Shown here one piece after another: positions 1-58,955 of a stretch of DNA of 58,955 nt. Within the stretch, counting starts at the first letter, position 1; every line of letters begins with the position of its first letter. Where the stretch lies: positions 1 to 58,955 of the forward strand of contig NZ_QURB01000004.1 of NCBI RefSeq assembly GCF_003402975.1, given 5' to 3'. Origin of the DNA: Brumimicrobium aurantiacum. Lineage in GTDB: Bacteria > Bacteroidota > Bacteroidia > Flavobacteriales_D > Crocinitomicaceae. The notes beneath the pieces were generated by a model, which was not told where the DNA came from, ran no database searches, and saw only the letters and a program-made list of their open reading frames with translations. The position numbers and the translations under genes were made by a program.

Positions 1-107
<107 letters not shown>

Positions 108-174
108 AAAAGACTTTGAATTTTGTTATGGCTCTTAATTTCGTTTATTTACGCTGTTTCCTTATTTCTCAATC

Positions 175-185
175 TATCAAAGAAC
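175..185 (-). promoter_or_regulatory. boxA-like antitermination element in rRNA leader
   Basis: On the minus strand this reads GTTCTTTGATA, about 70 nt upstream of the 16S 5' end. A GTTCTTTGA-type motif at this location is a familiar feature of Bacteroidota rRNA leaders and may act as boxA for NusB/S10-type antitermination. The assignment rests on motif and position only. Confidence 0.4.
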
Positions 186-262
186 TTATTTGTTGTTTCT
201 CGTTAATTCAATAACTAAAAACCTTATCTTGCTTTCCCTAAACTCGTTTGTTTCGAGGAGGA

Positions 263-291
263 CAAAATTAGTAATAATTTTTAACCTGCAA
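263..291 (-). promoter_or_regulatory. rRNA promoter P1 (proximal)
   Basis: Minus strand: TTG (291-289), 18-base spacer, then TAATTTTG (270-263). This matches the Bacteroidota primary sigma consensus (TTG at -33, TAnnTTTG at -7) with a spacer one base shorter than P2 and P3. The sequence AAAATTA-TTAC-TAATTTT forms a dyad across the -7 element. Confidence 0.7.
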
Positions 292-367
292 GTTTTATTT
301 GAATTAAATTTTAAAAAAGATTTTTGAAGTCTTTTTTAATTTTCTAACCTCGCTCGTTTGCGGGGTG

Positions 368-397
368 CAAAGATAGTTACTAAATTTAAAGTAACAA
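368..397 (-). promoter_or_regulatory. rRNA promoter P2
   Basis: Minus strand: TTG (397-395), exactly 19 bases, then TATCTTTG (375-368), a perfect Bacteroidota promoter. The -7 box is followed by the GC-rich stretch CACCCCGCAAACGAGCG, shared exactly with P3. A dyad GTTACT/AGTAAC fills the spacer (376-395). The GC-rich discriminator would fit stringent control, which is inference. Confidence 0.85.
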
Positions 398-503
398 GCT
401 TTTTTGAAAATTTTATTTAATCTTTTTTTTTTAATCTCACTCCTTATCGCTAATTCGTAATCTTAAATGCTTTTCAAGTTATTCACCGCTCGTTTGCGGG
501 GTG

Positions 504-533
504 CAAAGATACTGAGCTTTTATCAGTAAACAA
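504..533 (-). promoter_or_regulatory. rRNA promoter P3 (distal)
   Basis: Minus strand: TTG (533-531), exactly 19 bases, then TATCTTTG (511-504). The -33 flank (AAAAAGCTTGTT) and the 25 bases from the -7 box onward are identical to P2, so P2 and P3 look like a duplicated promoter with diverged spacers. The spacer carries a TACTGA/TCAGTA dyad (510-528). Confidence 0.85.
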
Positions 534-808
534 GCTTTTTGATAAACTTTATTTAATTTATTTTTAATCTTAATCCTTAACCGCTTATTATTAACGGGTT
601 ATTATTTTAAAAAAAAATTCAACATTTTGGTTTGTTCTCTATTATCAACTCTTTTACCCTTATCTTAAATACAATTTATAGCTTTTTACAATCATTACTC
701 TTTTATGACTGAATTTCACTCCTTATATATAAGGTATAAAAAACATGAATTTATCATTGAATTATAAGAAAGCATGAAAACATCATACGAAAGGTGTATT
801 ATATAAAA
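534..808. other. AT-rich intergenic stretch, no gene seen
   Basis: This stretch between the distal rRNA promoter and the terminator of the M56 gene is very AT-rich. I see no open frame with coding character, no tRNA and no repeat of note. It probably includes an UP-like AT-rich region for the rRNA promoters. Confidence 0.5.
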
Positions 809-836
809 AAGGCTACCATAGTTTTATGATAGCCTT
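809..836 (-). terminator. Rho-independent terminator after the M56 peptidase gene
   Basis: Inverted repeat AAGGCTATCATA / TATGGTAGCCTT with a 4-base loop and one G-T pair, followed on the minus strand by a run of six T. It lies 50 bases downstream of the stop codon of the minus-strand gene ending at 887. Confidence 0.8.
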
Positions 837-886
837 CAATAACAATATTCAAGGAACAAATACTTTTACTATATATATAGTTTAGA

Positions 887-2107
887 TTACTCTTTACTTC
901 CTTTTTCAGTATTATCTAGTGCAAAATGAATAGGTAAAGTAACAGCACAAGCCACTTTCCTCCCATCCTTCACTGCAGGAATCCAATCTGGCATGGCATT
1001 AAAAACGCGAACAGCTTCAGCGTCAATAAATTCATCTACTCCCCTTAACACTTTCACTTTCGTGACTTTACCTTCTTCAGTAATCACTGCCTCCAAAAAC
1101 ACTTTCCCACTCGAATTATTCTTCATAGATTCTTTAGGGTATACAATTTCATTAGACAAATAATTAACTAAGGCATCCATCCCTCCTTTAAACTCAGGCA
1201 TTTCATCAGGATTTTCGATTGGATTCCCTACCTCTGTATTAGCATAATTAATACTAGACTGAATATTTTGATTATGTACTTCAGGTATAAACCTACTACT
1301 CATCATTCCTACAGCTAAAACTGGAAGAACCAAATAACTCATAACAGAGCCTTTTTTACTGTTCATTTTCATAACTCTTGATTTTAAATTAGACATATTA
1401 CTAAGTGGAAGGTGAAATTGATTTAAATTAAGTTGCAATTGTTGCTCGAGTAAGAACAAAGTATATTCCTTTCTATCAATACTCTTTAAAACCTCTTGAT
1501 CAGCCAAATACTCATGATTCTTTTCAACATCAGACTTCCATAAGTAGACTGCCGGATTAAACCAACAGAGAGATTGGACAATAAGAACTAAAATCCGATC
1601 ATAACTATGCTTCTGGCGTACATGAGCATATTCATGCGCCAGAATTAACCTCTCTTCTGACTCCGTAAGCCCTTTCTGAATAAAAATGATATTAAAAAAT
1701 GATGCATTAAATTCAGACGATAACACTTTGTAATCATCACACAGCATAAGAAGTTTAGATTTTCTAATTAAAACAGAAAGCTTGAAAAAATTATAGATAT
1801 GATAGATACAAAAAACAGACACTCCAAGTAAGTAAAAAACTAAAATCCATTCAGAAACAGAATACTCTTCAAAGTTTACATCCTTAACAAAACCTGTATT
1901 TTGAATTGTAATAAAATCAAGCTCAACAGTAAACAAACTAGAATTCACCGTCATTAAGCTAGACATTTTTACGATTAAACATAAGGAAACTGGCATAAAT
2001 AGCAGAACCCAACGATTCCATTTCAACACTCCTTTTTTATCTAAAACGAAGCGATAAACTAGGGTGCAGATTAAAAAATAAATATTGAATATAATAAACT
2101 CCGTCAT
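887..2107 (-). CDS. M56 family (BlaR1-type) metallopeptidase with C-terminal TonB domain
   Basis: A 406-residue membrane protein. Several hydrophobic segments lie in the first 110 residues. The zinc motif HEYAH is at residues 158-162, with a downstream NHEYLAD providing the likely third ligand. A further hydrophobic segment near 255-275 precedes a periplasmic tail. Residues about 310-395 look like a TonB C-terminal domain (VFLEAVITEEGKVTKVKVLRG, AMPDWIPAVKDGR, VTLPIHF). In the family, M56 proteases cleave BlaI-type repressors upon a signal. Here the penicillin-sensing domain of BlaR1 is absent and TonB_C replaces it, common in Bacteroidota. It starts 3 bases after the blaI-like stop codon, so the two form an operon. 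The inducing signal is unknown. Confidence 0.85.
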   Translation of the reverse strand: MTEFIIFNIYFLICTLVYRFVLDKKGVLKWNRWVLLFMPVSLCLIVKMSSLMTVNSSLFTVELDFITIQNTGFVKDVNFEEYSVSEWILVFYLLGVSVFCIYHIYNFFKLSVLIRKSKLLMLCDDYKVLSSEFNASFFNIIFIQKGLTESEERLILAHEYAHVRQKHSYDRILVLIVQSLCWFNPAVYLWKSDVEKNHEYLADQEVLKSIDRKEYTLFLLEQQLQLNLNQFHLPLSNMSNLKSRVMKMNSKKGSVMSYLVLPVLAVGMMSSRFIPEVHNQNIQSSINYANTEVGNPIENPDEMPEFKGGMDALVNYLSNEIVYPKESMKNNSSGKVFLEAVITEEGKVTKVKVLRGVDEFIDAEAVRVFNAMPDWIPAVKDGRKVACAVTLPIHFALDNTEKGSKE

Positions 2108-2110
2108 ACT

Positions 2111-2479
2111 TTACTTTTTTAAGGTTTGCATGATTTCATCTAAATCTGAAAGACTTAACTTCTCCTTTTTCACAAGGAATGAGAGCATTTTTTGAGTTGA
2201 ACCATCAAAAAGTTTATGAATCATCTCTCCCATCTTCTGCTTAGAATAATCCTCTTTTGAGATTAATGGAAAATACTCATGTGTCTTCCCATAGGCCTTA
2301 TAACTCACTATTTTCTTTTCTACCAAAATCCTAATAATTGTAGATACAGTGCTGTAAGCAGGTTTAGGTTCATCCAACTCCTTGATTACATCTTTTACAA
2401 AACCACGTTCTATTCGCCATAGAATATGCATCACTTGTTCTTCCGCCTTAGTTAGTTCTACCTGTTTCATTTCTTTCAT
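2111..2479 (-). CDS. BlaI/MecI/CopY family transcriptional repressor
   Basis: A winged-helix repressor of about 122 residues. The family core is clear: LTKAEEQVMHILW, then FVKDV, KPAYSTVSTIIRILVEKK (recognition helix region) and GKTHEYFPLISKEDY, followed by a C-terminal dimerisation helix. An upstream GTG at 2494 is possible, but ATG at 2479 or 2470 fits the family length better. It is the first gene of a two-gene operon with the M56 peptidase and probably represses its own promoter through the palindromes at 2496-2549. Cleavage by the partner protease would relieve repression; that is family knowledge, not shown here. Confidence 0.9.
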   Translation of the reverse strand: MKEMKQVELTKAEEQVMHILWRIERGFVKDVIKELDEPKPAYSTVSTIIRILVEKKIVSYKAYGKTHEYFPLISKEDYSKQKMGEMIHKLFDGSTQKMLSFLVKKEKLSLSDLDEIMQTLKK

Positions 2480-2495
2480 CTTTCTAAATCTCACA

Positions 2496-2549
2496 CAATT
2501 ATATAACTATATTTTTAAATACACAACTAATTTTATAGTTATACAACTA
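2496..2549 (-). promoter_or_regulatory. Candidate BlaI operator pair
   Basis: Two related dyads lie just upstream of the repressor gene. On the plus strand they are TAGTTATACAACTA (2536-2549, perfect 5-base arms) and CAATTATATAACTAT (2496-2510, imperfect). An ACAACTAA half-site also occurs at 2523-2530. BlaI/MecI proteins bind TACA/TGTA-type dyads in their own promoters, so autoregulation is likely. No clean TAnnTTTG promoter was found here. Confidence 0.5.
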
Positions 2550-2656
2550 ATAATTTAATTATTCGACAAAAGATCTATTACAATCCTTATTGGGTTAAAT
2601 AACTACTTTTTATGATGAGACATTATTTTTTATCATGTGTATTAAACGTTTTTCCT

Positions 2657-2664
2657 TAATTTTG
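2657..2664 (+). promoter_or_regulatory. Candidate -7 element for mtaB
   Basis: TAATTTTG matches the Bacteroidota -7 consensus and ends 8 bases before the mtaB ATG, implying a transcript with almost no leader. No TTG occurs at the expected -33 spacing, so support is partial. Confidence 0.4.
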
Positions 2665-2672
2665 CGTTTATT

Positions 2673-3992
2673 ATGAGTCAATACAAAAAAGTAGCTTTTT
2701 ACACCTTAGGATGTAAACTTAATTTTTCAGAAACGAGTACAATTGCACGTAACTTCGAAGAGGCAGGATATGCAAAGGTAGATTTTGACAATACTCCTGA
2801 CATATATGTAATTAACACATGTTCAGTTACTGAAAATGCTGATAAAAAGTGTGTTCAATTGGTAAAAAAAGCGAAAAAAGTTAATCCAGAAAGTTTCATC
2901 GTCATAATTGGGTGTTATGCTCAATTAAAACCAGAAAAGATTGCAGAAATTCATGGTGTAAACATGGTACTTGGAGCAAATGAAAAGTTTGACATCATAA
3001 AACACATTGAAAAACAAGAAACTTTAGAAGGAGTTACAATTGAATACGATAAAATCAAGAAAGTCCAAGACTTTAAACCTTCTTTTTCATATGGAGATAG
3101 AACAAGGTCATTTTTAAAGATTCAAGATGGTTGTGATTACTTCTGTACTTTTTGTACGATTCCATTGGCTCGTGGAAAAAGTAGAAACACTTCAATTAGT
3201 AACACAGTAAATGAAGCGAAAAAGATTTCAGAAACTGAGGTTAAAGAAATTGTTTTAACAGGAGTAAATATTGGTGACTTTGGTCAAGGAGGCGAGGAAA
3301 ACTTTTTCGGATTAATCAAGGAGTTAGATAAAATCGAAGGAATTGAGCGATTTAGAATCTCTTCAATTGAACCGAATCTATTAAGTAATGAAATCATTGA
3401 TTTTTGTTTGACTGACTCACAATATTTTGTCCCTCACTTTCACATTCCTCTACAATCGGGTTCGGATGAATTGTTAAAGAAAATGCGTAGAAAGTATTTA
3501 AGAGAAACATATACTGATCGCGTTGAGCAAATCAAAAAGATTTCACCTGATGCGTGTATTGGGGTTGATGTGATTGTTGGTTTTCCTGGAGAGACAGAAG
3601 AAGCATTTATGGAAACATACAATTACCTAAATGAACTGAATATTTCTTATCTTCATGTATTTACATATTCAGAACGAGCGAACACTACAGCCAAGAAAAT
3701 GGATGGTGTTATTCCAATGAATATACGTAAAGAAAGAAGTAAAATGTTACGTATTCTATCAGAGAAGAAGAAGCGTGCTTTTTACGAGTCTCAAGTTGGT
3801 AAATCGGGAACTGTACTTTGGGAAAGTCAAAATGACAATGGCTATATCAATGGATTTACCGAAAACTACATCAAGGTTAAACACCCATATGATCCAAGTT
3901 TAGAAAACACAATGGAAAAAGTTAAGTACTTATCAATTGACAGTGACGGTTTAATGTTTGCTGAACGAATTGAAGAAGCAATAGAGGCTTAA
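2673..3992 (+). CDS. mtaB: tRNA (N6-threonylcarbamoyladenosine-37-C2) methylthiotransferase MtaB
   Basis: A 439-residue radical-SAM methylthiotransferase. The N-terminal UPF0004 domain has its three cysteines in TLGCKLNFSE, NTCSVTENADKKC and IIGCYAQ. The radical-SAM cluster motif CDYFCTFCTIP lies near residues 157-167, and a C-terminal TRAM-like domain follows residue 370. MtaB adds a methylthio group to t6A at position 37 of ANN-decoding tRNAs. The spacing and the GCKLNF start are typical of MtaB rather than MiaB or RimO. It is transcribed alone, convergent with the next minus-strand operon; its stop lies 3 bases from that operon's last stop codon. Confidence 0.95.
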   Translation: MSQYKKVAFYTLGCKLNFSETSTIARNFEEAGYAKVDFDNTPDIYVINTCSVTENADKKCVQLVKKAKKVNPESFIVIIGCYAQLKPEKIAEIHGVNMVLGANEKFDIIKHIEKQETLEGVTIEYDKIKKVQDFKPSFSYGDRTRSFLKIQDGCDYFCTFCTIPLARGKSRNTSISNTVNEAKKISETEVKEIVLTGVNIGDFGQGGEENFFGLIKELDKIEGIERFRISSIEPNLLSNEIIDFCLTDSQYFVPHFHIPLQSGSDELLKKMRRKYLRETYTDRVEQIKKISPDACIGVDVIVGFPGETEEAFMETYNYLNELNISYLHVFTYSERANTTAKKMDGVIPMNIRKERSKMLRILSEKKKRAFYESQVGKSGTVLWESQNDNGYINGFTENYIKVKHPYDPSLENTMEKVKYLSIDSDGLMFAERIEEAIEA

Positions 3993-3995
3993 ATT

Positions 3996-4766
3996 CTATT
4001 GTTCAATTGGTCCTCCATTAAATTGCGTACCTTTTTTCCTTTTATTGTTATGAAAGAAGTATTTCAAAGCTAATGAAAAAGTTGAGCCTTCTACAGTTCC
4101 ATAAGCAATAGTACTTGTTGTACCATGACGGTATTCAGTTGCAATTTCCATTGTAGAAGAAAAGGGAACTCGTCCAGATAGTCCAAAATATATTGCTCCA
4201 CTATTTGGGGTTCTATATTCAAAACCAACATCTGCATTCACGTTAAAGTCAAAATAATGTTGACGTCTACCTTCAAAAATAAACAAGTTCTTTCCTTCTG
4301 GATTAATTAATGATCGGATATTTGAGGCATTGAAATTTCCTGAACCTCCAATTCCTACATTCATATAAAATTGTTTTCCAAGCTTAATATAAACAAGAAA
4401 GTTCACTGGCAATTCAAAACTTACATAACCTAACTCATCCTCGGCGTAAACATTGGAATCAGCAACAGAATAACTAGCTTTATAGTTTCTCCTAGTATAG
4501 TTTAGCCCTGTTTCTATAGCCAATAATTCGGTCAGTCCTATTCTTACAACTCCACCATAGGTGTAGCCTAACATTGGAGAAATTTCTGTTTCAAACCCTC
4601 CATTTTCCATACTAAAAGGCTTATCACCTACCAAGCCAAAAGGAATTAAAGGCTTTACCTGAACCCCGAAATAATTTTCTACATTAGGACGATAGGATTG
4701 GGCTTCAAGTGTTGATACGCTGAACAAAAAAGAAACTACGAGAATTATAAGCATATATACCTTCAT
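3996..4766 (-). CDS. Predicted outer-membrane beta-barrel protein (PorT-like fold)
   Basis: A 256-residue protein with an N-terminal signal peptide (MKVYMLIILVVSFLFSVSTL ending EAQ) followed by alternating polar/hydrophobic strands: GFETEISPMLGYTYGGVVRIG, FYMNVGIGGSG and a final FSLALKYFFHN strand. This is the general look of the PorT-like or opacity-type barrels of Bacteroidota. An ATG at 4766 is preferred over the TTG just before it. It is last in an apparent three-gene operon with the 131-residue membrane protein and the nitroreductase. Function unknown. Confidence 0.65.
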   Translation of the reverse strand: MKVYMLIILVVSFLFSVSTLEAQSYRPNVENYFGVQVKPLIPFGLVGDKPFSMENGGFETEISPMLGYTYGGVVRIGLTELLAIETGLNYTRRNYKASYSVADSNVYAEDELGYVSFELPVNFLVYIKLGKQFYMNVGIGGSGNFNASNIRSLINPEGKNLFIFEGRRQHYFDFNVNADVGFEYRTPNSGAIYFGLSGRVPFSSTMEIATEYRHGTTSTIAYGTVEGSTFSLALKYFFHNNKRKKGTQFNGGPIEQ

Positions 4767-4769
4767 CAA

Positions 4770-5165
4770 CTATTTTATAACATTTTCGACATTTGCTTCC
4801 ACTAAATCTGGTCGTGTACAATAACCGACAGTAGCTAGAATCATAACTCCGATTGAGAAAAGAACTAACGTCCAACGAAGAAATTTATTGCGAATGAGGA
4901 AACTTCTATTCCTACCTTCTACATCATAATTTATTCTTTCCACTCTTGAAAAGTCTCTATTATGAATTCCAAAAAGAATATAAGTTTTTCCTCTTGTTTC
5001 CTCCTCTCCTTTTTCAAACCAAACCTTGTTATTTGTCAAGGATTTTTCGAAGTCTTTTGCTTTAACTGCATTAGCGAAACGAAAAACTACATAGTTAGGG
5101 TTGGTCGGATGGCGAACATAATTCACCAAACCTAAATCAATGATATTTTCTACTTTTGTATCCAT
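4770..5165 (-). CDS. Hypothetical protein with C-terminal membrane anchor
   Basis: A 131-residue protein of unknown function. Residues 1-80 look like a small soluble alpha/beta domain (YVVFRFANAVKAKDFEKSL, KTYILFGIHNRDFSRVERI). One hydrophobic segment (WTLVLFSIGVMILATVGYC) lies near residues 97-115, with a short polar tail. The start overlaps the end of the nitroreductase gene by 16 bases, and its stop is 3 bases from the next ATG, so translational coupling within an operon is likely. Confidence 0.6.
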   Translation of the reverse strand: MDTKVENIIDLGLVNYVRHPTNPNYVVFRFANAVKAKDFEKSLTNNKVWFEKGEEETRGKTYILFGIHNRDFSRVERINYDVEGRNRSFLIRNKFLRWTLVLFSIGVMILATVGYCTRPDLVEANVENVIK

Positions 5166-5737
5166 TCTGTTACGTATTCAATTGGTTTACGTTGACCTTT
5201 AGGCCATTCTTCTCCAGGATAGCCAACATAGAACAACCCTAAACAAAGATCTTCAGGTCCAATATCTAAGAAGTTTTTCATTTCATCTGAGTATACCATT
5301 TTAGGTGACGACCAAAATCCTCCTAATCCATAGGCTGTACATGTCAAGTGCATATTTTGTACTGCACACGCAACAGCTGCAATCTCTTCAATTTCTGGAA
5401 TTTTTTCAGAGACCTGTCTTTCCATACAAATGGCTATGATAGCAGATGCCTTATTCGTTCTATTCTTGATCTTTTCCAGCTTCTTTGTCATCACTTTATC
5501 TTCAGGAGTAGTTTTTAAATAAAGATCACTTAAAAAATCAGACAACTTTACTTTTCCTTCCTCCATAAAGACTTTAAATCTCCAAGGTTGAGTCATCCCA
5601 TGTGTAGGCGCCCAGATGGCATTATTCAATAAAAGTTCAATTTGTTCCTTATGCACTTTTCTGTCACTAAAAGTATCAGGAGAAATCGTTCTTCTATCTT
5701 TTATTAATGCTGTTATTTCGCTTAAATTATATTTCAT
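5150..5737 (-). CDS. Nitroreductase family protein (YdjA-like)
   Basis: A 195-residue flavoprotein. The FMN-binding signatures are visible: KDRRTISPDTF near the N-terminus, APTHGMTQPWRFKVF at about 44-58, and GLGGFWSSPKMVYSDE followed by LFYVGYPGE near the C-terminus. The length and the APxHGxTQPWRF motif fit the small YdjA-like subgroup, which reduces nitro or quinone-like substrates with NAD(P)H. The substrate is unknown. It is the first gene of a small operon and has its own promoter at 5761-5791. Confidence 0.85.
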   Translation of the reverse strand: MKYNLSEITALIKDRRTISPDTFSDRKVHKEQIELLLNNAIWAPTHGMTQPWRFKVFMEEGKVKLSDFLSDLYLKTTPEDKVMTKKLEKIKNRTNKASAIIAICMERQVSEKIPEIEEIAAVACAVQNMHLTCTAYGLGGFWSSPKMVYSDEMKNFLDIGPEDLCLGLFYVGYPGEEWPKGQRKPIEYVTEWIQK

Positions 5738-5760
5738 TTTTAATCAAGTATTTCGGTGTA

Positions 5761-5791
5761 CAAAGATATTATGAATATCGTGAGTATTCAA
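5761..5791 (-). promoter_or_regulatory. Promoter of the nitroreductase operon
   Basis: Minus strand: TTG (5791-5789), 20-base spacer, TATCTTTG (5768-5761), followed 23 bases later by the nitroreductase ATG. This is one base off the usual 19-base spacing. Confidence 0.65.
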
Positions 5792-5819
5792 GAAAAAAAG
5801 ATAAACTTAGGGAAACGAC

Positions 5820-6548
5820 TTATTCGAATACCTTTTTTATGATTAACTCCTTATCAAAGGGAGCGTTAAAGTTCACTAGTTCATTTTTTCGGGTATCAAT
5901 GGCGATGATTCTGTTGCAATATCCAAAACATAATTCTAAATCATGAGATGAAATAAAGACCAGTTGATTATTGACTTCTACGATATGCTGAAGTAGTTTT
6001 AGTACTTTTCTTCGGTTGTTATAATCCAAAAATGCGGTTGGTTCATCGAGAATCATAATTTCAGATTCTTGAGCAAGTGCTTTTCCAATCATTGCAATTT
6101 GGCGCTCTCCATCACTTAAATTTAAGGTATTTTTATACTTATATTTACTTAAATTTAATTGATCTAAAACCTTTTCTACCACACTGAGATCTTCTGAGCT
6201 CAACTTATTCAACAGATTCGTGTATGGGGCACGTCCCATTGCGATTAAATCAAAAACTGTTAAATGCTGAATTCCTTCAAACTTGGAAGGAACAAAACTA
6301 AGGTGCTTAGCTTTTTCTGTTCTAGATAATGCCGACCAGTTCTTTTCTTCAAAACAAATTTCACCTTTCAAGGGTGTTAACTGACCTAAAATTGTATTGA
6401 ACAAAGTTGTTTTCCCTGAACCATTTGGTCCAATAACAGCTACAAAATCGCCTGCTTCAAACTTTAAATTGGCTGCATCAAAAAGCTTAACAGCTTCTGT
6501 TTTCTTTGTTTTTGCAAATCCTATATTTAAGTCTTTAAAATTTAGCAT
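5820..6548 (-). CDS. ABC transporter ATP-binding protein, BtuD/FecE type
   Basis: A 242-residue ATPase. Walker A GPNGSGKTT, a Q-loop region, signature LSDGERQ, Walker B IMILDEPTAFLD and the switch histidine in ISSHDLE are all present. ATG at 6548 is chosen because it overlaps the permease stop as TGATG, a classic coupled junction; a longer GTG start would overlap the permease by 25 bases. It energises import through the BtuC-like permease. Together with the binding protein at 7583 it forms a cobalamin/siderophore/heme-class importer. The riboswitch locus next door makes cobalamin the best guess. Confidence 0.85.
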   Translation of the reverse strand: MLNFKDLNIGFAKTKKTEAVKLFDAANLKFEAGDFVAVIGPNGSGKTTLFNTILGQLTPLKGEICFEEKNWSALSRTEKAKHLSFVPSKFEGIQHLTVFDLIAMGRAPYTNLLNKLSSEDLSVVEKVLDQLNLSKYKYKNTLNLSDGERQIAMIGKALAQESEIMILDEPTAFLDYNNRRKVLKLLQHIVEVNNQLVFISSHDLELCFGYCNRIIAIDTRKNELVNFNAPFDKELIIKKVFE

Positions 6549-7546
6549 CAAAATTTTTTCATTATAATCCACATCACCACAGGAGCTCCAATTAGCGCTG
6601 TCAAGGCATTTAAAGGTAAATTAATTAAAGGCATTAACAATTGCATACTTACATCACAAACCACAATAAGAAGTGCTCCACCCAATAAACTTCCAACTAA
6701 AAGATGGTAATGATTTGTGGTTTTATAAAGCATTTTAATCATATTCGGAACAACTAAACCTACAAAAGCAATTGGACCACAAAAAGCAGTTACAACTCCT
6801 GTTAATATTGCAGTAACTAGAATAATCAAAAAGCGAATAGATTTTACATTCACCCCTAATAATGATGCATTTTTATCGCCAAGCAACATTAGATTTAAGG
6901 GTTTAACCAATAATAAAGAGAAAACAGAACCGATTGCTACGATCAATGTTAACATGCCTAACTGGTCAAATTCCACGCCTTGCAATGAACCAAAACTCCA
7001 CAGCATAAATGTTTTTAAATTGTTAGGATCTGCATAAGCTTGAATAACACTAATTATTGCTCCTGTAAAACTTCCAAACATTATACCTATCAATAATAAT
7101 GAAACTTTATTCTTGGTAAACAATGAACTAAACAAAATAAAAACTCCAGCTCCAAACGCGCCTACCATAGCTGCGAGAACGATTCCTAAATCACTTCCAA
7201 AAAAATAGAATGATGACATTGTAGAAAGCGCCACCATTAAAGAAGAACCCGAATTAATCCCCAACACATAAGGTCCTGCCAGTGGATTTTGAAACAGCGT
7301 TTGCATCAATAAGCCAGAAATTGAAAGTGCTGCGCCAGCCAAAATAGCTGTAACCACTCTTGGAAATCGAAAGATTCGAACTGTTAATTGTGCCGTTGAA
7401 TTTTCATTGTAATTAAACAAACCATTAAGTACATCTGTAAAACTCAATGCAAAACTTCCTAACATAAGATCAAGCACAGCAATTCCAACCAATAATATGG
7501 TGAGAAAAATACTTAATTGCCAAAACTTTGTTCTTGATCTATTCAT
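6548..7546 (-). CDS. FecCD/BtuC family ABC transporter permease
   Basis: A permease of about 332 residues with roughly ten hydrophobic segments. Family hallmarks are RFPRVVTAILAGAALSISG, LMQTLFQNPLAGPYVLGINSG and a late GPIAFVGLVVPN followed by the LPLNALTALIGAPVVMWII end. ATG at 7546 is preferred; the frame extends to a TTG at 7570. It lies between the substrate-binding lipoprotein gene and the ATPase gene in one operon. In the family this subunit forms the pore for cobalamin or iron-siderophore uptake across the inner membrane. Confidence 0.88.
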   Translation of the reverse strand: MNRSRTKFWQLSIFLTILLVGIAVLDLMLGSFALSFTDVLNGLFNYNENSTAQLTVRIFRFPRVVTAILAGAALSISGLLMQTLFQNPLAGPYVLGINSGSSLMVALSTMSSFYFFGSDLGIVLAAMVGAFGAGVFILFSSLFTKNKVSLLLIGIMFGSFTGAIISVIQAYADPNNLKTFMLWSFGSLQGVEFDQLGMLTLIVAIGSVFSLLLVKPLNLMLLGDKNASLLGVNVKSIRFLIILVTAILTGVVTAFCGPIAFVGLVVPNMIKMLYKTTNHYHLLVGSLLGGALLIVVCDVSMQLLMPLINLPLNALTALIGAPVVMWIIMKKF

Positions 7547-7582
7547 CCTATTGATACTATCCAATTGCAAAAATACAAATGC

Positions 7583-8722
7583 TTAATCAGTAATTCTTTC
7601 TGATTGATTACGCTTTAACAATTCATAATATTTCAATTCATGATTATCGAAGAGTTGAGGGTGAAATATTTTTGCAAGATCTTCTAAAACAATATGAGGT
7701 TCGATTGGAGAATTCTCCCAAAAACAATTATTATTGTTGAAGTAGGTATATAGTTTTCCTTTTTCAAATGCGTTTAACATTTCAAATTTGGCACTTTGTT
7801 TAAGTAAATCTCTCTTATTAGAAACACCAGCATTTAACCAATATTGAGTTTCCATATTAGTAGTTAAGAGTTCTTCTAAACTTTTGCTTAGACTTCCAGT
7901 TCCTTCAGTGTCAGCATATACATAGTTAATATTCGCATCTTCAAACAATTGTGCCATATAGCTTTCTCCTGCAGGAACATTAAAAACATCACCAAAATAA
8001 GTTCCAGCAAACATTGATTCAGAAGATGATTCAAGTTTTAGTTTATCTTTTAGTGTAAAATATTTAGATTTTACCTCTTCATAAATTGTTTTGGCTTCTA
8101 TTTCTTTATTAAACAAAGCTCCGTATACTTTAATCCATTCAGCTCTTCCCAAAGGATGTGTTTCTTTCCATTCAAAAACTTTAAATGTTTTCAAGCCTGC
8201 TTGTTCCAGTTTATTCAAAATTGGTGACTTTTCATTAAAGCCAGAATACAAAATGACATCAGGATTCACCTTTAAAAAAGATTCTGTGTCCGCCATTCCT
8301 AAATGGCCAACCTCAGCAACATTTGATTTACTAACCGGATTACATAAATATTTATAATCAGAAACGCCAGCAATGGAATTATCCAAATCAAGGGCTCTCA
8401 TCATTCCAACATGCGTAGTTGACAATGCAATTACCTTTTCTATCTCCAAGGGTAAAAAATTTCCCTTTACAGAATTGGATTGTGCCACACGATAAGATTC
8501 TCTTTGTGATAAATCATCTGGATTTTGTACAACAATTTCGATATACCCTTGATGATGAATAATTTGGAATGCTTCTGCAAAATCATTTTGAAGTGTATCA
8601 CTTTTTACTCTTGCATTGGATTGAGTTACCTTAGAAGAATCAGTTGTCTCACATGAACTTTGGGTAAAAACCAAAAGAAACATCAACAATATGGTACCAT
8701 TTAATTTCAATCTACGATTCAT
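7583..8722 (-). CDS. Substrate-binding lipoprotein of ABC importer (BtuF-like)
   Basis: A 379-residue lipoprotein: hydrophobic leader then FTQSSC, with the lipidated cysteine at about residue 24. The periplasmic-binding fold of the helical-backbone (Peripla_BP_2) class is shown by KVIALSTTHVGMMRALDL, IAGVSD, EVGHLGMADTESFLKVNPDV and PDVILYSG. It would hand substrate to the permease and ATPase encoded downstream. Its gene is divergent from the cobalamin-riboswitch operon about 1.3 kb away, which suggests a BtuF role, but heme or siderophore transport cannot be excluded from sequence. No riboswitch precedes this operon. Confidence 0.82.
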   Translation of the reverse strand: MNRRLKLNGTILLMFLLVFTQSSCETTDSSKVTQSNARVKSDTLQNDFAEAFQIIHHQGYIEIVVQNPDDLSQRESYRVAQSNSVKGNFLPLEIEKVIALSTTHVGMMRALDLDNSIAGVSDYKYLCNPVSKSNVAEVGHLGMADTESFLKVNPDVILYSGFNEKSPILNKLEQAGLKTFKVFEWKETHPLGRAEWIKVYGALFNKEIEAKTIYEEVKSKYFTLKDKLKLESSSESMFAGTYFGDVFNVPAGESYMAQLFEDANINYVYADTEGTGSLSKSLEELLTTNMETQYWLNAGVSNKRDLLKQSAKFEMLNAFEKGKLYTYFNNNNCFWENSPIEPHIVLEDLAKIFHPQLFDNHELKYYELLKRNQSERITD

Positions 8723-8754
8723 TTTTCAGTATTATAGAGGGTAAATAAAGTAAA

Positions 8755-8762
8755 CAAAAGTA
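8755..8762 (-). promoter_or_regulatory. Candidate -7 element of the btuFCD-like operon
   Basis: Minus strand TACTTTTG, 32 bases upstream of the binding-protein ATG. No TTG sits at the usual -33 distance, so this is a weak call. The rest of 8763-9093 is AT-rich and contains no gene, repeat or riboswitch that I can see. Confidence 0.4.
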
Positions 8763-9093
8763 ATTCTTATCCTTAACAACAGGTCTTTTATCAAAAGAAA
8801 TAACCGAAAAAAAAGCCTTTTCTACAGTTTAAACAATCATAAAGTAAAGCGCTATACTATTAATTATCAGATAGAATACAACCTATTTCAAAATAATAGA
8901 TGTATTTTAATTTAAAATATTCATGAGTAGAATAAAAGTATTGATTAAGAAATGAAAAATCAGATTAGCCAATATAAAATTTCATAAGACAAAAAAAATA
9001 TAGATATTTACAGCGTGAACATTTATGAATACGTTAACTATTAAATGTTTATCATTTTAATTCGATTCAAATTAGATCAAACTTTATATTACC

Positions 9094-9540
9094 ATGAAAA
9101 CAATAAAATTACTTTCTTTAGGCCTTTTCCTTTCAGGAGCGATGTTATTCTCAAGTTGTAAGAAGGAAGGATGTACAAATCCAGACGCCGACAATTATGA
9201 TGCATCAGCGAATATTAGTGACAAATCATGTTTATATACAACTGATGTAATATTTTGGTTAAAGGAAGACCAGTCTAATTCATTGGTAAATGATGATATC
9301 AAAAAAGTAGACTTCTATTTAAATGAAGAATTTCTTGGAAATGCGTCAACGGAGAGTTTTTGGGATGAAGCACCAACATGTGACTCAACCAACGTTATTC
9401 GTTTTAGCAAAGAATTACAAAAATCAAATTCAGAACCATTTTACTATTATGTAAAAGACGATGAAGGTTTCACTCTATTCCAAGGACTAACTGAATTGGA
9501 TACAGATTCATGCCGCGTTATTTTACTAGAAGGTTACTAG
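9094..9540 (+). CDS. Hypothetical lipoprotein
   Basis: A 148-residue protein with a lipoprotein signal (GLFLSGAMLFSSC, cysteine near residue 22). It is followed by a cysteine-rich motif CTNPDADNYDASANISDKSC, a sequence type seen repeatedly in Bacteroidota surface proteins. The remainder is acidic and beta-rich with no domain that I recognise. It is monocistronic: a strong terminator follows at 9563. It lies between the importer operon and the cobalamin operon but is outside riboswitch control. Confidence 0.7.
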   Translation: MKTIKLLSLGLFLSGAMLFSSCKKEGCTNPDADNYDASANISDKSCLYTTDVIFWLKEDQSNSLVNDDIKKVDFYLNEEFLGNASTESFWDEAPTCDSTNVIRFSKELQKSNSEPFYYYVKDDEGFTLFQGLTELDTDSCRVILLEGY

Positions 9541-9562
9541 AGTCAACAAAATAACTTTTCAA

Positions 9563-9595
9563 AAGTCCATAATGTACAATGTATATTATGGACTT
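9563..9595 (+). terminator. Rho-independent terminator
   Basis: Perfect 11-base stem AAGTCCATAAT / ATTATGGACTT with an 11-base loop, followed by a T run. It ends the hypothetical lipoprotein transcript before the cobalamin operon promoter. Confidence 0.9.
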
Positions 9596-9653
9596 TTTTT
9601 ATGGCTAAAAGTTAAATAGCATAAGTTGACCAATGTTAAGTTTAAAATCTAAT

Positions 9654-9683
9654 TTGTTTAATTGAAAAATCGCTATACCTTTG
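9654..9683 (+). promoter_or_regulatory. Promoter of the cobalamin operon
   Basis: TTG (9654-9656), exactly 19 bases, TACCTTTG (9676-9683): a perfect Bacteroidota primary-sigma promoter. The predicted start of transcription, about 6-7 bases downstream, coincides with the first bases of the riboswitch P1 stem at 9689. Confidence 0.85.
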
Positions 9684-9688
9684 TACTA

Positions 9689-9858
9689 CATTTTAGATTA
9701 TATGTGAGAATCATATAGTAAGGAATCTTGTGAAAATCAAGAACTGTATCTGCAGCTGTAAGCTCTTAAAGATCTTTTCTAAAAACCACTGACACGTCGC
9801 CTGACGGTTGGGAAGGTAGAAAAGAAAAAAGAGTAAGTCAGAAGACTTATCTAAAATG
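9689..9858 (+). ncRNA. Cobalamin riboswitch
   Basis: The closing P1 stem is CATTTTAGAT (9689-9698) pairing with ATCTAAAATG (9849-9858). Inside are conserved pieces of the class: CTGCAGCTGTAAG, the core CCACTG, CGCCTGACGG, TTGGGAAGG and the B12-box-like AGTAAGTCAGAAGAC just before P1 closes. The aptamer binds adenosylcobalamin or a related form and lowers expression when B12 is plentiful. The expression platform is 9859-10005. A weak ACAC/GTGT hairpin near 9954-9980 precedes a U-rich stretch, but I cannot decide between transcriptional and translational control. Confidence 0.93.
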
Positions 9859-10005
9859 CGTTTTAAGGAGACTTCAGATTAAAGTCGGACTTATCAAAGT
9901 ACTGCGCATATTTTATATTCTCAGTATTGATATTTCTATTCTTTAGGGTTCAACACTCGATTTGGTGTCTTCATTTTTATTCATAATTCATTAAAAATTA
10001 AAAAA

Positions 10006-10971
10006 ATGAAGAAAATTTACTTTTTAGCAAGCGCGCTCCTTGCTGTAACAACTCTAAAAGCGCAAACAACAGTCGATTTCGAAGACTTAACTTTAGACCC
10101 AGAGTCTTATTACAACGGTAGTGATGAAGCAGGTGGATTTACTTCTGGTGGAGTAACTTTTGAAAATGAGTACAATACTGCATGGGGATCATGGAATGGT
10201 TTTTCATATTCAAACATTACTGACAATACAACAACAGGTTACGGTAATCAATATAGCGCTATTCCAGGAAGTGGAGCTGACAATTCTGAGATTTATGCCG
10301 TTTACCATAGTGGAGATACAATGCATTTCCCAGATTCTCACGCAAGAATATCTAGCATAGACATCACCAACACAACTTACGCATATTATTCAATGAAAGA
10401 TGGTGACGCTTTTGCAAAAGAATTTGGATCTCCAAATGACGCGAGTGGTGCAGATGATGGTACAAACGGAGAAGACTTCTTCAACATTGTAATTTATAAT
10501 CATGACGCTACAGGAGCAAAAACAGATTCAATCACTTTCTATTTAGCTGATTTCCGTTTCTCTGACGACAATGATGATTACATTATTGATACATGGACAC
10601 CAGTAGACCTTACTGCGTTTACAGACATCAACTATTTAACATTCTCATTCAATTCTTCTGACGTTGGAGAATTTGGTTTAAATACTCCAACATATTTTGC
10701 ACTTGATAACATTAAGTATGAAAACACAACAGGATTAACGAAAAATGAAATTGCTCAATTTTCATTATATCCTAATCCAGCAACATCTACTTTGAATATT
10801 TCTGGTGATGCTGGTGAATATAAAATCTTTAATACAAACGGATCAATTGTAAAATCATTTACTCATAATGGATTGAGTACAATTGACATTTCGAGCTTAA
10901 ACTCTGGAATCTACATTGTAAAAGTTTCAACTGGAAACAGTTTTGGAACACAAAAACTAATTATTAGATAA
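10006..10971 (+). CDS. DUF4465 surface protein with T9SS sorting domain (cobalamin operon)
   Basis: A 321-residue protein with a signal peptide (residues 1-19, ending LKAQ). The body matches the DUF4465 pattern: ESYYNGSDEAGGFTSGGVTF, GSWNGFSYSN, GNQYSAIPGSGADNSEIYAV, ending with a TYFALDNI strand. A type A T9SS C-terminal sorting domain starts near residue 247 (FSLYPNPATSTLNISG, SGIYIVKV), so the protein is probably exported through the outer membrane and surface-attached or released. It is the first gene after the cobalamin riboswitch and 8 bases upstream of the BtuB-like receptor. A role in capturing cobalamin or a B12-carrier complex is inferred from this context. Confidence 0.85.
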   Translation: MKKIYFLASALLAVTTLKAQTTVDFEDLTLDPESYYNGSDEAGGFTSGGVTFENEYNTAWGSWNGFSYSNITDNTTTGYGNQYSAIPGSGADNSEIYAVYHSGDTMHFPDSHARISSIDITNTTYAYYSMKDGDAFAKEFGSPNDASGADDGTNGEDFFNIVIYNHDATGAKTDSITFYLADFRFSDDNDDYIIDTWTPVDLTAFTDINYLTFSFNSSDVGEFGLNTPTYFALDNIKYENTTGLTKNEIAQFSLYPNPATSTLNISGDAGEYKIFNTNGSIVKSFTHNGLSTIDISSLNSGIYIVKVSTGNSFGTQKLIIR

Positions 10972-10979
10972 TCAGGTTT

Positions 10980-12968
10980 ATGACCTCTACTACTAGAAAT
11001 AGCAAGGTACTAAGTAACATTACTAAATGTATCTTGCTATTTTTTATACCCCATTTTTTATTCGCTCAAGAAGAAGATACAACACATTTCCAAGAAGTGA
11101 CCATTAAGGGGAATCATCAAAAAATAGAACAGCACACCACTTTAACTAAAAATGAAATTCAACATATTTCTTCAAATGATTTGGGAGGAATACTTCAATA
11201 CATCACCGGTTTAACCATCAAAAGTTATGGTGGAATTGGAGGAATGAAAACACTTTCTCACCGAGGACTTGGAGGTGAACATTCACAACTTATTATCGAC
11301 GGATTACCAATTAATAATCCTCAAAATGGTCAAACCAATTTGTCCAACATTCAATTAAACAATGTTGAAGAAGTAGGTTTAAACCAACAAAACACAGAAC
11401 AGCTTATTCCGGTTTCTGGATTAATCAAAGGTAGTTCAGTTCAATTAAAAACATTTGATCAACAATTTTCCAATTCAAAAATCGCAATACGAAGTAATTT
11501 AACCTTAGGAAGTTTTGGTCAAAAAGAAGCCTACCTAGGATTTAAAAAATCAAACAAAAAAACATTTATAAGTGCTACAGGTGGTTATAGGACTTATGAT
11601 GGTGAATATCCATATCAACTACCATTTGGAGACGAATCAATAAAATATAGACGAAATAACGCTTTAGAAAATTATCACTTTTCAGTTGGTGGAGGGCTTA
11701 GATGGAAAAAGAATGTTACCATTCAGAAGTTGAAGTTTTCGGCAAAAAGAAATGTTATTCAACAAGAACTACCTGGAGCGGTAATCATTTACAATGATTT
11801 AGCATCTGAAACATTAGAAACCGAAGTTACTAGTCTTGGCCTTAATTACACTTTATTGAATCGAAATTTAATGGTTAAAGCTTTTGCTACATATAACAAT
11901 CATTATATACATTACAATGATCCAACCTATCTCAACAGTGATGGTTTTTTGGATAATAAGTATACCACTAATTCAATTATTTCGGGTTTTCATACACGCT
12001 ATAAATGGAATAACTTCGACTTCAACTTGGGTCACGACATTAATTTTGACGTTTTAGAAAGTTCAAGAAACATCGGACAACCTGAAAGAATGACCAATAC
12101 TTCAATGTTAAAATTGAAATACAACACCACTTTTTTCAATGTTGCTGCAAGTGCTTTTTACCAAAGTTTCATTGATGCAAATGACATACAAACCCACCGA
12201 AATAGTTATTATAAATTACACCCTCAACTTTCGGTATTTACATCCGATTCACTTTTTAAAAATCTACAACTTTCTATTTGGTATAAACCATCTTCTCGCG
12301 CACCGACGTTTAATGAATTGTATTACTCTCAAATAGGGAACAAAGATTTATCTCCTGAAGAATCATCACAAATTAATTTTGGGGCTAGATATATCAAGCA
12401 AATTAAAAAGACACTCTTTCAAATTCAGGGGAATGTTTTTAAAAACAAGGTTGACAACAAAATCATTGCATTACCAACACAGAATTTATTCGTTTGGTCA
12501 ATTCAAAATATCGGAAGGGTTGATATTTTAGGAGGAGATTTACACATAACAAGCCGAACAGCGATTCGCAAAAATTGGAAGCTTAACTTTCAGGCAGGTG
12601 CAAGTTTTCAAAATGCAATTGATGTAAGTGATGAGCACTCTCCTACCTACCGCGATCAAATTGCATACACTCCTAAAATTACTGGTAATGCTATGGCTAG
12701 TGTTCATTACAAAAAGGCTGGATTATATTTTACATCACTTTACATTGGAGAACGCTATAGTTTAAATGAAAATTCAAACGGAAATAGATTAGATCCCTAT
12801 TTGATTTTTGATCTTTCAGCGAGTTATAATTTCAAATTAAATAAGAATCAAAACATCAAACTTCAAGCTGGCTTCAAAAATGTTGGTGACATCTCATATA
12901 ACTTTATTAAATATTATGTGATGCCAGGAAGAAATTACTTTTTAAAACTTAGTTATGAATTTAATTAA
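10980..12968 (+). CDS. btuB: TonB-dependent receptor, BtuB-type (cobalamin)
   Basis: A 662-residue outer-membrane receptor. It has a signal peptide to about residue 29, then a plug domain (LGGILQYITGLTIKSYGGIG, LSHRGLGGEHSQLIIDGLPI, NNPQNGQTNLSNI) and a 22-strand-type barrel ending in the aromatic-rich NYFLKLSYEFN. There is no N-terminal carboxypeptidase-like domain, as in BtuB. Location behind a cobalamin riboswitch and next to a BtuG-like lipoprotein gene makes B12 the likely ligand. The 3' end overlaps the next gene by 14 bases, so translation is coupled. Confidence 0.87.
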   Translation: MTSTTRNSKVLSNITKCILLFFIPHFLFAQEEDTTHFQEVTIKGNHQKIEQHTTLTKNEIQHISSNDLGGILQYITGLTIKSYGGIGGMKTLSHRGLGGEHSQLIIDGLPINNPQNGQTNLSNIQLNNVEEVGLNQQNTEQLIPVSGLIKGSSVQLKTFDQQFSNSKIAIRSNLTLGSFGQKEAYLGFKKSNKKTFISATGGYRTYDGEYPYQLPFGDESIKYRRNNALENYHFSVGGGLRWKKNVTIQKLKFSAKRNVIQQELPGAVIIYNDLASETLETEVTSLGLNYTLLNRNLMVKAFATYNNHYIHYNDPTYLNSDGFLDNKYTTNSIISGFHTRYKWNNFDFNLGHDINFDVLESSRNIGQPERMTNTSMLKLKYNTTFFNVAASAFYQSFIDANDIQTHRNSYYKLHPQLSVFTSDSLFKNLQLSIWYKPSSRAPTFNELYYSQIGNKDLSPEESSQINFGARYIKQIKKTLFQIQGNVFKNKVDNKIIALPTQNLFVWSIQNIGRVDILGGDLHITSRTAIRKNWKLNFQAGASFQNAIDVSDEHSPTYRDQIAYTPKITGNAMASVHYKKAGLYFTSLYIGERYSLNENSNGNRLDPYLIFDLSASYNFKLNKNQNIKLQAGFKNVGDISYNFIKYYVMPGRNYFLKLSYEFN

Positions 12969-14013
12969 ATACACTTTAATCCTACTTCTTTTTGCTACTT
13001 CTTGTAAGAAAGAAGAAAAAGACGATCAAGTCATTACTGGTAAAGATGGTTTTAAGAACGGTTTGTTGGTGTTAAACGAAGGATTATTCCAGCACAACAA
13101 CAGTAGCTTAACATGGGTAGATTTAGAAAACGGAGAAGTGACAGAGAATCTTTTCTTAAACATAAACGATCGATTATTGGGCGATACAGGAAATGATATG
13201 GTGAGTTATGGAGGGAAAATATATATCACTGTTACAGGATCAAGTACCCTAGAAATTTTGGATAAAAAAAGTTTAAAAAGTATTGGGCAAATTCAATTTA
13301 ACTACAACAATCAATCACAAGAACCCCGTAAGATTGCTTATCATGAAAATGCCATTTATGTCACGAGTTTTGATGGATATGTTACTGCAATAGACACAAC
13401 CTCTTTAAACATAACCAAACGTATTAAAGTAGGAAGAAATCCTGAAGGAATTTGTGTGTCAAATCAATCTTTATATGTTGCAAACTCAGGAGGATTAGAT
13501 TTTCAAAATCCAGATACAACAGTTTTTCAAATAGATTTAAATACTTTAAATGTTGTAGATACCTTCACTGTGGGTAAAAATCCAGGAGCTATAATCGCAG
13601 ATGAATTTGATAACGTTTATGTAGTAAAAAGAGGAGATTACGCTTCTGATCCTGCGGAATTAATAAGAATTAATACACAGAGTAAAACAATAACAAATCT
13701 TGGAATTACAGCAACTTCATTATCAATGAGGAATAATCAATTGTATTTAAGTTATTTTGATCATGGAAGTGGTTCTTCGGCGGTTTCTATTTATGATTGT
13801 GCATCACAAACAATCATTACCAACAACTTTATCAATAATCAAGACATAACAACACTTTACGGTGTTACTCCATATCTTGAAGATGAGCTAATTTGTCAAG
13901 ACGCAATGGATTTCACCAACACTGGATATTTAAGATTTTTCAATTTAACAGGTCAATTAACTAATAGTATAAAAGTAGGGTTAAACCCAAATACAACAAT
14001 TCATTATGAATAA
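12955..14013 (+). CDS. btuG: BtuG-like beta-propeller lipoprotein (YncE/DUF5074 type)
   Basis: A 352-residue lipoprotein: short hydrophobic leader ending LLLFATSC, then KKEEKDD. The rest is a repeat-rich beta-propeller resembling YncE/DUF5074 proteins: KNGLLVLNEGLFQHNNSSLT, repeated V-G-NPEGI / VGKNPGAI units, and a final VGLNPNTTIHYE. In gut Bacteroides, BtuG proteins of this architecture sit on the cell surface over BtuB and bind B12 extremely tightly. Here too the gene overlaps btuB and lies under a cobalamin riboswitch, so the same capping role is inferred. It overlaps the following gene by 8 bases. Confidence 0.82.
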   Translation: MNLIKYTLILLLFATSCKKEEKDDQVITGKDGFKNGLLVLNEGLFQHNNSSLTWVDLENGEVTENLFLNINDRLLGDTGNDMVSYGGKIYITVTGSSTLEILDKKSLKSIGQIQFNYNNQSQEPRKIAYHENAIYVTSFDGYVTAIDTTSLNITKRIKVGRNPEGICVSNQSLYVANSGGLDFQNPDTTVFQIDLNTLNVVDTFTVGKNPGAIIADEFDNVYVVKRGDYASDPAELIRINTQSKTITNLGITATSLSMRNNQLYLSYFDHGSGSSAVSIYDCASQTIITNNFINNQDITTLYGVTPYLEDELICQDAMDFTNTGYLRFFNLTGQLTNSIKVGLNPNTTIHYE

Positions 14014-14992
14014 GTACATCACAATTATTTTCGTAGCATTCTTAGGTTTTTCAAAAGCTCAAACTTATGCGCCAGCTGCAGGAGAAACTGGAACAACAGC
14101 TATTGCCCACGATTCAACAATTATAAAAAGTTGGGCTACTCACGTAGAAATAGAGAGAGGATTCGTAAACATAAGTGATACTTCAGTTTATTATCAAGGT
14201 TCAAACAAAGCTACTTTTGGCGCTCCAGTTGATGCAATAGGACCAGCGTCAAATACATCAACGGATGCTGTTTCATTAGGAGATAGTGGTATTGCAATAG
14301 TTACATTCTTAACTCCTATCATGAATGGAACAGGACCCGACTTCGCAGTTTTTGAAAATGGAGTTACCAATACTTTTTTAGAATTGGCTCATGTAGAGGT
14401 CAGTTCGGATGGAATCAACTATGTTCGTTTCCCTTCACACTCTCTTACACAAACCAATAACGAAATTGGAGGATTTGGAATGGTTCAGCCTACAGACATT
14501 CACAATTTAGCAGGTAAATACAAGGTAGGCTTTGGAACTCCATTTGATTTAGAAGAGTTGTCTGACAGTACAGGAATAGATATCAATAGCATAACTCATA
14601 TTAAAATTATCGATGTAGTAGGTTCGTTAGATGAGCATGGAACTCATGATGCACAAGGGAATTTAATTAATGATCCTTTTCCAACGCCTTTTGGGACTGG
14701 AGGTTTTGATTTGAACGCTGTTGGAGTAATCCATGAGCAAGTTTTAAATCTTAACTCTGAAAACTATACTTACTCAATTTATCCAAATCCTAGTAGAGGA
14801 ATTATAAATATTCAGTTTGACGCTCCACAGATTAAGGAAATTAGAATTACAAATAATATTGGACAAAATGTTCAAGTAATTAACGTCAATAATTCAAAGC
14901 AATCGATTCAAACTAATCTACCAAAAGGGATTTACTTTATTCAATTTATAGGGAAGAATAGTATTCATAGTGAAAAAATAGTCGTAAAATAA
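14006..14992 (+). CDS. T9SS-exported cell-surface protein of cobalamin operon
   Basis: A 328-residue protein with signal peptide (MNKYITIIFVAFLGFSKAQ). The central domain contains ASNTSTDAVSLGDSGIAIV, PDFAVFENGV, LAHVEVSSDGINYVRFPSHS, LAGKYKVGFGTPFDLEEL and a FGTGGFDLNAVGVIH end, a beta-sandwich-like family often called simply cell surface protein. A T9SS type A sorting domain follows (YSIYPNPSRGIINIQF, KGIYFIQFIG). It is the last gene of the riboswitch operon, coupled to the BtuG-like gene. Binding of B12 or of a B12-binding protein is inferred from operon membership only. Confidence 0.8.
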   Translation: MNKYITIIFVAFLGFSKAQTYAPAAGETGTTAIAHDSTIIKSWATHVEIERGFVNISDTSVYYQGSNKATFGAPVDAIGPASNTSTDAVSLGDSGIAIVTFLTPIMNGTGPDFAVFENGVTNTFLELAHVEVSSDGINYVRFPSHSLTQTNNEIGGFGMVQPTDIHNLAGKYKVGFGTPFDLEELSDSTGIDINSITHIKIIDVVGSLDEHGTHDAQGNLINDPFPTPFGTGGFDLNAVGVIHEQVLNLNSENYTYSIYPNPSRGIINIQFDAPQIKEIRITNNIGQNVQVINVNNSKQSIQTNLPKGIYFIQFIGKNSIHSEKIVVK

Positions 14993-15076
14993 AAGTGTTT
15001 TAATTCATAAAAACTGTAACATTTATTTCAAGAAAGCGTTATAATGACTATATTTTATTGAAGTAAACATTACAAT

Positions 15077-17119
15077 ATGGCTAAAAACTATTCACTTATA
15101 ATCTTTCTTTTATTTTCTGTATCATTTGTATTTTCACAAGTAGAAGATGAAGCATGTTTGCCACCTGGTAAAAAGGTGAAAAAACTTATTGAAAAAGCTA
15201 AAAAAGAAGCTCCACCAGAGGCCTCTAAATTATTTAGAGAAGCCATTTCTGAAGAGCCAGACAATGCTACAGCATACTATGAATTTGCGATGTATGCCTA
15301 TAATAATGGATTAGATTTATACAATTCAGATCCAGATCCTAAAAGAGGTGATAGTTATATGAAAGTCGCCGAAGGTCTCTTTAATAAAACGATAGATCGA
15401 TGTTCTAATTTTCATGCAAACTGCTATTATTATCTTGGTGTAATCAATTATACTTTTCAAAACGAAAAAGAAGCTGTAAAATACTTCCAAAAATTTAATG
15501 ATTTTGATCATGATGATATGGATCGTTTTTCTGATGATCGTGAGAAACGTTTAAATGACGTAGCAGAAGTTCTTTCTAAATTCAAAGAAGAGCAATCATT
15601 TTATGACAATGCAGTTCCTTTCTCACCAAGTAAAGTTGAAAATGTGAGTACTTTACGAGATGAATATTTCCCTATGATTTCTCCAGACAACGAGTTAATT
15701 TTCTATACACGAAGAGTTGATAGAACAGCGAAAGGAGACATTATTTCTACAATAAATGAAGAGTTTACATGGTCCAAAAGAAAAAACAAAAACACTCCAT
15801 TTGACGGAGGGAATCCACTAGCATCACCATTTAACAATGGAGTATTTGACAGTTATGGAGCTGCAACACTTTCTGTTGATAATAAGGAAATGATTATCTG
15901 TGCATGTAAAGATGAAAATGTAAGAGGTCAAAACTATAGAAATTGTGATTTGTACAGAACTTATTATGAAAGAACGGGAGAAGGAGGAAATGATTATGTA
16001 TGGACTGAATTAGAAAACTTAGGTGATGGTATCAACACAAATGATGGTTGGGAAGGTCAACCAACAATGTCAGCTGATGGAAATACGCTATATTTTTCAG
16101 CGATTCGTCCTACCACACAAAATGATGATATATTTTATTCCAAAAGACTATCTGATGGTTCTTGGGGACCATCACAACCTTTTGCAGAAGTAAACACGGC
16201 AGGAAAAGATAAAAGTCCGTTTTTCCATCAAGATAGTGAAACTTTTTATTTTGTTTCAAGTGTAAGTGAGCAAAGAAAAGGATTAGGTGGAACAGACATT
16301 TTCTATATGAGAAAGCAAGAAGATGGTTCATGGTCAAAACCAAAAAACATTGGTTATCCAATCAATTCAGAGGAAGATGAAATTGGATTATTTGTATCGA
16401 TTGATGGTGAAGATGCTTACTTTTCTTCTAGACAGGGTGGAATCTGGGATATTTATTCTTTTGAATTATATGAAGAGGCACGTCCAAAAGCAGTAACGAT
16501 TGTAAAAGGGAACTTAAATACGGAAGATAATTCTCCGGTCGAAGATGTTCAAGTTGAAATTGCTTATTCAAATTCTGACAAAGTTGAAAAAGTAAGGGTA
16601 AATGGTAATGACGGTAAATATGCAGCAGTTGTAAAAGTCGAAGACAATGAAGATGTGATGGTTAACGTCAAGAAAAAAGGACATGCTTTTGACTCGCAAA
16701 TCATTACCAAGGAGGAGTTAGCAAAAGGTGAGACTATTGAATCGAAAGACATGATGGTTCGAGAAATCGAAGTGGGTGAACCTTATACTATTAATGACAT
16801 TTTATACAATACTGCTTCTGATGAACTATCAGAAAGAGCTAAATTTATTTTAAAGCAATTTGCTCGATTTTTAAAAGAAAACGAAGAGTATAACATACTT
16901 ATTCAAGGGCACACAGATAATGAAGGTATTGCTGAGAAAAACTTGAAACTTTCTGAGAAAAGGGCAAATGGTGTAAAAGACTTTCTGATTGAGAATGGAA
17001 TTGACAAACAAAGATTATCTGCAAAAGGATATGGTCAAACACAACCAAAAGTACCCAATACCAGTGAATCTAATAAACGAAAAAACAGAAGGACTGATTT
17101 CGTTATTCAGAAGAAATAA
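15077..17119 (+). CDS. PorE-like protein: TPR, WD40-like (PD40), CRD and OmpA domains
   Basis: A 680-residue secreted protein with signal peptide (to about residue 20, VFSQ). Residues 30-150 are TPR-like (EAPPEASKLFREAI, YYYLGVINYTFQNEKEAVKY). PD40 propeller repeats follow (FPMISPDNELIFYTRR, GQPTMSADGNTLYFSA, DIFYMRKQEDGSWSKPKNIG). A carboxypeptidase-regulatory-like domain covers about 472-560, and an OmpA-type peptidoglycan-binding domain ends the protein (IQGHTDNEGIAEKNLKLSEK, LSAKGYGQTQP). This four-domain order is that of PorE, a T9SS-associated periplasmic/outer-membrane anchor, but paralogues with other roles are common. Transcribed alone with a strong terminator. Confidence 0.8.
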   Translation: MAKNYSLIIFLLFSVSFVFSQVEDEACLPPGKKVKKLIEKAKKEAPPEASKLFREAISEEPDNATAYYEFAMYAYNNGLDLYNSDPDPKRGDSYMKVAEGLFNKTIDRCSNFHANCYYYLGVINYTFQNEKEAVKYFQKFNDFDHDDMDRFSDDREKRLNDVAEVLSKFKEEQSFYDNAVPFSPSKVENVSTLRDEYFPMISPDNELIFYTRRVDRTAKGDIISTINEEFTWSKRKNKNTPFDGGNPLASPFNNGVFDSYGAATLSVDNKEMIICACKDENVRGQNYRNCDLYRTYYERTGEGGNDYVWTELENLGDGINTNDGWEGQPTMSADGNTLYFSAIRPTTQNDDIFYSKRLSDGSWGPSQPFAEVNTAGKDKSPFFHQDSETFYFVSSVSEQRKGLGGTDIFYMRKQEDGSWSKPKNIGYPINSEEDEIGLFVSIDGEDAYFSSRQGGIWDIYSFELYEEARPKAVTIVKGNLNTEDNSPVEDVQVEIAYSNSDKVEKVRVNGNDGKYAAVVKVEDNEDVMVNVKKKGHAFDSQIITKEELAKGETIESKDMMVREIEVGEPYTINDILYNTASDELSERAKFILKQFARFLKENEEYNILIQGHTDNEGIAEKNLKLSEKRANGVKDFLIENGIDKQRLSAKGYGQTQPKVPNTSESNKRKNRRTDFVIQKK

Positions 17120-17125
17120 ATCATA

Positions 17126-17155
17126 AAAAACGCCAGATTGTCATCTGGCGTTTTT
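17126..17155. terminator. Bidirectional terminator
   Basis: Perfect stem AAAAACGCCAGA / TCTGGCGTTTTT with a 6-base loop; A-rich and T-rich flanks let it work for the OmpA-like gene (plus) and the MscS gene (minus), which converge here. Confidence 0.9.
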
Positions 17156-17180
17156 GTTATCTCTTCATTTTGATGAGTGA

Positions 17181-18485
17181 CTACTCTTCTTCGGTATTGG
17201 AAACAATCGCCTTTCGAATATCTGAGCCTGAAACTTCTTGATGAAGCTCCAATTCAAATCTATTTACTACTGCGAAAAGGTGATCAAAGATATCTGCCAT
17301 TACGATCTCATATTCCGCCCAAACCTTAGTTTTAGAAAAGCAATATAATTCTATCGGCAATCCTTTCGTTCCCGGTTGTAATTGACGAACCATCAATGAC
17401 ATTTCTTGATTTAAATCTGAATTATTTTTTAAGTAATACTCTACATATCTCCTGAATAATCCAACATTCGTAGGACGACGTGCATTCAATTGATATTCAT
17501 CAGTTAGTCCATGCTCTTGGTTATACTTTTCAACTTCTTTCTTTTGTTGTTTAATAAATTCTGAAAGCAACCTTACCTTTGACAAGTTCTCGATTAGTGT
17601 ATCATCTGCAAATTTGATTGACTCTATTTTCACATTCAAAGATCGTTTAATTCTACGTCCACCTGAATTGGCCATTCCCCTCCAATTTTTAAAACTATCT
17701 GAGATGAAATTATAAGTGGGAATTGTAGTAATTGTTTTATCAAAGTTTTGAATTTTAACTGTAGTTAAATTGATTTCAACAACGTCTCCATCAGCTCCAA
17801 ATTTTTCCATTGTAATCCAGTCACCTATTCTCAGCATATCGTTTGCAGAAATTTGAATACTTCCAACGAAACCTAAAATCGTATCTTTAAAAACTAAAAG
17901 CAAAATTGCTGTCATCGCTCCTAGTGACGTTAAGAAAAATAAAGGTGATTGATTGGTTATTACAGAAAGTAAAATGATGATAAAAACAATAGAAATAATC
18001 AATTTGACTGTTTGAACATAAGCTCCAATTGGCTTATCTTTAAAATAAGGTTTATCTTCCAAAACCACACGAACAGCATTGAGGAAACGGCGAATACTGA
18101 TAAGCATCACCAACACAATGAGGAAATCATTAAATCTAATTGTAAGCTCTAAAGTATCGGGAAAAGCAAAGAATACAATGGAAAAAAGGTAGTCCATCAG
18201 CATTAATGGCAGAATATATGCGATAGAACCGAAAAACTTTTTTTCAACTAATAAATCATCGAGTTTAGTTTTACTTTTCTGTGCAATGGTTTTAATAATG
18301 GCCAACAAAACCTGTCTCGTCAAATACCACATCAAAATAGAAATGAGGATCATTCCGATGAGTAAACCAATCATCCATAAAAATTCATGATCCTGATATT
18401 GAGGATTATTTAATAATTCCTCCTTTGTAGCTTCATTACCTAACGAATAAAAGCTTTTTATCCAGTTTAAAACTAACTCTTTCAT
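17181..18485 (-). CDS. Mechanosensitive ion channel family protein (MscS/YbdG-like)
   Basis: A 434-residue membrane protein with about five hydrophobic segments. It is followed by the pore helix and beta domain of MscS: FFLTSLGAMTAILLLVFKDT, ILGFVGSIQISANDMLRIGD, WITMEKFGADGDVVEINLTT, then IPTYNFISDSFKNWRGMANS. The length and the long C-terminal cytoplasmic region (to 434) match the YbdG subfamily, which responds to osmotic downshift. Monocistronic, divergent from the CPBP protease gene with a 35-base gap. Confidence 0.9.
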   Translation of the reverse strand: MKELVLNWIKSFYSLGNEATKEELLNNPQYQDHEFLWMIGLLIGMILISILMWYLTRQVLLAIIKTIAQKSKTKLDDLLVEKKFFGSIAYILPLMLMDYLFSIVFFAFPDTLELTIRFNDFLIVLVMLISIRRFLNAVRVVLEDKPYFKDKPIGAYVQTVKLIISIVFIIILLSVITNQSPLFFLTSLGAMTAILLLVFKDTILGFVGSIQISANDMLRIGDWITMEKFGADGDVVEINLTTVKIQNFDKTITTIPTYNFISDSFKNWRGMANSGGRRIKRSLNVKIESIKFADDTLIENLSKVRLLSEFIKQQKKEVEKYNQEHGLTDEYQLNARRPTNVGLFRRYVEYYLKNNSDLNQEMSLMVRQLQPGTKGLPIELYCFSKTKVWAEYEIVMADIFDHLFAVVNRFELELHQEVSGSDIRKAIVSNTEEE

Positions 18486-18520
18486 GGTTTTAATTATTTT
18501 TAAGCAAAAGTAATATTTCT

Positions 18521-19078
18521 ATGCATCCAAAAATACAATTTCATATTTTAAGCTGGGCCACACTATTACTTTTTCCAGCTGTAGGTTTAACATTTCTTTG
18601 GTTTTTCTCAGATGTTGATATCATAGCAGTTTTAGCATTCGACAAGGTTCTTTCTCCATTAACATTACTCGGTTTAGAGTTTGGTTTCATCTATGGATTT
18701 TTTATCATTGCTATAACACAATTCCCAGTTTTTGAAGAACTATCTGGACCACAAATGCGTATATTAAAAAGCTTAAAACTAAATTGGTTTGATATCATTT
18801 TTATGTCTTTTTGTGCAGGGTTTGGAGAAGAAATATTATTTAGAGCAGGACTTCAAACCTGGTTAGGTCCTTGGCTTACATCTATTATTTTCATTGGAGT
18901 TCATGGATATTTCAACCCTTTTTCATTAAGAAAAAGTCTTCTGGGAATAGTCTTATTTCCTTTTATTTTAATCCTTTCTTATGCTTATGAAATATTTGGA
19001 TTATGGTTTTGTATTGCAGCACATTTCGCCTATGATTTACTCATGTTTACAGGTGTACTCAACACAAAAAACAAATAA
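18521..19078 (+). CDS. CPBP family intramembrane glutamic endopeptidase
   Basis: A 185-residue membrane protein with about five hydrophobic segments. The ABI/CAAX-protease signatures are present in order: GFGEEILFRAGLQTWL (catalytic EE and R, near residues 103-118), IFIGVHGYFN (first histidine), and CIAAHFAYDLL (second histidine). Members cleave substrates inside the membrane; substrates are unknown here. The start ATG is 35 bases from the divergent MscS gene. Confidence 0.88.
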   Translation: MHPKIQFHILSWATLLLFPAVGLTFLWFFSDVDIIAVLAFDKVLSPLTLLGLEFGFIYGFFIIAITQFPVFEELSGPQMRILKSLKLNWFDIIFMSFCAGFGEEILFRAGLQTWLGPWLTSIIFIGVHGYFNPFSLRKSLLGIVLFPFILILSYAYEIFGLWFCIAAHFAYDLLMFTGVLNTKNK

Positions 19079-19124
19079 AAACAAATTCCTCCCTATACAT
19101 CTTCTCCTAAGTAGTTAGACTGAT

Positions 19125-20411
19125 TTAAGAGTGTTTTCTTTTTTTAATTCTAAATACAATTACAAAAACTCCAAAAGCAAGAATACATGCTAAAACTAGC
19201 CACATCCACGAATTGAAAATGGATTGATATTTTTCAACCTTTCCAAATAATTGGTCCTCACGAATACCTCCAGTACGAATAGCTTCTTTCTCAGATTGAA
19301 CAAAGCTTCTTTTCAATGCGTTAATTTCATTATAACTTTGCTCCTTCGCTATGACTTTGTGAGTTTCAATCATTTCTTTCAAAGTTTCAATTTGATTGTC
19401 TTTTTCTTCTAATGTTTCGTAGATATTACTCAACTGAATTAACCCATCTAATTTTCCTTGTAAATTATTAGATTCTTCTGCAATTGCTATTGATTTTTTA
19501 TAATACACAGCTGAAGAGTCAAATTTTGAAATTCCAGAATAAAAGTCTCCGAGGTTATAGTAACCTTCAGCAATATAGAACTTCTTCCCGTCTTTTTTTC
19601 TATAGGCTAATGCTAGCTTGAAATATTGTTCAGACCTATCGTATTCTCCCAAATAGTAGTCTGCAATCGCAATATTAGTGTATCCATTGGCTACAGCATT
19701 CATATTTCCAGCAGATAAACCACTTTCCATACTTAAAGTAAAATTATGGATGGCCAAGTCTAATTTTTGTTGATCTAAATAAATTTGACCATTAAGTCCA
19801 TAGGCAGCAGCAAGCTTTCGCATATCTCCTTTTTTCATCAGAAAGCTGATGTACTCTTCTAAATTTTGCTCAGCCTTTTCGTATTCTTTTCTATTCAAAT
19901 AAATACGACACATATTAAAATTTGAAAGCATTTCAAATTCCTTATTATTGGCTTTGTTGGCAAAATCATTGGATTTTTTGTAATAGAATTCTGCTTTTCC
20001 GAACAAACCTTGTAACAGATTTATATTTCCGTAAGAATTATTACATACGGAAAGCATGGTATCATTTCGTACCTTTGAATAGTGTTTAATTGCACGATCT
20101 AATTTACTTGAAGCCTCATCAAAAAGAGATTGATTCAAAAGGTACTTACTTAACCCAAAGTTAGACATGGCAATAGCATTTTCATTGTCCGCTTTGAGGC
20201 CTTCGTTGATAAGGTCATTGATGTAATACAAAACGCTATCCTCATCTTCAATTGTAAAACCTTCGTTAAACTCAAAAAACAATTTTACTTTCTGATTTAA
20301 GTCTACATTTTCATATTCTTTTACCTGTTGTTCAAATGTACTTTGAGAAAGTACACGGCTAAAAGAGAGACTTAAAAAGAAAGACAGAAATAAAGGAAAA
20401 AATAATTTCAT
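19125..20411 (-). CDS. Tetratricopeptide repeat protein with C-terminal membrane anchor
   Basis: A protein of about 428 residues: signal peptide (FFPLFLSFFLSLSFS to SQ), about eight TPR-like units between residues 60 and 340 (for example NAVANGYTNIAIADYYLGEY, IAEGYYNLGDFYSGISKFDS), a coiled-coil-like linker and one membrane segment (WMWLVLACILAFGVFVIVF) followed by a short basic tail. The layout is that of Bacteroidota TPR sensor kinases or LuxR-type regulators, but no output domain follows: the protein stops 8 residues after the membrane. ATG at 20411 is preferred over an upstream TTG. Function unknown. Confidence 0.75.
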   Translation of the reverse strand: MKLFFPLFLSFFLSLSFSRVLSQSTFEQQVKEYENVDLNQKVKLFFEFNEGFTIEDEDSVLYYINDLINEGLKADNENAIAMSNFGLSKYLLNQSLFDEASSKLDRAIKHYSKVRNDTMLSVCNNSYGNINLLQGLFGKAEFYYKKSNDFANKANNKEFEMLSNFNMCRIYLNRKEYEKAEQNLEEYISFLMKKGDMRKLAAAYGLNGQIYLDQQKLDLAIHNFTLSMESGLSAGNMNAVANGYTNIAIADYYLGEYDRSEQYFKLALAYRKKDGKKFYIAEGYYNLGDFYSGISKFDSSAVYYKKSIAIAEESNNLQGKLDGLIQLSNIYETLEEKDNQIETLKEMIETHKVIAKEQSYNEINALKRSFVQSEKEAIRTGGIREDQLFGKVEKYQSIFNSWMWLVLACILAFGVFVIVFRIKKRKHS

Positions 20412-20563
20412 ATTAAGGATAAGTGTGTAAAACAAAAATAAGAAAAATAGTAAAATATAGGAGATTTTAAAGAATTATAATGGTATAAATACAGAATAAA
20501 TTAATATTCCAAAATCTGAATGTTAAGATTAAAACAAACCCAAAGAAGTACATTAATTTTGCT

Positions 20564-20593
20564 TTGATTTGAAGGAATGAATGGTTACTTTTG
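20564..20593 (+). promoter_or_regulatory. Promoter of pruA
   Basis: TTG (20564-20566), exactly 19 bases, TACTTTTG (20586-20593), a perfect Bacteroidota promoter, placed 36 bases before the pruA ATG at 20630. Its position also argues against the earlier in-frame TTG at 20606 as start codon. Confidence 0.82.
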
Positions 20594-20629
20594 TTAGCGT
20601 AAAATTTGAAACAATTAAAAATATTAGAT

Positions 20630-22258
20630 ATGGCAAATGCACATTTCAAAGTACCGACGGCAATTAACGAGCCAGTCAATGCTTATGAACCAAATTCTCC
20701 AGCAGTTAAGTCTTTGCTAGGAAAATATAAAGAAATGAATGACCAAGATCCTATCGATGTACCGATGTACATTGGAGGAAAGGAAATTACAACTGAAGAT
20801 AAAAGACCATTGACTTCACCACATGATCACCAAAAGGTTTTGGGGCATTATAATTATGGTGAGAAAAAGCACGTAGAGCAAGCGATTGACGCTGCCCTAG
20901 CTGCAAAAGAAAGATGGGAAGAACTTCCATGGGAAGAAAGAGCTAGTATTTTCTTGAAAGCTGCTGATTTGATTTCAGGTCCTTACCGTGACAAAATCAA
21001 CGCAGCTACAATGTTAGGTCAATCAAAAAATGTTTACCAAACAGAGATTGATGCAGCCTGTGAAACAGCAGATTTCTTTAGATTCAATGTTCAATACATG
21101 TCTGAAATTTATGCAGAGCAACCTGAATCTCCTAAAGGATTTTGGAATAGATTAGAATGGCGTGCATTAGAAGGTTTTGTTTTAGCAATTACACCTTTTA
21201 ACTTCACAGCTATTGCAGCTAACTTACCATCTGCACCAGCAATGTTAGGTAATGTTGTGGTTTGGAAACCAGCTGAATCTCAAATCTACTCTGCGAATGT
21301 AATCATGGAGGTGTTTAAAGAATCAGGTGTTCCAGATGGTGTAATCAACCTTGTAACGACTGGTGGAGCGAATGTTGGAGATGTTGTATTCAAGCACAAA
21401 GAATTTGCTGGACTTCACTTTACAGGATCTACAGGAGTATTCCGTAACCTATGGAAAACAATTGCAAACAACATTGAAACATATAGATCATACCCTAGAA
21501 TTGTAGGTGAAACAGGAGGAAAAGACTTCATCATGGTTCACCCATCAGCTAAGCCTCTAGAAGTTGCAACAGCAATTGCTCGTGGTGCATTCGAATTCCA
21601 AGGTCAAAAATGTTCAGCTGCTTCACGTGTTTATATTCCAAGTAATCTTTGGGAGGACGTTAAGGAAAACACTGTTGAACAAGTGAACTCTTTCAAAATT
21701 GGTTCGCCAGAAGACACAACAAACTTTATTACAGCAGTAATTAACGAAGCTGCCTTTGACAGTATTGCGGAATATATTGATTACGCAAAAGAAAGTGATG
21801 ATGCTGAGATCATTGCAGGTGGAAATTATGACAAATCTGAAGGATACTTTATCGATCCAACAATAATTGTTGCAAAAGATCCTAAGTTCAAAACGATGGT
21901 TGAAGAAATTTTTGGACCTGTAGTAACGATATATGTTTATGATGAAGACAAATTTGAAGAAACTCTTACTGTTTTAGATGAAACTTCAGAATATGCTTTA
22001 ACTGGTTCAATTATCAGTCAAGATAGATATGCAATTAATGTTGCTTTAAGAAAATTGAAAAATTCTGCTGGTAACTTCTATATCAACGACAAACCAACTG
22101 GAGCTGTTGTAGGTCAACAACCATTTGGAGGAGCTCGTGGATCAGGAACAAATGACAAAGCAGGTGCAAAACTGAACTTGTTGCGTTGGGTTTCTGCAAG
22201 AACGATTAAAGAAACATTTGTCCCAGCGACAGATTACAGATACCCATTCATGGGATAA
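20630..22258 (+). CDS. pruA: L-glutamate gamma-semialdehyde dehydrogenase (delta-1-pyrroline-5-carboxylate dehydrogenase)
   Basis: A protein of 542 residues. The aldehyde dehydrogenase fold is clear: TPFNFTAIAANLPSAPAMLG and VVWKPAESQ for NAD binding, IVGETGGKDFI with the general-base glutamate, FEFQGQKCSAASRVYIP with the catalytic cysteine, and EEIFGPVVTIYVYD. The length and QKCSA motif are those of stand-alone P5CDH, which oxidises glutamate semialdehyde to glutamate in proline and ornithine catabolism. MANAHFKVP is taken as the start. Ornithine aminotransferase and glutamate dehydrogenase genes lie nearby and catalyse the flanking steps. Confidence 0.95.
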   Translation: MANAHFKVPTAINEPVNAYEPNSPAVKSLLGKYKEMNDQDPIDVPMYIGGKEITTEDKRPLTSPHDHQKVLGHYNYGEKKHVEQAIDAALAAKERWEELPWEERASIFLKAADLISGPYRDKINAATMLGQSKNVYQTEIDAACETADFFRFNVQYMSEIYAEQPESPKGFWNRLEWRALEGFVLAITPFNFTAIAANLPSAPAMLGNVVVWKPAESQIYSANVIMEVFKESGVPDGVINLVTTGGANVGDVVFKHKEFAGLHFTGSTGVFRNLWKTIANNIETYRSYPRIVGETGGKDFIMVHPSAKPLEVATAIARGAFEFQGQKCSAASRVYIPSNLWEDVKENTVEQVNSFKIGSPEDTTNFITAVINEAAFDSIAEYIDYAKESDDAEIIAGGNYDKSEGYFIDPTIIVAKDPKFKTMVEEIFGPVVTIYVYDEDKFEETLTVLDETSEYALTGSIISQDRYAINVALRKLKNSAGNFYINDKPTGAVVGQQPFGGARGSGTNDKAGAKLNLLRWVSARTIKETFVPATDYRYPFMG

Positions 22259-22280
22259 TATTTCTTAAATCTTAAGAATT

Positions 22281-22306
22281 AAGCCTCGAATTTAATTTCG
22301 GGGCTT
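22281..22306 (+). terminator. Rho-independent terminator of pruA
   Basis: Stem AAGCCTCGAA / TTCGGGGCTT (one G-T pair) with a 6-base loop and eight T following, just after the pruA stop codon. Confidence 0.88.
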
Positions 22307-22440
22307 TTTTTTGATCCTAGCCTCTTCGAAAGCTACGAAAAACGATTAACAGCATATCAAAATGGCTTTTCAACATTTCACCATTTATAAAAGTAAGCCA
22401 AACTTAAAATTCAATCACAATATATCTCTATCTTTGAATC

Positions 22441-22725
22441 ATGAAACGTTTAAAGCATTTTAAAAACAAGTATGTGATTACATCAATTGTATTCGTTGTT
22501 TACATTTTATTTTTAGATGATGTAGATGTTTTCACTATTGCTCGACAAGAGATTAAACTCAATAAATTGGAGAATGAAAGAGCACTACTCTTGGACAAGT
22601 TTACCGAAACAAAAAACACATTAGAGCAACTAGACAACACTAAAGCACTTGAACGTTACGCAAGAGAAGAGAAATTATTTAAGCGTGATAACGAAGATAT
22701 CTTTGTCATTGTAAAAGAAGATTAA
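22441..22725 (+). CDS. FtsB/DivIC-like septum formation initiator protein
   Basis: A 94-residue bitopic protein: short basic N-terminus, one membrane segment (YVITSIVFVVYILFL, residues 11-25), then a coiled coil (LNKLENERALLLDKFTETKN) and the conserved LERYAREEKLFKRDNEDIFV end that is typical of the family. These proteins help assemble the division machinery at the septum. It is not next to other division genes; it ends at a terminator shared with the opposing gene. Confidence 0.85.
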   Translation: MKRLKHFKNKYVITSIVFVVYILFLDDVDVFTIARQEIKLNKLENERALLLDKFTETKNTLEQLDNTKALERYAREEKLFKRDNEDIFVIVKED

Positions 22726-22777
22726 GTCCAGCTTACAAGTGCAATAAAACAATCAACTAAAAAATTTAGGCATAAAA

Positions 22778-22807
22778 AAACGCAACATGAAAATCATGTT
22801 GCGTTTT
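22778..22807. terminator. Bidirectional terminator
   Basis: Perfect stem AAACGCAACATGA / TCATGTTGCGTTT with a 4-base loop, flanked by an A run and T run. It separates the FtsB-like gene from the convergent alanine-dehydrogenase-like gene. Confidence 0.9.
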
Positions 22808-22825
22808 ACTTTAATATAATCTTTT

Positions 22826-23329
22826 TCAGAGTAGTTTTTTATGTATTACTTTTCCTTCAGATAAAATTTTAGAGCTAGAAAATAAAGAAATGTATTCAGG
22901 TTGTACTGGATCTCCAAGGTGAAACCTTACGAAATTCACAAACTTATCTTTAAACACTCCTCTCTCCTCTTCGTCATTTATAGCTTCAAAGGTGAATAAA
23001 TCGATATTCTCATGTTTAAAGAAGCTCAACTGCTCCTTATCATTGAAAAAATCAATATTGGCTACAATTACTTTCTTAGTCGTCGGTTGTAAAGGTTCAG
23101 TAATTGGGTTTTGAAATAAAAGCAAATCAGCTGACTCGATAATGCTTTCACTATCAGGTCTAACAATACACCCTTCTAAAGCGTATTCATTATCGCTGTA
23201 ACCACATTCTTCCCCAGCATTCGACTGAACAAAAACATCAATATATTTGCTTAACGCACGCACATCTTTCGGAGAAGGCATCGCTGTTGTACTGCAAACA
23301 TTTCCTTTTACAATTCCGACATTATTCAT
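22826..23329 (-). CDS. Stand-alone protein resembling the N-terminal domain of alanine dehydrogenase/transhydrogenase alpha
   Basis: A 167-residue protein. Residues about 3-115 follow the AlaDH_PNT N-terminal domain pattern: VGIVKG, PSPKDVRALSKYIDVFVQSN, AGEECGYSDNEYALEGCIV, ESADLLLFQNPITEP, VIVANIDFFN. Full alanine dehydrogenases are about 370-400 residues and include an NAD-binding domain, which is missing; the C-terminal 50 residues do not resemble it. The frame is intact and clean, arguing against recent decay. Its start is 17 bases after the glutamate dehydrogenase stop on the same strand, so co-transcription is likely. A regulatory or binding-partner role is a guess. Confidence 0.65.
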   Translation of the reverse strand: MNNVGIVKGNVCSTTAMPSPKDVRALSKYIDVFVQSNAGEECGYSDNEYALEGCIVRPDSESIIESADLLLFQNPITEPLQPTTKKVIVANIDFFNDKEQLSFFKHENIDLFTFEAINDEEERGVFKDKFVNFVRFHLGDPVQPEYISLFSSSKILSEGKVIHKKLL

Positions 23330-23346
23330 AATACAATGTTTAATCT

Positions 23347-24627
23347 CTATGGGAATACACCACGTTCTCTGTAAGTTTGTTCGATTCTTTCTAAAGCAGC
23401 AATATATGCACCTGTTCTCCAGTCAGTATCATATTTATTTGCAGAGTTAACTGTTCTTTCGAAAGCTTGCTCTAACTTCTCGCTAATCATTCTTAGCACA
23501 GTATCAATATGATAATCCTCACTTCTTTTGTTTTGCAGCCATTCGTAGTAACTTCCGGTTACACCACCAGCATTACACAAAATATCAGGAATAATATCTA
23601 CTCCTCTTTCAAGTAAAATTTTCTCTCCTTCTACATCTGTAGGACCATTTGCTCCTTCAGCAATTAATTTTGCTTTAATCAAATGTGCATTCGCCTCAGT
23701 AATTTGATTACCTAAAGCTGCAGGAATAATAACATCACAATCTAAAGCAAAAAATTCTGAATTTTCAATTTTCACTGACTCAGGATAACCTGCAATCATA
23801 CCTTTGTTGTTTCCAACATGATTGTGCAGTTTTTCAGTATCAAGTCCATTTTCATTGAAAATTGTACCACTTGCATCTTGAACTGCGATTAGTTTTGCTC
23901 CAAGCTCCTCCATAAAGTAAGAAGCCCAATATCCAACATTACCAAATCCTTGAACGATAAAACGTTTTCCAGAAAGGTCTATTCCTTTTAATTTTGCCCA
24001 AGACTTAATAGAAGCTACAACACCATATCCCGTTGCTCTATCTCTTCCTTTCAATCCTCCTGATCCAACAGGCTTTCCTGTTACAACGTGTAAGTTCAAC
24101 ATACGTGTTGATGGTGATTTTGTAGATGCAAAAGTATCTGCAATCCACGCCATAATTTGAGGATTAGTATTTACATCAGGTGCAGGAATATCAACATCAG
24201 GTCCGATATTTTCTCCTAAAGAATAAGTAAAACGTCGAGTGATTCTCTCTAATTCCGCCTCAGAGTATTTACTTGGATCAATAGAAACACCTCCTTTTCC
24301 ACCTCCATAAGGCAAACCAGCCAATGCAGACTTCCAAGTCATCCAGATAGCTAATGCTCTTGCGGCAGTAATATCAACAGTTGGGTGAAAACGCAAACCA
24401 CCTTTATATGGTCCTAATGCGTTATTGTGTTGTACTCTATATCCGTTAAAAACTTCAATTCTTCCATCGTCCATTTTCACCGGGAAATGAACACTAATTT
24501 CACTGTTTGTAGAACCTAGTATCTTACGAATACCTTTGTCCAATTTCATTATATCAGCAGCATGATTAAATTGCTTTAAAACATTATCATACATTCCTGT
24601 TTTTTTCTTTTTCTCAACGTTTTCCAT
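23347..24627 (-). CDS. gdhA: Glutamate dehydrogenase (Glu/Leu/Phe/Val dehydrogenase family)
   Basis: A 426-residue enzyme. The substrate-binding glycine-rich stretch LPYGGGKGGVSIDPSKYS and catalytic-aspartate region DVDIPAPDVNTNPQIMAWI are present. A Rossmann domain follows (GKRFIVQGFGNVGYWAS), with ALGNQITEANAHLI, AEGANGPTD and CNAGGVTGSYYEWLQN. Length and motifs fit the hexameric catabolic class, interconverting glutamate and 2-oxoglutarate. It is the first gene of a likely two-gene operon with the alanine-dehydrogenase-like gene. A TATATTTG element at 24696-24703 (minus strand) could be its -7 box. Confidence 0.93.
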   Translation of the reverse strand: MENVEKKKKTGMYDNVLKQFNHAADIMKLDKGIRKILGSTNSEISVHFPVKMDDGRIEVFNGYRVQHNNALGPYKGGLRFHPTVDITAARALAIWMTWKSALAGLPYGGGKGGVSIDPSKYSEAELERITRRFTYSLGENIGPDVDIPAPDVNTNPQIMAWIADTFASTKSPSTRMLNLHVVTGKPVGSGGLKGRDRATGYGVVASIKSWAKLKGIDLSGKRFIVQGFGNVGYWASYFMEELGAKLIAVQDASGTIFNENGLDTEKLHNHVGNNKGMIAGYPESVKIENSEFFALDCDVIIPAALGNQITEANAHLIKAKLIAEGANGPTDVEGEKILLERGVDIIPDILCNAGGVTGSYYEWLQNKRSEDYHIDTVLRMISEKLEQAFERTVNSANKYDTDWRTGAYIAALERIEQTYRERGVFP

Positions 24628-24848
24628 TGTATTTATTTTTGAGTAAAAATGATGATTGATATACTCATCACTACTTTCTATTCAATTCTATATCTCAAAT
24701 ATAGTATTTTGATAATTCTAATTCTTTATTTCAGACAACTATTTGTATCGCAAATTAGATATTCGTATGTATTATTAAATTTTTAAATCTGTGTTTTTTC
24801 TATGCACCCATAATAATCCACACATCTAAGCCAATAATTACGAAACTA

Positions 24849-25322
24849 TTAATACTCGATTTTGTCCTGATTACTATCCCATTCTTGGAAAGCTAAGATT
24901 GCTTCCTCTCTTAAGAATTGACTCGTCTTAACACGTCTTTTTTCTACTGACAACTCTAACTCATCGTAGATAAATGAATCATCAAAACCAATTTTCGCTG
25001 CGTCCACTTTAGTATTGGCAAAATATAATTCATCAAGACGTGCCCAATAAATAGCGCCTAGACACATTGGACAAGGTTCACATGAGGAATAAATCTCACA
25101 CCCTGTTAAATCAAATGTATTTAATTCTTTACATGCTTTTCTTATTGTATTTACTTCTGCATGTGCAGTTGGGTCATTATCATTGGTAACACTATTGGCG
25201 CTTTCGGCGATAATCTCTCCATTCTTTACGATTACTGCCCCAAATGGTCCACCACCTTTTGAAATGCTCTCTTGAGAAAGCTGAATAGCCCTTCTCATAT
25301 ACTCTTTTTGTATTTCTTTCAT
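24849..25322 (-). CDS. guaD: Guanine deaminase-type nucleoside deaminase
   Basis: A 157-residue cytidine-deaminase-fold enzyme. Zinc ligands are in HAEVNTIRKACK (histidine with the proton-shuttling glutamate) and SCEPCPMCLGAIYWARLDEL. The GGGPFGAVIVKNGEIIAESA start, NDPTAHAEV, GFDDSFIYDEL and a C-terminus ending in -IEY closely parallel Bacillus GuaD, whose C-terminal residues close the active site of the partner subunit. It converts guanine to xanthine and ammonia. Monocistronic. Confidence 0.87.
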   Translation of the reverse strand: MKEIQKEYMRRAIQLSQESISKGGGPFGAVIVKNGEIIAESANSVTNDNDPTAHAEVNTIRKACKELNTFDLTGCEIYSSCEPCPMCLGAIYWARLDELYFANTKVDAAKIGFDDSFIYDELELSVEKRRVKTSQFLREEAILAFQEWDSNQDKIEY

Positions 25323-25437
25323 TTACGTGATTTTTGTATAAATGTAGAAAAACAGAAGGCAATTCAAAAGAAAAAACAATTCTTATGCGGAATGAATCAA
25401 AAAAATGATTTCAAGAAGCAAACTTAAGACCATAAAA

Positions 25438-25470
25438 AAAAGCATCCACTCAATGAAGTATGGATGCTTT
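25438..25470 (-). terminator. Rho-independent terminator after dnaJ
   Basis: Stem AAAGCATCCA / with GGATGCTTT on the other side (9 pairs), followed on the minus strand by a T run (complement of AAAAAAAGC at 25434-25442). It lies 22 bases past the dnaJ stop codon. Confidence 0.85.
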
Positions 25471-25491
25471 AAAGCTATATTTATAATAATC

Positions 25492-26622
25492 TTAATTACT
25501 GAACATATCTTTTACGCGTTGAAAAAATCCTTTCTCTTTCCCATCTGGATTGGGTTGAAAGTTTTCACTGTCACGCAACTTTTCTATTATTTCTTTTTCT
25601 TCTTTAGAAAGCTCTTGTGGAGTCCATATATTAATATGTACAAATTGATCTCCTGTTCCGTAATTTTGAACACTTGGTAAACCTTTTCCTTTTAAGCGTA
25701 ACATTTTACCACTTTGAGTTCCTGGTTCAATCTTAATTCTTGCTCGACTTTTAATCGTTGGCACTTCAATGGAAGCTCCAAGCGCTGCATCAGCAAAGTT
25801 AATGAAGGCTTCATAATGTACATTTTGTCCATCACGTCTTAACTCTTCATGCTCTTTAACTTCGATCACAACGAGTAAGTCACCTGCAATTCCACCAAAT
25901 GGACCAGCGTTACCTTTTCCACTCACTGAAAGTTGCATACCATCTTCAACTCCTGACGGAATATCGATTTCTATTACTTCTTCCTTACGCTCTAATCCTT
26001 GTGCATCTGCTCCAGCAGGTTTCTTATCGATTATCTTTCCTGTACCTTGACAAGTTGAACAAGTCGTAGCTGTTTGCATCGCACCTAAAAAAGTCTGCGT
26101 TACACGGTTTACTCGACCTTGACCTTTACACGTTTGACAGTCTTTAAATGTTACTCCACTAGCATTTACTAGCTTATTAACACGGATTTTCTTCTTTACT
26201 CCTTCTAAAACCTCCTCTAATGTAAGTTTAATTTTGACACGCAGATTTGTTCCACGGGCAGTTCTTTGACGAGCTCCGCCGCCACCTCTTCTGCCACCAA
26301 ATCCGCCGCCACCTCCACCGAAGATGTCGCCAAATTGTGAGAATATGTCATCCATATCCATTCCGCCAAATCCGCCACCACCTCCGGCAGCACCGTCAAC
26401 ACCGGCATGACCAAATTGATCATAGCGTTGTTTCTTTTCTGCATTGGCTAAAACTTCATAGGCTTCTGCCGCTTCTTTAAACTTGTTTTCTGCCTCAGCA
26501 TCATCAGGATTCTTATCAGGGTGGTACTTTAAGGCGAGTTTACGGTATGCTTTTTTAATTTCGGGTGCGGTCGCAGAACGACTTACCCCCAATACTTCAT
26601 AATAATCTCTCTTATCGCTCAT
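25492..26622 (-). CDS. dnaJ: Chaperone protein DnaJ with reduced zinc-finger domain
   Basis: A 376-residue co-chaperone of DnaK. It has a J domain with HPD (KYHPDKNP), a Gly/Phe-rich linker (residues about 75-120) with many GGGGFGG runs, a cysteine-rich region and a C-terminal substrate-binding domain. Only two of the usual four CxxCxGxG repeats are present: CQTCKGQG and CSTCQGTG (repeats 2 and 3 by context, framing [15 protein letters not shown]). Repeats 1 and 4 are gone, so zinc centre I should be lost and centre II kept. It follows grpE with an 8-base gap. Confidence 0.93.
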
Positions 26623-26630
26623 ATCTGTTT

Positions 26631-27206
26631 TTATTGACCTACTACAACCTTAGCGTAACGTAGTACTTTGTCATTTAAAAAATATCCTTTCTCTACTACA
26701 TCAACGACCTTTCCTTTCATATCGTCTTCGGCAGGAATGTTTGTAATTGCTTCATGGTGATCAATATCAAAAACTTCACCCTTACTGTCCATTGGTTTCA
26801 ATCCCTTAGCAGTAAGGATATTGTTGAATTTATTGTAAATCAATTGAAATCCTTGCTTAATTGATTCTGCATCTTCTGAAGTCTGATTGTTATCAATCGC
26901 TCTTTCGAAATCATCCAATACTGCCAACATATCTTTTAAAACACCTTGACTTGCATTTGAAATAAGATCACCTTTCTCCTTAATTGTTCTCTTCCTAAAG
27001 TTTTCAAAATCAGAATACAAACGTAAATATTTGTCGTTTAAGTCAGCGACTTTTTGTTCCAACTCTTCCTCTTTTGACAATTCAGGTTGAACTTCTTTTT
27101 CTGTCTCGTTTTCCTTCACTTCCTCAGTTTGCTCTTGCGAACTTTGATTTTCTTCAACAGTTTGCTTTTCTTGCTCAGCAGCCTCTTCTTTATTTTGTTT
27201 TTTCAT
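26631..27206 (-). CDS. grpE: Nucleotide exchange factor GrpE
   Basis: A protein of about 191 residues. An acidic, glutamine/glutamate-rich N-terminus (to about residue 60) is followed by the long helix ([34 protein letters not shown]) and the beta domain ([20 protein letters not shown]), the family hallmark. GrpE releases ADP from DnaK. ATG at 27206 (MKKQNKEE) is chosen over ATG 27245 and a TTG at 27251. Operon with dnaJ. Confidence 0.93.
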
Positions 27207-27386
27207 GATTGTCTTTTTTAACCGATTGCAGTCAAACAAAATCATTGCCAATAGCTTGAATTGGACATTCTGTCAGCAGCATAAGACAAATATTGAAATA
27301 CTGTCATATTTTACAGACAAAAAACCATGACACAAGACAGATGAAATGGCTTAAATTATGTAATTTTGATGTTCAAAATATTACCC

Positions 27387-28151
27387 ATGAAAATACTTTT
27401 ATCACCAGCAAAGTCTCTGGATTACGATCAAAACATAAACACACCTTTTACGAGTGAAGCACATTTCCTAAAAGAAGCTGATTACTTAGCCAAAAAGCTT
27501 CAAAAAATGTCTAAAAAGAAGCTTGGCCAATTGATGCACATCTCTGAAAGTTTAAGTGATTTAAATCACGATCGATATCAAAATTGGGAAGCTCCAACTA
27601 CCTTAAATGAAAATTCAAAACCAGCGGCTACGGTTTTTACAGGTGAGGTTTACAAAGGACTCGATGTGTCAACATTTTCAGACAAAGATTTTGAGAATGC
27701 ACAAAAAGATCTGCTTTTATTGTCTGGATTGTATGGAGTTTTAAAGCCTATGGACCTAATGTATCCATACCGATTGGAGATGGGAACAAAATGGAATGTA
27801 ACGCCAAAAAAGAAAAACCTATACGATTATTGGGGAAACAAAATTGCAAAATTCATCAATGAAGAAACAAAAGATGATGAAGTAATCGTGAATTTAGCCT
27901 CAAACGAATACTATAAAGCCGTTGATAAAAAGACCTTGAAGGCTCGTGTAATTACTCCAGTTTTTAAGGATTTAAAAGGCGACAAATTCAAAGTGATCAT
28001 GATGTATGCGAAACATGCGCGTGGGGCAATGGCGAGAGACATTATTCAAAATCAATATCAAAACATTGAAGACCTCAAAGGCTACAATGTGGATGGATAC
28101 ACTTATAACGAAGAGATGTCTTCAGAGAATGAGTGGTTTTTTGTGCGTTAA
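27387..28151 (+). CDS. yaaA: YaaA family peroxide stress protein (DUF328)
   Basis: A protein of 254 residues starting MKILLSPAKSLDYD, the typical YaaA start; an earlier in-frame ATG at 27366 would add seven residues. Other family blocks are AATVFTGEVYKGLDV, LLLLSGLYGVLKPMDLMYPY, RLEMGTKWNV and NEWFFVR. In E. coli YaaA limits intracellular iron and protects DNA from peroxide damage. A TAATTTTG element at 27361-27368 may be its -7 box. Confidence 0.9.
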   Translation: MKILLSPAKSLDYDQNINTPFTSEAHFLKEADYLAKKLQKMSKKKLGQLMHISESLSDLNHDRYQNWEAPTTLNENSKPAATVFTGEVYKGLDVSTFSDKDFENAQKDLLLLSGLYGVLKPMDLMYPYRLEMGTKWNVTPKKKNLYDYWGNKIAKFINEETKDDEVIVNLASNEYYKAVDKKTLKARVITPVFKDLKGDKFKVIMMYAKHARGAMARDIIQNQYQNIEDLKGYNVDGYTYNEEMSSENEWFFVR

Positions 28152-28165
28152 CAAAATGAAAAACT

Positions 28166-28218
28166 AAAAATGAAAAGTGAAAAATAGCTTTGGAACCAAT
28201 TTTTCACTTTTCATTTTT
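28166..28218. repeat. 20-base-pair perfect intergenic hairpin
   Basis: AAAAATGAAAAGTGAAAAAT (28166-28185) is the exact reverse complement of 28199-28218, with a 13-base loop. It follows the yaaA stop. The stem is low in GC, so it may be a repeat-family element rather than a regular terminator. Confidence 0.7.
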
Positions 28219-28300
28219 CATTATTCATTTTTAATTCTCACATTCAGTTCTGACTATGCAAATCTAAGTCATTGCGTTTTTTATTTCCTATTCGATTGGT

Positions 28301-28308
28301 TATATTTG
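28301..28308 (+). promoter_or_regulatory. Candidate -7 element of rocD
   Basis: TATATTTG fits the -7 consensus and lies 63 bases upstream of the rocD ATG. A TTG is not present at 19 bases; the nearest is 26 bases away. Confidence 0.4.
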
Positions 28309-28371
28309 CACAAGTCTATGTTTTAAACTGTTTAGAACATTTCAATTAATTTTAAAAAAACAATCAAATAT

Positions 28372-29613
28372 ATGAGTACATCAGTAAAATTATCTTCACA
28401 AGACCTTATCAAAATGGAAGAAAAGCACGGAGCGCACAACTATCATCCGCTTCCTGTAGTTCTCGCTAAAGGAGAAGGTGTTCACGTTTGGGACGTTGAA
28501 GGAAAGCATTATTACGACTTCCTTTCTGCATATTCTGCAGTTAATCAAGGTCACTGTCACCCACATATTATTGGTGCATTAAAAACTCAAGCTGAAACAT
28601 TGACTTTAACGTCACGTGCGTTCTACAACGACACACTTGGACCATTTGAAAAGCATGTAACCAACTACTTTGGATTTGACAAAGTTTTAGCCATGAACTC
28701 TGGTGCTGAAGCTGTTGAAACTGCAATTAAAGTATGTAGAAAATATGCTTATGAGAGAAAAGGAATTGCTGAAGACCAAGCGAAAATAATCGTTTGTGAT
28801 GGTAATTTCCACGGTAGAACAACGACTATTGTTTCTTTCTCAAATGATGACAATGCACGTAGAAGCTACGGACCATATACGCCAGGATTTATTCACATTC
28901 CTTACAATGATACTGAAGCATTGGCAGAAGCATTAAAACAAGATAATGTTGCTGGATTCTTGGTTGAGCCTATCCAAGGAGAGGCTGGTGTTTACGTTCC
29001 AGATGAAGGATATTTGACAAAAGTTCGTGAGTTATGTACTGAAGCAGGTGTACTTTTCATTGCTGATGAAGTGCAAACTGGAATCGCGCGTACAGGTAGA
29101 ATTTTAGCATGTAACCACGAAGATGTAAAACCAGACATTTTAGTTCTTGGAAAAGCAATTTCTGGTGGTGTATATCCTGTTTCTGCAATTTTAGCAGACG
29201 ATGAAGTAATGGGTGTTATTCAACCAGGTCAACATGGTTCAACATTTGGAGGAAACCCAATGGCAGCAAAAGTAGCTATTGCAGCACTTGAAGTTGTTGA
29301 AGATGAAAAATTAGCTGAAAACGCTGAAAAAATGGGTCAACTTTTCCGTGATGAAATGGAAAAAATTATAGCTAAAACTGACCTTGTTACAAAAGTACGT
29401 GGTAAAGGATTGTTGAACGCTATTCTAATCAACGATACTGAAGATAGCTCAACAGCTTGGGATATCTGTATGGCGCTGAAAGAAAATGGTTTAATTGCCA
29501 AGCCAACACATGGAAACATTATTCGTTTTGCTCCTCCATTGGTAATGAATGAAGAGCAATTAATGGAATGTGTTGCCATTATTGAAAAAACAATTTTGGA
29601 ATTCAAAAAATAA
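28372..29613 (+). CDS. rocD: Ornithine aminotransferase
   Basis: A 413-residue class-III PLP aminotransferase. Signatures: [82 protein letters not shown] and [20 protein letters not shown] with the PLP lysine. [13 protein letters not shown] and the tyrosine-rich start separate OAT from acetylornithine transaminases. It converts ornithine and 2-oxoglutarate to glutamate semialdehyde and glutamate, feeding the pruA product 6 kb away. Monocistronic with a terminator. Confidence 0.94.
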
Positions 29614-29631
29614 ATTGAACTCAATATATTG

Positions 29632-29664
29632 AAAAAGCCGACCTTATTGAAAGGTCGGCTTTTT
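29632..29664 (+). terminator. Rho-independent terminator of rocD
   Basis: Perfect stem AAAAAGCCGACCTT / AAGGTCGGCTTTTT with a 5-base loop and T run. The A-rich left side lets it also serve the converging minus-strand gene. Confidence 0.92.
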
Positions 29665-29696
29665 TGTTTTTATCAATACAGAAATGGGATTAATCC

Positions 29697-30710
29697 TTAT
29701 CTTTTCTGAATAACATGTTCCCAGAAGACACCGCTTATATCCGTTATACGAAGGGTATACTTTCCTGCTTCCAATCCTTTCAATTTTGAATCTTCCAGTT
29801 GAACAGTTGCTTTCGCTCCAAGCGGAACAATTAAACTGTGTTTTCCAGGCTTTACTTTCGCGATATAATCATTTGAAATGTTCGAAGCATTTAACGACGA
29901 TAATTCCTCTTGATTAAAATCAACAACTGTATTTCCTGTTTCGTCAATCAATTCAATTTTGATTACCCAAGAACCATAAACATCAACACCTTCTGTTCTG
30001 AAAACATCAAATGAAATTGAGTTTTGTTCCAAACTTCCATTCGTTAATTCTAATTTTGGTTTTACTGATTTGTTGTGCAAAGTCCCCCATAATCCACCGT
30101 GAAAGACTTGGTTTGTCATAAGTGTCATTCCTAAAATGAAAAAAGAACCAATTAAAACGAATTTTGAATATCGTTTGGCTTTCATTTTCAAATCACCTGA
30201 ACCAAGCCATGAGAACCAGTTCTTTTTGGTAAATGCAAAATTGTTTTTCATGAAATAATAATCTAATGAATACTTTCCACTTCCTGTTAAATAGAGCACA
30301 AAACCTGTGGCTATTCCAAGCACACCGATTTGCCATTCGTCAAGGCAAGTTGTTCCGATCCAACCTGAACCCAACAAAATCCCCATGGCTAATCCGAAAA
30401 CACCAATGCTCATCAATCGGGTAAACAAACCGAACATAATGAACAATCCAACGATTCCTTCGATGATGGTAAATGCCACCATATTATACCATAGCAAATC
30501 TGGATTTTCAACTAAATATTGAATTATCGGTTTTATTCCTAAAGCATTGGGCAAAAAATGATTGAATTTTTCTCCTATATATCCTGCGGTTTCAGGATCC
30601 AACTTGTCTACTAAAATGGTTCTTCTCCAAAAGGCCGAAAAATAAGTCCAACCTACAACTAATCGTAATGCAAGAGACATGAGCCCCGCATCGTTTTTTA
30701 TTTCTTTCAT
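29697..30710 (-). CDS. DoxDA-type fusion: thiosulfate:quinone oxidoreductase small-subunit family
   Basis: A 337-residue membrane protein. The N-terminal half (to about residue 165) is a DoxD-like domain with four hydrophobic segments: LALRLVVGWTYFSAFWRRTI, FTIIEGIVGLFIMFGLFTRL, GILLGSGWIGTTCLDEWQIG and VLGIATGFVLYLTG. After a further segment near 180-200 there is an exported DoxA-like domain, rich in beta strands, ending in DISGVFWEHVIQ. In Acidianus these are separate proteins (DoxD and DoxA) oxidising thiosulfate with quinone; fused forms are known in Bacteroidota. Whether thiosulfate is the substrate here is not shown. A TATTTTTG element at 30774-30781 may be its -7 box. Confidence 0.8.
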   Translation of the reverse strand: MKEIKNDAGLMSLALRLVVGWTYFSAFWRRTILVDKLDPETAGYIGEKFNHFLPNALGIKPIIQYLVENPDLLWYNMVAFTIIEGIVGLFIMFGLFTRLMSIGVFGLAMGILLGSGWIGTTCLDEWQIGVLGIATGFVLYLTGSGKYSLDYYFMKNNFAFTKKNWFSWLGSGDLKMKAKRYSKFVLIGSFFILGMTLMTNQVFHGGLWGTLHNKSVKPKLELTNGSLEQNSISFDVFRTEGVDVYGSWVIKIELIDETGNTVVDFNQEELSSLNASNISNDYIAKVKPGKHSLIVPLGAKATVQLEDSKLKGLEAGKYTLRITDISGVFWEHVIQKR

Positions 30711-31173
30711 ATTTTTTTATTTGTAATTGATTATTGGCGATGCACTTTATTGTTAATCTCATTTTCGAAATCACAAAAATATTTACCTTACTCCATCTAA
30801 AAACAGATGAATACATTCCTGATTCGATACTCTTCAGTAAAATCTATTTCAACTTTTTTACTTTTTTTCATCGCCAAAAAAAGTAAAGTAAAAAAGTCTA
30901 GCGCTTGATATTTCTTATTGTTTTCACTCCTATAAATCGATAACGTCGGTGATCTCCTCAGACAAACTTTGGTCCCTGCACTAACGTTTGGTCTTCAAAA
31001 GCGATGCTTTTTCTCTCCCATTATTAACGACTTCTAGTTCGCTACAACTTCAAAAAAATATAATGCGCGTCCAAGAGAACTAACATTTAAATACTAAAAG
31101 AATTAAATGTAATTCCGTCTTTTGTATTAATTCAAAGAATAATTTGATATCAACCTGATATGTAGAAAATCAA
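30711..31173. other. Gene-free region with hairpin and decayed-looking sequence
   Basis: About 460 bases without a convincing gene. A hairpin with 13-base arms (ACTTTTTTACTTT at 30852-30864, complement at 30885-30897) is followed by a more GC-rich stretch (about 30940-31060). That stretch is interrupted by stops in every minus-strand frame I tried, but has the look of a once-coding or repeat-family sequence. Nothing else is recognised. Confidence 0.5.
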
Positions 31174-31554
31174 TTACGCGTAAAGTTGAAAGTTTTGATA
31201 TAGAATATAAAGTGGTACTTCTATGGATGGGATATTCCCTCGGGCGAATTGAGGTGGGAGGATTTTATTGCCAACTGGGAGATTAAGGTTATTGAATCGA
31301 GAAGCTTTGAACAAATTCACCTTTTGAGCGGAATCCGCTTTACCTTTATTAATTTGGTGAAGCTCAAAAACAGAGTCGATACATGAATGCTGTGAAAAAC
31401 TCGTTTGACTTTTATTACTTACTTGGGTTTGTTTCACACCCACTTCTGCCTGAATGGCATTTCTTACAGTACAAGGAGCAATAAATAGCAAAAACACCAA
31501 ACTCAAAATAGAGATCGGATGACGCAATACTTTTATTTTATCGCTTTTTTGCAT
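31174..31554 (-). CDS. Small exported hypothetical protein (CTVRNAIQ family)
   Basis: A 126-residue protein with an N-terminal hydrophobic leader (ISILSLVFLLFIAP), then CTVRNAIQAEVGVKQTQVSN and a C-terminal SIEVPLYILYQNFQLYA. Small Bacteroidota proteins with this APC-VRN-Q start and P-LYILYQNF end recur next to metal- or receptor-related genes, but I know of no assigned function. It stands alone on the minus strand, 68 bases upstream (in its direction) of the gene-free region. The cysteine after the leader could be lipidated, though the preceding residues (LFIAPC) are a poor lipobox. Confidence 0.55.
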   Translation of the reverse strand: MQKSDKIKVLRHPISILSLVFLLFIAPCTVRNAIQAEVGVKQTQVSNKSQTSFSQHSCIDSVFELHQINKGKADSAQKVNLFKASRFNNLNLPVGNKILPPQFARGNIPSIEVPLYILYQNFQLYA

Positions 31555-31622
31555 AGGACAAATTTAAGAATGCTATTGATTTTAAGTTGATTTCTAAGGT
31601 TAAGATATACTAAAACCTACCC

Positions 31623-31997
31623 CTATTTCAACTTATAATTAAGTACGATAGCGAGGATGGAAAGGACAATCAAACCTATACATGTCGCCAAAAAACCAGG
31701 ATCAATACTCGTCAAACCAAGAATAGCAATAGAGCCAAAAGCACAAATGAGGAGTGAAAAAGCCGCAACAGTCACAACTTTACTTCTTTTATTTTGTGAC
31801 AACCGATAAACAAAAGAAATAAGTAAAACCAATAAACTAATCGCTCCGAGAAGAACCAAAAACGCTACGTATTCAAGATTCTTCAATCCATCTATTGCTG
31901 CTGCAGAAACAGATATACTCATCAACAAAACACTTAAAAGTAAGAGTAGCGTTTTGTTGTTCAAGGCATTTATTACTTTTCGAGGAATCCGTCCCAT
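31623..31997 (-). CDS. Hypothetical integral membrane protein
   Basis: A 124-residue, very hydrophobic protein with about four membrane segments: LLLLLSVLLMSISVSAAAI, VAFLVLLGAISLLVLLISFV, VVTVAAFSLLICAFGSIAIL and FLATCIGLIVLSILAIVLNY. The ATG overlaps the 3' end of the old yellow enzyme gene by 25 bases, implying one transcript. No family is recognised. Confidence 0.6.
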   Translation of the reverse strand: MGRIPRKVINALNNKTLLLLLSVLLMSISVSAAAIDGLKNLEYVAFLVLLGAISLLVLLISFVYRLSQNKRSKVVTVAAFSLLICAFGSIAILGLTSIDPGFLATCIGLIVLSILAIVLNYKLK

Positions 31998-33052
31998 CTT
32001 TGCATATATTGAATAAAGTTAGCACCTAAGCCTTCTGTTTTTAGATACTCCTCTGAAACAGGAGTTTCAACAGGTTCGAAATTTGGATCAGCAATAACTT
32101 TTGCTGGAAAATCATGATGTAGAATTCCAGAACGTCCGATACTTACAAAGTCAACTCCGGAAGCTAAGACCTCTTGAACTTCTTTTCCATTTCTAATTTT
32201 ACCTGCAACTGTCAACAAGGTATTTTTGTAATCTAGTGATGTAAAATGTTCCAATAATGAGATTTCTTCAGCTTGTTCTTCTTCTGGCATTTTGAAAACA
32301 TCCCAAAGTGAAACATCTAGAAAGTCGATTTTATTTTCATCAATAAATCGTTGACAAACTTTTTTGACCTCAGAAAGTTTCATTCCAAATCGTTCAGGGG
32401 AAAGACGAATTCCCAATAAAAATTTATTTCCACAACTTTCGCGAATCTCATCAACAATTTCAAACATCAAACGTGCTCTATTTTCTAAACTTCCACCATA
32501 TTCATCAGAACGGTGATTATATTCCGAGCTTAAAAATTGAGTTAGAATATATCCATGCGCTCCATGCACCTCTACTCCGTCATATCCACACTCTTGTGCA
32601 CGTACAGCAGCATCTACGAAGTCTTTCTTGAGTTGAATAACCTCATCGATTGTTAAAGCTCTTGCTCCAGATTTTTCATGAGCAGAAGGACAAACAGGTT
32701 CTTCTCCAATCAATTCCTGTGGAGTTCTCATTCCTGCATGGTGCAATTGAATTACTGCCAAACCTCCATGAGACTTAAGTTCTTTCACTAATTTTTGATG
32801 TCCAGCTTTTAATTCATCTGAGAAAATTCCTAATTGCCCAGGAAAACCTTGACCTATTTTCTGTACATGAGAAGCACAAGTCATGACCAATCCAAACTGG
32901 CCTTTTGCACGCATGGACAACCAATTGAATTCATCATCTCCAAGAGAACCGTCGGCATTACTTTGGGTATTGGTCATTGGTGCTAGCATAAATTTGTTTT
33001 TCATTATAGCTCCGCACTTAAATTGAATTTCTGTATTTGGGTTGTTTTGCAT
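31973..33052 (-). CDS. NADH:flavin oxidoreductase, old yellow enzyme family
   Basis: A 359-residue TIM-barrel flavoprotein. Family motifs in order: MKNKFMLAPMTNTQSNADGS, LAVIQLHHAGMRTPQ, CGYDGVEVHGAHGYILTQFL, SSEYNHRSDEYGGSLENRAR, and the FMN-phosphate region DFVSIGRSGILHHDFPAKV. OYE-type enzymes reduce activated C=C bonds of enones with NAD(P)H; the natural substrate is unknown. It precedes the small membrane protein gene in the same operon. Confidence 0.9.
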   Translation of the reverse strand: MQNNPNTEIQFKCGAIMKNKFMLAPMTNTQSNADGSLGDDEFNWLSMRAKGQFGLVMTCASHVQKIGQGFPGQLGIFSDELKAGHQKLVKELKSHGGLAVIQLHHAGMRTPQELIGEEPVCPSAHEKSGARALTIDEVIQLKKDFVDAAVRAQECGYDGVEVHGAHGYILTQFLSSEYNHRSDEYGGSLENRARLMFEIVDEIRESCGNKFLLGIRLSPERFGMKLSEVKKVCQRFIDENKIDFLDVSLWDVFKMPEEEQAEEISLLEHFTSLDYKNTLLTVAGKIRNGKEVQEVLASGVDFVSIGRSGILHHDFPAKVIADPNFEPVETPVSEEYLKTEGLGANFIQYMQRWDGFLEK

Positions 33053-33173
33053 TTTGGTATTTTTTAAACTAACTATTGTACAATTGGAAAGGCAAAAAGT
33101 TTGGTTAAATTTTTAAACATGCCTTAAATCTGCACCTAGTAAAATAGGTCTATTCTTTTTAAAGCAGATAAAA

Positions 33174-33255
33174 AGCCGTTGAAACGGCTAAAATTGTACA
33201 TTCATATTCTTCTAGATGCGGGATGATCCCGAAAGTTTTCGGGACCACATCAATA
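33174..33255 (+). repeat. Inverted intergenic element, left copy
   Basis: Two parts: palindrome AGCCGTTGAAACGGCT (33174-33189) and a 36-base block (33220-33255) with an inner CCCGAAAGTTTTCGGG hairpin. Both parts recur as exact reverse complements, in mirrored order, at 33729-33812. The two copies flank the VF530 gene. Confidence 0.85.
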
Positions 33256-33288
33256 AAAAATGCGAATGATGAAGAAATGATTTTTTAA

Positions 33289-33522
33289 TTACCACTTCGT
33301 TCTTAAATACAATTGTTCCACCTTGTTTCTCGCCCAAGGTGTTCTTCTTAAAAACTTCAAACTTGAGGAAATAGATGGATTGCTTTGAAAACAGTTAATG
33401 TTTATTCTATCTCCTAGTTCTTCCCAACCATAATGATCTACTAAATCGTTTAGAATTGTAGCTAATTTCACTCCATGTAATGGATTGTTTGGCTGTTGCT
33501 CTATTTCTTTGTAATTCCCCAT
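33289..33522 (-). CDS. VF530 family (DUF2132) DNA-binding protein
   Basis: A 77-residue protein almost entirely made of the family pattern: [40 protein letters not shown] and [20 protein letters not shown]. The Vibrio prototype folds like a small helical nucleic-acid-binding protein; the biological role is unknown. It is the only gene between the two arms of an inverted repeat. Confidence 0.9.
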
Positions 33523-33728
33523 GTTTTCTCGTTTATATTGCGTTTCTACACAACATCTTCTTTTTTCAAATATACTAATTCATTTCTGTATTCAGGATTT
33601 ACTTAGACTAAGCTAAAGATAATATTAATTGCGTATCGGGAACTTTACAAGTGGAGTATCATATCGAATCTACTGAAGTAGAAGATATGTTTACGCAATA
33701 AAAAGTGTTTTTATTATGGGTAAAACTC

Positions 33729-33812
33729 TATTGATGTGGTCCCGAAAACTTTCGGGATCATCCCACATTCAATAGAATTAGCAGACTCAAGCCTCAAGCC
33801 GTTTCAACGGCT
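33729..33812 (-). repeat. Inverted intergenic element, right copy
   Basis: Exact reverse complement of the 36-base block (33729-33764) and of the 16-base palindrome (33797-33812) found at 33174-33255, with 32 instead of 30 bases between the parts. The remaining gene-free sequence from 33523 to 33874 shows nothing else I can name. Confidence 0.85.
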
Positions 33813-33874
33813 TATAATTCAGGTTTTATAAATCTAACTGAAAGCAATTAAAACTTCTTAAAACGCATTTAATA

Positions 33875-34591
33875 TTAATTGACAACAACTTTCTTCACCA
33901 ATTGTCCAATTAAATTTGATTTAACTTGAGTTAAGGCATGGTCTTTAGCTTCAGCAAATGAAATTCCCATTTTTCGATCTATCGATTGTAAGTCTTTTGG
34001 AAAACCTTCAACTAACTGGTCGTAATAGGCACTCAACACCTCATCATTAGGCAGTTCAAAATTTATGCGCAATTGAAACCTTCTAATCAAGGCTGAATCA
34101 ATAATTTCTGGATGATTTGTAGCACTAATCAATAAAGCATCATTTGGATAATAATCAATCAACTGAATTAAAGTATTCACCAATCTACGCATTTCTCCCA
34201 CCTCTTTGTCACTGCTATCACGCTCCTTTCCTATTTGATCAAATTCATCTAAAAACAAAACCGATTTTGTACGGGCTGCCTTGTCAAAAACTTGTTTGAT
34301 GTTTTGTGATGTTTCTCCAATTCTAGAACATATAATGGTACTTAAATTGAGAATAAAAATTGGTTTCCCTAATGCATTCGCAATCGCTTTGGCGGTAGTA
34401 GTTTTTCCACATCCAGAACTTCCTTGAAGTAAGATTTTATTGTTAACCGGTAAATTATATTTCGACAGTTCATCAACAAATTGATGTTCTTTGATCAATT
34501 GTTGAATATGGTTTTGATTCTCTTGATTGAGAAATACATCTTCTAAAGAAACAGCTTCTTTATCTCTGATTACAAGGTCATGAATATTCAT
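33875..34591 (-). CDS. AAA family ATPase (small, stand-alone)
   Basis: A 238-residue AAA protein: Walker A LLQGSSGCGKTT near residue 55, Walker B VLFLDEFDQIG near 110, sensor-1 LLISATNHPE, arginine-finger region DSALIRRFQLRI. It resembles the ATPase module of FtsH/SpoVK-type proteins without membrane or protease domains; a short N-terminal extension (about 50 residues) precedes the ATPase core. Such minimal AAA proteins often work with a partner; none is obvious in the operon. Divergent from an HTH regulator gene. A TATCTTTG element at 34612-34619 on the minus strand could be its -7 box. Confidence 0.85.
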   Translation of the reverse strand: MNIHDLVIRDKEAVSLEDVFLNQENQNHIQQLIKEHQFVDELSKYNLPVNNKILLQGSSGCGKTTTAKAIANALGKPIFILNLSTIICSRIGETSQNIKQVFDKAARTKSVLFLDEFDQIGKERDSSDKEVGEMRRLVNTLIQLIDYYPNDALLISATNHPEIIDSALIRRFQLRINFELPNDEVLSAYYDQLVEGFPKDLQSIDRKMGISFAEAKDHALTQVKSNLIGQLVKKVVVN

Positions 34592-34797
34592 TGGTGAAAT
34601 AAATTTGAATGCAAAGATACTAATCGAAGAGTGATTTACGAATTAAAAAACGTAGACTCATGGTTTGTTCAAATTTGCGCTGTATTAGAACGCGGATGAA
34701 GCGGATCTGTGAACGCGGATTTGCACGAATTATGTTTTTTTTAAAGTGATTAAAAAATTCAGAAGTTTAAAAGATCAATTTTAAAAAAGTATAAATA

Positions 34798-35175
34798 ATG
34801 ATAAATAGAGAAGAATTAATTCGCAGTAAAGAATATTGGCTGGAAAAAATCCAAAATGAATTATTCATGGAGATTGAAGAATATATTAAAAACAACAATC
34901 TAAATAAAACTCAGTTTGCACAAAAACTTGGCGTTTCCAGAAGCTATCTCACACAAGTTCTCAACGAAAACTTTGATCACAAACTAAGCAAATTAATTGA
35001 GTTAAGCATAGCCATTGGAAAAGTTCCAAATTTCAAATTTGAAGACATTGAAGAGTTCCTCGAAAATGATAACCAAAAAAATCCAACCGATTACAGCAAC
35101 AATACGAGAGCTAATGTTGGTCACTTACCTCTACTCTCAGATAAAGAATCTGATTACAATAATTCTAAATCATAA
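34798..35175 (+). CDS. XRE-type helix-turn-helix regulator
   Basis: A 125-residue protein. The HTH is at residues about 31-66: NLNKTQFAQKLGVSRSYLTQ, VLNENFDHKLSKLIELSIAI. The C-terminal 40 residues are polar and probably disordered. It is divergent from the AAA ATPase gene with about 200 bases between. The intergenic region contains short ACGCGGAT-type repeats (34687-34735) common in Bacteroidota. Target genes are unknown. Confidence 0.85.
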   Translation: MINREELIRSKEYWLEKIQNELFMEIEEYIKNNNLNKTQFAQKLGVSRSYLTQVLNENFDHKLSKLIELSIAIGKVPNFKFEDIEEFLENDNQKNPTDYSNNTRANVGHLPLLSDKESDYNNSKS

Positions 35176-35250
35176 TTAAATTTGATGGTTCAAGCATTCA
35201 ACTATCTAACAAAAACTCATCTCAGGAAAATTCGACTACAGCATTAATAG

Positions 35251-35967
35251 TCAATGCATATTAAGTATTCGATTCAAAATTCCTCCAATCTCCTCTCCTT
35301 TTGTTAAAGCCATCATGTGCGAACCGTTTTCAATAACAAAATCAGTGGAATCAATATTACGAATTGGAATGGTATGGTCGTTACTCCCATGAATATGTAT
35401 CAAATTTGAAGTATTGGCTTTCCTTTCCCAACGAATGATCATGCGAACAGAATATTTCAAATATTGCTCATTCTTTTTTTCTAACATACTTTTAAAGGTC
35501 GCTTCATTTTGATCTCGATCTGGCTCCACGATGGGTTGTAATGTTTTAGCTCCCCAAGCAATCAATCGAGAGGGGAAAACAGCATACAATGGAATGGCTT
35601 TTTGAAAGCGATAACGTACCGGAAGTTCTTTTCTGTTTTTTGCACTTGAAATGATAACTACTTTTTCAGGGTTGAGCATTTCACTCAACTCCACACACAA
35701 CATTCCACCAAGTGAAACGCCAACCAAAGCAAAACCTTCTGTAGTGTCAATATTAACAGCCAATTTCTCCGCCAATTCCTTCATATTCATTTTTGAAGTT
35801 AAGGTGTCATAGCGCAAATGTCGAATGGTGTAATTGGTATCTAATTTTAATGAATCAAAAATCCGTGCATCAGAACCTTGTCCTGGAAGGAAATAAACTG
35901 TTTTGATTTCTTGACTGAAACCAATTGAACTAAAACAAAGAAAGACCAACAGATAAAAAAATTTCAT
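35251..35967 (-). CDS. Exported alpha/beta hydrolase
   Basis: A 238-residue protein with a signal peptide (FFYLLVFLCFSSIGFSQ). The hydrolase fold shows the oxyanion region VYFLPGQGSDARIFDSL, the nucleophile elbow GVSLGGM, an acid in IHIHGSNDHTIP and the histidine in IENGSHMMALTKGEEI. A periplasmic esterase or lipase-like activity is plausible; the substrate is unknown. It lies 26 bases after the helicase gene on the same strand and may be co-transcribed. Confidence 0.82.
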   Translation of the reverse strand: MKFFYLLVFLCFSSIGFSQEIKTVYFLPGQGSDARIFDSLKLDTNYTIRHLRYDTLTSKMNMKELAEKLAVNIDTTEGFALVGVSLGGMLCVELSEMLNPEKVVIISSAKNRKELPVRYRFQKAIPLYAVFPSRLIAWGAKTLQPIVEPDRDQNEATFKSMLEKKNEQYLKYSVRMIIRWERKANTSNLIHIHGSNDHTIPIRNIDSTDFVIENGSHMMALTKGEEIGGILNRILNMH

Positions 35968-35993
35968 ATCCCTACTTTAAAAATTAGTCAATT

Positions 35994-37328
35994 TTATATC
36001 TCACTAATCCTCACTTTTTTCGTTTTCAACTTTTGATTATTGAGTTGCTTCATCACAATCTTTGCGGCTTTTGCATGAACACCAACATAAGCGCAATTTT
36101 GTTTTAATTCGATGACACCCAGTTGATTTTTATTGATGTTACTTTGCTTTAAGAAAAATCCAGCGATATCTCCTTTTGAAATTTTATCACGTCGTCCTCC
36201 TGTAATATATAAAGTTGTCCATTTTTCTTGTGCTGAAGTATTTTTACGTGCTTGATTCGCTATTTCTATTCTTTCTGGATTTTCTTCTGCGATAAATGAA
36301 GGTAGTTCGTCCTCTTCCCAGTGTAAAATATAAGCAACACCTTCTTTATTCATTCTGGCCGTACGCCCATTTCGGTGAATAAACTCCTTTTCGTGAAGCG
36401 GTAAATGATAGTGTAAAATAAATTCGATTTCAGGAATATCTAATCCACGTGCTGCGAGATCTGTTGCCAATAATAACTGACATGTTCCATTTCTAAATTT
36501 AATTAAAGAACGTTCTCTGTCAATTTGCTCCATTCCACCATGGAAACTAGCGTGATCAATGTTGTGCTCTTCCATAAAAGTACTCACCCTGTCCAAGGCA
36601 TCTTTGTAATTACAGAAAATAATTCCCGGCTTTGGTCCTATAAAATCGATAGCACTTTTTAAGGCTTGCAACTTATCTTTATCTTCAGAAAGAAGAATTT
36701 TTAATTTGCGTTTAGTATTGCTTTCAGACAAGTAATTCACTTCAATTGGATGTTTTAAGCCAACAAACTCAGGAATTGATGCATCTTGAGTGGCAGAGGT
36801 CAGTACACGTTGTTTTACGTTAGGTAAGGCATATATAATTTCAGCCATTTCCTTTTCAAATCCTATTTCCAAAGACTTATCAAATTCATCTAAAACCAAG
36901 GTTTGAATATGATCAAGAGAATAATCATCTCTTCTAAAACGATCTGCAACCCTTCCTGGAGTACCTATCAAAATAGCAGGTCTTGTTTTTAAGTCAATTT
37001 TATCTAGTGCACCAGCACGACCCCCATAAACAGAATTAATCTTAAATCCTGACCCCATATTTCGTGCAACTTTTTCAATTTGCTGCGCCAATTCACGAGA
37101 AGGCACTAAAATCAACAATTGAATTTCATCACAATCTGCATCGAGTTGAGCAATCAAAGGCATTAAAAACGCCAAAGTTTTTCCTGTTCCAGTTGGAGAA
37201 AGTAAAACGACATCAGAAGTTGATTGTATCGCATTGGAAGCCTCTTCCTGCATTGGATTTAACTTTTCAATGCCTAACTTTTTAAGCGTTTGCTTTTGAA
37301 ATTCTTGATTTGTTTTTTCCTTGGCCAT
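35994..37328 (-). CDS. dbpA: DEAD-box RNA helicase with DbpA-type RNA-binding domain
   Basis: A 444-residue helicase: Q motif LNPMQEEA, motif I SPTGTGKT, GTPGR, motif II as VLDEFD (DEFD rather than DEAD), SAT, and C-terminal ATDLAARGLDIPEI and HRNGRTARM. Residues about 370-444 resemble the DbpA/CsdA RNA-binding domain (TLYITGGRRDKISKGDIAGF, GVIELKQNCAYVGV). DbpA acts on 23S rRNA helix 92 in large-subunit assembly; the same role is likely but not certain here. Confidence 0.85.
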   Translation of the reverse strand: MAKEKTNQEFQKQTLKKLGIEKLNPMQEEASNAIQSTSDVVLLSPTGTGKTLAFLMPLIAQLDADCDEIQLLILVPSRELAQQIEKVARNMGSGFKINSVYGGRAGALDKIDLKTRPAILIGTPGRVADRFRRDDYSLDHIQTLVLDEFDKSLEIGFEKEMAEIIYALPNVKQRVLTSATQDASIPEFVGLKHPIEVNYLSESNTKRKLKILLSEDKDKLQALKSAIDFIGPKPGIIFCNYKDALDRVSTFMEEHNIDHASFHGGMEQIDRERSLIKFRNGTCQLLLATDLAARGLDIPEIEFILHYHLPLHEKEFIHRNGRTARMNKEGVAYILHWEEDELPSFIAEENPERIEIANQARKNTSAQEKWTTLYITGGRRDKISKGDIAGFFLKQSNINKNQLGVIELKQNCAYVGVHAKAAKIVMKQLNNQKLKTKKVRISEI

Positions 37329-37512
37329 AATCTGATTTATTTAAGTTCCCTTTGGAGACAACTTCTTGTGTTATTTAGAATATCCACTGTGTGTAATATT
37401 CGATAAAGATAATCATTCAAACCATTATCAAGATTAAAAACTATGCACTGCTAAAAAAATAGCACAGTACTATAGATTACAACATCTAAGTACTGCGCTA
37501 TACTCTATTTTT

Positions 37513-38898
37513 TTATTTGACTAATTGAACTTCTGTATCAACATTTTCTCTCGTTAACCAACCTCTTCTATTTGCAGTGACAATAGCATAAGGCGTAATC
37601 CAGAATAATGTAAAGAAATAGAACAAATTATAAGTAAAAATCCATAATGAATTTCTTTTGTTGTTTTTTACCGCATAGTAAACCGCCGGAATAATAGAGA
37701 ACAATGCGATACTTACAATAGTTGAACACAAGAAAAGCATTGGATAAAATATCAAACTGAGTATCATTAAAATCAAGGCTGGATATGCTGTAATAACAGT
37801 CAACCATTGATTCACCAATAAAACCCTAGGTCTTAGTCTATTCTCAGGCCTAAATTTCTTAAATGCAAACTTCGACATCATTATGTTTTCACGCACATTA
37901 CTTCTTTCCCAACGTGTAAACATTTTTCTCAAAACAGTATAGTTCTCTGGAATATTCGTGGCTACACTTGCATTACTTTGAAACATTGTATCATAACCTT
38001 GCTTCATAATCATATTGGTCATTGCTCTATCCTCACCAATATCAGTTTTTACACCCATAAAAGTTTGATTGATCCATTCATCCAAACAGTTCATAACGGC
38101 ATCTTTTCTATATGCGGCTAGTGCACCTGGAGTACATAAAACGCTTTTCATATTTCCCTGTGCTGCGCGAATGAAACCAAAACTAAAAGCAAAACTTACA
38201 TTCAACATTTTAGGAATGATGGCTTTATTTGTGTTTTGAATCTTAACATTCCCTGCCACTGCACCACATCTTTCATTCACCACAAATGGAGAAACCAAAT
38301 TACGCAAAGTATTTTTGTAGATGAGCGAGTCACTATCAATCGTAACAATAACTTCTCCAGTAGCTAAATTAAAACCTCTGTACAAAGCATGTCGTTTACC
38401 TTTATTTTCTGGTTGCTGGTAAATAGATAGGAAATCACCCAATTCATCTTTCGCTTTTAGCATCCAGTCCCAAGTATCATCCTTACTTCCATCATCAATA
38501 GCAATCAATTGAATATTCTCCATTGGGAAATTACTCTCAGCAATACTTTTTAAAGTATGAAAAACAAAGGCTCCTTCATTGTAGGCAGGAACGATAATAG
38601 TTACCGTAGGCAAATCCACATCTTTCGCTGCTTCTACTGGTTTATATTTTAAATAATTGACCAATAAAAAGGCTAAAAATGAAATTTTAAAAATCAAGAG
38701 AAATGCAGTGAAATAGAAAAGTACACTTCCTAAAACTGAATTAAATTGAAGATTTCTAATCTCTTGAAATTCGTCTTGAAACTGAAACAGAATAAAACCT
38801 GCTCCGAAAATTAAAACTAAAGTATAAAAAAGTATACTGTAGTCTAAGAAAGACAATAGTGTCTTGGGTTTAAATTTTGATGTTTTTTTTACGACCAT
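37513..38898 (-). CDS. Membrane glycosyltransferase family 2 (hyaluronan/chitin synthase-like)
   Basis: About 461 residues from ATG 38898; a longer frame from ATG 38967 is possible. Two N-terminal membrane segments are followed by the GT-A domain: TVTIIVPAYNEGAFVFHTLK, IAIDDGSKDDTWDWM, VIVTIDSDSLIY (DxD), TDIGEDRAMTNMI (catalytic GED) and MFTRWERSNVREN, equivalent to the (Q/R)xxRW motif of processive synthases. Further membrane segments end the protein. Probably makes a polysaccharide such as a beta-linked N-acetylglucosamine or glucose polymer. No export partners are adjacent. Confidence 0.85.
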   Translation of the reverse strand: MVVKKTSKFKPKTLLSFLDYSILFYTLVLIFGAGFILFQFQDEFQEIRNLQFNSVLGSVLFYFTAFLLIFKISFLAFLLVNYLKYKPVEAAKDVDLPTVTIIVPAYNEGAFVFHTLKSIAESNFPMENIQLIAIDDGSKDDTWDWMLKAKDELGDFLSIYQQPENKGKRHALYRGFNLATGEVIVTIDSDSLIYKNTLRNLVSPFVVNERCGAVAGNVKIQNTNKAIIPKMLNVSFAFSFGFIRAAQGNMKSVLCTPGALAAYRKDAVMNCLDEWINQTFMGVKTDIGEDRAMTNMIMKQGYDTMFQSNASVATNIPENYTVLRKMFTRWERSNVRENIMMSKFAFKKFRPENRLRPRVLLVNQWLTVITAYPALILMILSLIFYPMLFLCSTIVSIALFSIIPAVYYAVKNNKRNSLWIFTYNLFYFFTLFWITPYAIVTANRRGWLTRENVDTEVQLVK

Positions 38899-39227
38899 GT
38901 TTTTGTAGTTGAAAAGTGAATAATTATTATTTAGTAGAATAGTAGTTTTAAAAACTGGTACTAACATAATTCATTTACATCAACATTGTCGCCGCTTATA
39001 ACAAATATTAGCCTCTTGTAACATTCGTTAACGAAATTCAATGGGCGTGAAAAAACACTTTTTTGAGACTCACGATACAATTGAATAGAAGGTAAACCCT
39101 ACATTATTAGCGTAATAATATAAAACTTTCATTGTAGAGATCCTCTTAAATAATTGGTCTATCATATGAGAATAAGTTCAAGGGTTTTAACAAACATGTA
39201 TTAAGAGAATTTGAACAGAACAAATAG

Positions 39228-40634
39228 CTATTTTACTCTTGATTCTGCTTCTTTCTCTTTAAGCTTTTGCAACCTTCTTTTGCTTAATGCTTTCCTTCCT
39301 TTTGCACTTTCTTTTCTAGGAACTAGAATTAACAACACAAGTCCAATCGCAAAGAATCCAACAATAGATAAAACAGAAGCGCGCAGATTTCCTGTCATGT
39401 ATTCCATAAATCCGAAGAAGAAAAGTCCGAGGACAATTCCGAGTTTTTCAGCAACATCATAAAATGAAAAATACGATGCATGGTCTTCTGTGGTTGGTAA
39501 GAATTTTGAATAGGTAGAACGAGATAGCGCTTGAACACCTCCCATAACTAAACCTATACCAGCGGCAAGGAAATAGAACTCTACTGGAGATTTAATCCAA
39601 TAAGCCCAAATACAAAGCAACATCCAACCAATTACTACAAAGATTAGCGTTTTTAAATTTCCGATTTTACTTGAAATGAAAGACATCAAATAAGCACCTG
39701 CAGCGCCTAAAATTTGAATCAGAAGAATAGCGATAATTAAATTGGCATCTCCTCCACCTTCTCCCCATTCAATTTCTTTTTTGGCAAAAACAACGGCCAT
39801 CAACATTACCGTTTGTACTCCTGTATTAAAGAAGAAAAACGACAATAAATAACGTTGTAATCGCTTGGTTTGTCTAAACTCTTTAAATACACTTTTCAAT
39901 TCCGTTACTCCTTTAAAAATATAACCTGAATTGACATCGCGTTTATATATGTTATGCGGTAATCTTCGGAATGTAAATTGAGCAAATCCCATCCACCACA
40001 ATCCTACTAAAACAAAACTGTATTTTGTATATGCTGCATCACCGAGCATAATCATGGCCAAACAAATGACCAAAAGTAACATACTTCCAAAGTATCCCAT
40101 TGAGAATCCTCTTGCCGAAATATTATCGTGTTGTTTAGGTTCTGCTATTTCTGGTAAAAAAGCATTGTAGAAAACGAGACTATTCCAAAAACCTATGCTG
40201 GCCAGGAAGATGGACAACATTCCCCATTCGATGTTCGCGGGATCAAACCAGTAAAGTGAAATACTTGAAAACGCTCCGAGATAACAGAAGAACTGCATAA
40301 AACGTTTTTTATTTCCAGAGATATCTGCAATTCCTGACAACAAAGGAGATAAAACACTTACCAATAAGAAAGAAGCGGCTAAGACATAAGAGAACAAAAC
40401 AGAATTGGATAAACTAATTCCAAAAAAATCAATCATTACATTTTCATCGGGCAACAATTTTTCACGCCCTACTTTTTTGAGGTAATGACTTTCTGTAATA
40501 TTGGCGTAAAACACAGGAAATATCGCGGAAGATATCACCAAATTATAGACTGAATTTGCCCAGTCATAAAATATCCAACCTTTAATTACACGTTGGTTTC
40601 CTTTCAATGAATGTTTTACCGTTTCCTTTTCCAT
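39228..40634 (-). CDS. MFS transporter, UMF1/Atg22-like family
   Basis: A 468-residue transporter with about twelve membrane segments. The UMF1-type start is recognisable: VIKGWIFYDWANSVYNLVIS, SAIFPVFYANITES. A central GYFGSMLLLVICLAMIML and the AGIGLVMGGVQALSRSTYSK block are typical of this group. Fungal Atg22 relatives export amino acids from vacuoles; bacterial function is not established. The gene ends in a basic tail and follows the E1 dehydrogenase gene by 9 bases, so it is likely co-transcribed. Confidence 0.87.
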   Translation of the reverse strand: MEKETVKHSLKGNQRVIKGWIFYDWANSVYNLVISSAIFPVFYANITESHYLKKVGREKLLPDENVMIDFFGISLSNSVLFSYVLAASFLLVSVLSPLLSGIADISGNKKRFMQFFCYLGAFSSISLYWFDPANIEWGMLSIFLASIGFWNSLVFYNAFLPEIAEPKQHDNISARGFSMGYFGSMLLLVICLAMIMLGDAAYTKYSFVLVGLWWMGFAQFTFRRLPHNIYKRDVNSGYIFKGVTELKSVFKEFRQTKRLQRYLLSFFFFNTGVQTVMLMAVVFAKKEIEWGEGGGDANLIIAILLIQILGAAGAYLMSFISSKIGNLKTLIFVVIGWMLLCIWAYWIKSPVEFYFLAAGIGLVMGGVQALSRSTYSKFLPTTEDHASYFSFYDVAEKLGIVLGLFFFGFMEYMTGNLRASVLSIVGFFAIGLVLLILVPRKESAKGRKALSKRRLQKLKEKEAESRVK

Positions 40635-40643
40635 TTGAATGAT

Positions 40644-42647
40644 TTAATAATTCAATAATGCTTTTAATGCGTCTTCAAATCGGCTGTTGGCCAAGAAATT
40701 TTTCTCTAATTCCGCATCGAACGGTACAGGAGTATTTAAAGAGGCAACACGTCGTATTGGCGCATCTAGGAATTCAAAACATGCTTCATTGATTTGTGTT
40801 ACCAATTCTGCTCCTATTCCTCCTACTTCAACATCCTCATGTAAGACAATCACTTTTCCTGTTTTTTGAACAGAAGCAATCACTGTTTCCATGTCTAATG
40901 GTGCTAAAGTGCGTAAATCTATTAAATCAGCTGATATAGCTTCGTTATTTTCTAAAGTCTCTAATGCCCAATGCACACCTAGTCCATAAGTTACAATTGT
41001 AACATCATTTCCTTCTTTTAAAACAGCAGCTTTCCCAATCTCTGTCGTATAATAATCATCATATACTTCCTCTTTTAAACTACGGTATAAAAACTTGTGT
41101 TCGAAGAACAATACAGGATTTGGATCTTCAATGGCAGCGTTCAATAATCCTTTGGCATCTCCTGGAAATGCTGGATATACAATTTTTAATCCTGGAACGT
41201 GGAAAAACCATGCTTCTGTACTTTGCGAATGAAATGGTCCAGCAGCTACTCCTGCACCTGTTGGCATTCTCACAACCACATCTGCATTTTGTCCCCAGCG
41301 CCAATGCAATTTCGCTAAATTATTTACGATTTGATTAAAACCAACCGTTACAAAATCAGAAAATTGCATTTCCACCATTGCTTTCATGCCGGCAATCGAC
41401 AACCCGAGTCCAGCACCTAAAATAGCCGACTCACAAAGCGGAGTGTTACGCACTCTATCTTTTCCAAATTGCTCTACGAAGCCTTCAGTAACTTTAAAAA
41501 CACCGCCATAATCGCCAATGTCTTGTCCCATCAACACCAATTCTGGATAGCGTTCCATCGATTGTTTTAATCCATCAGAAACGGCATCAACTAATCGTTT
41601 TTCACTTTTATTTTCTGATTCAGGCGCTATAACTTCTTGTTGATGTTCGGCAAATAAATCTTTTAATTCAGTTGCTGTATCTGGTGTAATATTTTCTTCT
41701 GAACTGGCTATATCCAATCCATTTTGTATTTCTGTTTTAATTTCTTTCTTAAATCCTTCGATCATTTCATCGTTTAAAAGACCTTCTTCTTTTAAGAACA
41801 ACTCAAAATTGACAACAGGATCTTTTTTGTTCCATTCGTCTTGAATTCCTTCAGGATAATACTTCGTTCCCGAAGCTTCTTCGTGACCACGCATTCTAAA
41901 AGTCAGACATTCCAATAAAAATGGTCTTGGACGTTCTCGAATCGATTCAGCGATTTGTTGAACAGAATTAATCACTTCAAGAATGTTATTCCCATCAATT
42001 TGGTAAGCATCCATTCCGTAACCAATTCCTTTATCGATAAAATGTTTACATCTGAATTGTTCGTTACTCGGCGTTGACAATCCCCATTGATTGTTTTCAA
42101 TCGTAAAAATTGTAGGCAATTGCCAAACTGCTGCAACATTTAGCGCTTCGTGGAAATCACCTTCACTTGCTCCACCATCTCCAGAGAAAACGAGGGTTGC
42201 TTTTTTATCATTTTTGATTACTGAAGAAAGCGCAATTCCATCGGCAATTCCCAATTGTGGACCTAAGTGAGAAATCATTCCCACAATATTGTAATCCATT
42301 GTTCCAAAGTGGAAAGAACGATCACGTCCTTTGGTGAAACCAGACATTTTCCCTTGAAATTGTGCAAAAAGTCTTTCCAACGGAATATCACGAGTAGTGA
42401 AAACACCTAAGTTTCTATGCATTGGCAAGATCACCTCATCTTTTTCCATGGCCAAAGTTGTTCCGACACTAATTGCCTCTTGTCCCCATCCTGAAAACCA
42501 TTTTGAGATTTTCCCTTGACGTAGGAGAATGAGCATTTTTTCTTCGATTAAACGTGGCTTTAAGATGCGTTTATAGATGCTGACCAATTCATCATCTGAA
42601 AATTTTGTACGGTCGTAATCTATATGTCGTTGGGTTATTGTATCCAT
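40644..42647 (-). CDS. 2-oxoacid dehydrogenase E1 component, alpha-beta fusion (branched-chain type)
   Basis: A 667-residue fusion. The alpha part (about 1-320) shows KWFSGWGQEAISVGTTLAM, MHRNLGVFTTRD, FSGDGGASEGDFHEALNVAA with the thiamine diphosphate motif, ENNQWGLSTPSNEQF and RMRGHEEASGTKYY. The beta part (about 350-667) shows LMGQDIGDYGGVFKVTEG, NTPLCESAILGAGLGLSIAG, PTGAGVAAGPFHSQSTEAW and VLHEDVEVGGIGAEL. This fused E1 is the usual Bacteroidota form and acts with E2 and E3 in branched-chain 2-oxoacid oxidation. No E2 or E3 is in the window. A shared 40-base leader repeat lies just upstream. Confidence 0.9.
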   Translation of the reverse strand: MDTITQRHIDYDRTKFSDDELVSIYKRILKPRLIEEKMLILLRQGKISKWFSGWGQEAISVGTTLAMEKDEVILPMHRNLGVFTTRDIPLERLFAQFQGKMSGFTKGRDRSFHFGTMDYNIVGMISHLGPQLGIADGIALSSVIKNDKKATLVFSGDGGASEGDFHEALNVAAVWQLPTIFTIENNQWGLSTPSNEQFRCKHFIDKGIGYGMDAYQIDGNNILEVINSVQQIAESIRERPRPFLLECLTFRMRGHEEASGTKYYPEGIQDEWNKKDPVVNFELFLKEEGLLNDEMIEGFKKEIKTEIQNGLDIASSEENITPDTATELKDLFAEHQQEVIAPESENKSEKRLVDAVSDGLKQSMERYPELVLMGQDIGDYGGVFKVTEGFVEQFGKDRVRNTPLCESAILGAGLGLSIAGMKAMVEMQFSDFVTVGFNQIVNNLAKLHWRWGQNADVVVRMPTGAGVAAGPFHSQSTEAWFFHVPGLKIVYPAFPGDAKGLLNAAIEDPNPVLFFEHKFLYRSLKEEVYDDYYTTEIGKAAVLKEGNDVTIVTYGLGVHWALETLENNEAISADLIDLRTLAPLDMETVIASVQKTGKVIVLHEDVEVGGIGAELVTQINEACFEFLDAPIRRVASLNTPVPFDAELEKNFLANSRFEDALKALLNY

Positions 42648-42675
42648 TGTTTTTGTTTGACTTCAATAATTTGAC

Positions 42676-42719
42676 TAACAAACTTAACATTAATCTGCAT
42701 TTATGATGTTTGATTAAGG
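42676..42719 (-). repeat. Leader-like dispersed repeat, copy 1
   Basis: Plus-strand sequence TAACAAACTTAACATTAATC followed by TGCATTT and TGTTTGATTAAGG. On the minus strand it contains TAAGTTTG (42686-42679), a match to the -7 consensus, and ends about 30 bases before the E1 dehydrogenase start codon. Confidence 0.7.
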
Positions 42720-42841
42720 GGAAATATTGGGAATTTTAAAAAAAGGATTTCGCTAAGTCCCGAACAGTTGTCGGGACACTAAGGTGCTGAGGTTCGCAAA
42801 GAAGAAAAAAGGAAGAATTATCTATAATTTAGGTGGATTTA

Positions 42842-42927
42842 GGTAGTTTGAATGATGGAACGCTGTCCCGAAAGCTTTCGGGAACACGGATCTTCGAACG
42901 CGGATTTAACGCAGATAAACTTTCATT
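42842..42927 (-). repeat. 86-base intergenic repeat, copy A
   Basis: Starts GGTAGTTTGAATGATGGAAC, contains the palindrome TCCCGAAAGCTTTCGGGA (42866-42883) and ACACGGATCTTCGAACGCGG, and ends CTTTCATT. It is about 95 percent identical by eye to 46923-47008. It directly abuts the stop codon of the minus-strand gene ending at 42928. The nearby block 42745-42800 (TCCCGAACAGTTGTCGGGA hairpin) is another repeat-like piece. Confidence 0.8.
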
Positions 42928-43923
42928 CTAATATCCACCAATATGCCATAGTTTAATGTGATGATGTACATTTCCTTTATTACGTTCTTTAATTATTTTA
43001 AAGCCTCGTTTCCTTTTTAGCTCAAGAATTTCTAAGTTTTCTAAACCAATTTCCGACCTGTTGTAATCTATCTGAGCGTAGCTATTTTCTTGATCTGTCG
43101 TATGCCATTGGTTATAATGTATTCCTTTATAAAACTTACCTTTTCCCCACTCTGCTTGAAAATCAATTAGTGCCGCATATTGCTCAGGTAAAATATTCCC
43201 CTTTTTAATTTCATCGTAGAGCATTTCGTTTAATGATGTGTCTCTTGGTTTACTGAAATAATGAATCAGAATAAAAAAACCAAAAGTACTTTCCAGTCCG
43301 TCGTTTCTTCTTTTGTGATGCATCCATTGCTCATCTAGGCCTACAAGTCTTTCCCCCGGAAATCCAAGACTATCAATTAACGGAGTTAATTCTTTGTTCA
43401 CCATCTCCCCTAAAACTTTATTCCATTTCATTCTAATAAAGGGTTTCAACATAAAATTCCAGGGTTTCAATTCATGTTTATCTCGATATTCTTGATCGAG
43501 ATCATACATTTTATTTATGCAATTTCGGGCTTCCCAATTAACATTTCTGATGTAAATTTTTCGTAAAGAATCATACTCAAGTCGAAACGCTTCCCATCTT
43601 GAATCCTTTTTAAGTTTAACCAAAATAGGATCTTTATCAACTTCGTTAATTTTTACTCCTTCTAAAGCACCCTTTTTAATAAAGTCAAAAGCTTTTTCTA
43701 AATCATTATTTTCAATAGCAGTTTGCGTTGCAGTATATATGTGCTTTGCAAATACAAATTCATATTCTTTAAATAAGGAATCGTAAATTGCTACAGCGTC
43801 AGAATAATTAGTATCTAAAATAGCCTTTTCAGCCTTCATTCTTTGTTGATGATAACGAATATAATCCTGACAAAAAGAGATTTGAATTAAAAAGAATGTA
43901 AATAGTAGAATCAAATATTTCAT
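42928..43923 (-). CDS. Exported hypothetical protein (DUF6624-like C-terminus)
   Basis: A 331-residue protein with signal peptide (MKYLILLFTFFLIQISFCQ). Residues 20-125 look like helical TPR-type repeats (AVAIYDSLFKEYEFVFAKHI, DLEKAFDFIKKGALEGVKIN). The C-terminal half contains MYDLDQEYRD, LGFPGERLVGLDEQWMHHKR, FFILIHYFS and QYAALIDFQAEWGKGKFYKG, resembling a widespread Bacteroidota domain that I associate with DUF6624. Function unknown. The gene sits between repeats and is preceded by copy 2 of the leader repeat. Confidence 0.65.
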   Translation of the reverse strand: MKYLILLFTFFLIQISFCQDYIRYHQQRMKAEKAILDTNYSDAVAIYDSLFKEYEFVFAKHIYTATQTAIENNDLEKAFDFIKKGALEGVKINEVDKDPILVKLKKDSRWEAFRLEYDSLRKIYIRNVNWEARNCINKMYDLDQEYRDKHELKPWNFMLKPFIRMKWNKVLGEMVNKELTPLIDSLGFPGERLVGLDEQWMHHKRRNDGLESTFGFFILIHYFSKPRDTSLNEMLYDEIKKGNILPEQYAALIDFQAEWGKGKFYKGIHYNQWHTTDQENSYAQIDYNRSEIGLENLEILELKRKRGFKIIKERNKGNVHHHIKLWHIGGY

Positions 43924-43957
43924 AGAATATCATAAATTTTAAAAAGGTAATAGCTAT

Positions 43958-44002
43958 TAAACAAACTTAACATTAATCTACATTTGACTGTTTGATTAAA
44001 GG
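43958..44002 (-). repeat. Leader-like dispersed repeat, copy 2
   Basis: Plus strand TAAACAAACTTAACATTAATC then TACATTTGACTGTTTGATTA. It matches copy 1 over about 40 bases with few differences and again lies about 35 bases upstream of a minus-strand start codon, that of the hypothetical protein at 43923. Confidence 0.7.
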
Positions 44003-44037
44003 AAAATAATAGATTTCATTATTCAATTGAGATTCAT

Positions 44038-44045
44038 TAAATTTG
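44038..44045 (+). promoter_or_regulatory. Candidate -7 element of the toxin-antitoxin operon
   Basis: TAAATTTG fits the -7 consensus, 48 bases upstream of the antitoxin ATG. No TTG at the expected spacing. Confidence 0.35.
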
Positions 44046-44093
44046 TAAATAGAGTTCTTTAAATAAGTTCATTTCCTAAAGAATCTAATAAAT

Positions 44094-44312
44094 ATGAAAG
44101 CACAAGATATATATATTATTCATCCAGAGAACGAAGAGCAAGCCATTGCTTTGAAAGCATTTGCAAAAGCTTTAAAATTGAAGTTTGAAGTGACCAAGCA
44201 AAAAGCGTATAATAAGAAGTTCGTAGAAAAAATTGAAAAATCTCTAAAACAAATTGAAGATGGTGAAACTTCAAAAATTGAGGATATTGACGAATTCTTA
44301 GGTATAAATTAA
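44094..44312 (+). CDS. Antitoxin of YoeB-type module (DUF2683-like)
   Basis: A 72-residue, charged, mostly helical protein: IYIIHPENEEQAIALKAFAK, ALKLKFEVTKQKAYNKKFVE, then a glutamate/aspartate-rich C-terminus. The DUF2683-type antitoxins paired with Txe/YoeB toxins in Bacteroidota look like this. Its stop overlaps the toxin start (TAATG), a standard toxin-antitoxin junction. Autoregulation with the toxin is expected from the family. Confidence 0.82.
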   Translation: MKAQDIYIIHPENEEQAIALKAFAKALKLKFEVTKQKAYNKKFVEKIEKSLKQIEDGETSKIEDIDEFLGIN

Positions 44313-44584
44313 TGAAATACGAGTTAATTTACACGAAAGAAGCAATCGATGATTTGAACAAGTTTAAAAAATCTGGAAATAAAGTTTTGCTAAAAAAAAT
44401 TGCAACTTTATTAAAAGAAATTAAACATTCTCCTTTTAATGGAACTGGAAAACCTGAAGAATTAAAACATCAATATGCTGGTTTATGGTCTAGAAGAATT
44501 AATAGGGAACATAGACTCATTTACAAAGTTGAAGACAACATCATTACCATCACGGTCTTATCTTTAAAAGGACACTATAAATAA
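44312..44584 (+). CDS. YoeB/Txe family mRNA interferase toxin
   Basis: A 90-residue RelE-superfamily toxin. The family core is nearly complete: YTKEAIDDLNKFKKSG, HSPFNGTGKPEELKHQYAGL, WSRRINREHRLIYKVEDN and a C-terminal LKGHYK with the catalytic His-Tyr pair; the glutamate and arginine of the active site are in GKPEELK and RRINREHR. YoeB cleaves mRNA at the ribosomal A site. Overlaps its antitoxin gene by one base. It ends only 10 bases from a broken copy of the neighbouring lipoprotein gene. Confidence 0.92.
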   Translation: MKYELIYTKEAIDDLNKFKKSGNKVLLKKIATLLKEIKHSPFNGTGKPEELKHQYAGLWSRRINREHRLIYKVEDNIITITVLSLKGHYK

Positions 44585-44593
44585 AATTAGAAA

Positions 44594-44606
44594 TGATTTT
44601 TCATAT
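44594..44606 (-). pseudogene. Truncated start of a third tandem lipoprotein copy
   Basis: TGATTTTTCAT at 44594-44604 (minus strand ATGAAAAATCA) and the 2-base spacer before the preceding stop reproduce exactly the junction found between the two intact paralogues at 45611-45626. Beyond it the homology stops at once (M-K-N-H-F-stop), next to the toxin gene. It marks a lost copy. Confidence 0.6.
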
Positions 44607-45623
44607 CTACTCCGGTATTTTAACCCTACGCTCCTCTCCTGTTGCTTCATCTAAAATAGACAGAAATGAACCGTAGTAATATTCACATTCACTCATTCCA
44701 GTTGTATCCCCAATAATCCTTCTCGTAAGAATTTTAGAGCCAAGTAGACGTTGTGGGTTCATTGAATAATATGTAAAATAATTCGTGTCTATTAATGTCG
44801 TTTGGTTTGATTCATATTTGTACATTCCTTTAGAAGTGGTAAAAAAAGCGGTACTTCCATTAACTTCAATTGGTTCGGCAGTTGCTATATTATTCAGAAC
44901 AGTTAGGTCTTGATGGGTATTTGATTGAATATTAAATTTTCTCAAGTAGATATTCGAATTCATCGATTTTAAATAGATTAAGTTTTCTTCATCTAACCAA
45001 TCATAACTATCCATAGAAACAAAAAAAGATTCAATTACTGAACCATCTTCATTACAAATGGAATATTCATAATTACTTTCATCATAATATAACAGTCGCT
45101 CCCCTGAAGGACTCCATTTAGGATCACCACACAGGTCAACAGTATTTGTAAGATTAGTTAAACTATCTCCATTTGACTTAACTTTATAGATATCAGAATT
45201 TTCACCTCTAAAAACAATCCAATCTTTCACACTCCAATCAATATATGAATTCACAGCAAAATCTTCTGTAATTACTTTGGTATTATTCGTACAGAAATTA
45301 TAAACACATAGTTCATATGAAGCTCCTCCTTGTAGTATATTACTACGCATAAAAATAAACTCGAAAGGATTTGTTGGATTCACTATTGGTGAGGTGTAAC
45401 GATGCTCTTCTAAATCATAAACCATTGGAGAACTTACACAATGTTGAAAGTTCGTATCTAGTTTCACAAATGAATCTGGGTAAGGCTCACTGTGCAGCAT
45501 GTATTTATCAGGGCAATACTGAATGGAAGATGTGTTGGAAATATTGATGTCTTTCTTCTTGCATTGTGTTGCTAATAATGCAATGAATACAAAGACGATT
45601 AATATGTAGTTTTGATTTTTCAT
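44607..45623 (-). CDS. Tandem paralogous lipoprotein 1 (TolB/PD40-like propeller)
   Basis: A 338-residue lipoprotein: leader with LLATQC, cysteine near residue 21, then KKKD. The body has propeller-like blades typical of TolB/PD40 proteins: YTSPIVNPTNPFEFIFMRSN, YIDWSVKDWIVFRGENSDIY, DPKWSPSGERLLYYDESNYE, YDWLDEENLIYLKS. The first 50 and last 14 residues (ILDEATGEERRVKIPE) are nearly identical to the next gene, while the middle differs strongly. Only 2 bases separate the two genes. Function unknown. Confidence 0.75.
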   Translation of the reverse strand: MKNQNYILIVFVFIALLATQCKKKDINISNTSSIQYCPDKYMLHSEPYPDSFVKLDTNFQHCVSSPMVYDLEEHRYTSPIVNPTNPFEFIFMRSNILQGGASYELCVYNFCTNNTKVITEDFAVNSYIDWSVKDWIVFRGENSDIYKVKSNGDSLTNLTNTVDLCGDPKWSPSGERLLYYDESNYEYSICNEDGSVIESFFVSMDSYDWLDEENLIYLKSMNSNIYLRKFNIQSNTHQDLTVLNNIATAEPIEVNGSTAFFTTSKGMYKYESNQTTLIDTNYFTYYSMNPQRLLGSKILTRRIIGDTTGMSECEYYYGSFLSILDEATGEERRVKIPE

Positions 45624-45625
45624 AT

Positions 45626-46633
45626 CTACTCCGGTATTTTAACCCTACGCTCCTCTCCTGTTGCTTCGTCTAAAATGGAAATGTAAGTAGCCACATAATT
45701 TTCACATGAACCAATATTAGTAGTATCTAGGACATGTCGTTTGAATAAAATTTTCGAACCATATAAATGCTGGGCAAAACTCGATGAAAACGTAGTGTAA
45801 TTCGTATCTAAATACTCAATATTTCCATTTAAATCTACACGTATCATTGCTTCATCTATTTGGGTATAAATTCGCTGCTGGTCATCTACACTTATCTGTC
45901 CATCAGAAGGAGCAATTCCTGGGTGACTCACAATATCTGTGCTAACTCCAGTTGAAATATCATACTTTATTAACTTATTATTCCCCTGTTTGGAATAAAC
46001 AATTTCATTTTCGTTGAGCCAATCCCATGAATAAAAATATATCGGAATAGACCCTATTGTAGCACCTGTTTCATCAGCAATTTTTATGGGTGTACCTCCA
46101 ATCCAATCTGGATCTCTATACACATACTTCTCACCACTTGGAGACCACCTTGCTTCAAACCCGCTATTGACTTGTGAACTGAGACTATCCCCATTCGATT
46201 TAACTCTAACACTCCCGTTAGAACCTGTAAATATGATCCAATCTTTAATACTCCAATCTAAACCACTTCCCACATCACCTGTTAAAACGTCAAGTTTATT
46301 CGTACAGAAATTATAAACACATAATTCTCTATCATACCCCATTACAGTTGGATCAACTCTAACAAATGCGATTTCAAAAGGATTGTTGGGATTAACAACT
46401 GGTTCATCATAGATATAGTCTTCCAAAAAATACAACTCATGTGAACTCGGACAAGAACTGGTAATATCCATTATTACAAATGAATCTGGATAAGGCTCAC
46501 TGTGTAACATATATTTATCTGGACAATATTGAATGGAAGATGTATTGGGAATATTGACGTCTTTCTTCTTACACTGTGTTGCTAATAGAGCAATAAATAT
46601 AAAGGTTATTAATATATAGTTCTGATTTTTCAT
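45626..46633 (-). CDS. Tandem paralogous lipoprotein 2 (TolB/PD40-like propeller)
   Basis: A 335-residue paralogue of the protein encoded at 44607-45623, with the same leader (MKNQNYILITFIFIALLATQ, C), the same SIQYCPDKYMLHSEPYPDSF block and the same ILDEATGEERRVKIPE end. The centre keeps the blade motifs (LDWSIKDWIIFTGSNG, EARWSPSGEKYVYRD, YSWDWLNENEIVYSK) but otherwise diverges. It starts 4 bases after the stop of the orphan T9SS domain, so this array may have grown by repeated duplication behind a lost secreted protein gene. Confidence 0.75.
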   Translation of the reverse strand: MKNQNYILITFIFIALLATQCKKKDVNIPNTSSIQYCPDKYMLHSEPYPDSFVIMDITSSCPSSHELYFLEDYIYDEPVVNPNNPFEIAFVRVDPTVMGYDRELCVYNFCTNKLDVLTGDVGSGLDWSIKDWIIFTGSNGSVRVKSNGDSLSSQVNSGFEARWSPSGEKYVYRDPDWIGGTPIKIADETGATIGSIPIYFYSWDWLNENEIVYSKQGNNKLIKYDISTGVSTDIVSHPGIAPSDGQISVDDQQRIYTQIDEAMIRVDLNGNIEYLDTNYTTFSSSFAQHLYGSKILFKRHVLDTTNIGSCENYVATYISILDEATGEERRVKIPE

Positions 46634-46637
46634 ATCA

Positions 46638-46892
46638 TTAGTTTTTAATGAATTTGATATTCTCTGAATGCTTACCTAATAGTACGTGATAAAAGTAGAT
46701 TCCGTTGGCAAAAGAACTGGTATTTACTTTTAATTCGATTTGTTTGGCGGAAGGCTTACCCTCATACACCTGCTTAATCAATCTTCCATGGATATCGTAC
46801 ACATCAACATTTAATTCTTTATTTTCTGTATTTGTAATCATATTGGTTTCTTTAGGATCTGTTACACTAACAAACTTAACATTATTCTGTAT
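46638..46892 (-). pseudogene. Orphan T9SS C-terminal sorting domain, N-terminus lost
   Basis: From ATG 46841 the 67-residue frame is nothing but a type A sorting domain: LNVDVYDIHGRLIKQVYEGK, NTSSFANGIYFYHVLLGKHS, ENIKFIKN. The same frame stays open upstream to 46892 (reading FVSVTDPKETN), then meets a stop inside repeat copy 3. No signal peptide or cargo domain remains, so it is most likely the tail of a destroyed secreted protein gene. Confidence 0.7.
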
Positions 46893-46894
46893 TT
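46867..46894 (-). repeat. Leader-like dispersed repeat, copy 3 (short)
   Basis: Plus strand CTAACAAACTTAACATTATTC then TGTATTTA, matching copies 1 and 2 over 28 bases. It lies just upstream of the orphan T9SS domain and overlaps the point where the frame breaks. Confidence 0.65.
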
Positions 46895-46922
46895 AAGGTA
46901 TTTTATTTATGATATAGGTTTG

Positions 46923-47008
46923 GGTAGTTTGGATGATGGAACACTGTCCCGAAAGCTTTCGGGAACACGGATCTTCGAACGCGGATTTAGCGCCGATAAA
47001 CTTTCATT
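46923..47008 (-). repeat. 86-base intergenic repeat, copy B
   Basis: Same unit as 42842-42927, with palindrome TCCCGAAAGCTTTCGGGA at 46947-46964. Its right end forms a separate hairpin: CGCCGATAAACT (46991-47002) pairs with AGTTTATCGGCG (47022-47033), followed by TTTT on the plus strand. Confidence 0.8.
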
Positions 47009-47073
47009 ACCAAAACATGATAGTTTATCGGCGTTTTCGGCTTTCCAATACAGCGAAAAATATAGTTTAATAT

Positions 47074-47109
47074 CTACTCCGGAATTTTATCCTTACTCTT
47101 CTCCCCATC
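47074..47109 (-). pseudogene. Residual 3' end of another lipoprotein copy
   Basis: The minus strand reads D-G-E-K-S-K-D-K-I-P-E-stop, aligned with the conserved GEERRVKIPE-stop end of the two tandem lipoproteins; the nucleotide match continues past the stop (ATATCTACTCCGG). Upstream the frame is not coding. It is a fragment of a deleted paralogue. Confidence 0.55.
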
Positions 47110-47161
47110 GCTGCAGCTAGATTTCATCTCGTGGTTCCATTAAATCCTTAAAAGCAGTTTT

Positions 47162-49093
47162 CTACACCTTCTTCCCAACAAAATGTACAATCAAGTACAA
47201 CAGCAAAATCCCCACCCCAAAAACAACCAAACTCGGCACGCCAAAAGCTGCGGGAATTACTCCAACAAACAAAGCAACCGCTCCTACTGTCAACGCATAA
47301 GGCATTTGTGTTCTCACGTGTTCAATATGGTCACAAGAGGTCGCCAAACTACTCAAAATTGTTGTGTCGGATATCGGTGAACAATGGTCTCCTAGCACAG
47401 AACCCGCTAAAACAGAAGCTATAGTATTGTACAAAATGGCCATTTCTGAGAAATTAGGATCTGCTGAAGCTACCGCAAAAGATAGTGGAATAACCAATGG
47501 ATACATTAACGCCATGGTACTCCATGAAGAACCCGTTGAAAAAGCAATAAAGGCCGACAACACAAAAGTTAATGCTGGAATTACCCAAACATGTGAAAAG
47601 TCAGATCCAAAAAAGGCTTTAAGGTATTCTGCGGTGCTTAAACTTTCGGTTACTCCGGCTAAAGACCATGCAAGAATTAAAATAACAACTGCTGGCATCA
47701 TGGTATTGATTCCCATCACCACGGTGTCCATTGTTTCCTTTAAATTCATTATTCGCTGAGCAATTGTCATAATTATCGCCACGGCCAATCCAGTCATAGA
47801 AGCCCAAAGTAAAGCTAAATAAGAATCCGCATTTCCAATGACAATTCCTAATTTTCTAAAAAAGCCAACTTCACCGCCTCCTTCTGTTCCAACTGCTGCC
47901 CAAGTTCCATTGCTTAAATCAACTCCATTGGCCAACAATTCTGCATGAGCGCTAGATAATCCTGTCACCAACAGTCCGATAAATGTTCCAGCAATCACAA
48001 TAAAAACTGGAACAATTGCATTATAGGCTTTCATCTTGGCGTTTTTCACTGGTTCGAATTCTTCCAATTCTTTGTTTGTTGTCGCTTCTGCCATTATTCC
48101 TTCTGCAATAGCCTTTTTTTCTGCTTTATACATCGGACCAAAGTCACGTTGTTTATACAACATAAAAAACACAAAAAACAAGGTAAAAACTGGATAAAAA
48201 GAATAGCCCAAAGAATTCACAAAAATCCCATAAGCGCTTTCATCAATTACGACGCCTTGCTGCAATTCAATTTTAGAAATTCCATCAGAAATATACGTCA
48301 GCTCGGCACCAATCCAAGTGGTAATAAAGGCAACGGCAGCAATTGGCGCAGCTGTAGAGTCAACGATATACGCCAGTTTTTGTCTCGAAATTTTCAACCG
48401 ATCAGTTATTGGACGCATTGTATTTCCTACCACCAAAGTATTGGCATAATCATCAAAGAAAATAGCCAAGCCAAGAAAATATGAAGTTAACATTCCTGAT
48501 TTACGATTCGTTGCAAATTTCACCAAGCGATTTACCACACCTTGCATCCCTCCATTTTTCGAAATTAAAGCTACGATTGCACCAATGATCACAGAAAATA
48601 AAATCACAGAAATATGTCCTGTATCAAGTAAAGCATTTAAAATATAGTGGTCCAAGACGGTAAAAAACGCAGCAAAAATTCCAGAAATTCCACCTCCATA
48701 ATATCCAATAGTGGCAGCACCAATAAAAATCCCTATGAATAAAGAAGAGAGTACTTCTTTAAAAATCAAGGCTAAAACAATTGCAATTAATGGAGGCAAT
48801 AAAGAAAGCCAACCCGGAATGACCAAAGGTTTTTCAAAGCTTATATTCGGATTTTCAAAATGGATATCGTCGTTAGAGAGTTGAACCTTCATCACATATA
48901 CTTCTCCTGCTTTTTTCACTTCTATTGTATCTCCATTCAAAACTAAAAAATTTAGTGTTTTTTCAGACTGAACTTGAACATCAGTTGGGATATCTTTGAG
49001 TATTACTTCTGGAAAAACAACTTGTTGACAAAGCCCTACTTGTCCAATAGTTAGGCTAAAGAATAACAAAAGAGCAGAGAAATTTCTAAGCAT
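47162..49093 (-). CDS. NhaC-family Na+/H+ antiporter with exported N-terminal domain
   Basis: About 643 residues from ATG 49093. It begins with a signal peptide (NFSALLLFFSLTIGQVGLCQ) and a roughly 70-residue extracytoplasmic beta-rich segment (VVFPEVILKDIPTDVQVQSE, VMKVQLSNDDIHFENPN). The antiporter follows with about 12 membrane segments: WLSLLPPLIAIVLALIFKEV, FFDDYANTLVVGNTMRPITD, VDSTAAPIAAVAFITTWIGA, FSTGSSWSTMALMYPLVIPL and DHCSPISDTTILSSLATSCD. The last three are NhaC hallmarks. The N-terminal domain has no recognised family. Confidence 0.88.
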   Translation of the reverse strand: MLRNFSALLLFFSLTIGQVGLCQQVVFPEVILKDIPTDVQVQSEKTLNFLVLNGDTIEVKKAGEVYVMKVQLSNDDIHFENPNISFEKPLVIPGWLSLLPPLIAIVLALIFKEVLSSLFIGIFIGAATIGYYGGGISGIFAAFFTVLDHYILNALLDTGHISVILFSVIIGAIVALISKNGGMQGVVNRLVKFATNRKSGMLTSYFLGLAIFFDDYANTLVVGNTMRPITDRLKISRQKLAYIVDSTAAPIAAVAFITTWIGAELTYISDGISKIELQQGVVIDESAYGIFVNSLGYSFYPVFTLFFVFFMLYKQRDFGPMYKAEKKAIAEGIMAEATTNKELEEFEPVKNAKMKAYNAIVPVFIVIAGTFIGLLVTGLSSAHAELLANGVDLSNGTWAAVGTEGGGEVGFFRKLGIVIGNADSYLALLWASMTGLAVAIIMTIAQRIMNLKETMDTVVMGINTMMPAVVILILAWSLAGVTESLSTAEYLKAFFGSDFSHVWVIPALTFVLSAFIAFSTGSSWSTMALMYPLVIPLSFAVASADPNFSEMAILYNTIASVLAGSVLGDHCSPISDTTILSSLATSCDHIEHVRTQMPYALTVGAVALFVGVIPAAFGVPSLVVFGVGILLLYLIVHFVGKKV

Positions 49094-49195
49094 GTGTTTA
49101 ATGTATTTGAAGTCGAATATAAGAATATTCAAGCTTTAACAGATTTTATGAAGTAAAAAATATCTTCAAAAAAAATATTTTCCTTTTATTTTTCG

Positions 49196-49203
49196 TACTT
49201 TTG
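49196..49203 (+). promoter_or_regulatory. Candidate -7 element of guaB
   Basis: TACTTTTG, 31 bases before the guaB ATG and inside a very AT-rich stretch; no TTG is at the -33 position. Confidence 0.45.
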
Positions 49204-49228
49204 CGTGAATTTATTTAAGTAAAAATAG

Positions 49229-50707
<1,479 letters not shown>

Positions 50708-50787
50708 AGTTAAATACAATATTTTTATTTGTTTTGGGTTTAGGCTTTAAAATAGATTACTAAATTAGTCACGTTTTAAAAAATTAA

Positions 50788-52761
50788 ATGCTCTATATTA
50801 TGTTTTTAAAAAAGTTCCTAACACTTTCTATTGCAACACTTGCAATCACTTTTAATGCCAATAGTCAAAAAGGTGGAGATGAAGTTGTAATGACAGTAAA
50901 CGGAGAAGAAATTACAAAAAATGAATTTCTTCAGGTTTACTTAAAAAACAATGAAGCTCCTAAATACGATAAGGAAAGCCTTGACGAATATGTTGAATTA
51001 TACAAAAAATTCAAATTAAAAGTTGCTGAGGCTGAAGCTTTACAGTATGACACAATACCATCTTTAAAAAGAGAGTTAAAAGGATATAAAGAACAATTAG
51101 CTCACCCGTATCTTGTAGATTCAAGTAAGACCAAGGAATTACTTCAAGAAGCATACAACAGGATGAAAAGTGAGGTTAAAGCAGCGCATATTTTAATAAA
51201 ACTACCACAAGACGCAGTACCCTCAGACACTTTAATCGCTTATAATAAGGCTTTAGCACTAAAAGCTAAAATTGACAAAGGCGCTGATTTTGGTGCTATC
51301 GCTGCAAGTAGCTCTGAAGATCCTTCAGCAAAAATGAATAAAGGAGAACTAGGTTATTTTACAGCATTTCAAATGGTATATCCTTTTGAAACTGCCGCAT
51401 ACAACCTAGAAATTGGAGAAGTTTCTATGCCAGTTCGATCTAGTTTTGGTTACCACCTTATCAAGGTAAGCGACAAGCGTCCAGCAAGAGGTACGATCAC
51501 GGCAGCTCACATTATGGTGATGACACAAGCAAATGATAAACCTGAAGATATTGCCAATGCAGAGAAAAAGATAAATGAAATCTATGTAAAACTGCAAGAT
51601 GGAGAATCATTTGAAAAACTTGCAAAATCATACTCTGATGATCAAGGGTCTAAAGCAAAAGGAGGACAATTACCACCATTTGGTTCTGGAACAAACCAAA
51701 GAATGGTTACTGAATTTGAAGATGCAGCATTCGCACTAAAGGAAAACGGAGATTATTCTAAACCTTTTAAAACAGATTATGGTTTCCATATCGTTAAAAG
51801 AATTGACTATAAACCTTTAGGATCCTTTGAAGAACTTTCCTCACAGATTAAACAAAAATTAAATCGTGGAGATAGAGCTAATCAATCTGAAATGGCTTTC
51901 ATTGCAAAACTTAAAGAAGAGAATTCATTTAAAGATAAAGGAAGTAAAAGACTAACATGGTTTTATGAAAACATCGACAGTACAGTTTTTAAGAAAAACT
52001 GGGAAAAACCAGAATTGGATAAAAACAAGTGGATGTTTAAATACAATGGCGAAAAATTTGAAATGCAATCATTTTTAGACTTTATCGCTAAAAGTAAGAT
52101 CAGAAAACCAGTACCAGTACGTAATTTCATTGATGAAAAGTACAAACAATGGCAAGCGGCCGAAATCATGAATGACGAAAAGAGTCGTTTGGAAGATAAA
52201 TATCCTGCCTATAAAGCTTTATTACAAGAGTATCATGACGGTGTTTTATTGTATGAAATAATGAAAGACAAGGTTTGGGATAAAGCAATTAAAGATACTG
52301 TAGGTTTACAGAAATTCTTTGAAGCCAATCAAGCTGATTACCAATGGACGGATAGAATAGATGGAATTATTTACTCTTCAAATAAAAAAGAAATGCTTTT
52401 GGAGGCTAAATTACTAGAAGATATCGATTCTTTAACAATGTATGATATACTCAACAAAGTGAATGCAGAGTCTCAATTAAATCTAGAGGCAGACAAAGGA
52501 AAATTCATTCAATCTAACAATGAAGTTTTAAAAAACAGAAGCTTTAATGAGGGAGCGAATGAAATCTTTAAAATGGGAGATAAATATTACTTTGTTGTAG
52601 TTAATGAATTAATGCCAGCCGGACCAAAATCTTTGAAAGAAGCTAGAGGTTCTGTAATCCAAGCATATCAAGAACATTTAGAAAAAGAATGGTTAAAAGA
52701 ATTGAGTGAAAAACATACGATTAACGTAAACCAAGAAGTATTATACAGAATAGGTGAGTAA
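50788..52761 (+). CDS. Periplasmic peptidyl-prolyl isomerase with two parvulin domains
   Basis: A 657-residue exported foldase. ATG at 50788 or 50800 (MFLKKFLTLSIATLAITFNA, cleavage after NSQ) may start it. A SurA-like N-terminal region (VVMTVNGEEITKNEFLQVYL) precedes parvulin 1 (VKAAHILIKLPQD, GELGYFTAFQMVYPFETAAY, SSFGYHLIKVSD) and parvulin 2 (ITAAHIMVMTQAND, GGQLPPFGSG, TDYGFHIVKRID). A long helical C-terminal region follows. It starts a compact operon of three foldase-like genes and is expected to assist outer-membrane protein folding. Confidence 0.9.
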   Translation: MLYIMFLKKFLTLSIATLAITFNANSQKGGDEVVMTVNGEEITKNEFLQVYLKNNEAPKYDKESLDEYVELYKKFKLKVAEAEALQYDTIPSLKRELKGYKEQLAHPYLVDSSKTKELLQEAYNRMKSEVKAAHILIKLPQDAVPSDTLIAYNKALALKAKIDKGADFGAIAASSSEDPSAKMNKGELGYFTAFQMVYPFETAAYNLEIGEVSMPVRSSFGYHLIKVSDKRPARGTITAAHIMVMTQANDKPEDIANAEKKINEIYVKLQDGESFEKLAKSYSDDQGSKAKGGQLPPFGSGTNQRMVTEFEDAAFALKENGDYSKPFKTDYGFHIVKRIDYKPLGSFEELSSQIKQKLNRGDRANQSEMAFIAKLKEENSFKDKGSKRLTWFYENIDSTVFKKNWEKPELDKNKWMFKYNGEKFEMQSFLDFIAKSKIRKPVPVRNFIDEKYKQWQAAEIMNDEKSRLEDKYPAYKALLQEYHDGVLLYEIMKDKVWDKAIKDTVGLQKFFEANQADYQWTDRIDGIIYSSNKKEMLLEAKLLEDIDSLTMYDILNKVNAESQLNLEADKGKFIQSNNEVLKNRSFNEGANEIFKMGDKYYFVVVNELMPAGPKSLKEARGSVIQAYQEHLEKEWLKELSEKHTINVNQEVLYRIGE

Positions 52762-53611
52762 ACAAACCAAATATCATTTTGAGAAGGTTGTTCTTTTGAG
52801 CAGCCTTCTTCTGTTTATGTTTTCCTGTAATCAAGAGGATGATATTAGGATTTGCCAGGTTGGAGAAAACATTCTTTACGACACCGAACTGTCTCACAGA
52901 ATAGCATTAATGGATGATGACTTAAACTATGAAGAAGCCAAAGAAAAGGCTATTCAAGAATGGATAGATCAAGAGCAGATTAAATTAGAAATCAAGCATT
53001 CACAACCGGAGGTTTACCTTAAAAATACAATCAGAATTGAAGAAGAATTATCTCAACTGAACCTCTTTGAATTAGAAAACATCTACATCACACAACATTT
53101 AGATTCAGTCATTTCAGAAGAGGAAATTCAGGAGTACTACAATACCTATAGAGAAAATTATAAAGATGAAACTTACATTGTTCGCGCCTTGTATTTAAAA
53201 GTTCCAGACACCTTGGCTTCTACCTTATCTATTGAAAACCATTACTTGTTAAAGAATGATAAAGATATAGCCGAAATAAAAAAAATTGCAAATCTTTACG
53301 CCACTAGCTTTTATTTTGAAGAATCTCGATGGATATACTTTGATGATTTAGTAAGAGAGTTAACAATTACTTCTGATAAAAAAGAAGAAATATTAAAAAA
53401 CAGAGGGAATCAAACTTTTAAAGAAAATGGAGAGACTCACTACCTAAATGTGCTCGATTTCAGAACAAAATCTATATCTTCACCGATGGAGATTGAAAGA
53501 GCTGGAATTAGGCGTCATATCCTCAAAAGAAGAGTGAACAATTTACGCAGTAAAGCAAAAGAAACAATATTAGAAAATGTTAAAGAAAAGTATCCTGTCA
53601 ATTTTTATTAG
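52754..53611 (+). CDS. SurA/PpiC-like lipoprotein without obvious catalytic domain
   Basis: A 285-residue protein starting at GTG 52754, 8 bases inside the previous gene. The leader VVLLSSLLLFMFSC gives a lipidated cysteine near residue 25. The remainder is largely helical: EEAKEKAIQEWIDQEQIKLE, a linker ISEEEIQEYYNTYRENYKDE typical of parvulin-chaperone hinges, and a final basic helix. A full parvulin core is not visible, so it may be a chaperone-only member. It overlaps the next gene by 35 bases. Confidence 0.72.
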   Translation: MSKQTKYHFEKVVLLSSLLLFMFSCNQEDDIRICQVGENILYDTELSHRIALMDDDLNYEEAKEKAIQEWIDQEQIKLEIKHSQPEVYLKNTIRIEEELSQLNLFELENIYITQHLDSVISEEEIQEYYNTYRENYKDETYIVRALYLKVPDTLASTLSIENHYLLKNDKDIAEIKKIANLYATSFYFEESRWIYFDDLVRELTITSDKKEEILKNRGNQTFKENGETHYLNVLDFRTKSISSPMEIERAGIRRHILKRRVNNLRSKAKETILENVKEKYPVNFY

Positions 53612-54950
53612 TTTAAGTATTTCCCTTATTGGAAATGCACAGATTATAACAAACGAATCAACTGATGAAAAAGTCATTGACAAAATTGTTGGCCAAGTTG
53701 GAAACAACCCAATTCTATTATCCGACATCCAAGCTCAATTACTTCAATTAAAATCTGAAGGTCAAGAAGTCAATGATCAAACCAGATGCTTCATTTTAGA
53801 AGAATTGCTTTATCAAAATATGCTATTAAATCAAGCGAAAATTGACAGTATCGAAATTTCAGATGCTCAGGTAAACGCGGAAATGGAAAATAGACTTCGT
53901 ACACTTGAACAACAAATTGGAAGTCGCGAGAAACTAGAGTCTTTCTACGGAAAAACATATACACAAATTAAAGAAGAGTTTCGAGAAATTATTAGAGACA
54001 GACTTTTATCACAAGATATGGAACGTCAAATTGTTCAGGATTTAGAAGTTAGTCCAGATGATGTGAGGTCATTTTACAAATCTATTCCTGAAGACAGTTT
54101 ACCATATGTAAATGAAAAAATTGCCATTCAACAAATTGTAATTTATCCAAAAATCACACAAGAAAGTAGGAATGCAGTTATTGAGAAATTAAATAGATGG
54201 CGTGAAGATTTCATCAATGGAGAACGTTCTTTTTCTGCAGTGGCTACAATTCACTCTGAAGATCAAGGTAGTGCCAAGGATGGTGGTAAAATTGATGCAT
54301 CTCGTGGAATGATGGTAAAACCATTCGAGGCTGCTGCTTTTGCCTTGGAAGTTGGTGAAATATCTGATGTTGTTGAAACCCAATATGGATACCATATAGT
54401 TAAACTTCTTTCACGTAAAGGTGATGATTATACCGTTCGTCATATCTTACTAACTCCAGAAATTGGAAGTCAAGAGTTGAGTGATGCCGCAACATTAATG
54501 GATGAATGTTATGCAAAACTTAAGAAGCATGAAATGACTTGGGACGAAGCCGTAAAAGCTTATTCTGAAGATAAGGAAACAAGTCAGAATCAAGGTAATT
54601 TATCAAATCCTTATACTGGAGACCAATATTGGGATGTGGCTAATATCAACCAAATAGATCCACAGATTTTTGGTTTGGTCAATGGCTTGGAAACTGGTGA
54701 AATTTCAAACCCTGGTCTTTATACTGACATGAAAACAAGAAAAGATGGGGTGAGAATTGTTCGAATAAAGGACAGAACAGAACCACACACAGCGAATTTA
54801 AAAGATGACTATAACTTCATTAAAAAAGCTGCAGAAAACAGTAAAAAAGAAGAGTTATTAAAAGACTGGGTAAACAGTAAAGTTGGAAAAGTTTACATTC
54901 GTTTTGATGAAAGTTTCGCGAATTGCGACTTCCGTTACAATTGGAAATAA
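53577..54950 (+). CDS. SurA-like peptidyl-prolyl isomerase
   Basis: A 457-residue exported foldase: signal peptide (SILSIFISLSISLIGNAQ), SurA N-domain (DKIVGQVGNNPILLSDIQAQ, ILEELLYQNMLLNQAKID), parvulin 1 (KIAIQQIVIYPKITQ, AFALEVGEISDVVETQYGYH) and a second parvulin-like domain (YTVRHILLTPEIGSQELSDA). The domain order is that of SurA, which escorts outer-membrane barrels across the periplasm. It begins inside the previous lipoprotein gene and ends 21 bases before a MoxR gene. Confidence 0.9.
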   Translation: MLKKSILSIFISLSISLIGNAQIITNESTDEKVIDKIVGQVGNNPILLSDIQAQLLQLKSEGQEVNDQTRCFILEELLYQNMLLNQAKIDSIEISDAQVNAEMENRLRTLEQQIGSREKLESFYGKTYTQIKEEFREIIRDRLLSQDMERQIVQDLEVSPDDVRSFYKSIPEDSLPYVNEKIAIQQIVIYPKITQESRNAVIEKLNRWREDFINGERSFSAVATIHSEDQGSAKDGGKIDASRGMMVKPFEAAAFALEVGEISDVVETQYGYHIVKLLSRKGDDYTVRHILLTPEIGSQELSDAATLMDECYAKLKKHEMTWDEAVKAYSEDKETSQNQGNLSNPYTGDQYWDVANINQIDPQIFGLVNGLETGEISNPGLYTDMKTRKDGVRIVRIKDRTEPHTANLKDDYNFIKKAAENSKKEELLKDWVNSKVGKVYIRFDESFANCDFRYNWK

Positions 54951-54971
54951 CCTAAAAAAACACTTACGATT

Positions 54972-55925
54972 ATGTCAAACGTTAAAGAGTTAGATCAACT
55001 TGTTGCAAAATACAAGACACTAAAAAAGGAAATCCATCAAGTAATTGTTGGACAAGAAGAAGTGGTTGATCAAGTGCTAATTTCAATGTTCTCACGTGGA
55101 CACTGTCTATTGGTTGGTGTACCTGGATTAGCAAAAACCTTATTGGTTAACACAATCGCACAATCTCTTGGACTGAGTTTCAACAGAATTCAATTTACAC
55201 CAGATTTAATGCCTTCTGACATCGTTGGTGCTGAAATTTTAGGAGAAAACAGAAGTTTTCAGTTTGTTAAAGGACCATTGTTTAACAACATTGTTTTGGC
55301 TGATGAGATCAATAGAACTCCTCCAAAAACGCAATCAGCTTTATTAGAAGCCATGCAAGAACGACATGTAACGGCTGCAGGAAGTACTTATAAATTACCA
55401 AAACCATTTTTCGTTTTAGCAACACAAAACCCTATTGAACAAGAAGGAACATATCCATTACCCGAAGCGCAATTGGACCGTTTTATGTTTAACATTTGGG
55501 TGGACTATCCTACCTTTGAAGAAGAGATGGCAATTGTTAAATCAACTACACAGGATCAAAAAATAGAAATCAAACAAATCATGAGTGGAGAAGAGATTAT
55601 TCGCTTCCAGGAGTTGATTCGTGAAATTCCTGTTGCTGATAATGTGCTAGAATACGCTGTAAAATTGGTTGGTAGAACAAGAATTAATGATGCTTCTGCC
55701 CCACAATTAACCAAAGACTTTATTTCTTGGGGGGCAGGACCTAGAGCTTCTCAATATTTAATTATCGGAGCCAAATGTCATGCGGTTTTAAAAGGTAAAT
55801 ATGCTCCAGACATTGAAGATGTTCAAGCAGTAGCAAAACCTATTCTACGTCACCGATTGGTTAGAAATTATAAAGCGGAAGCAGAAGGTTACACAATGGA
55901 CAAGATTATTCAAGAATTACTATAA
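54972..55925 (+). CDS. MoxR family AAA ATPase
   Basis: A 317-residue ATPase: Walker A LLVGVPGLAKTLLVN, QFTPDLMPSDIVGAEILGEN, Walker B IVLADEINRTPPKTQSALLE, MQERHVTAAGSTYKLPKPFF, sensor ATQNPIEQEGTYPLPEAQLD with the arginine finger region RFMFNIWVDYP. MoxR proteins act as chaperones for metal centres or protein complexes, usually with DUF58 and VWA-domain partners encoded downstream. Here no such partner follows; the next gene is a TonB-dependent receptor. It probably shares a transcript with the foldase genes. Confidence 0.93.
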   Translation: MSNVKELDQLVAKYKTLKKEIHQVIVGQEEVVDQVLISMFSRGHCLLVGVPGLAKTLLVNTIAQSLGLSFNRIQFTPDLMPSDIVGAEILGENRSFQFVKGPLFNNIVLADEINRTPPKTQSALLEAMQERHVTAAGSTYKLPKPFFVLATQNPIEQEGTYPLPEAQLDRFMFNIWVDYPTFEEEMAIVKSTTQDQKIEIKQIMSGEEIIRFQELIREIPVADNVLEYAVKLVGRTRINDASAPQLTKDFISWGAGPRASQYLIIGAKCHAVLKGKYAPDIEDVQAVAKPILRHRLVRNYKAEAEGYTMDKIIQELL

Positions 55926-55988
55926 AGTTTAAATTCAATATACCAATTACATTTTCGGTTCGTTAGTAGCTTTAAACTAAGTAAATTC

Positions 55989-58634
55989 ATGAGGTACTTT
56001 TTTCTGATTCTTCTCTCTGCAATTCTTTCATTACAAGCAATAGCCCAAACAGGGACCTTGAAAGGAAAAGTCGTAGACAAAACCAATAAAGGTTTTCCAG
56101 AAATCAAAATCAGTCTAAAATCTAATGAAAAGATTAGAACGAAAACCAATCTAGATGGCTTTTATGAATTGGAAGCTCCAATAGGTAATCAAACCATCAT
56201 TATTCAATTTGATGATGAAATCAAAGAAAGAGACGTAGTTGTTCTTGAAAATCAAATAATAAACCTTGAAAAAGTTAAACTGAATGTCCAATATTTCACT
56301 GGAGTAAATGTCACAGGAAAAGGAAGTGGAGGTACTATTGATGATCTTCCAGTGATAGATATGGGAAGTATTCCTGCTCCTGGAGGTGGAGTTGAAAAGT
56401 ACTTAACACTAACAACAGCCGCTTCTTCCAACAACGAATTGACCAATAACTATAATGTAAGAGGTGGAAGTTTCGACGAAAACCTGGTATATGTTAATGG
56501 ATTTCAAATTTACCGTCCCTTCTTAACAAGAAGTGGACAACAAGAAGGAATGAGTTTCATCAATCCAAATTTGGTTGACAATATCGCATTCAGTGCTGGA
56601 GGCTTTACTTCGAATTATGGAGACCGATTGAGTTCTGTTCTTGACATTACGTATAGAACTCCAACCGAATTTAGAGGTTCTCTTGACGCTTCTCTACTCG
56701 GAGTTTCATTACATGTAGAAGACAAAGTGAATCCGCGATTCAATTATATGGTTGCAGGTCGTTACCAAGATCAAAGTTACCTCTTAAACTCTTTACCCGT
56801 AAAAGGTGCTTATAATCCAAGATTTATGGATTTTCAATTCATTACAAACTATAACATTCGAGAAAATTTAGTTTGGAGTGTGCTTGGTCATTTTTCTACC
56901 AATGATTATCGATTTTCTCCAGAAACGCAGGAGACAAGTATTGGTACAATTAACCAACCATTAAGTTTTAAGGTCTATTTTGAAGGTCAAGAAGTTACTC
57001 GCTTCCAAACAATCACTGGAGCAACTTCTTTAAAGTGGGACCTCAATAAAAGAACTGATTTGGCTGTTTATGCGAAAATATTTAACACAGATGAAAGAGA
57101 AACCTTTGATATACTTGGAGAATACTTCATTAATGAGTTAGAAAAAGACCCAGCTAAAGAAGAGTTTGGTGATTCAATAAACACAATTGGTGTTGGAGGA
57201 TTTCTAGACCATTCAAGAAATCGCCTACAAGCCACAATATACTCATTAAGACACGAGGGAAGTCATCAATTTATGACTTTGACGGAGGATGGACTTGCTT
57301 ATGACATGAAAGGTAAATTCAGTTGGGGAATTGCAGCACAATATGAAGACTTTATTGATGAGATGAGCGAATGGAGTTTAACTGATTCTGCAGGATATAG
57401 TTTACCTCAGGGAGATCAAAGTACGATTGAACTGAACGATGTTGTAAAAGCGAACAATACACTTACTACATTTAGAACAAGTGGTTTTCTCCAATATGAG
57501 CAGTCTTTTGATAAATTTATCGAAAATTATCCTATCGCAATTAAAGTAAAAACTATAGATTCATTAGGAAACAAATCACACTATATATATAGAGATACCA
57601 TAGACCGATCAAGATCTAAACTCTCATTCAATACTGGGGTAAGAACTGGATATACAGCCTTTAATAATGAATTTTACGTTACACCTCGTGCTATGTTGAG
57701 CTACTTCCCAAGAAAGTACTATATCAATAAGCAAGGTGAAGTAAGAAAACGTTTTATTCGATTGCATGCCAGTACAGGGTTTTATTACCAACCTCCCTTC
57801 TATCGTGAACTAAGAAGAATGGATGGCTCTGTAAATACAGATGTAGAAAGTCAAAAATCCTTCCATTTTGTAACGGGAATGGACTACTCCTTTGAAATGT
57901 GGGAAAGAAATACACCATTCAAATTTACTGGAGAGTTATTTTACAAATACCTTTGGGACGTTAATCCATACGGAATTGACAATATTAGAACTCGATATTT
58001 AGCGGAAAACATCGCTATTGGACATTCTTATGGACTTGACTTAAACCTTCACGGTGAATTTATTGATGGCTCCTACTCTTTCTTTAAAATAGGATTGTTA
58101 CGTAGTGTCGAAGATTTAGAAAACGATGATTATTACACCTACACCAATTCTGATGGAGAAACCATCGTTCCGGGATATACATTTAATGACACCCCAGTTG
58201 ATAGTACACTAGTATCTCCAGGTTTTATACCTAAACCAACTGACCAATGGTTTACCTTTGCAACATTAATCCAAGACAGAATGCCTGGCGCAGAACAGTT
58301 CACCGCACAACTTGGATTTAACTTTGGTACTAGGTTACCTTATGGCCCTCCTAGTCCCGAGAGATACAAAGATACCTTACGTCAAAAATCCTATTTTAGG
58401 GTAGATTTGGGATTCGGATACGACTTCCTATATAAGAAAGATAAGCCAGAACAACGAAAAAAGATGTTTAGGCCATTTACTGACATTCGTTTAAACTTTG
58501 AAGTTTTCAATTTATTAGGAATTAAAAACGTCCTCTCACAGCAATGGGTTCAAGATACACAAGGAAATTATATTGCTATTCCAAATTACCTCACCCAGAG
58601 AAGACTTAATCTAAAGTTGATTCTTAGGTTCTGA
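55989..58634 (+). CDS. TonB-dependent receptor with carboxypeptidase-like N-terminal domain
   Basis: An 881-residue outer-membrane receptor. Signal peptide (MRYFFLILLSAILSLQAIAQ), carboxypeptidase-regulatory-like domain at about 22-100 (TGTLKGKVVDKTNKGFPEIK, TNLDGFYELEAPIGNQTIII), plug domain (VEKYLTLTTAASSNNELTNN, YNVRGGSFDENLVYVNGFQI, FSAGGFTSNYGDRLSSVLDI) and a barrel ending with RRLNLKLILRF. The ligand cannot be told from sequence; the proline in the GGxDENLVYVNGF region is not diagnostic. It is downstream of the MoxR gene with a 63-base gap. Confidence 0.88.
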   Translation: MRYFFLILLSAILSLQAIAQTGTLKGKVVDKTNKGFPEIKISLKSNEKIRTKTNLDGFYELEAPIGNQTIIIQFDDEIKERDVVVLENQIINLEKVKLNVQYFTGVNVTGKGSGGTIDDLPVIDMGSIPAPGGGVEKYLTLTTAASSNNELTNNYNVRGGSFDENLVYVNGFQIYRPFLTRSGQQEGMSFINPNLVDNIAFSAGGFTSNYGDRLSSVLDITYRTPTEFRGSLDASLLGVSLHVEDKVNPRFNYMVAGRYQDQSYLLNSLPVKGAYNPRFMDFQFITNYNIRENLVWSVLGHFSTNDYRFSPETQETSIGTINQPLSFKVYFEGQEVTRFQTITGATSLKWDLNKRTDLAVYAKIFNTDERETFDILGEYFINELEKDPAKEEFGDSINTIGVGGFLDHSRNRLQATIYSLRHEGSHQFMTLTEDGLAYDMKGKFSWGIAAQYEDFIDEMSEWSLTDSAGYSLPQGDQSTIELNDVVKANNTLTTFRTSGFLQYEQSFDKFIENYPIAIKVKTIDSLGNKSHYIYRDTIDRSRSKLSFNTGVRTGYTAFNNEFYVTPRAMLSYFPRKYYINKQGEVRKRFIRLHASTGFYYQPPFYRELRRMDGSVNTDVESQKSFHFVTGMDYSFEMWERNTPFKFTGELFYKYLWDVNPYGIDNIRTRYLAENIAIGHSYGLDLNLHGEFIDGSYSFFKIGLLRSVEDLENDDYYTYTNSDGETIVPGYTFNDTPVDSTLVSPGFIPKPTDQWFTFATLIQDRMPGAEQFTAQLGFNFGTRLPYGPPSPERYKDTLRQKSYFRVDLGFGYDFLYKKDKPEQRKKMFRPFTDIRLNFEVFNLLGIKNVLSQQWVQDTQGNYIAIPNYLTQRRLNLKLILRF

Positions 58635-58691
58635 TAGAAACTAATTTCTAGAAGTCAGAACATTTCCTGTAAATTAACTGATTTAAAATCC

Positions 58692-58955
58692 CAGGATTAC
58701 AGATCCTTTGGGGTCCTAATTCCGAATAAAAAACACACCGCATCGTTCCTCTGCGGCTATTTTTTGATTCAACAATTTCCTCACTTGAAAACCAGTTTTC
58801 AGATGCTGAAATAAAGTAATGATGCAGGATTATAGATCCTTGTAGATCCGAATTCCGAATAAAAAACACACCGCATCGTTCCTCTGCGGCTATTTTTTGA
58901 TTCAACAATTTCCTCACTTGAAAACCAGTTTTCAGATGCTGAAATAAAGTAATGA
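58692..58955. repeat. 133-base tandem direct repeat, cut by window end
   Basis: Unit 1 is 58692-58824, unit 2 is 58825-58955 (131 of 133 bases visible). The segment 58718-58822 is identical to 58851-58955; the first 26 bases of each unit differ slightly (CAGGATTACAGATCC versus CAGGATTATAGATCC). Each unit holds a CCGCA/TGCGG hairpin followed by a T run and a TGAAAAC/GTTTTCA dyad. A minus-strand open frame through it (58648-58917) is a by-product of the repeat and not a credible gene. The array may continue to the right. Confidence 0.9.

Follow-up and report, generated by a model that had tools for sequence, protein, structure and literature searches.

The stretch of DNA analysed here, referred to below as the window (58,955 nucleotides; positions 1-58,955 of the forward strand of contig NZ_QURB01000004.1 in the Brumimicrobium aurantiacum assembly GCF_003402975.1), carries a four-gene operon that we regard, with a probability of about 70%, as a vitamin B12 uptake operon of the BtuJ-BtuB-BtuG-BtuH type, in which a BtuJ protein and a divergent BtuH-like protein are cargo of the type IX secretion system (T9SS) and the latter would capture B12. 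The new element is the recognition of the product of gene 4 as a distant relative of BtuH, from which we infer its binding of B12. The features that bear on this reading are as follows, with coordinates given as positions in the window.

5820..6572, minus strand: ABC ATPase, candidate BtuD (PF00005, E 1.4e-28)
6548..7570, minus strand: FecCD/BtuC-type permease, candidate BtuC (PF01032, E 5e-78)
7583..8722, minus strand: divergent Peripla_BP_2 lipoprotein, candidate BtuF (PF01497, E 4e-21)
9653..9683, plus strand: Bacteroidota-type promoter match, one exact match, with its position as sole support
9678..9868, plus strand: cobalamin riboswitch aptamer (RF00174; covariance model, predicted fold)
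10006..10971, plus strand: gene 1, BtuJ-type DUF4465 protein with a signal peptide, DUF4465 at residues 59-236 and a T9SS type A sorting domain at 254-320
10980..12968, plus strand: gene 2, BtuB TonB-dependent B12 receptor (8blw_A, TIGR01779)
12955..14013, plus strand: gene 3, BtuG (DUF5074) beta-propeller lipoprotein (8blw_B, PF16819)
14006..14992, plus strand: gene 4, BtuH-like domain protein with a signal peptide, the domain at residues 21-250 (14066-14755) and a T9SS type A sorting domain at 258-327

The leader, the BtuB-BtuG pair and the neighbouring importer

An earlier note on this DNA had described four tightly packed genes, whose junctions are in turn an 8-base gap, a 14-base overlap and an 8-base overlap, preceded by a cobalamin riboswitch closed by a P1 helix of 10 base pairs, and both descriptions hold. 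The spacing follows from the gene coordinates, the aptamer matches RF00174 with 83.5 bits (gathering score 31.5, E 3.9e-19), and CATTTTAGAT at 9689-9698 pairs with ATCTAAAATG at 9849-9858, a helix that is also present in the predicted fold. A search of the leader for terminators found no terminator-like site. The "perfect promoter" of the same note survives in part: there is one exact match to TTTG-N19-TANNTTTG, which we take to be the Bacteroidota-type promoter consensus, but this pattern is common by chance (0.96 matches expected per window, 2 observed, and 24 of 100 shuffles reaching 2), and the match is credible only because of its location, 5 bases before P1. Upstream of 47 related riboswitches the exact pattern was found once, versus 4 of 940 random stretches, and a looser one four times, versus 10 of 940; being present at so few of them, it is weak evidence. 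A second, weaker cobalamin riboswitch precedes the genes for the small and large chains of ribonucleotide reductase elsewhere in the genome.

Genes 2 and 3, which had been read as a BtuB-type receptor and a BtuG-like propeller lipoprotein, find their best PDB matches in the paired chains of the solved complex 8blw, in agreement with that assignment. The best PDB match of gene 2 is 8blw_A, BtuB1 of B. thetaiotaomicron (E 2e-78); its match to the NCBIfam equivalog TIGR01779 (E 8e-27) reaches 94 bits, below the cut-off of 599.7. Gene 3 is matched best by 8blw_B, in the BtuG half of BtuGH (E 1.9e-58), and by PF16819 (E 1.6e-17), and its N-terminus exhibits the lipoprotein signal FATSC, a lipobox read by eye from the sequence. 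Both PDB matches of the candidate BtuF are iron-hydroxamate binders. B12-binding domains are also encoded in the genome, with MetH, methylmalonyl-CoA mutase and IcmF as their best matches.

Gene 1 and the T9SS tails

The sequence of gene 1 places its product in the B12-binding DUF4465/BtuJ family: PF14717 matches with E 7e-49 (166.9 bits, cut-off 25), and the PDB matches 9hmu (E 1.4e-21) and 9fct (E 2.8e-19) are both DUF4465 structures solved with B12 (PMC13398666, PMC12751083). The B12-contact motifs are present as TNTTY at 121-125 in the DE-loop and NTPTYF at 226-231 in the HI-loop, and the HI-loop N-T-P-x-Y and the DE-loop Tyr fall within the alignments with 9hmu, 9qpm and 9fct. For the DUF4465 family, B12 binding has been demonstrated (PMC13398666, PMC12751083), with reports on eight relatives, including one from Fluviicola taffensis (PMC13398666), and the C-terminal targeting motif IPR026444 has been published for many of its members (PMC12751083). 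Since B12 binding and export motifs are thus in print, the DUF4465 half of the observation was already known.

Genes 1 and 4 had both been noted to end in T9SS sorting domains, and the matches to Por_Secre_tail (E 2e-15 and 7e-10) confirm it. The tails are of type A (PF18962/TIGR04183), with PF18962 scores of 57.1 bits for gene 1 and 39.4 bits for gene 4 against a threshold of 27, and neither protein has a lipobox by eye. The T9SS translocon SprA (2405 bits) and the PorU sortase (1218 bits) are encoded in the genome, and the combination of a sorting domain with a T9SS in the same genome marks both proteins as predicted type A cargo. In a broad sample of 247 genomes of the phylum, 28 were found to contain the gene-4 family; a T9SS tail was detected in 19 of the 28 proteins by Pfam at E up to 0.1, in this sample collected with the domain only, and in 20 of 27 loci by our own profile. 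A share of 79/80 among the loci of the closest relatives was discarded as evidence, because the query used to rank those loci included the tail. SprA is present in all 28 gene-4 genomes versus 190 of the 247 overall (hypergeometric 4e-4), an enrichment to which we give little weight because it takes no account of kinship and because SprA occurs in 118 of 122 genera.

Gene 4 and its relation to BtuH

The sole Pfam match in gene 4 is that to its tail, and in 28 members scanned the family has no Pfam domain of its own. Searched as a single sequence against the PDB, gene 4 retrieved no BtuH chain, but one T9SS tail and one chance-level match, and a classical BtuH query matched in none of the 28 gene-4 genomes. 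The relationship appears at the level of profiles, of which three with overlapping sets of sequences were used (A1, 28 rows; A2, 50; A3, 80). Profile A1 matches 8blw_B at 394-497 (E 2.1e-6), inside the BtuH half of that chain (381-662), as well as 7biz, which is BtuH2 (E 0.025); A2 recovers 8blw_B at E 3.5e-4 only, and 7biz is not listed. Two profile-profile comparisons (hhalign) of the gene-4 family with Bacteroides-type BtuH gave E 1.3e-6 with probability 91 and E 1.4e-5 with probability 80, and the tighter profile A3 reached probabilities of 29 and 42 only.

The earlier note had called for structure prediction of the T9SS proteins. The full-length model of gene 4 was set aside, as its Foldseek search returned two-domain glycosidase-like and unrelated chains (TM <0.3 among the 50 matches listed), driven by the combination of a jelly-roll with an Ig-like tail; hence a model of the domain alone was used. 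This AlphaFold model (pLDDT 96.7) ranks 8blw_B, 7biz_A and 7biz_B as its top three among 350,542 PDB chains (E 1.0-1.3e-3, prob 1.00), followed by weak matches to carbohydrate-binding modules. The prediction thus puts BtuH chains first, but the similarity is only moderate (TM 0.44-0.49 on the query, rmsd 10-11 Å). Among the eight B12-contact residues of BtuH2 that were compared (Gln333, Asn399, Phe401, His476, Tyr510, Trp511, Trp577 and Leu578), gene 4 clearly keeps only the phosphate-contacting Asn399, aligned with N118, which is invariant in every row of A1, A2 and A3; Phe401 is replaced by Val120, and no equivalents of the others could be placed. Some divergent members of the family have Gln at the place of Gln333. 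Taken together, profile, predicted fold and genome context identify gene 4 as a remote relative of BtuH.

As to the context, 23 of the 27 loci of the phylum sample encode BtuB or BtuG close to gene 4 and on its strand, and in 20 of the 27 gene 4 directly adjoins btuB or btuG; two loci, L037 and L038, have no B12 link, and none of 20 control regions contains any of the four families. The contingency considered in the earlier note, that relatives would mostly sit in loci with no cobalamin link, thus came out the opposite way. The association with cobalamin riboswitches that the note had proposed to survey holds for 59 of 80 loci of the closest relatives found, but for only 10 of the 27 sample loci (8 by pattern, and L034 and L036 by an Rfam match in short flanking stretches). 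The pattern search alone detected a riboswitch in 47 of the 80 loci, versus 0/80 shuffles and 0/20 control regions, and it misses weak switches: three that Rfam scores at 34.9-37.3 bits, in L002, L006 and L008, escaped it. Four riboswitch-led copies of gene 4 (L081, L088, L127 and L139) lack BtuB and BtuG in the stretch examined. The identical four-gene order was found in 13 of the 80 close-relative loci, and in six the gene-4 domain is fused to DUF4465. DUF4465 itself is present in 35 of these loci according to a domain-only profile; apparent matches in all 80 were rejected, because the profile that yielded them included the T9SS tail. In the phylum sample, DUF4465 was found near gene 4 in 0/27 loci and in 9/247 genomes overall, so that the pairing of two exported proteins is not general. 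Several relatives of gene 4 come from rumen samples.

Proposed mechanism and comparison with known systems

The idea of the earlier note, that the T9SS places extra B12-capture proteins at the cell surface or releases them, is borne out in so far as the T9SS genes are present and both tailed proteins are tied to B12 acquisition, gene 1 as a member of a known binding family and gene 4 by the evidence given above; that both belong to B12 acquisition is supported, and the rest is prediction. At low intracellular B12 the riboswitch would permit expression of the operon, presumably repressed by B12. BtuB would form the outer-membrane TonB-dependent channel, with the BtuG lipoprotein as its high-affinity surface lid. 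BtuJ and the gene-4 protein would cross the outer membrane via the T9SS, without lipidation, trap B12 on the cell surface or further out and hand it to BtuG-BtuB, and the adjoining BtuFCD-type ABC importer, if B12 is its ligand, would finish the entry.

Several alternatives bear on the exported proteins. It is rather unlikely, yet worth considering, that gene 4 is a non-binder with a BtuH fold, which serves BtuB-BtuG or the exported BtuJ as a structural or docking partner. The single clearly kept contact residue suits this, as do BtuK2 and BtuL of B. thetaiotaomicron, which come from similar B12 operons and are reported to show no B12 binding (PMC12751083), so that operon membership is no proof of binding; the frequent direct btuB or btuG neighbour is equally compatible with a partner and with a binder. 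B12 binding by BtuH1, by BtuH2 and by the BtuH portion of BtuGH (PMC12751083, PMC8941943) speaks against this alternative, and the fusions with DUF4465 together with the riboswitch-led copies that stand apart from BtuB and BtuG suit a binder better. A different ligand for the exported proteins, such as a glycan or an iron chelate, with co-regulation as the only reason for their place in the operon, is very improbable: the weak Foldseek matches to carbohydrate-binding modules and the iron-hydroxamate relatives of the ABC binding protein point that way, but the riboswitch, the BtuB-BtuG pair, the known ligand of DUF4465 and the genomic linkage all speak against it.

A refinement of the capture reading, rather than a departure from it, is that the two proteins are released as soluble scavengers and return loaded to BtuB-BtuG in the manner of a protein siderophore. 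We consider this a possibility of some weight, although short of an even chance. In Flavobacterium, type A cargo frequently occurs in soluble form, and the type A tails and the apparent lack of lipoboxes in both proteins agree with release; in Porphyromonas, however, PorU anchors type A cargo on the cell surface, and a PorU sortase is present here. BtuJ of B. thetaiotaomicron acts on released vesicles, which the authors compare to siderophores (PMC12751083).

If gene 4 captures B12 as we propose, a family present in 28 of the 247 genomes sampled from the phylum, with no Pfam domain of its own in the 28 members scanned, gains a likely function, and the BtuH fold, described from gut species in the papers cited here, is extended to a divergent T9SS-exported branch across the phylum. 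Tentatively, we suggest that in T9SS-bearing Bacteroidota BtuJ and this new and deeply divergent branch of BtuH may be exported to trap B12 either in solution or on the surface, the cargo being re-wired to the sorting machine of each host: lipidation in gut Bacteroides, the T9SS here, and a PEP-CTERM-like end in the planctomycete locus L139. Extracellular trapping by secreted proteins would then possibly stand beside outer-membrane receptors and lipoproteins, which bears on bacterial competition for B12.

The closest known system is cobamide operon 1 of B. thetaiotaomicron, described as BtuJ1, BtuGH, BtuB1, BtuH1 and BtuK1/2 (PMC12751083), which has in common with the operon in the window the riboswitch and the set of BtuJ-, BtuB-, BtuG- and BtuH-type proteins. 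There, lipidation is predicted for the accessory binders, and BtuG and BtuH form one fused protein (PMC12751083), whereas the window encodes BtuJ and the BtuH-like protein separately, both as predicted T9SS cargo, and no gene of the operon was assigned as BtuK. Gene 1 shares the conserved loop tyrosines of the DUF4465/BtuJ family (PF14717, IPR027828; PMC13398666) and differs from lipidated members in that a T9SS tail replaces lipidation, as is known for many members (PMC12751083). Gene 4 resembles the BtuH domain (7biz; BtuGH in 8blw; PMC8941943) in its profile core, predicted fold, invariant Asn and operon setting. It is shorter (~230 versus ~270 residues), bears a T9SS tail, is without PKD/Ig domains in front, and has diverged beyond what a single-sequence search can bridge, with most contact residues not recognisably kept. 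Both proteins share the signal peptide and C-terminal sorting domain of T9SS type A cargo (TIGR04183/PF18962), for which their sorting signal is ordinary; the notable part is the cargo.

The operon and B12 use by the host

In the region 9653-14992 a cobalamin riboswitch (RF00174, 83.5 bits in an Rfam scan of the window) with a P1 of 10 bp is followed by four tightly packed (+) genes, spaced by an 8-base gap and then by overlaps of 14 and 8 bases, just as the earlier note had described. The features of the locus are:

9094-9540 (+): small lipoprotein-like gene (148 aa) just 5' of the riboswitch, no Pfam or NCBIfam match
10006-10971 (+): gene 1, DUF4465 protein (BtuJ) with a T9SS sorting domain (Pfam/NCBIfam)
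10980-12968 (+): gene 2, BtuB
12955-14013 (+): gene 3, BtuG
14006-14992 (+): gene 4, its sole Pfam match being a T9SS sorting domain
15077-17119 (+): OmpA/PD40 protein directly 3' of the operon; among NCBIfam models it comes closest to the CHU_0125 and PorE families, scoring far under their cut-offs
just upstream of the operon (-): Peripla_BP_2 lipoprotein, FecCD permease and ABC ATPase (Pfam), candidate BtuFCD

The note's assignments for the products of genes 1-3, and its T9SS tail on the product of gene 4, were likewise confirmed by Pfam and PDB matches. In PDB sequence searches, gene 2 matches the BtuB1 chain of the Bacteroides thetaiotaomicron complex 8blw (E 2e-78), gene 3 its partner chain BtuG1, now named BtuGH (E 1.9e-58), and gene 1 the DUF4465 structures solved with B12 (9hmu, E 1.4e-21; 9fct, E 2.8e-19); both tyrosine motifs of the DUF4465 B12 site are present in gene 1. 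The ABC importer stays a candidate BtuFCD, because the two PDB matches of its binding protein are both iron-hydroxamate binders.

B12 matters to the host cell: its genome encodes three B12-binding domains, with best matches to MetH, methylmalonyl-CoA mutase and IcmF. A second cobalamin riboswitch (G000:C12:583352-583493, 35.4 bits vs a cut-off of 31.5) sits 5' of the genes for the small and large chains of ribonucleotide reductase, an arrangement common where a bacterium has a B12-dependent enzyme as well.

Relationship of gene 4 to BtuH

A single-sequence PDB search with gene 4 returned just one T9SS tail and one chance-level chain, and no BtuH chain. A profile of 28 relatives matched residues 394-497 of 8blw_B (E 2.1e-6) and the BtuH2 structure 7biz (E 0.025); the former segment falls in the BtuH half of BtuGH, because a BtuH2 relative aligns to residues 381-662 of that chain. 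With a profile of 50 closer relatives 8blw_B was found at E 3.5e-4 only, and 7biz was not listed. For comparison, BtuH domains were taken from fetched Bacteroides-type loci with DUF4465, one protein of which matches 7biz at E 1e-206; in profile-profile alignment the gene-4 family matched them with E 1.3e-6 (probability 91), and a larger BtuH set with E 1.4e-5 (probability 80), while a narrow 80-member gene-4 profile gave weak matches to BtuH (probability 29 and 42).

The AlphaFold model of the gene-4 domain (mean pLDDT 96.7, pTM 0.93) was compared by Foldseek with 350,542 chains, and ranks 1-3 were taken by 8blw_B, 7biz_A and 7biz_B (E 1.0-1.3e-3, prob 1.00), with a moderate likeness of fold (query TM 0.44-0.49 at an rmsd of 10-11 A). 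In the joint alignment the core SLG..G.I..F......G.DF....N.F and a later FDL/IDI block coincide. Asn399 of BtuH2, a phosphate contact according to the published account (PMC8941943), aligns with Asn118 of gene 4, which is invariant in three overlapping family alignments (28/28, 50/50 and 80/80); to place the published residue numbers on the 7biz chain they were shifted by 100, and each of the eight residues named there agrees with this shift. Phe401 of BtuH2 corresponds to Val120, and contacts other than Asn399 are not clearly kept in this alignment. Gene 4 is thus read as a remote relative of BtuH with a probable B12 site.

Neighbourhood of the gene-4 family

According to a domain-only search, the family is present in 28 of 247 genomes of the phylum, including the host genome. 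Of the other 27 loci, 23 have BtuB or BtuG no more than 6 kb away on the gene-4 strand, and in 20 gene 4 directly adjoins them; any of the four families was found in none of 20 control stretches of 20 kb, drawn from 20 of these 28 genomes. The earlier note had asked whether homologues occur mostly without a cobalamin link, and for gene 4 the opposite was found. Riboswitches accompany 10 of the 27 loci, 8 by pattern and two (L034, L036) by Rfam, run on short flanks only; DUF4465 was found in 0/27 with domain-only profiles, and around gene 4 in L037 and L038 no B12 link was seen. In L034 and L036 gene 4 is paired with a DUF6580 membrane gene behind the riboswitch. These membrane proteins (L034:2319-2891; L036:10392-10961, minus), encoded between the riboswitch and the BtuH-like gene, are candidate B12 transporters.

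When 84,980 species genomes were scanned, at least 546 relatives came up, of which the best 80 were analysed; the shares below do not describe the family as a whole, because the 80 were chosen for closeness to the window. Among the relatives listed, the nearest one in a named genome belongs to Brumimicrobium oceani (57% identity), and on this ground the phylum is taken to be Bacteroidota. Among these 80 loci, BtuB or BtuG occurs in 64, DUF4465 in 35, the window's own four-gene order in 13, and a single chain uniting the gene-4 domain with DUF4465 in 6. The riboswitch was detected in 59 of the 80, of which 47 were scored by pattern (0/80 shuffled, 0/20 control stretches) and 12 by Rfam among the 33 loci that the pattern had missed; all 59 lie on the gene-4 strand and upstream of gene 4 (position by eye). 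A riboswitch or BtuB/BtuG is present in 72, and 5 of the remaining 8 are contigs shorter than 9 kb.

The fusions (L069, L077, L092, L098, L100, L101; genomes labelled Bacteroidales, Lentimicrobium and Paludibacter) are single polypeptides of 570-787 aa that combine a BtuH-like domain with DUF4465 plus a T9SS tail, 5' of BtuB in all and of BtuG too in 5/6. In L081, L088, L127 and L131 (Bacteroidales, several from rumen) very large proteins of 768-2236 aa, directly 3' of cobalamin riboswitches, carry the BtuH-like domain towards the C-terminus, together with a T9SS tail; that of L131 has fn3 domains as well.

Export signals and comparison with known systems

The host genome (99.81% complete) encodes SprA (2405 bits) and the sortase PorU (1218 bits). 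By eye, the products of genes 1 and 4 each start with a signal peptide that closes at an A-Q junction, without a lipobox, and in BtuG charged residues come after a lipobox. The Pfam T9SS tail is found in 19/28 gene-4 proteins of the domain-only sample (E up to 0.1), and SprA in 28/28 gene-4 genomes vs 190/247 overall (raw counts, kinship ignored). The two genomes without SprA among those found with the BtuH query (G230, G238) have BtuH-type proteins with a lipoprotein-like start, one fused to BtuG; SprA is present in the other four genomes with classical BtuH, so T9SS does not force a switch of sorting signal.

T9SS-tailed propellers of BtuG type (~430 aa) occur in L064:6673-7959 (Pfam check), L066, L079, L084 and L133, labelled Winogradskyella, Ulvibacter, Aequorivita and Flavobacterium, with a tail-less BtuG just 5' in the first four; such proteins are found in 8 of the best 80 loci of at least 546 relatives. 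L158:5540-9365, from a genome with SprA, has three consecutive BtuH-type lipoprotein-like genes and then a DUF4465 gene. Of the InterPro entries, IPR026444 is read here as the T9SS tail and IPR013424 as PEP-CTERM. In L139:7493-8744 (Planctomycetota strain ZRK32) a BtuH-like domain lies directly 3' of a cobalamin riboswitch, and the protein's end barely meets the PEP-CTERM cut-off (16.2 vs 16 bits); the protein also weakly matches the LIC_13355 lipoprotein family.

Earlier papers establish B12 binding for both DUF4465 and BtuH and show C-terminal extracellular targeting motifs to be frequent in DUF4465 proteins (229/824 with IPR026444) (PMC13398666, PMC12751083, PMC8941943). The earlier reading of T9SS-exported B12 capture is partly supported, namely by the tails, SprA and PorU, the B12-binding family of gene 1 and the relation of gene 4 to BtuH. 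In the most likely scheme, low B12 would relieve the riboswitch, BtuB-BtuG would act as a gated channel, and exported BtuJ and BtuH-like protein, anchored or released, would bind B12 outside the cell and raise the local supply. BtuJ of B. thetaiotaomicron acts on vesicles, which the paper likens to siderophores (PMC12751083), and a T9SS-delivered BtuJ could therefore work likewise without vesicles.

Among the open-licence papers searched, none was found that links BtuH to T9SS, none that treats cobalamin and TonB together with a T9SS sorting domain, and none on BtuG and cobalamin in Flavobacterium, and the sole match for BtuG and type IX secretion appears to concern the BAM complex; the T9SS-exported BtuH-like branch therefore appears to be unreported in the main texts of such papers. 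What is new here is the tie between gene 4 and BtuH; otherwise the locus is a variant of the known B12 uptake operon.
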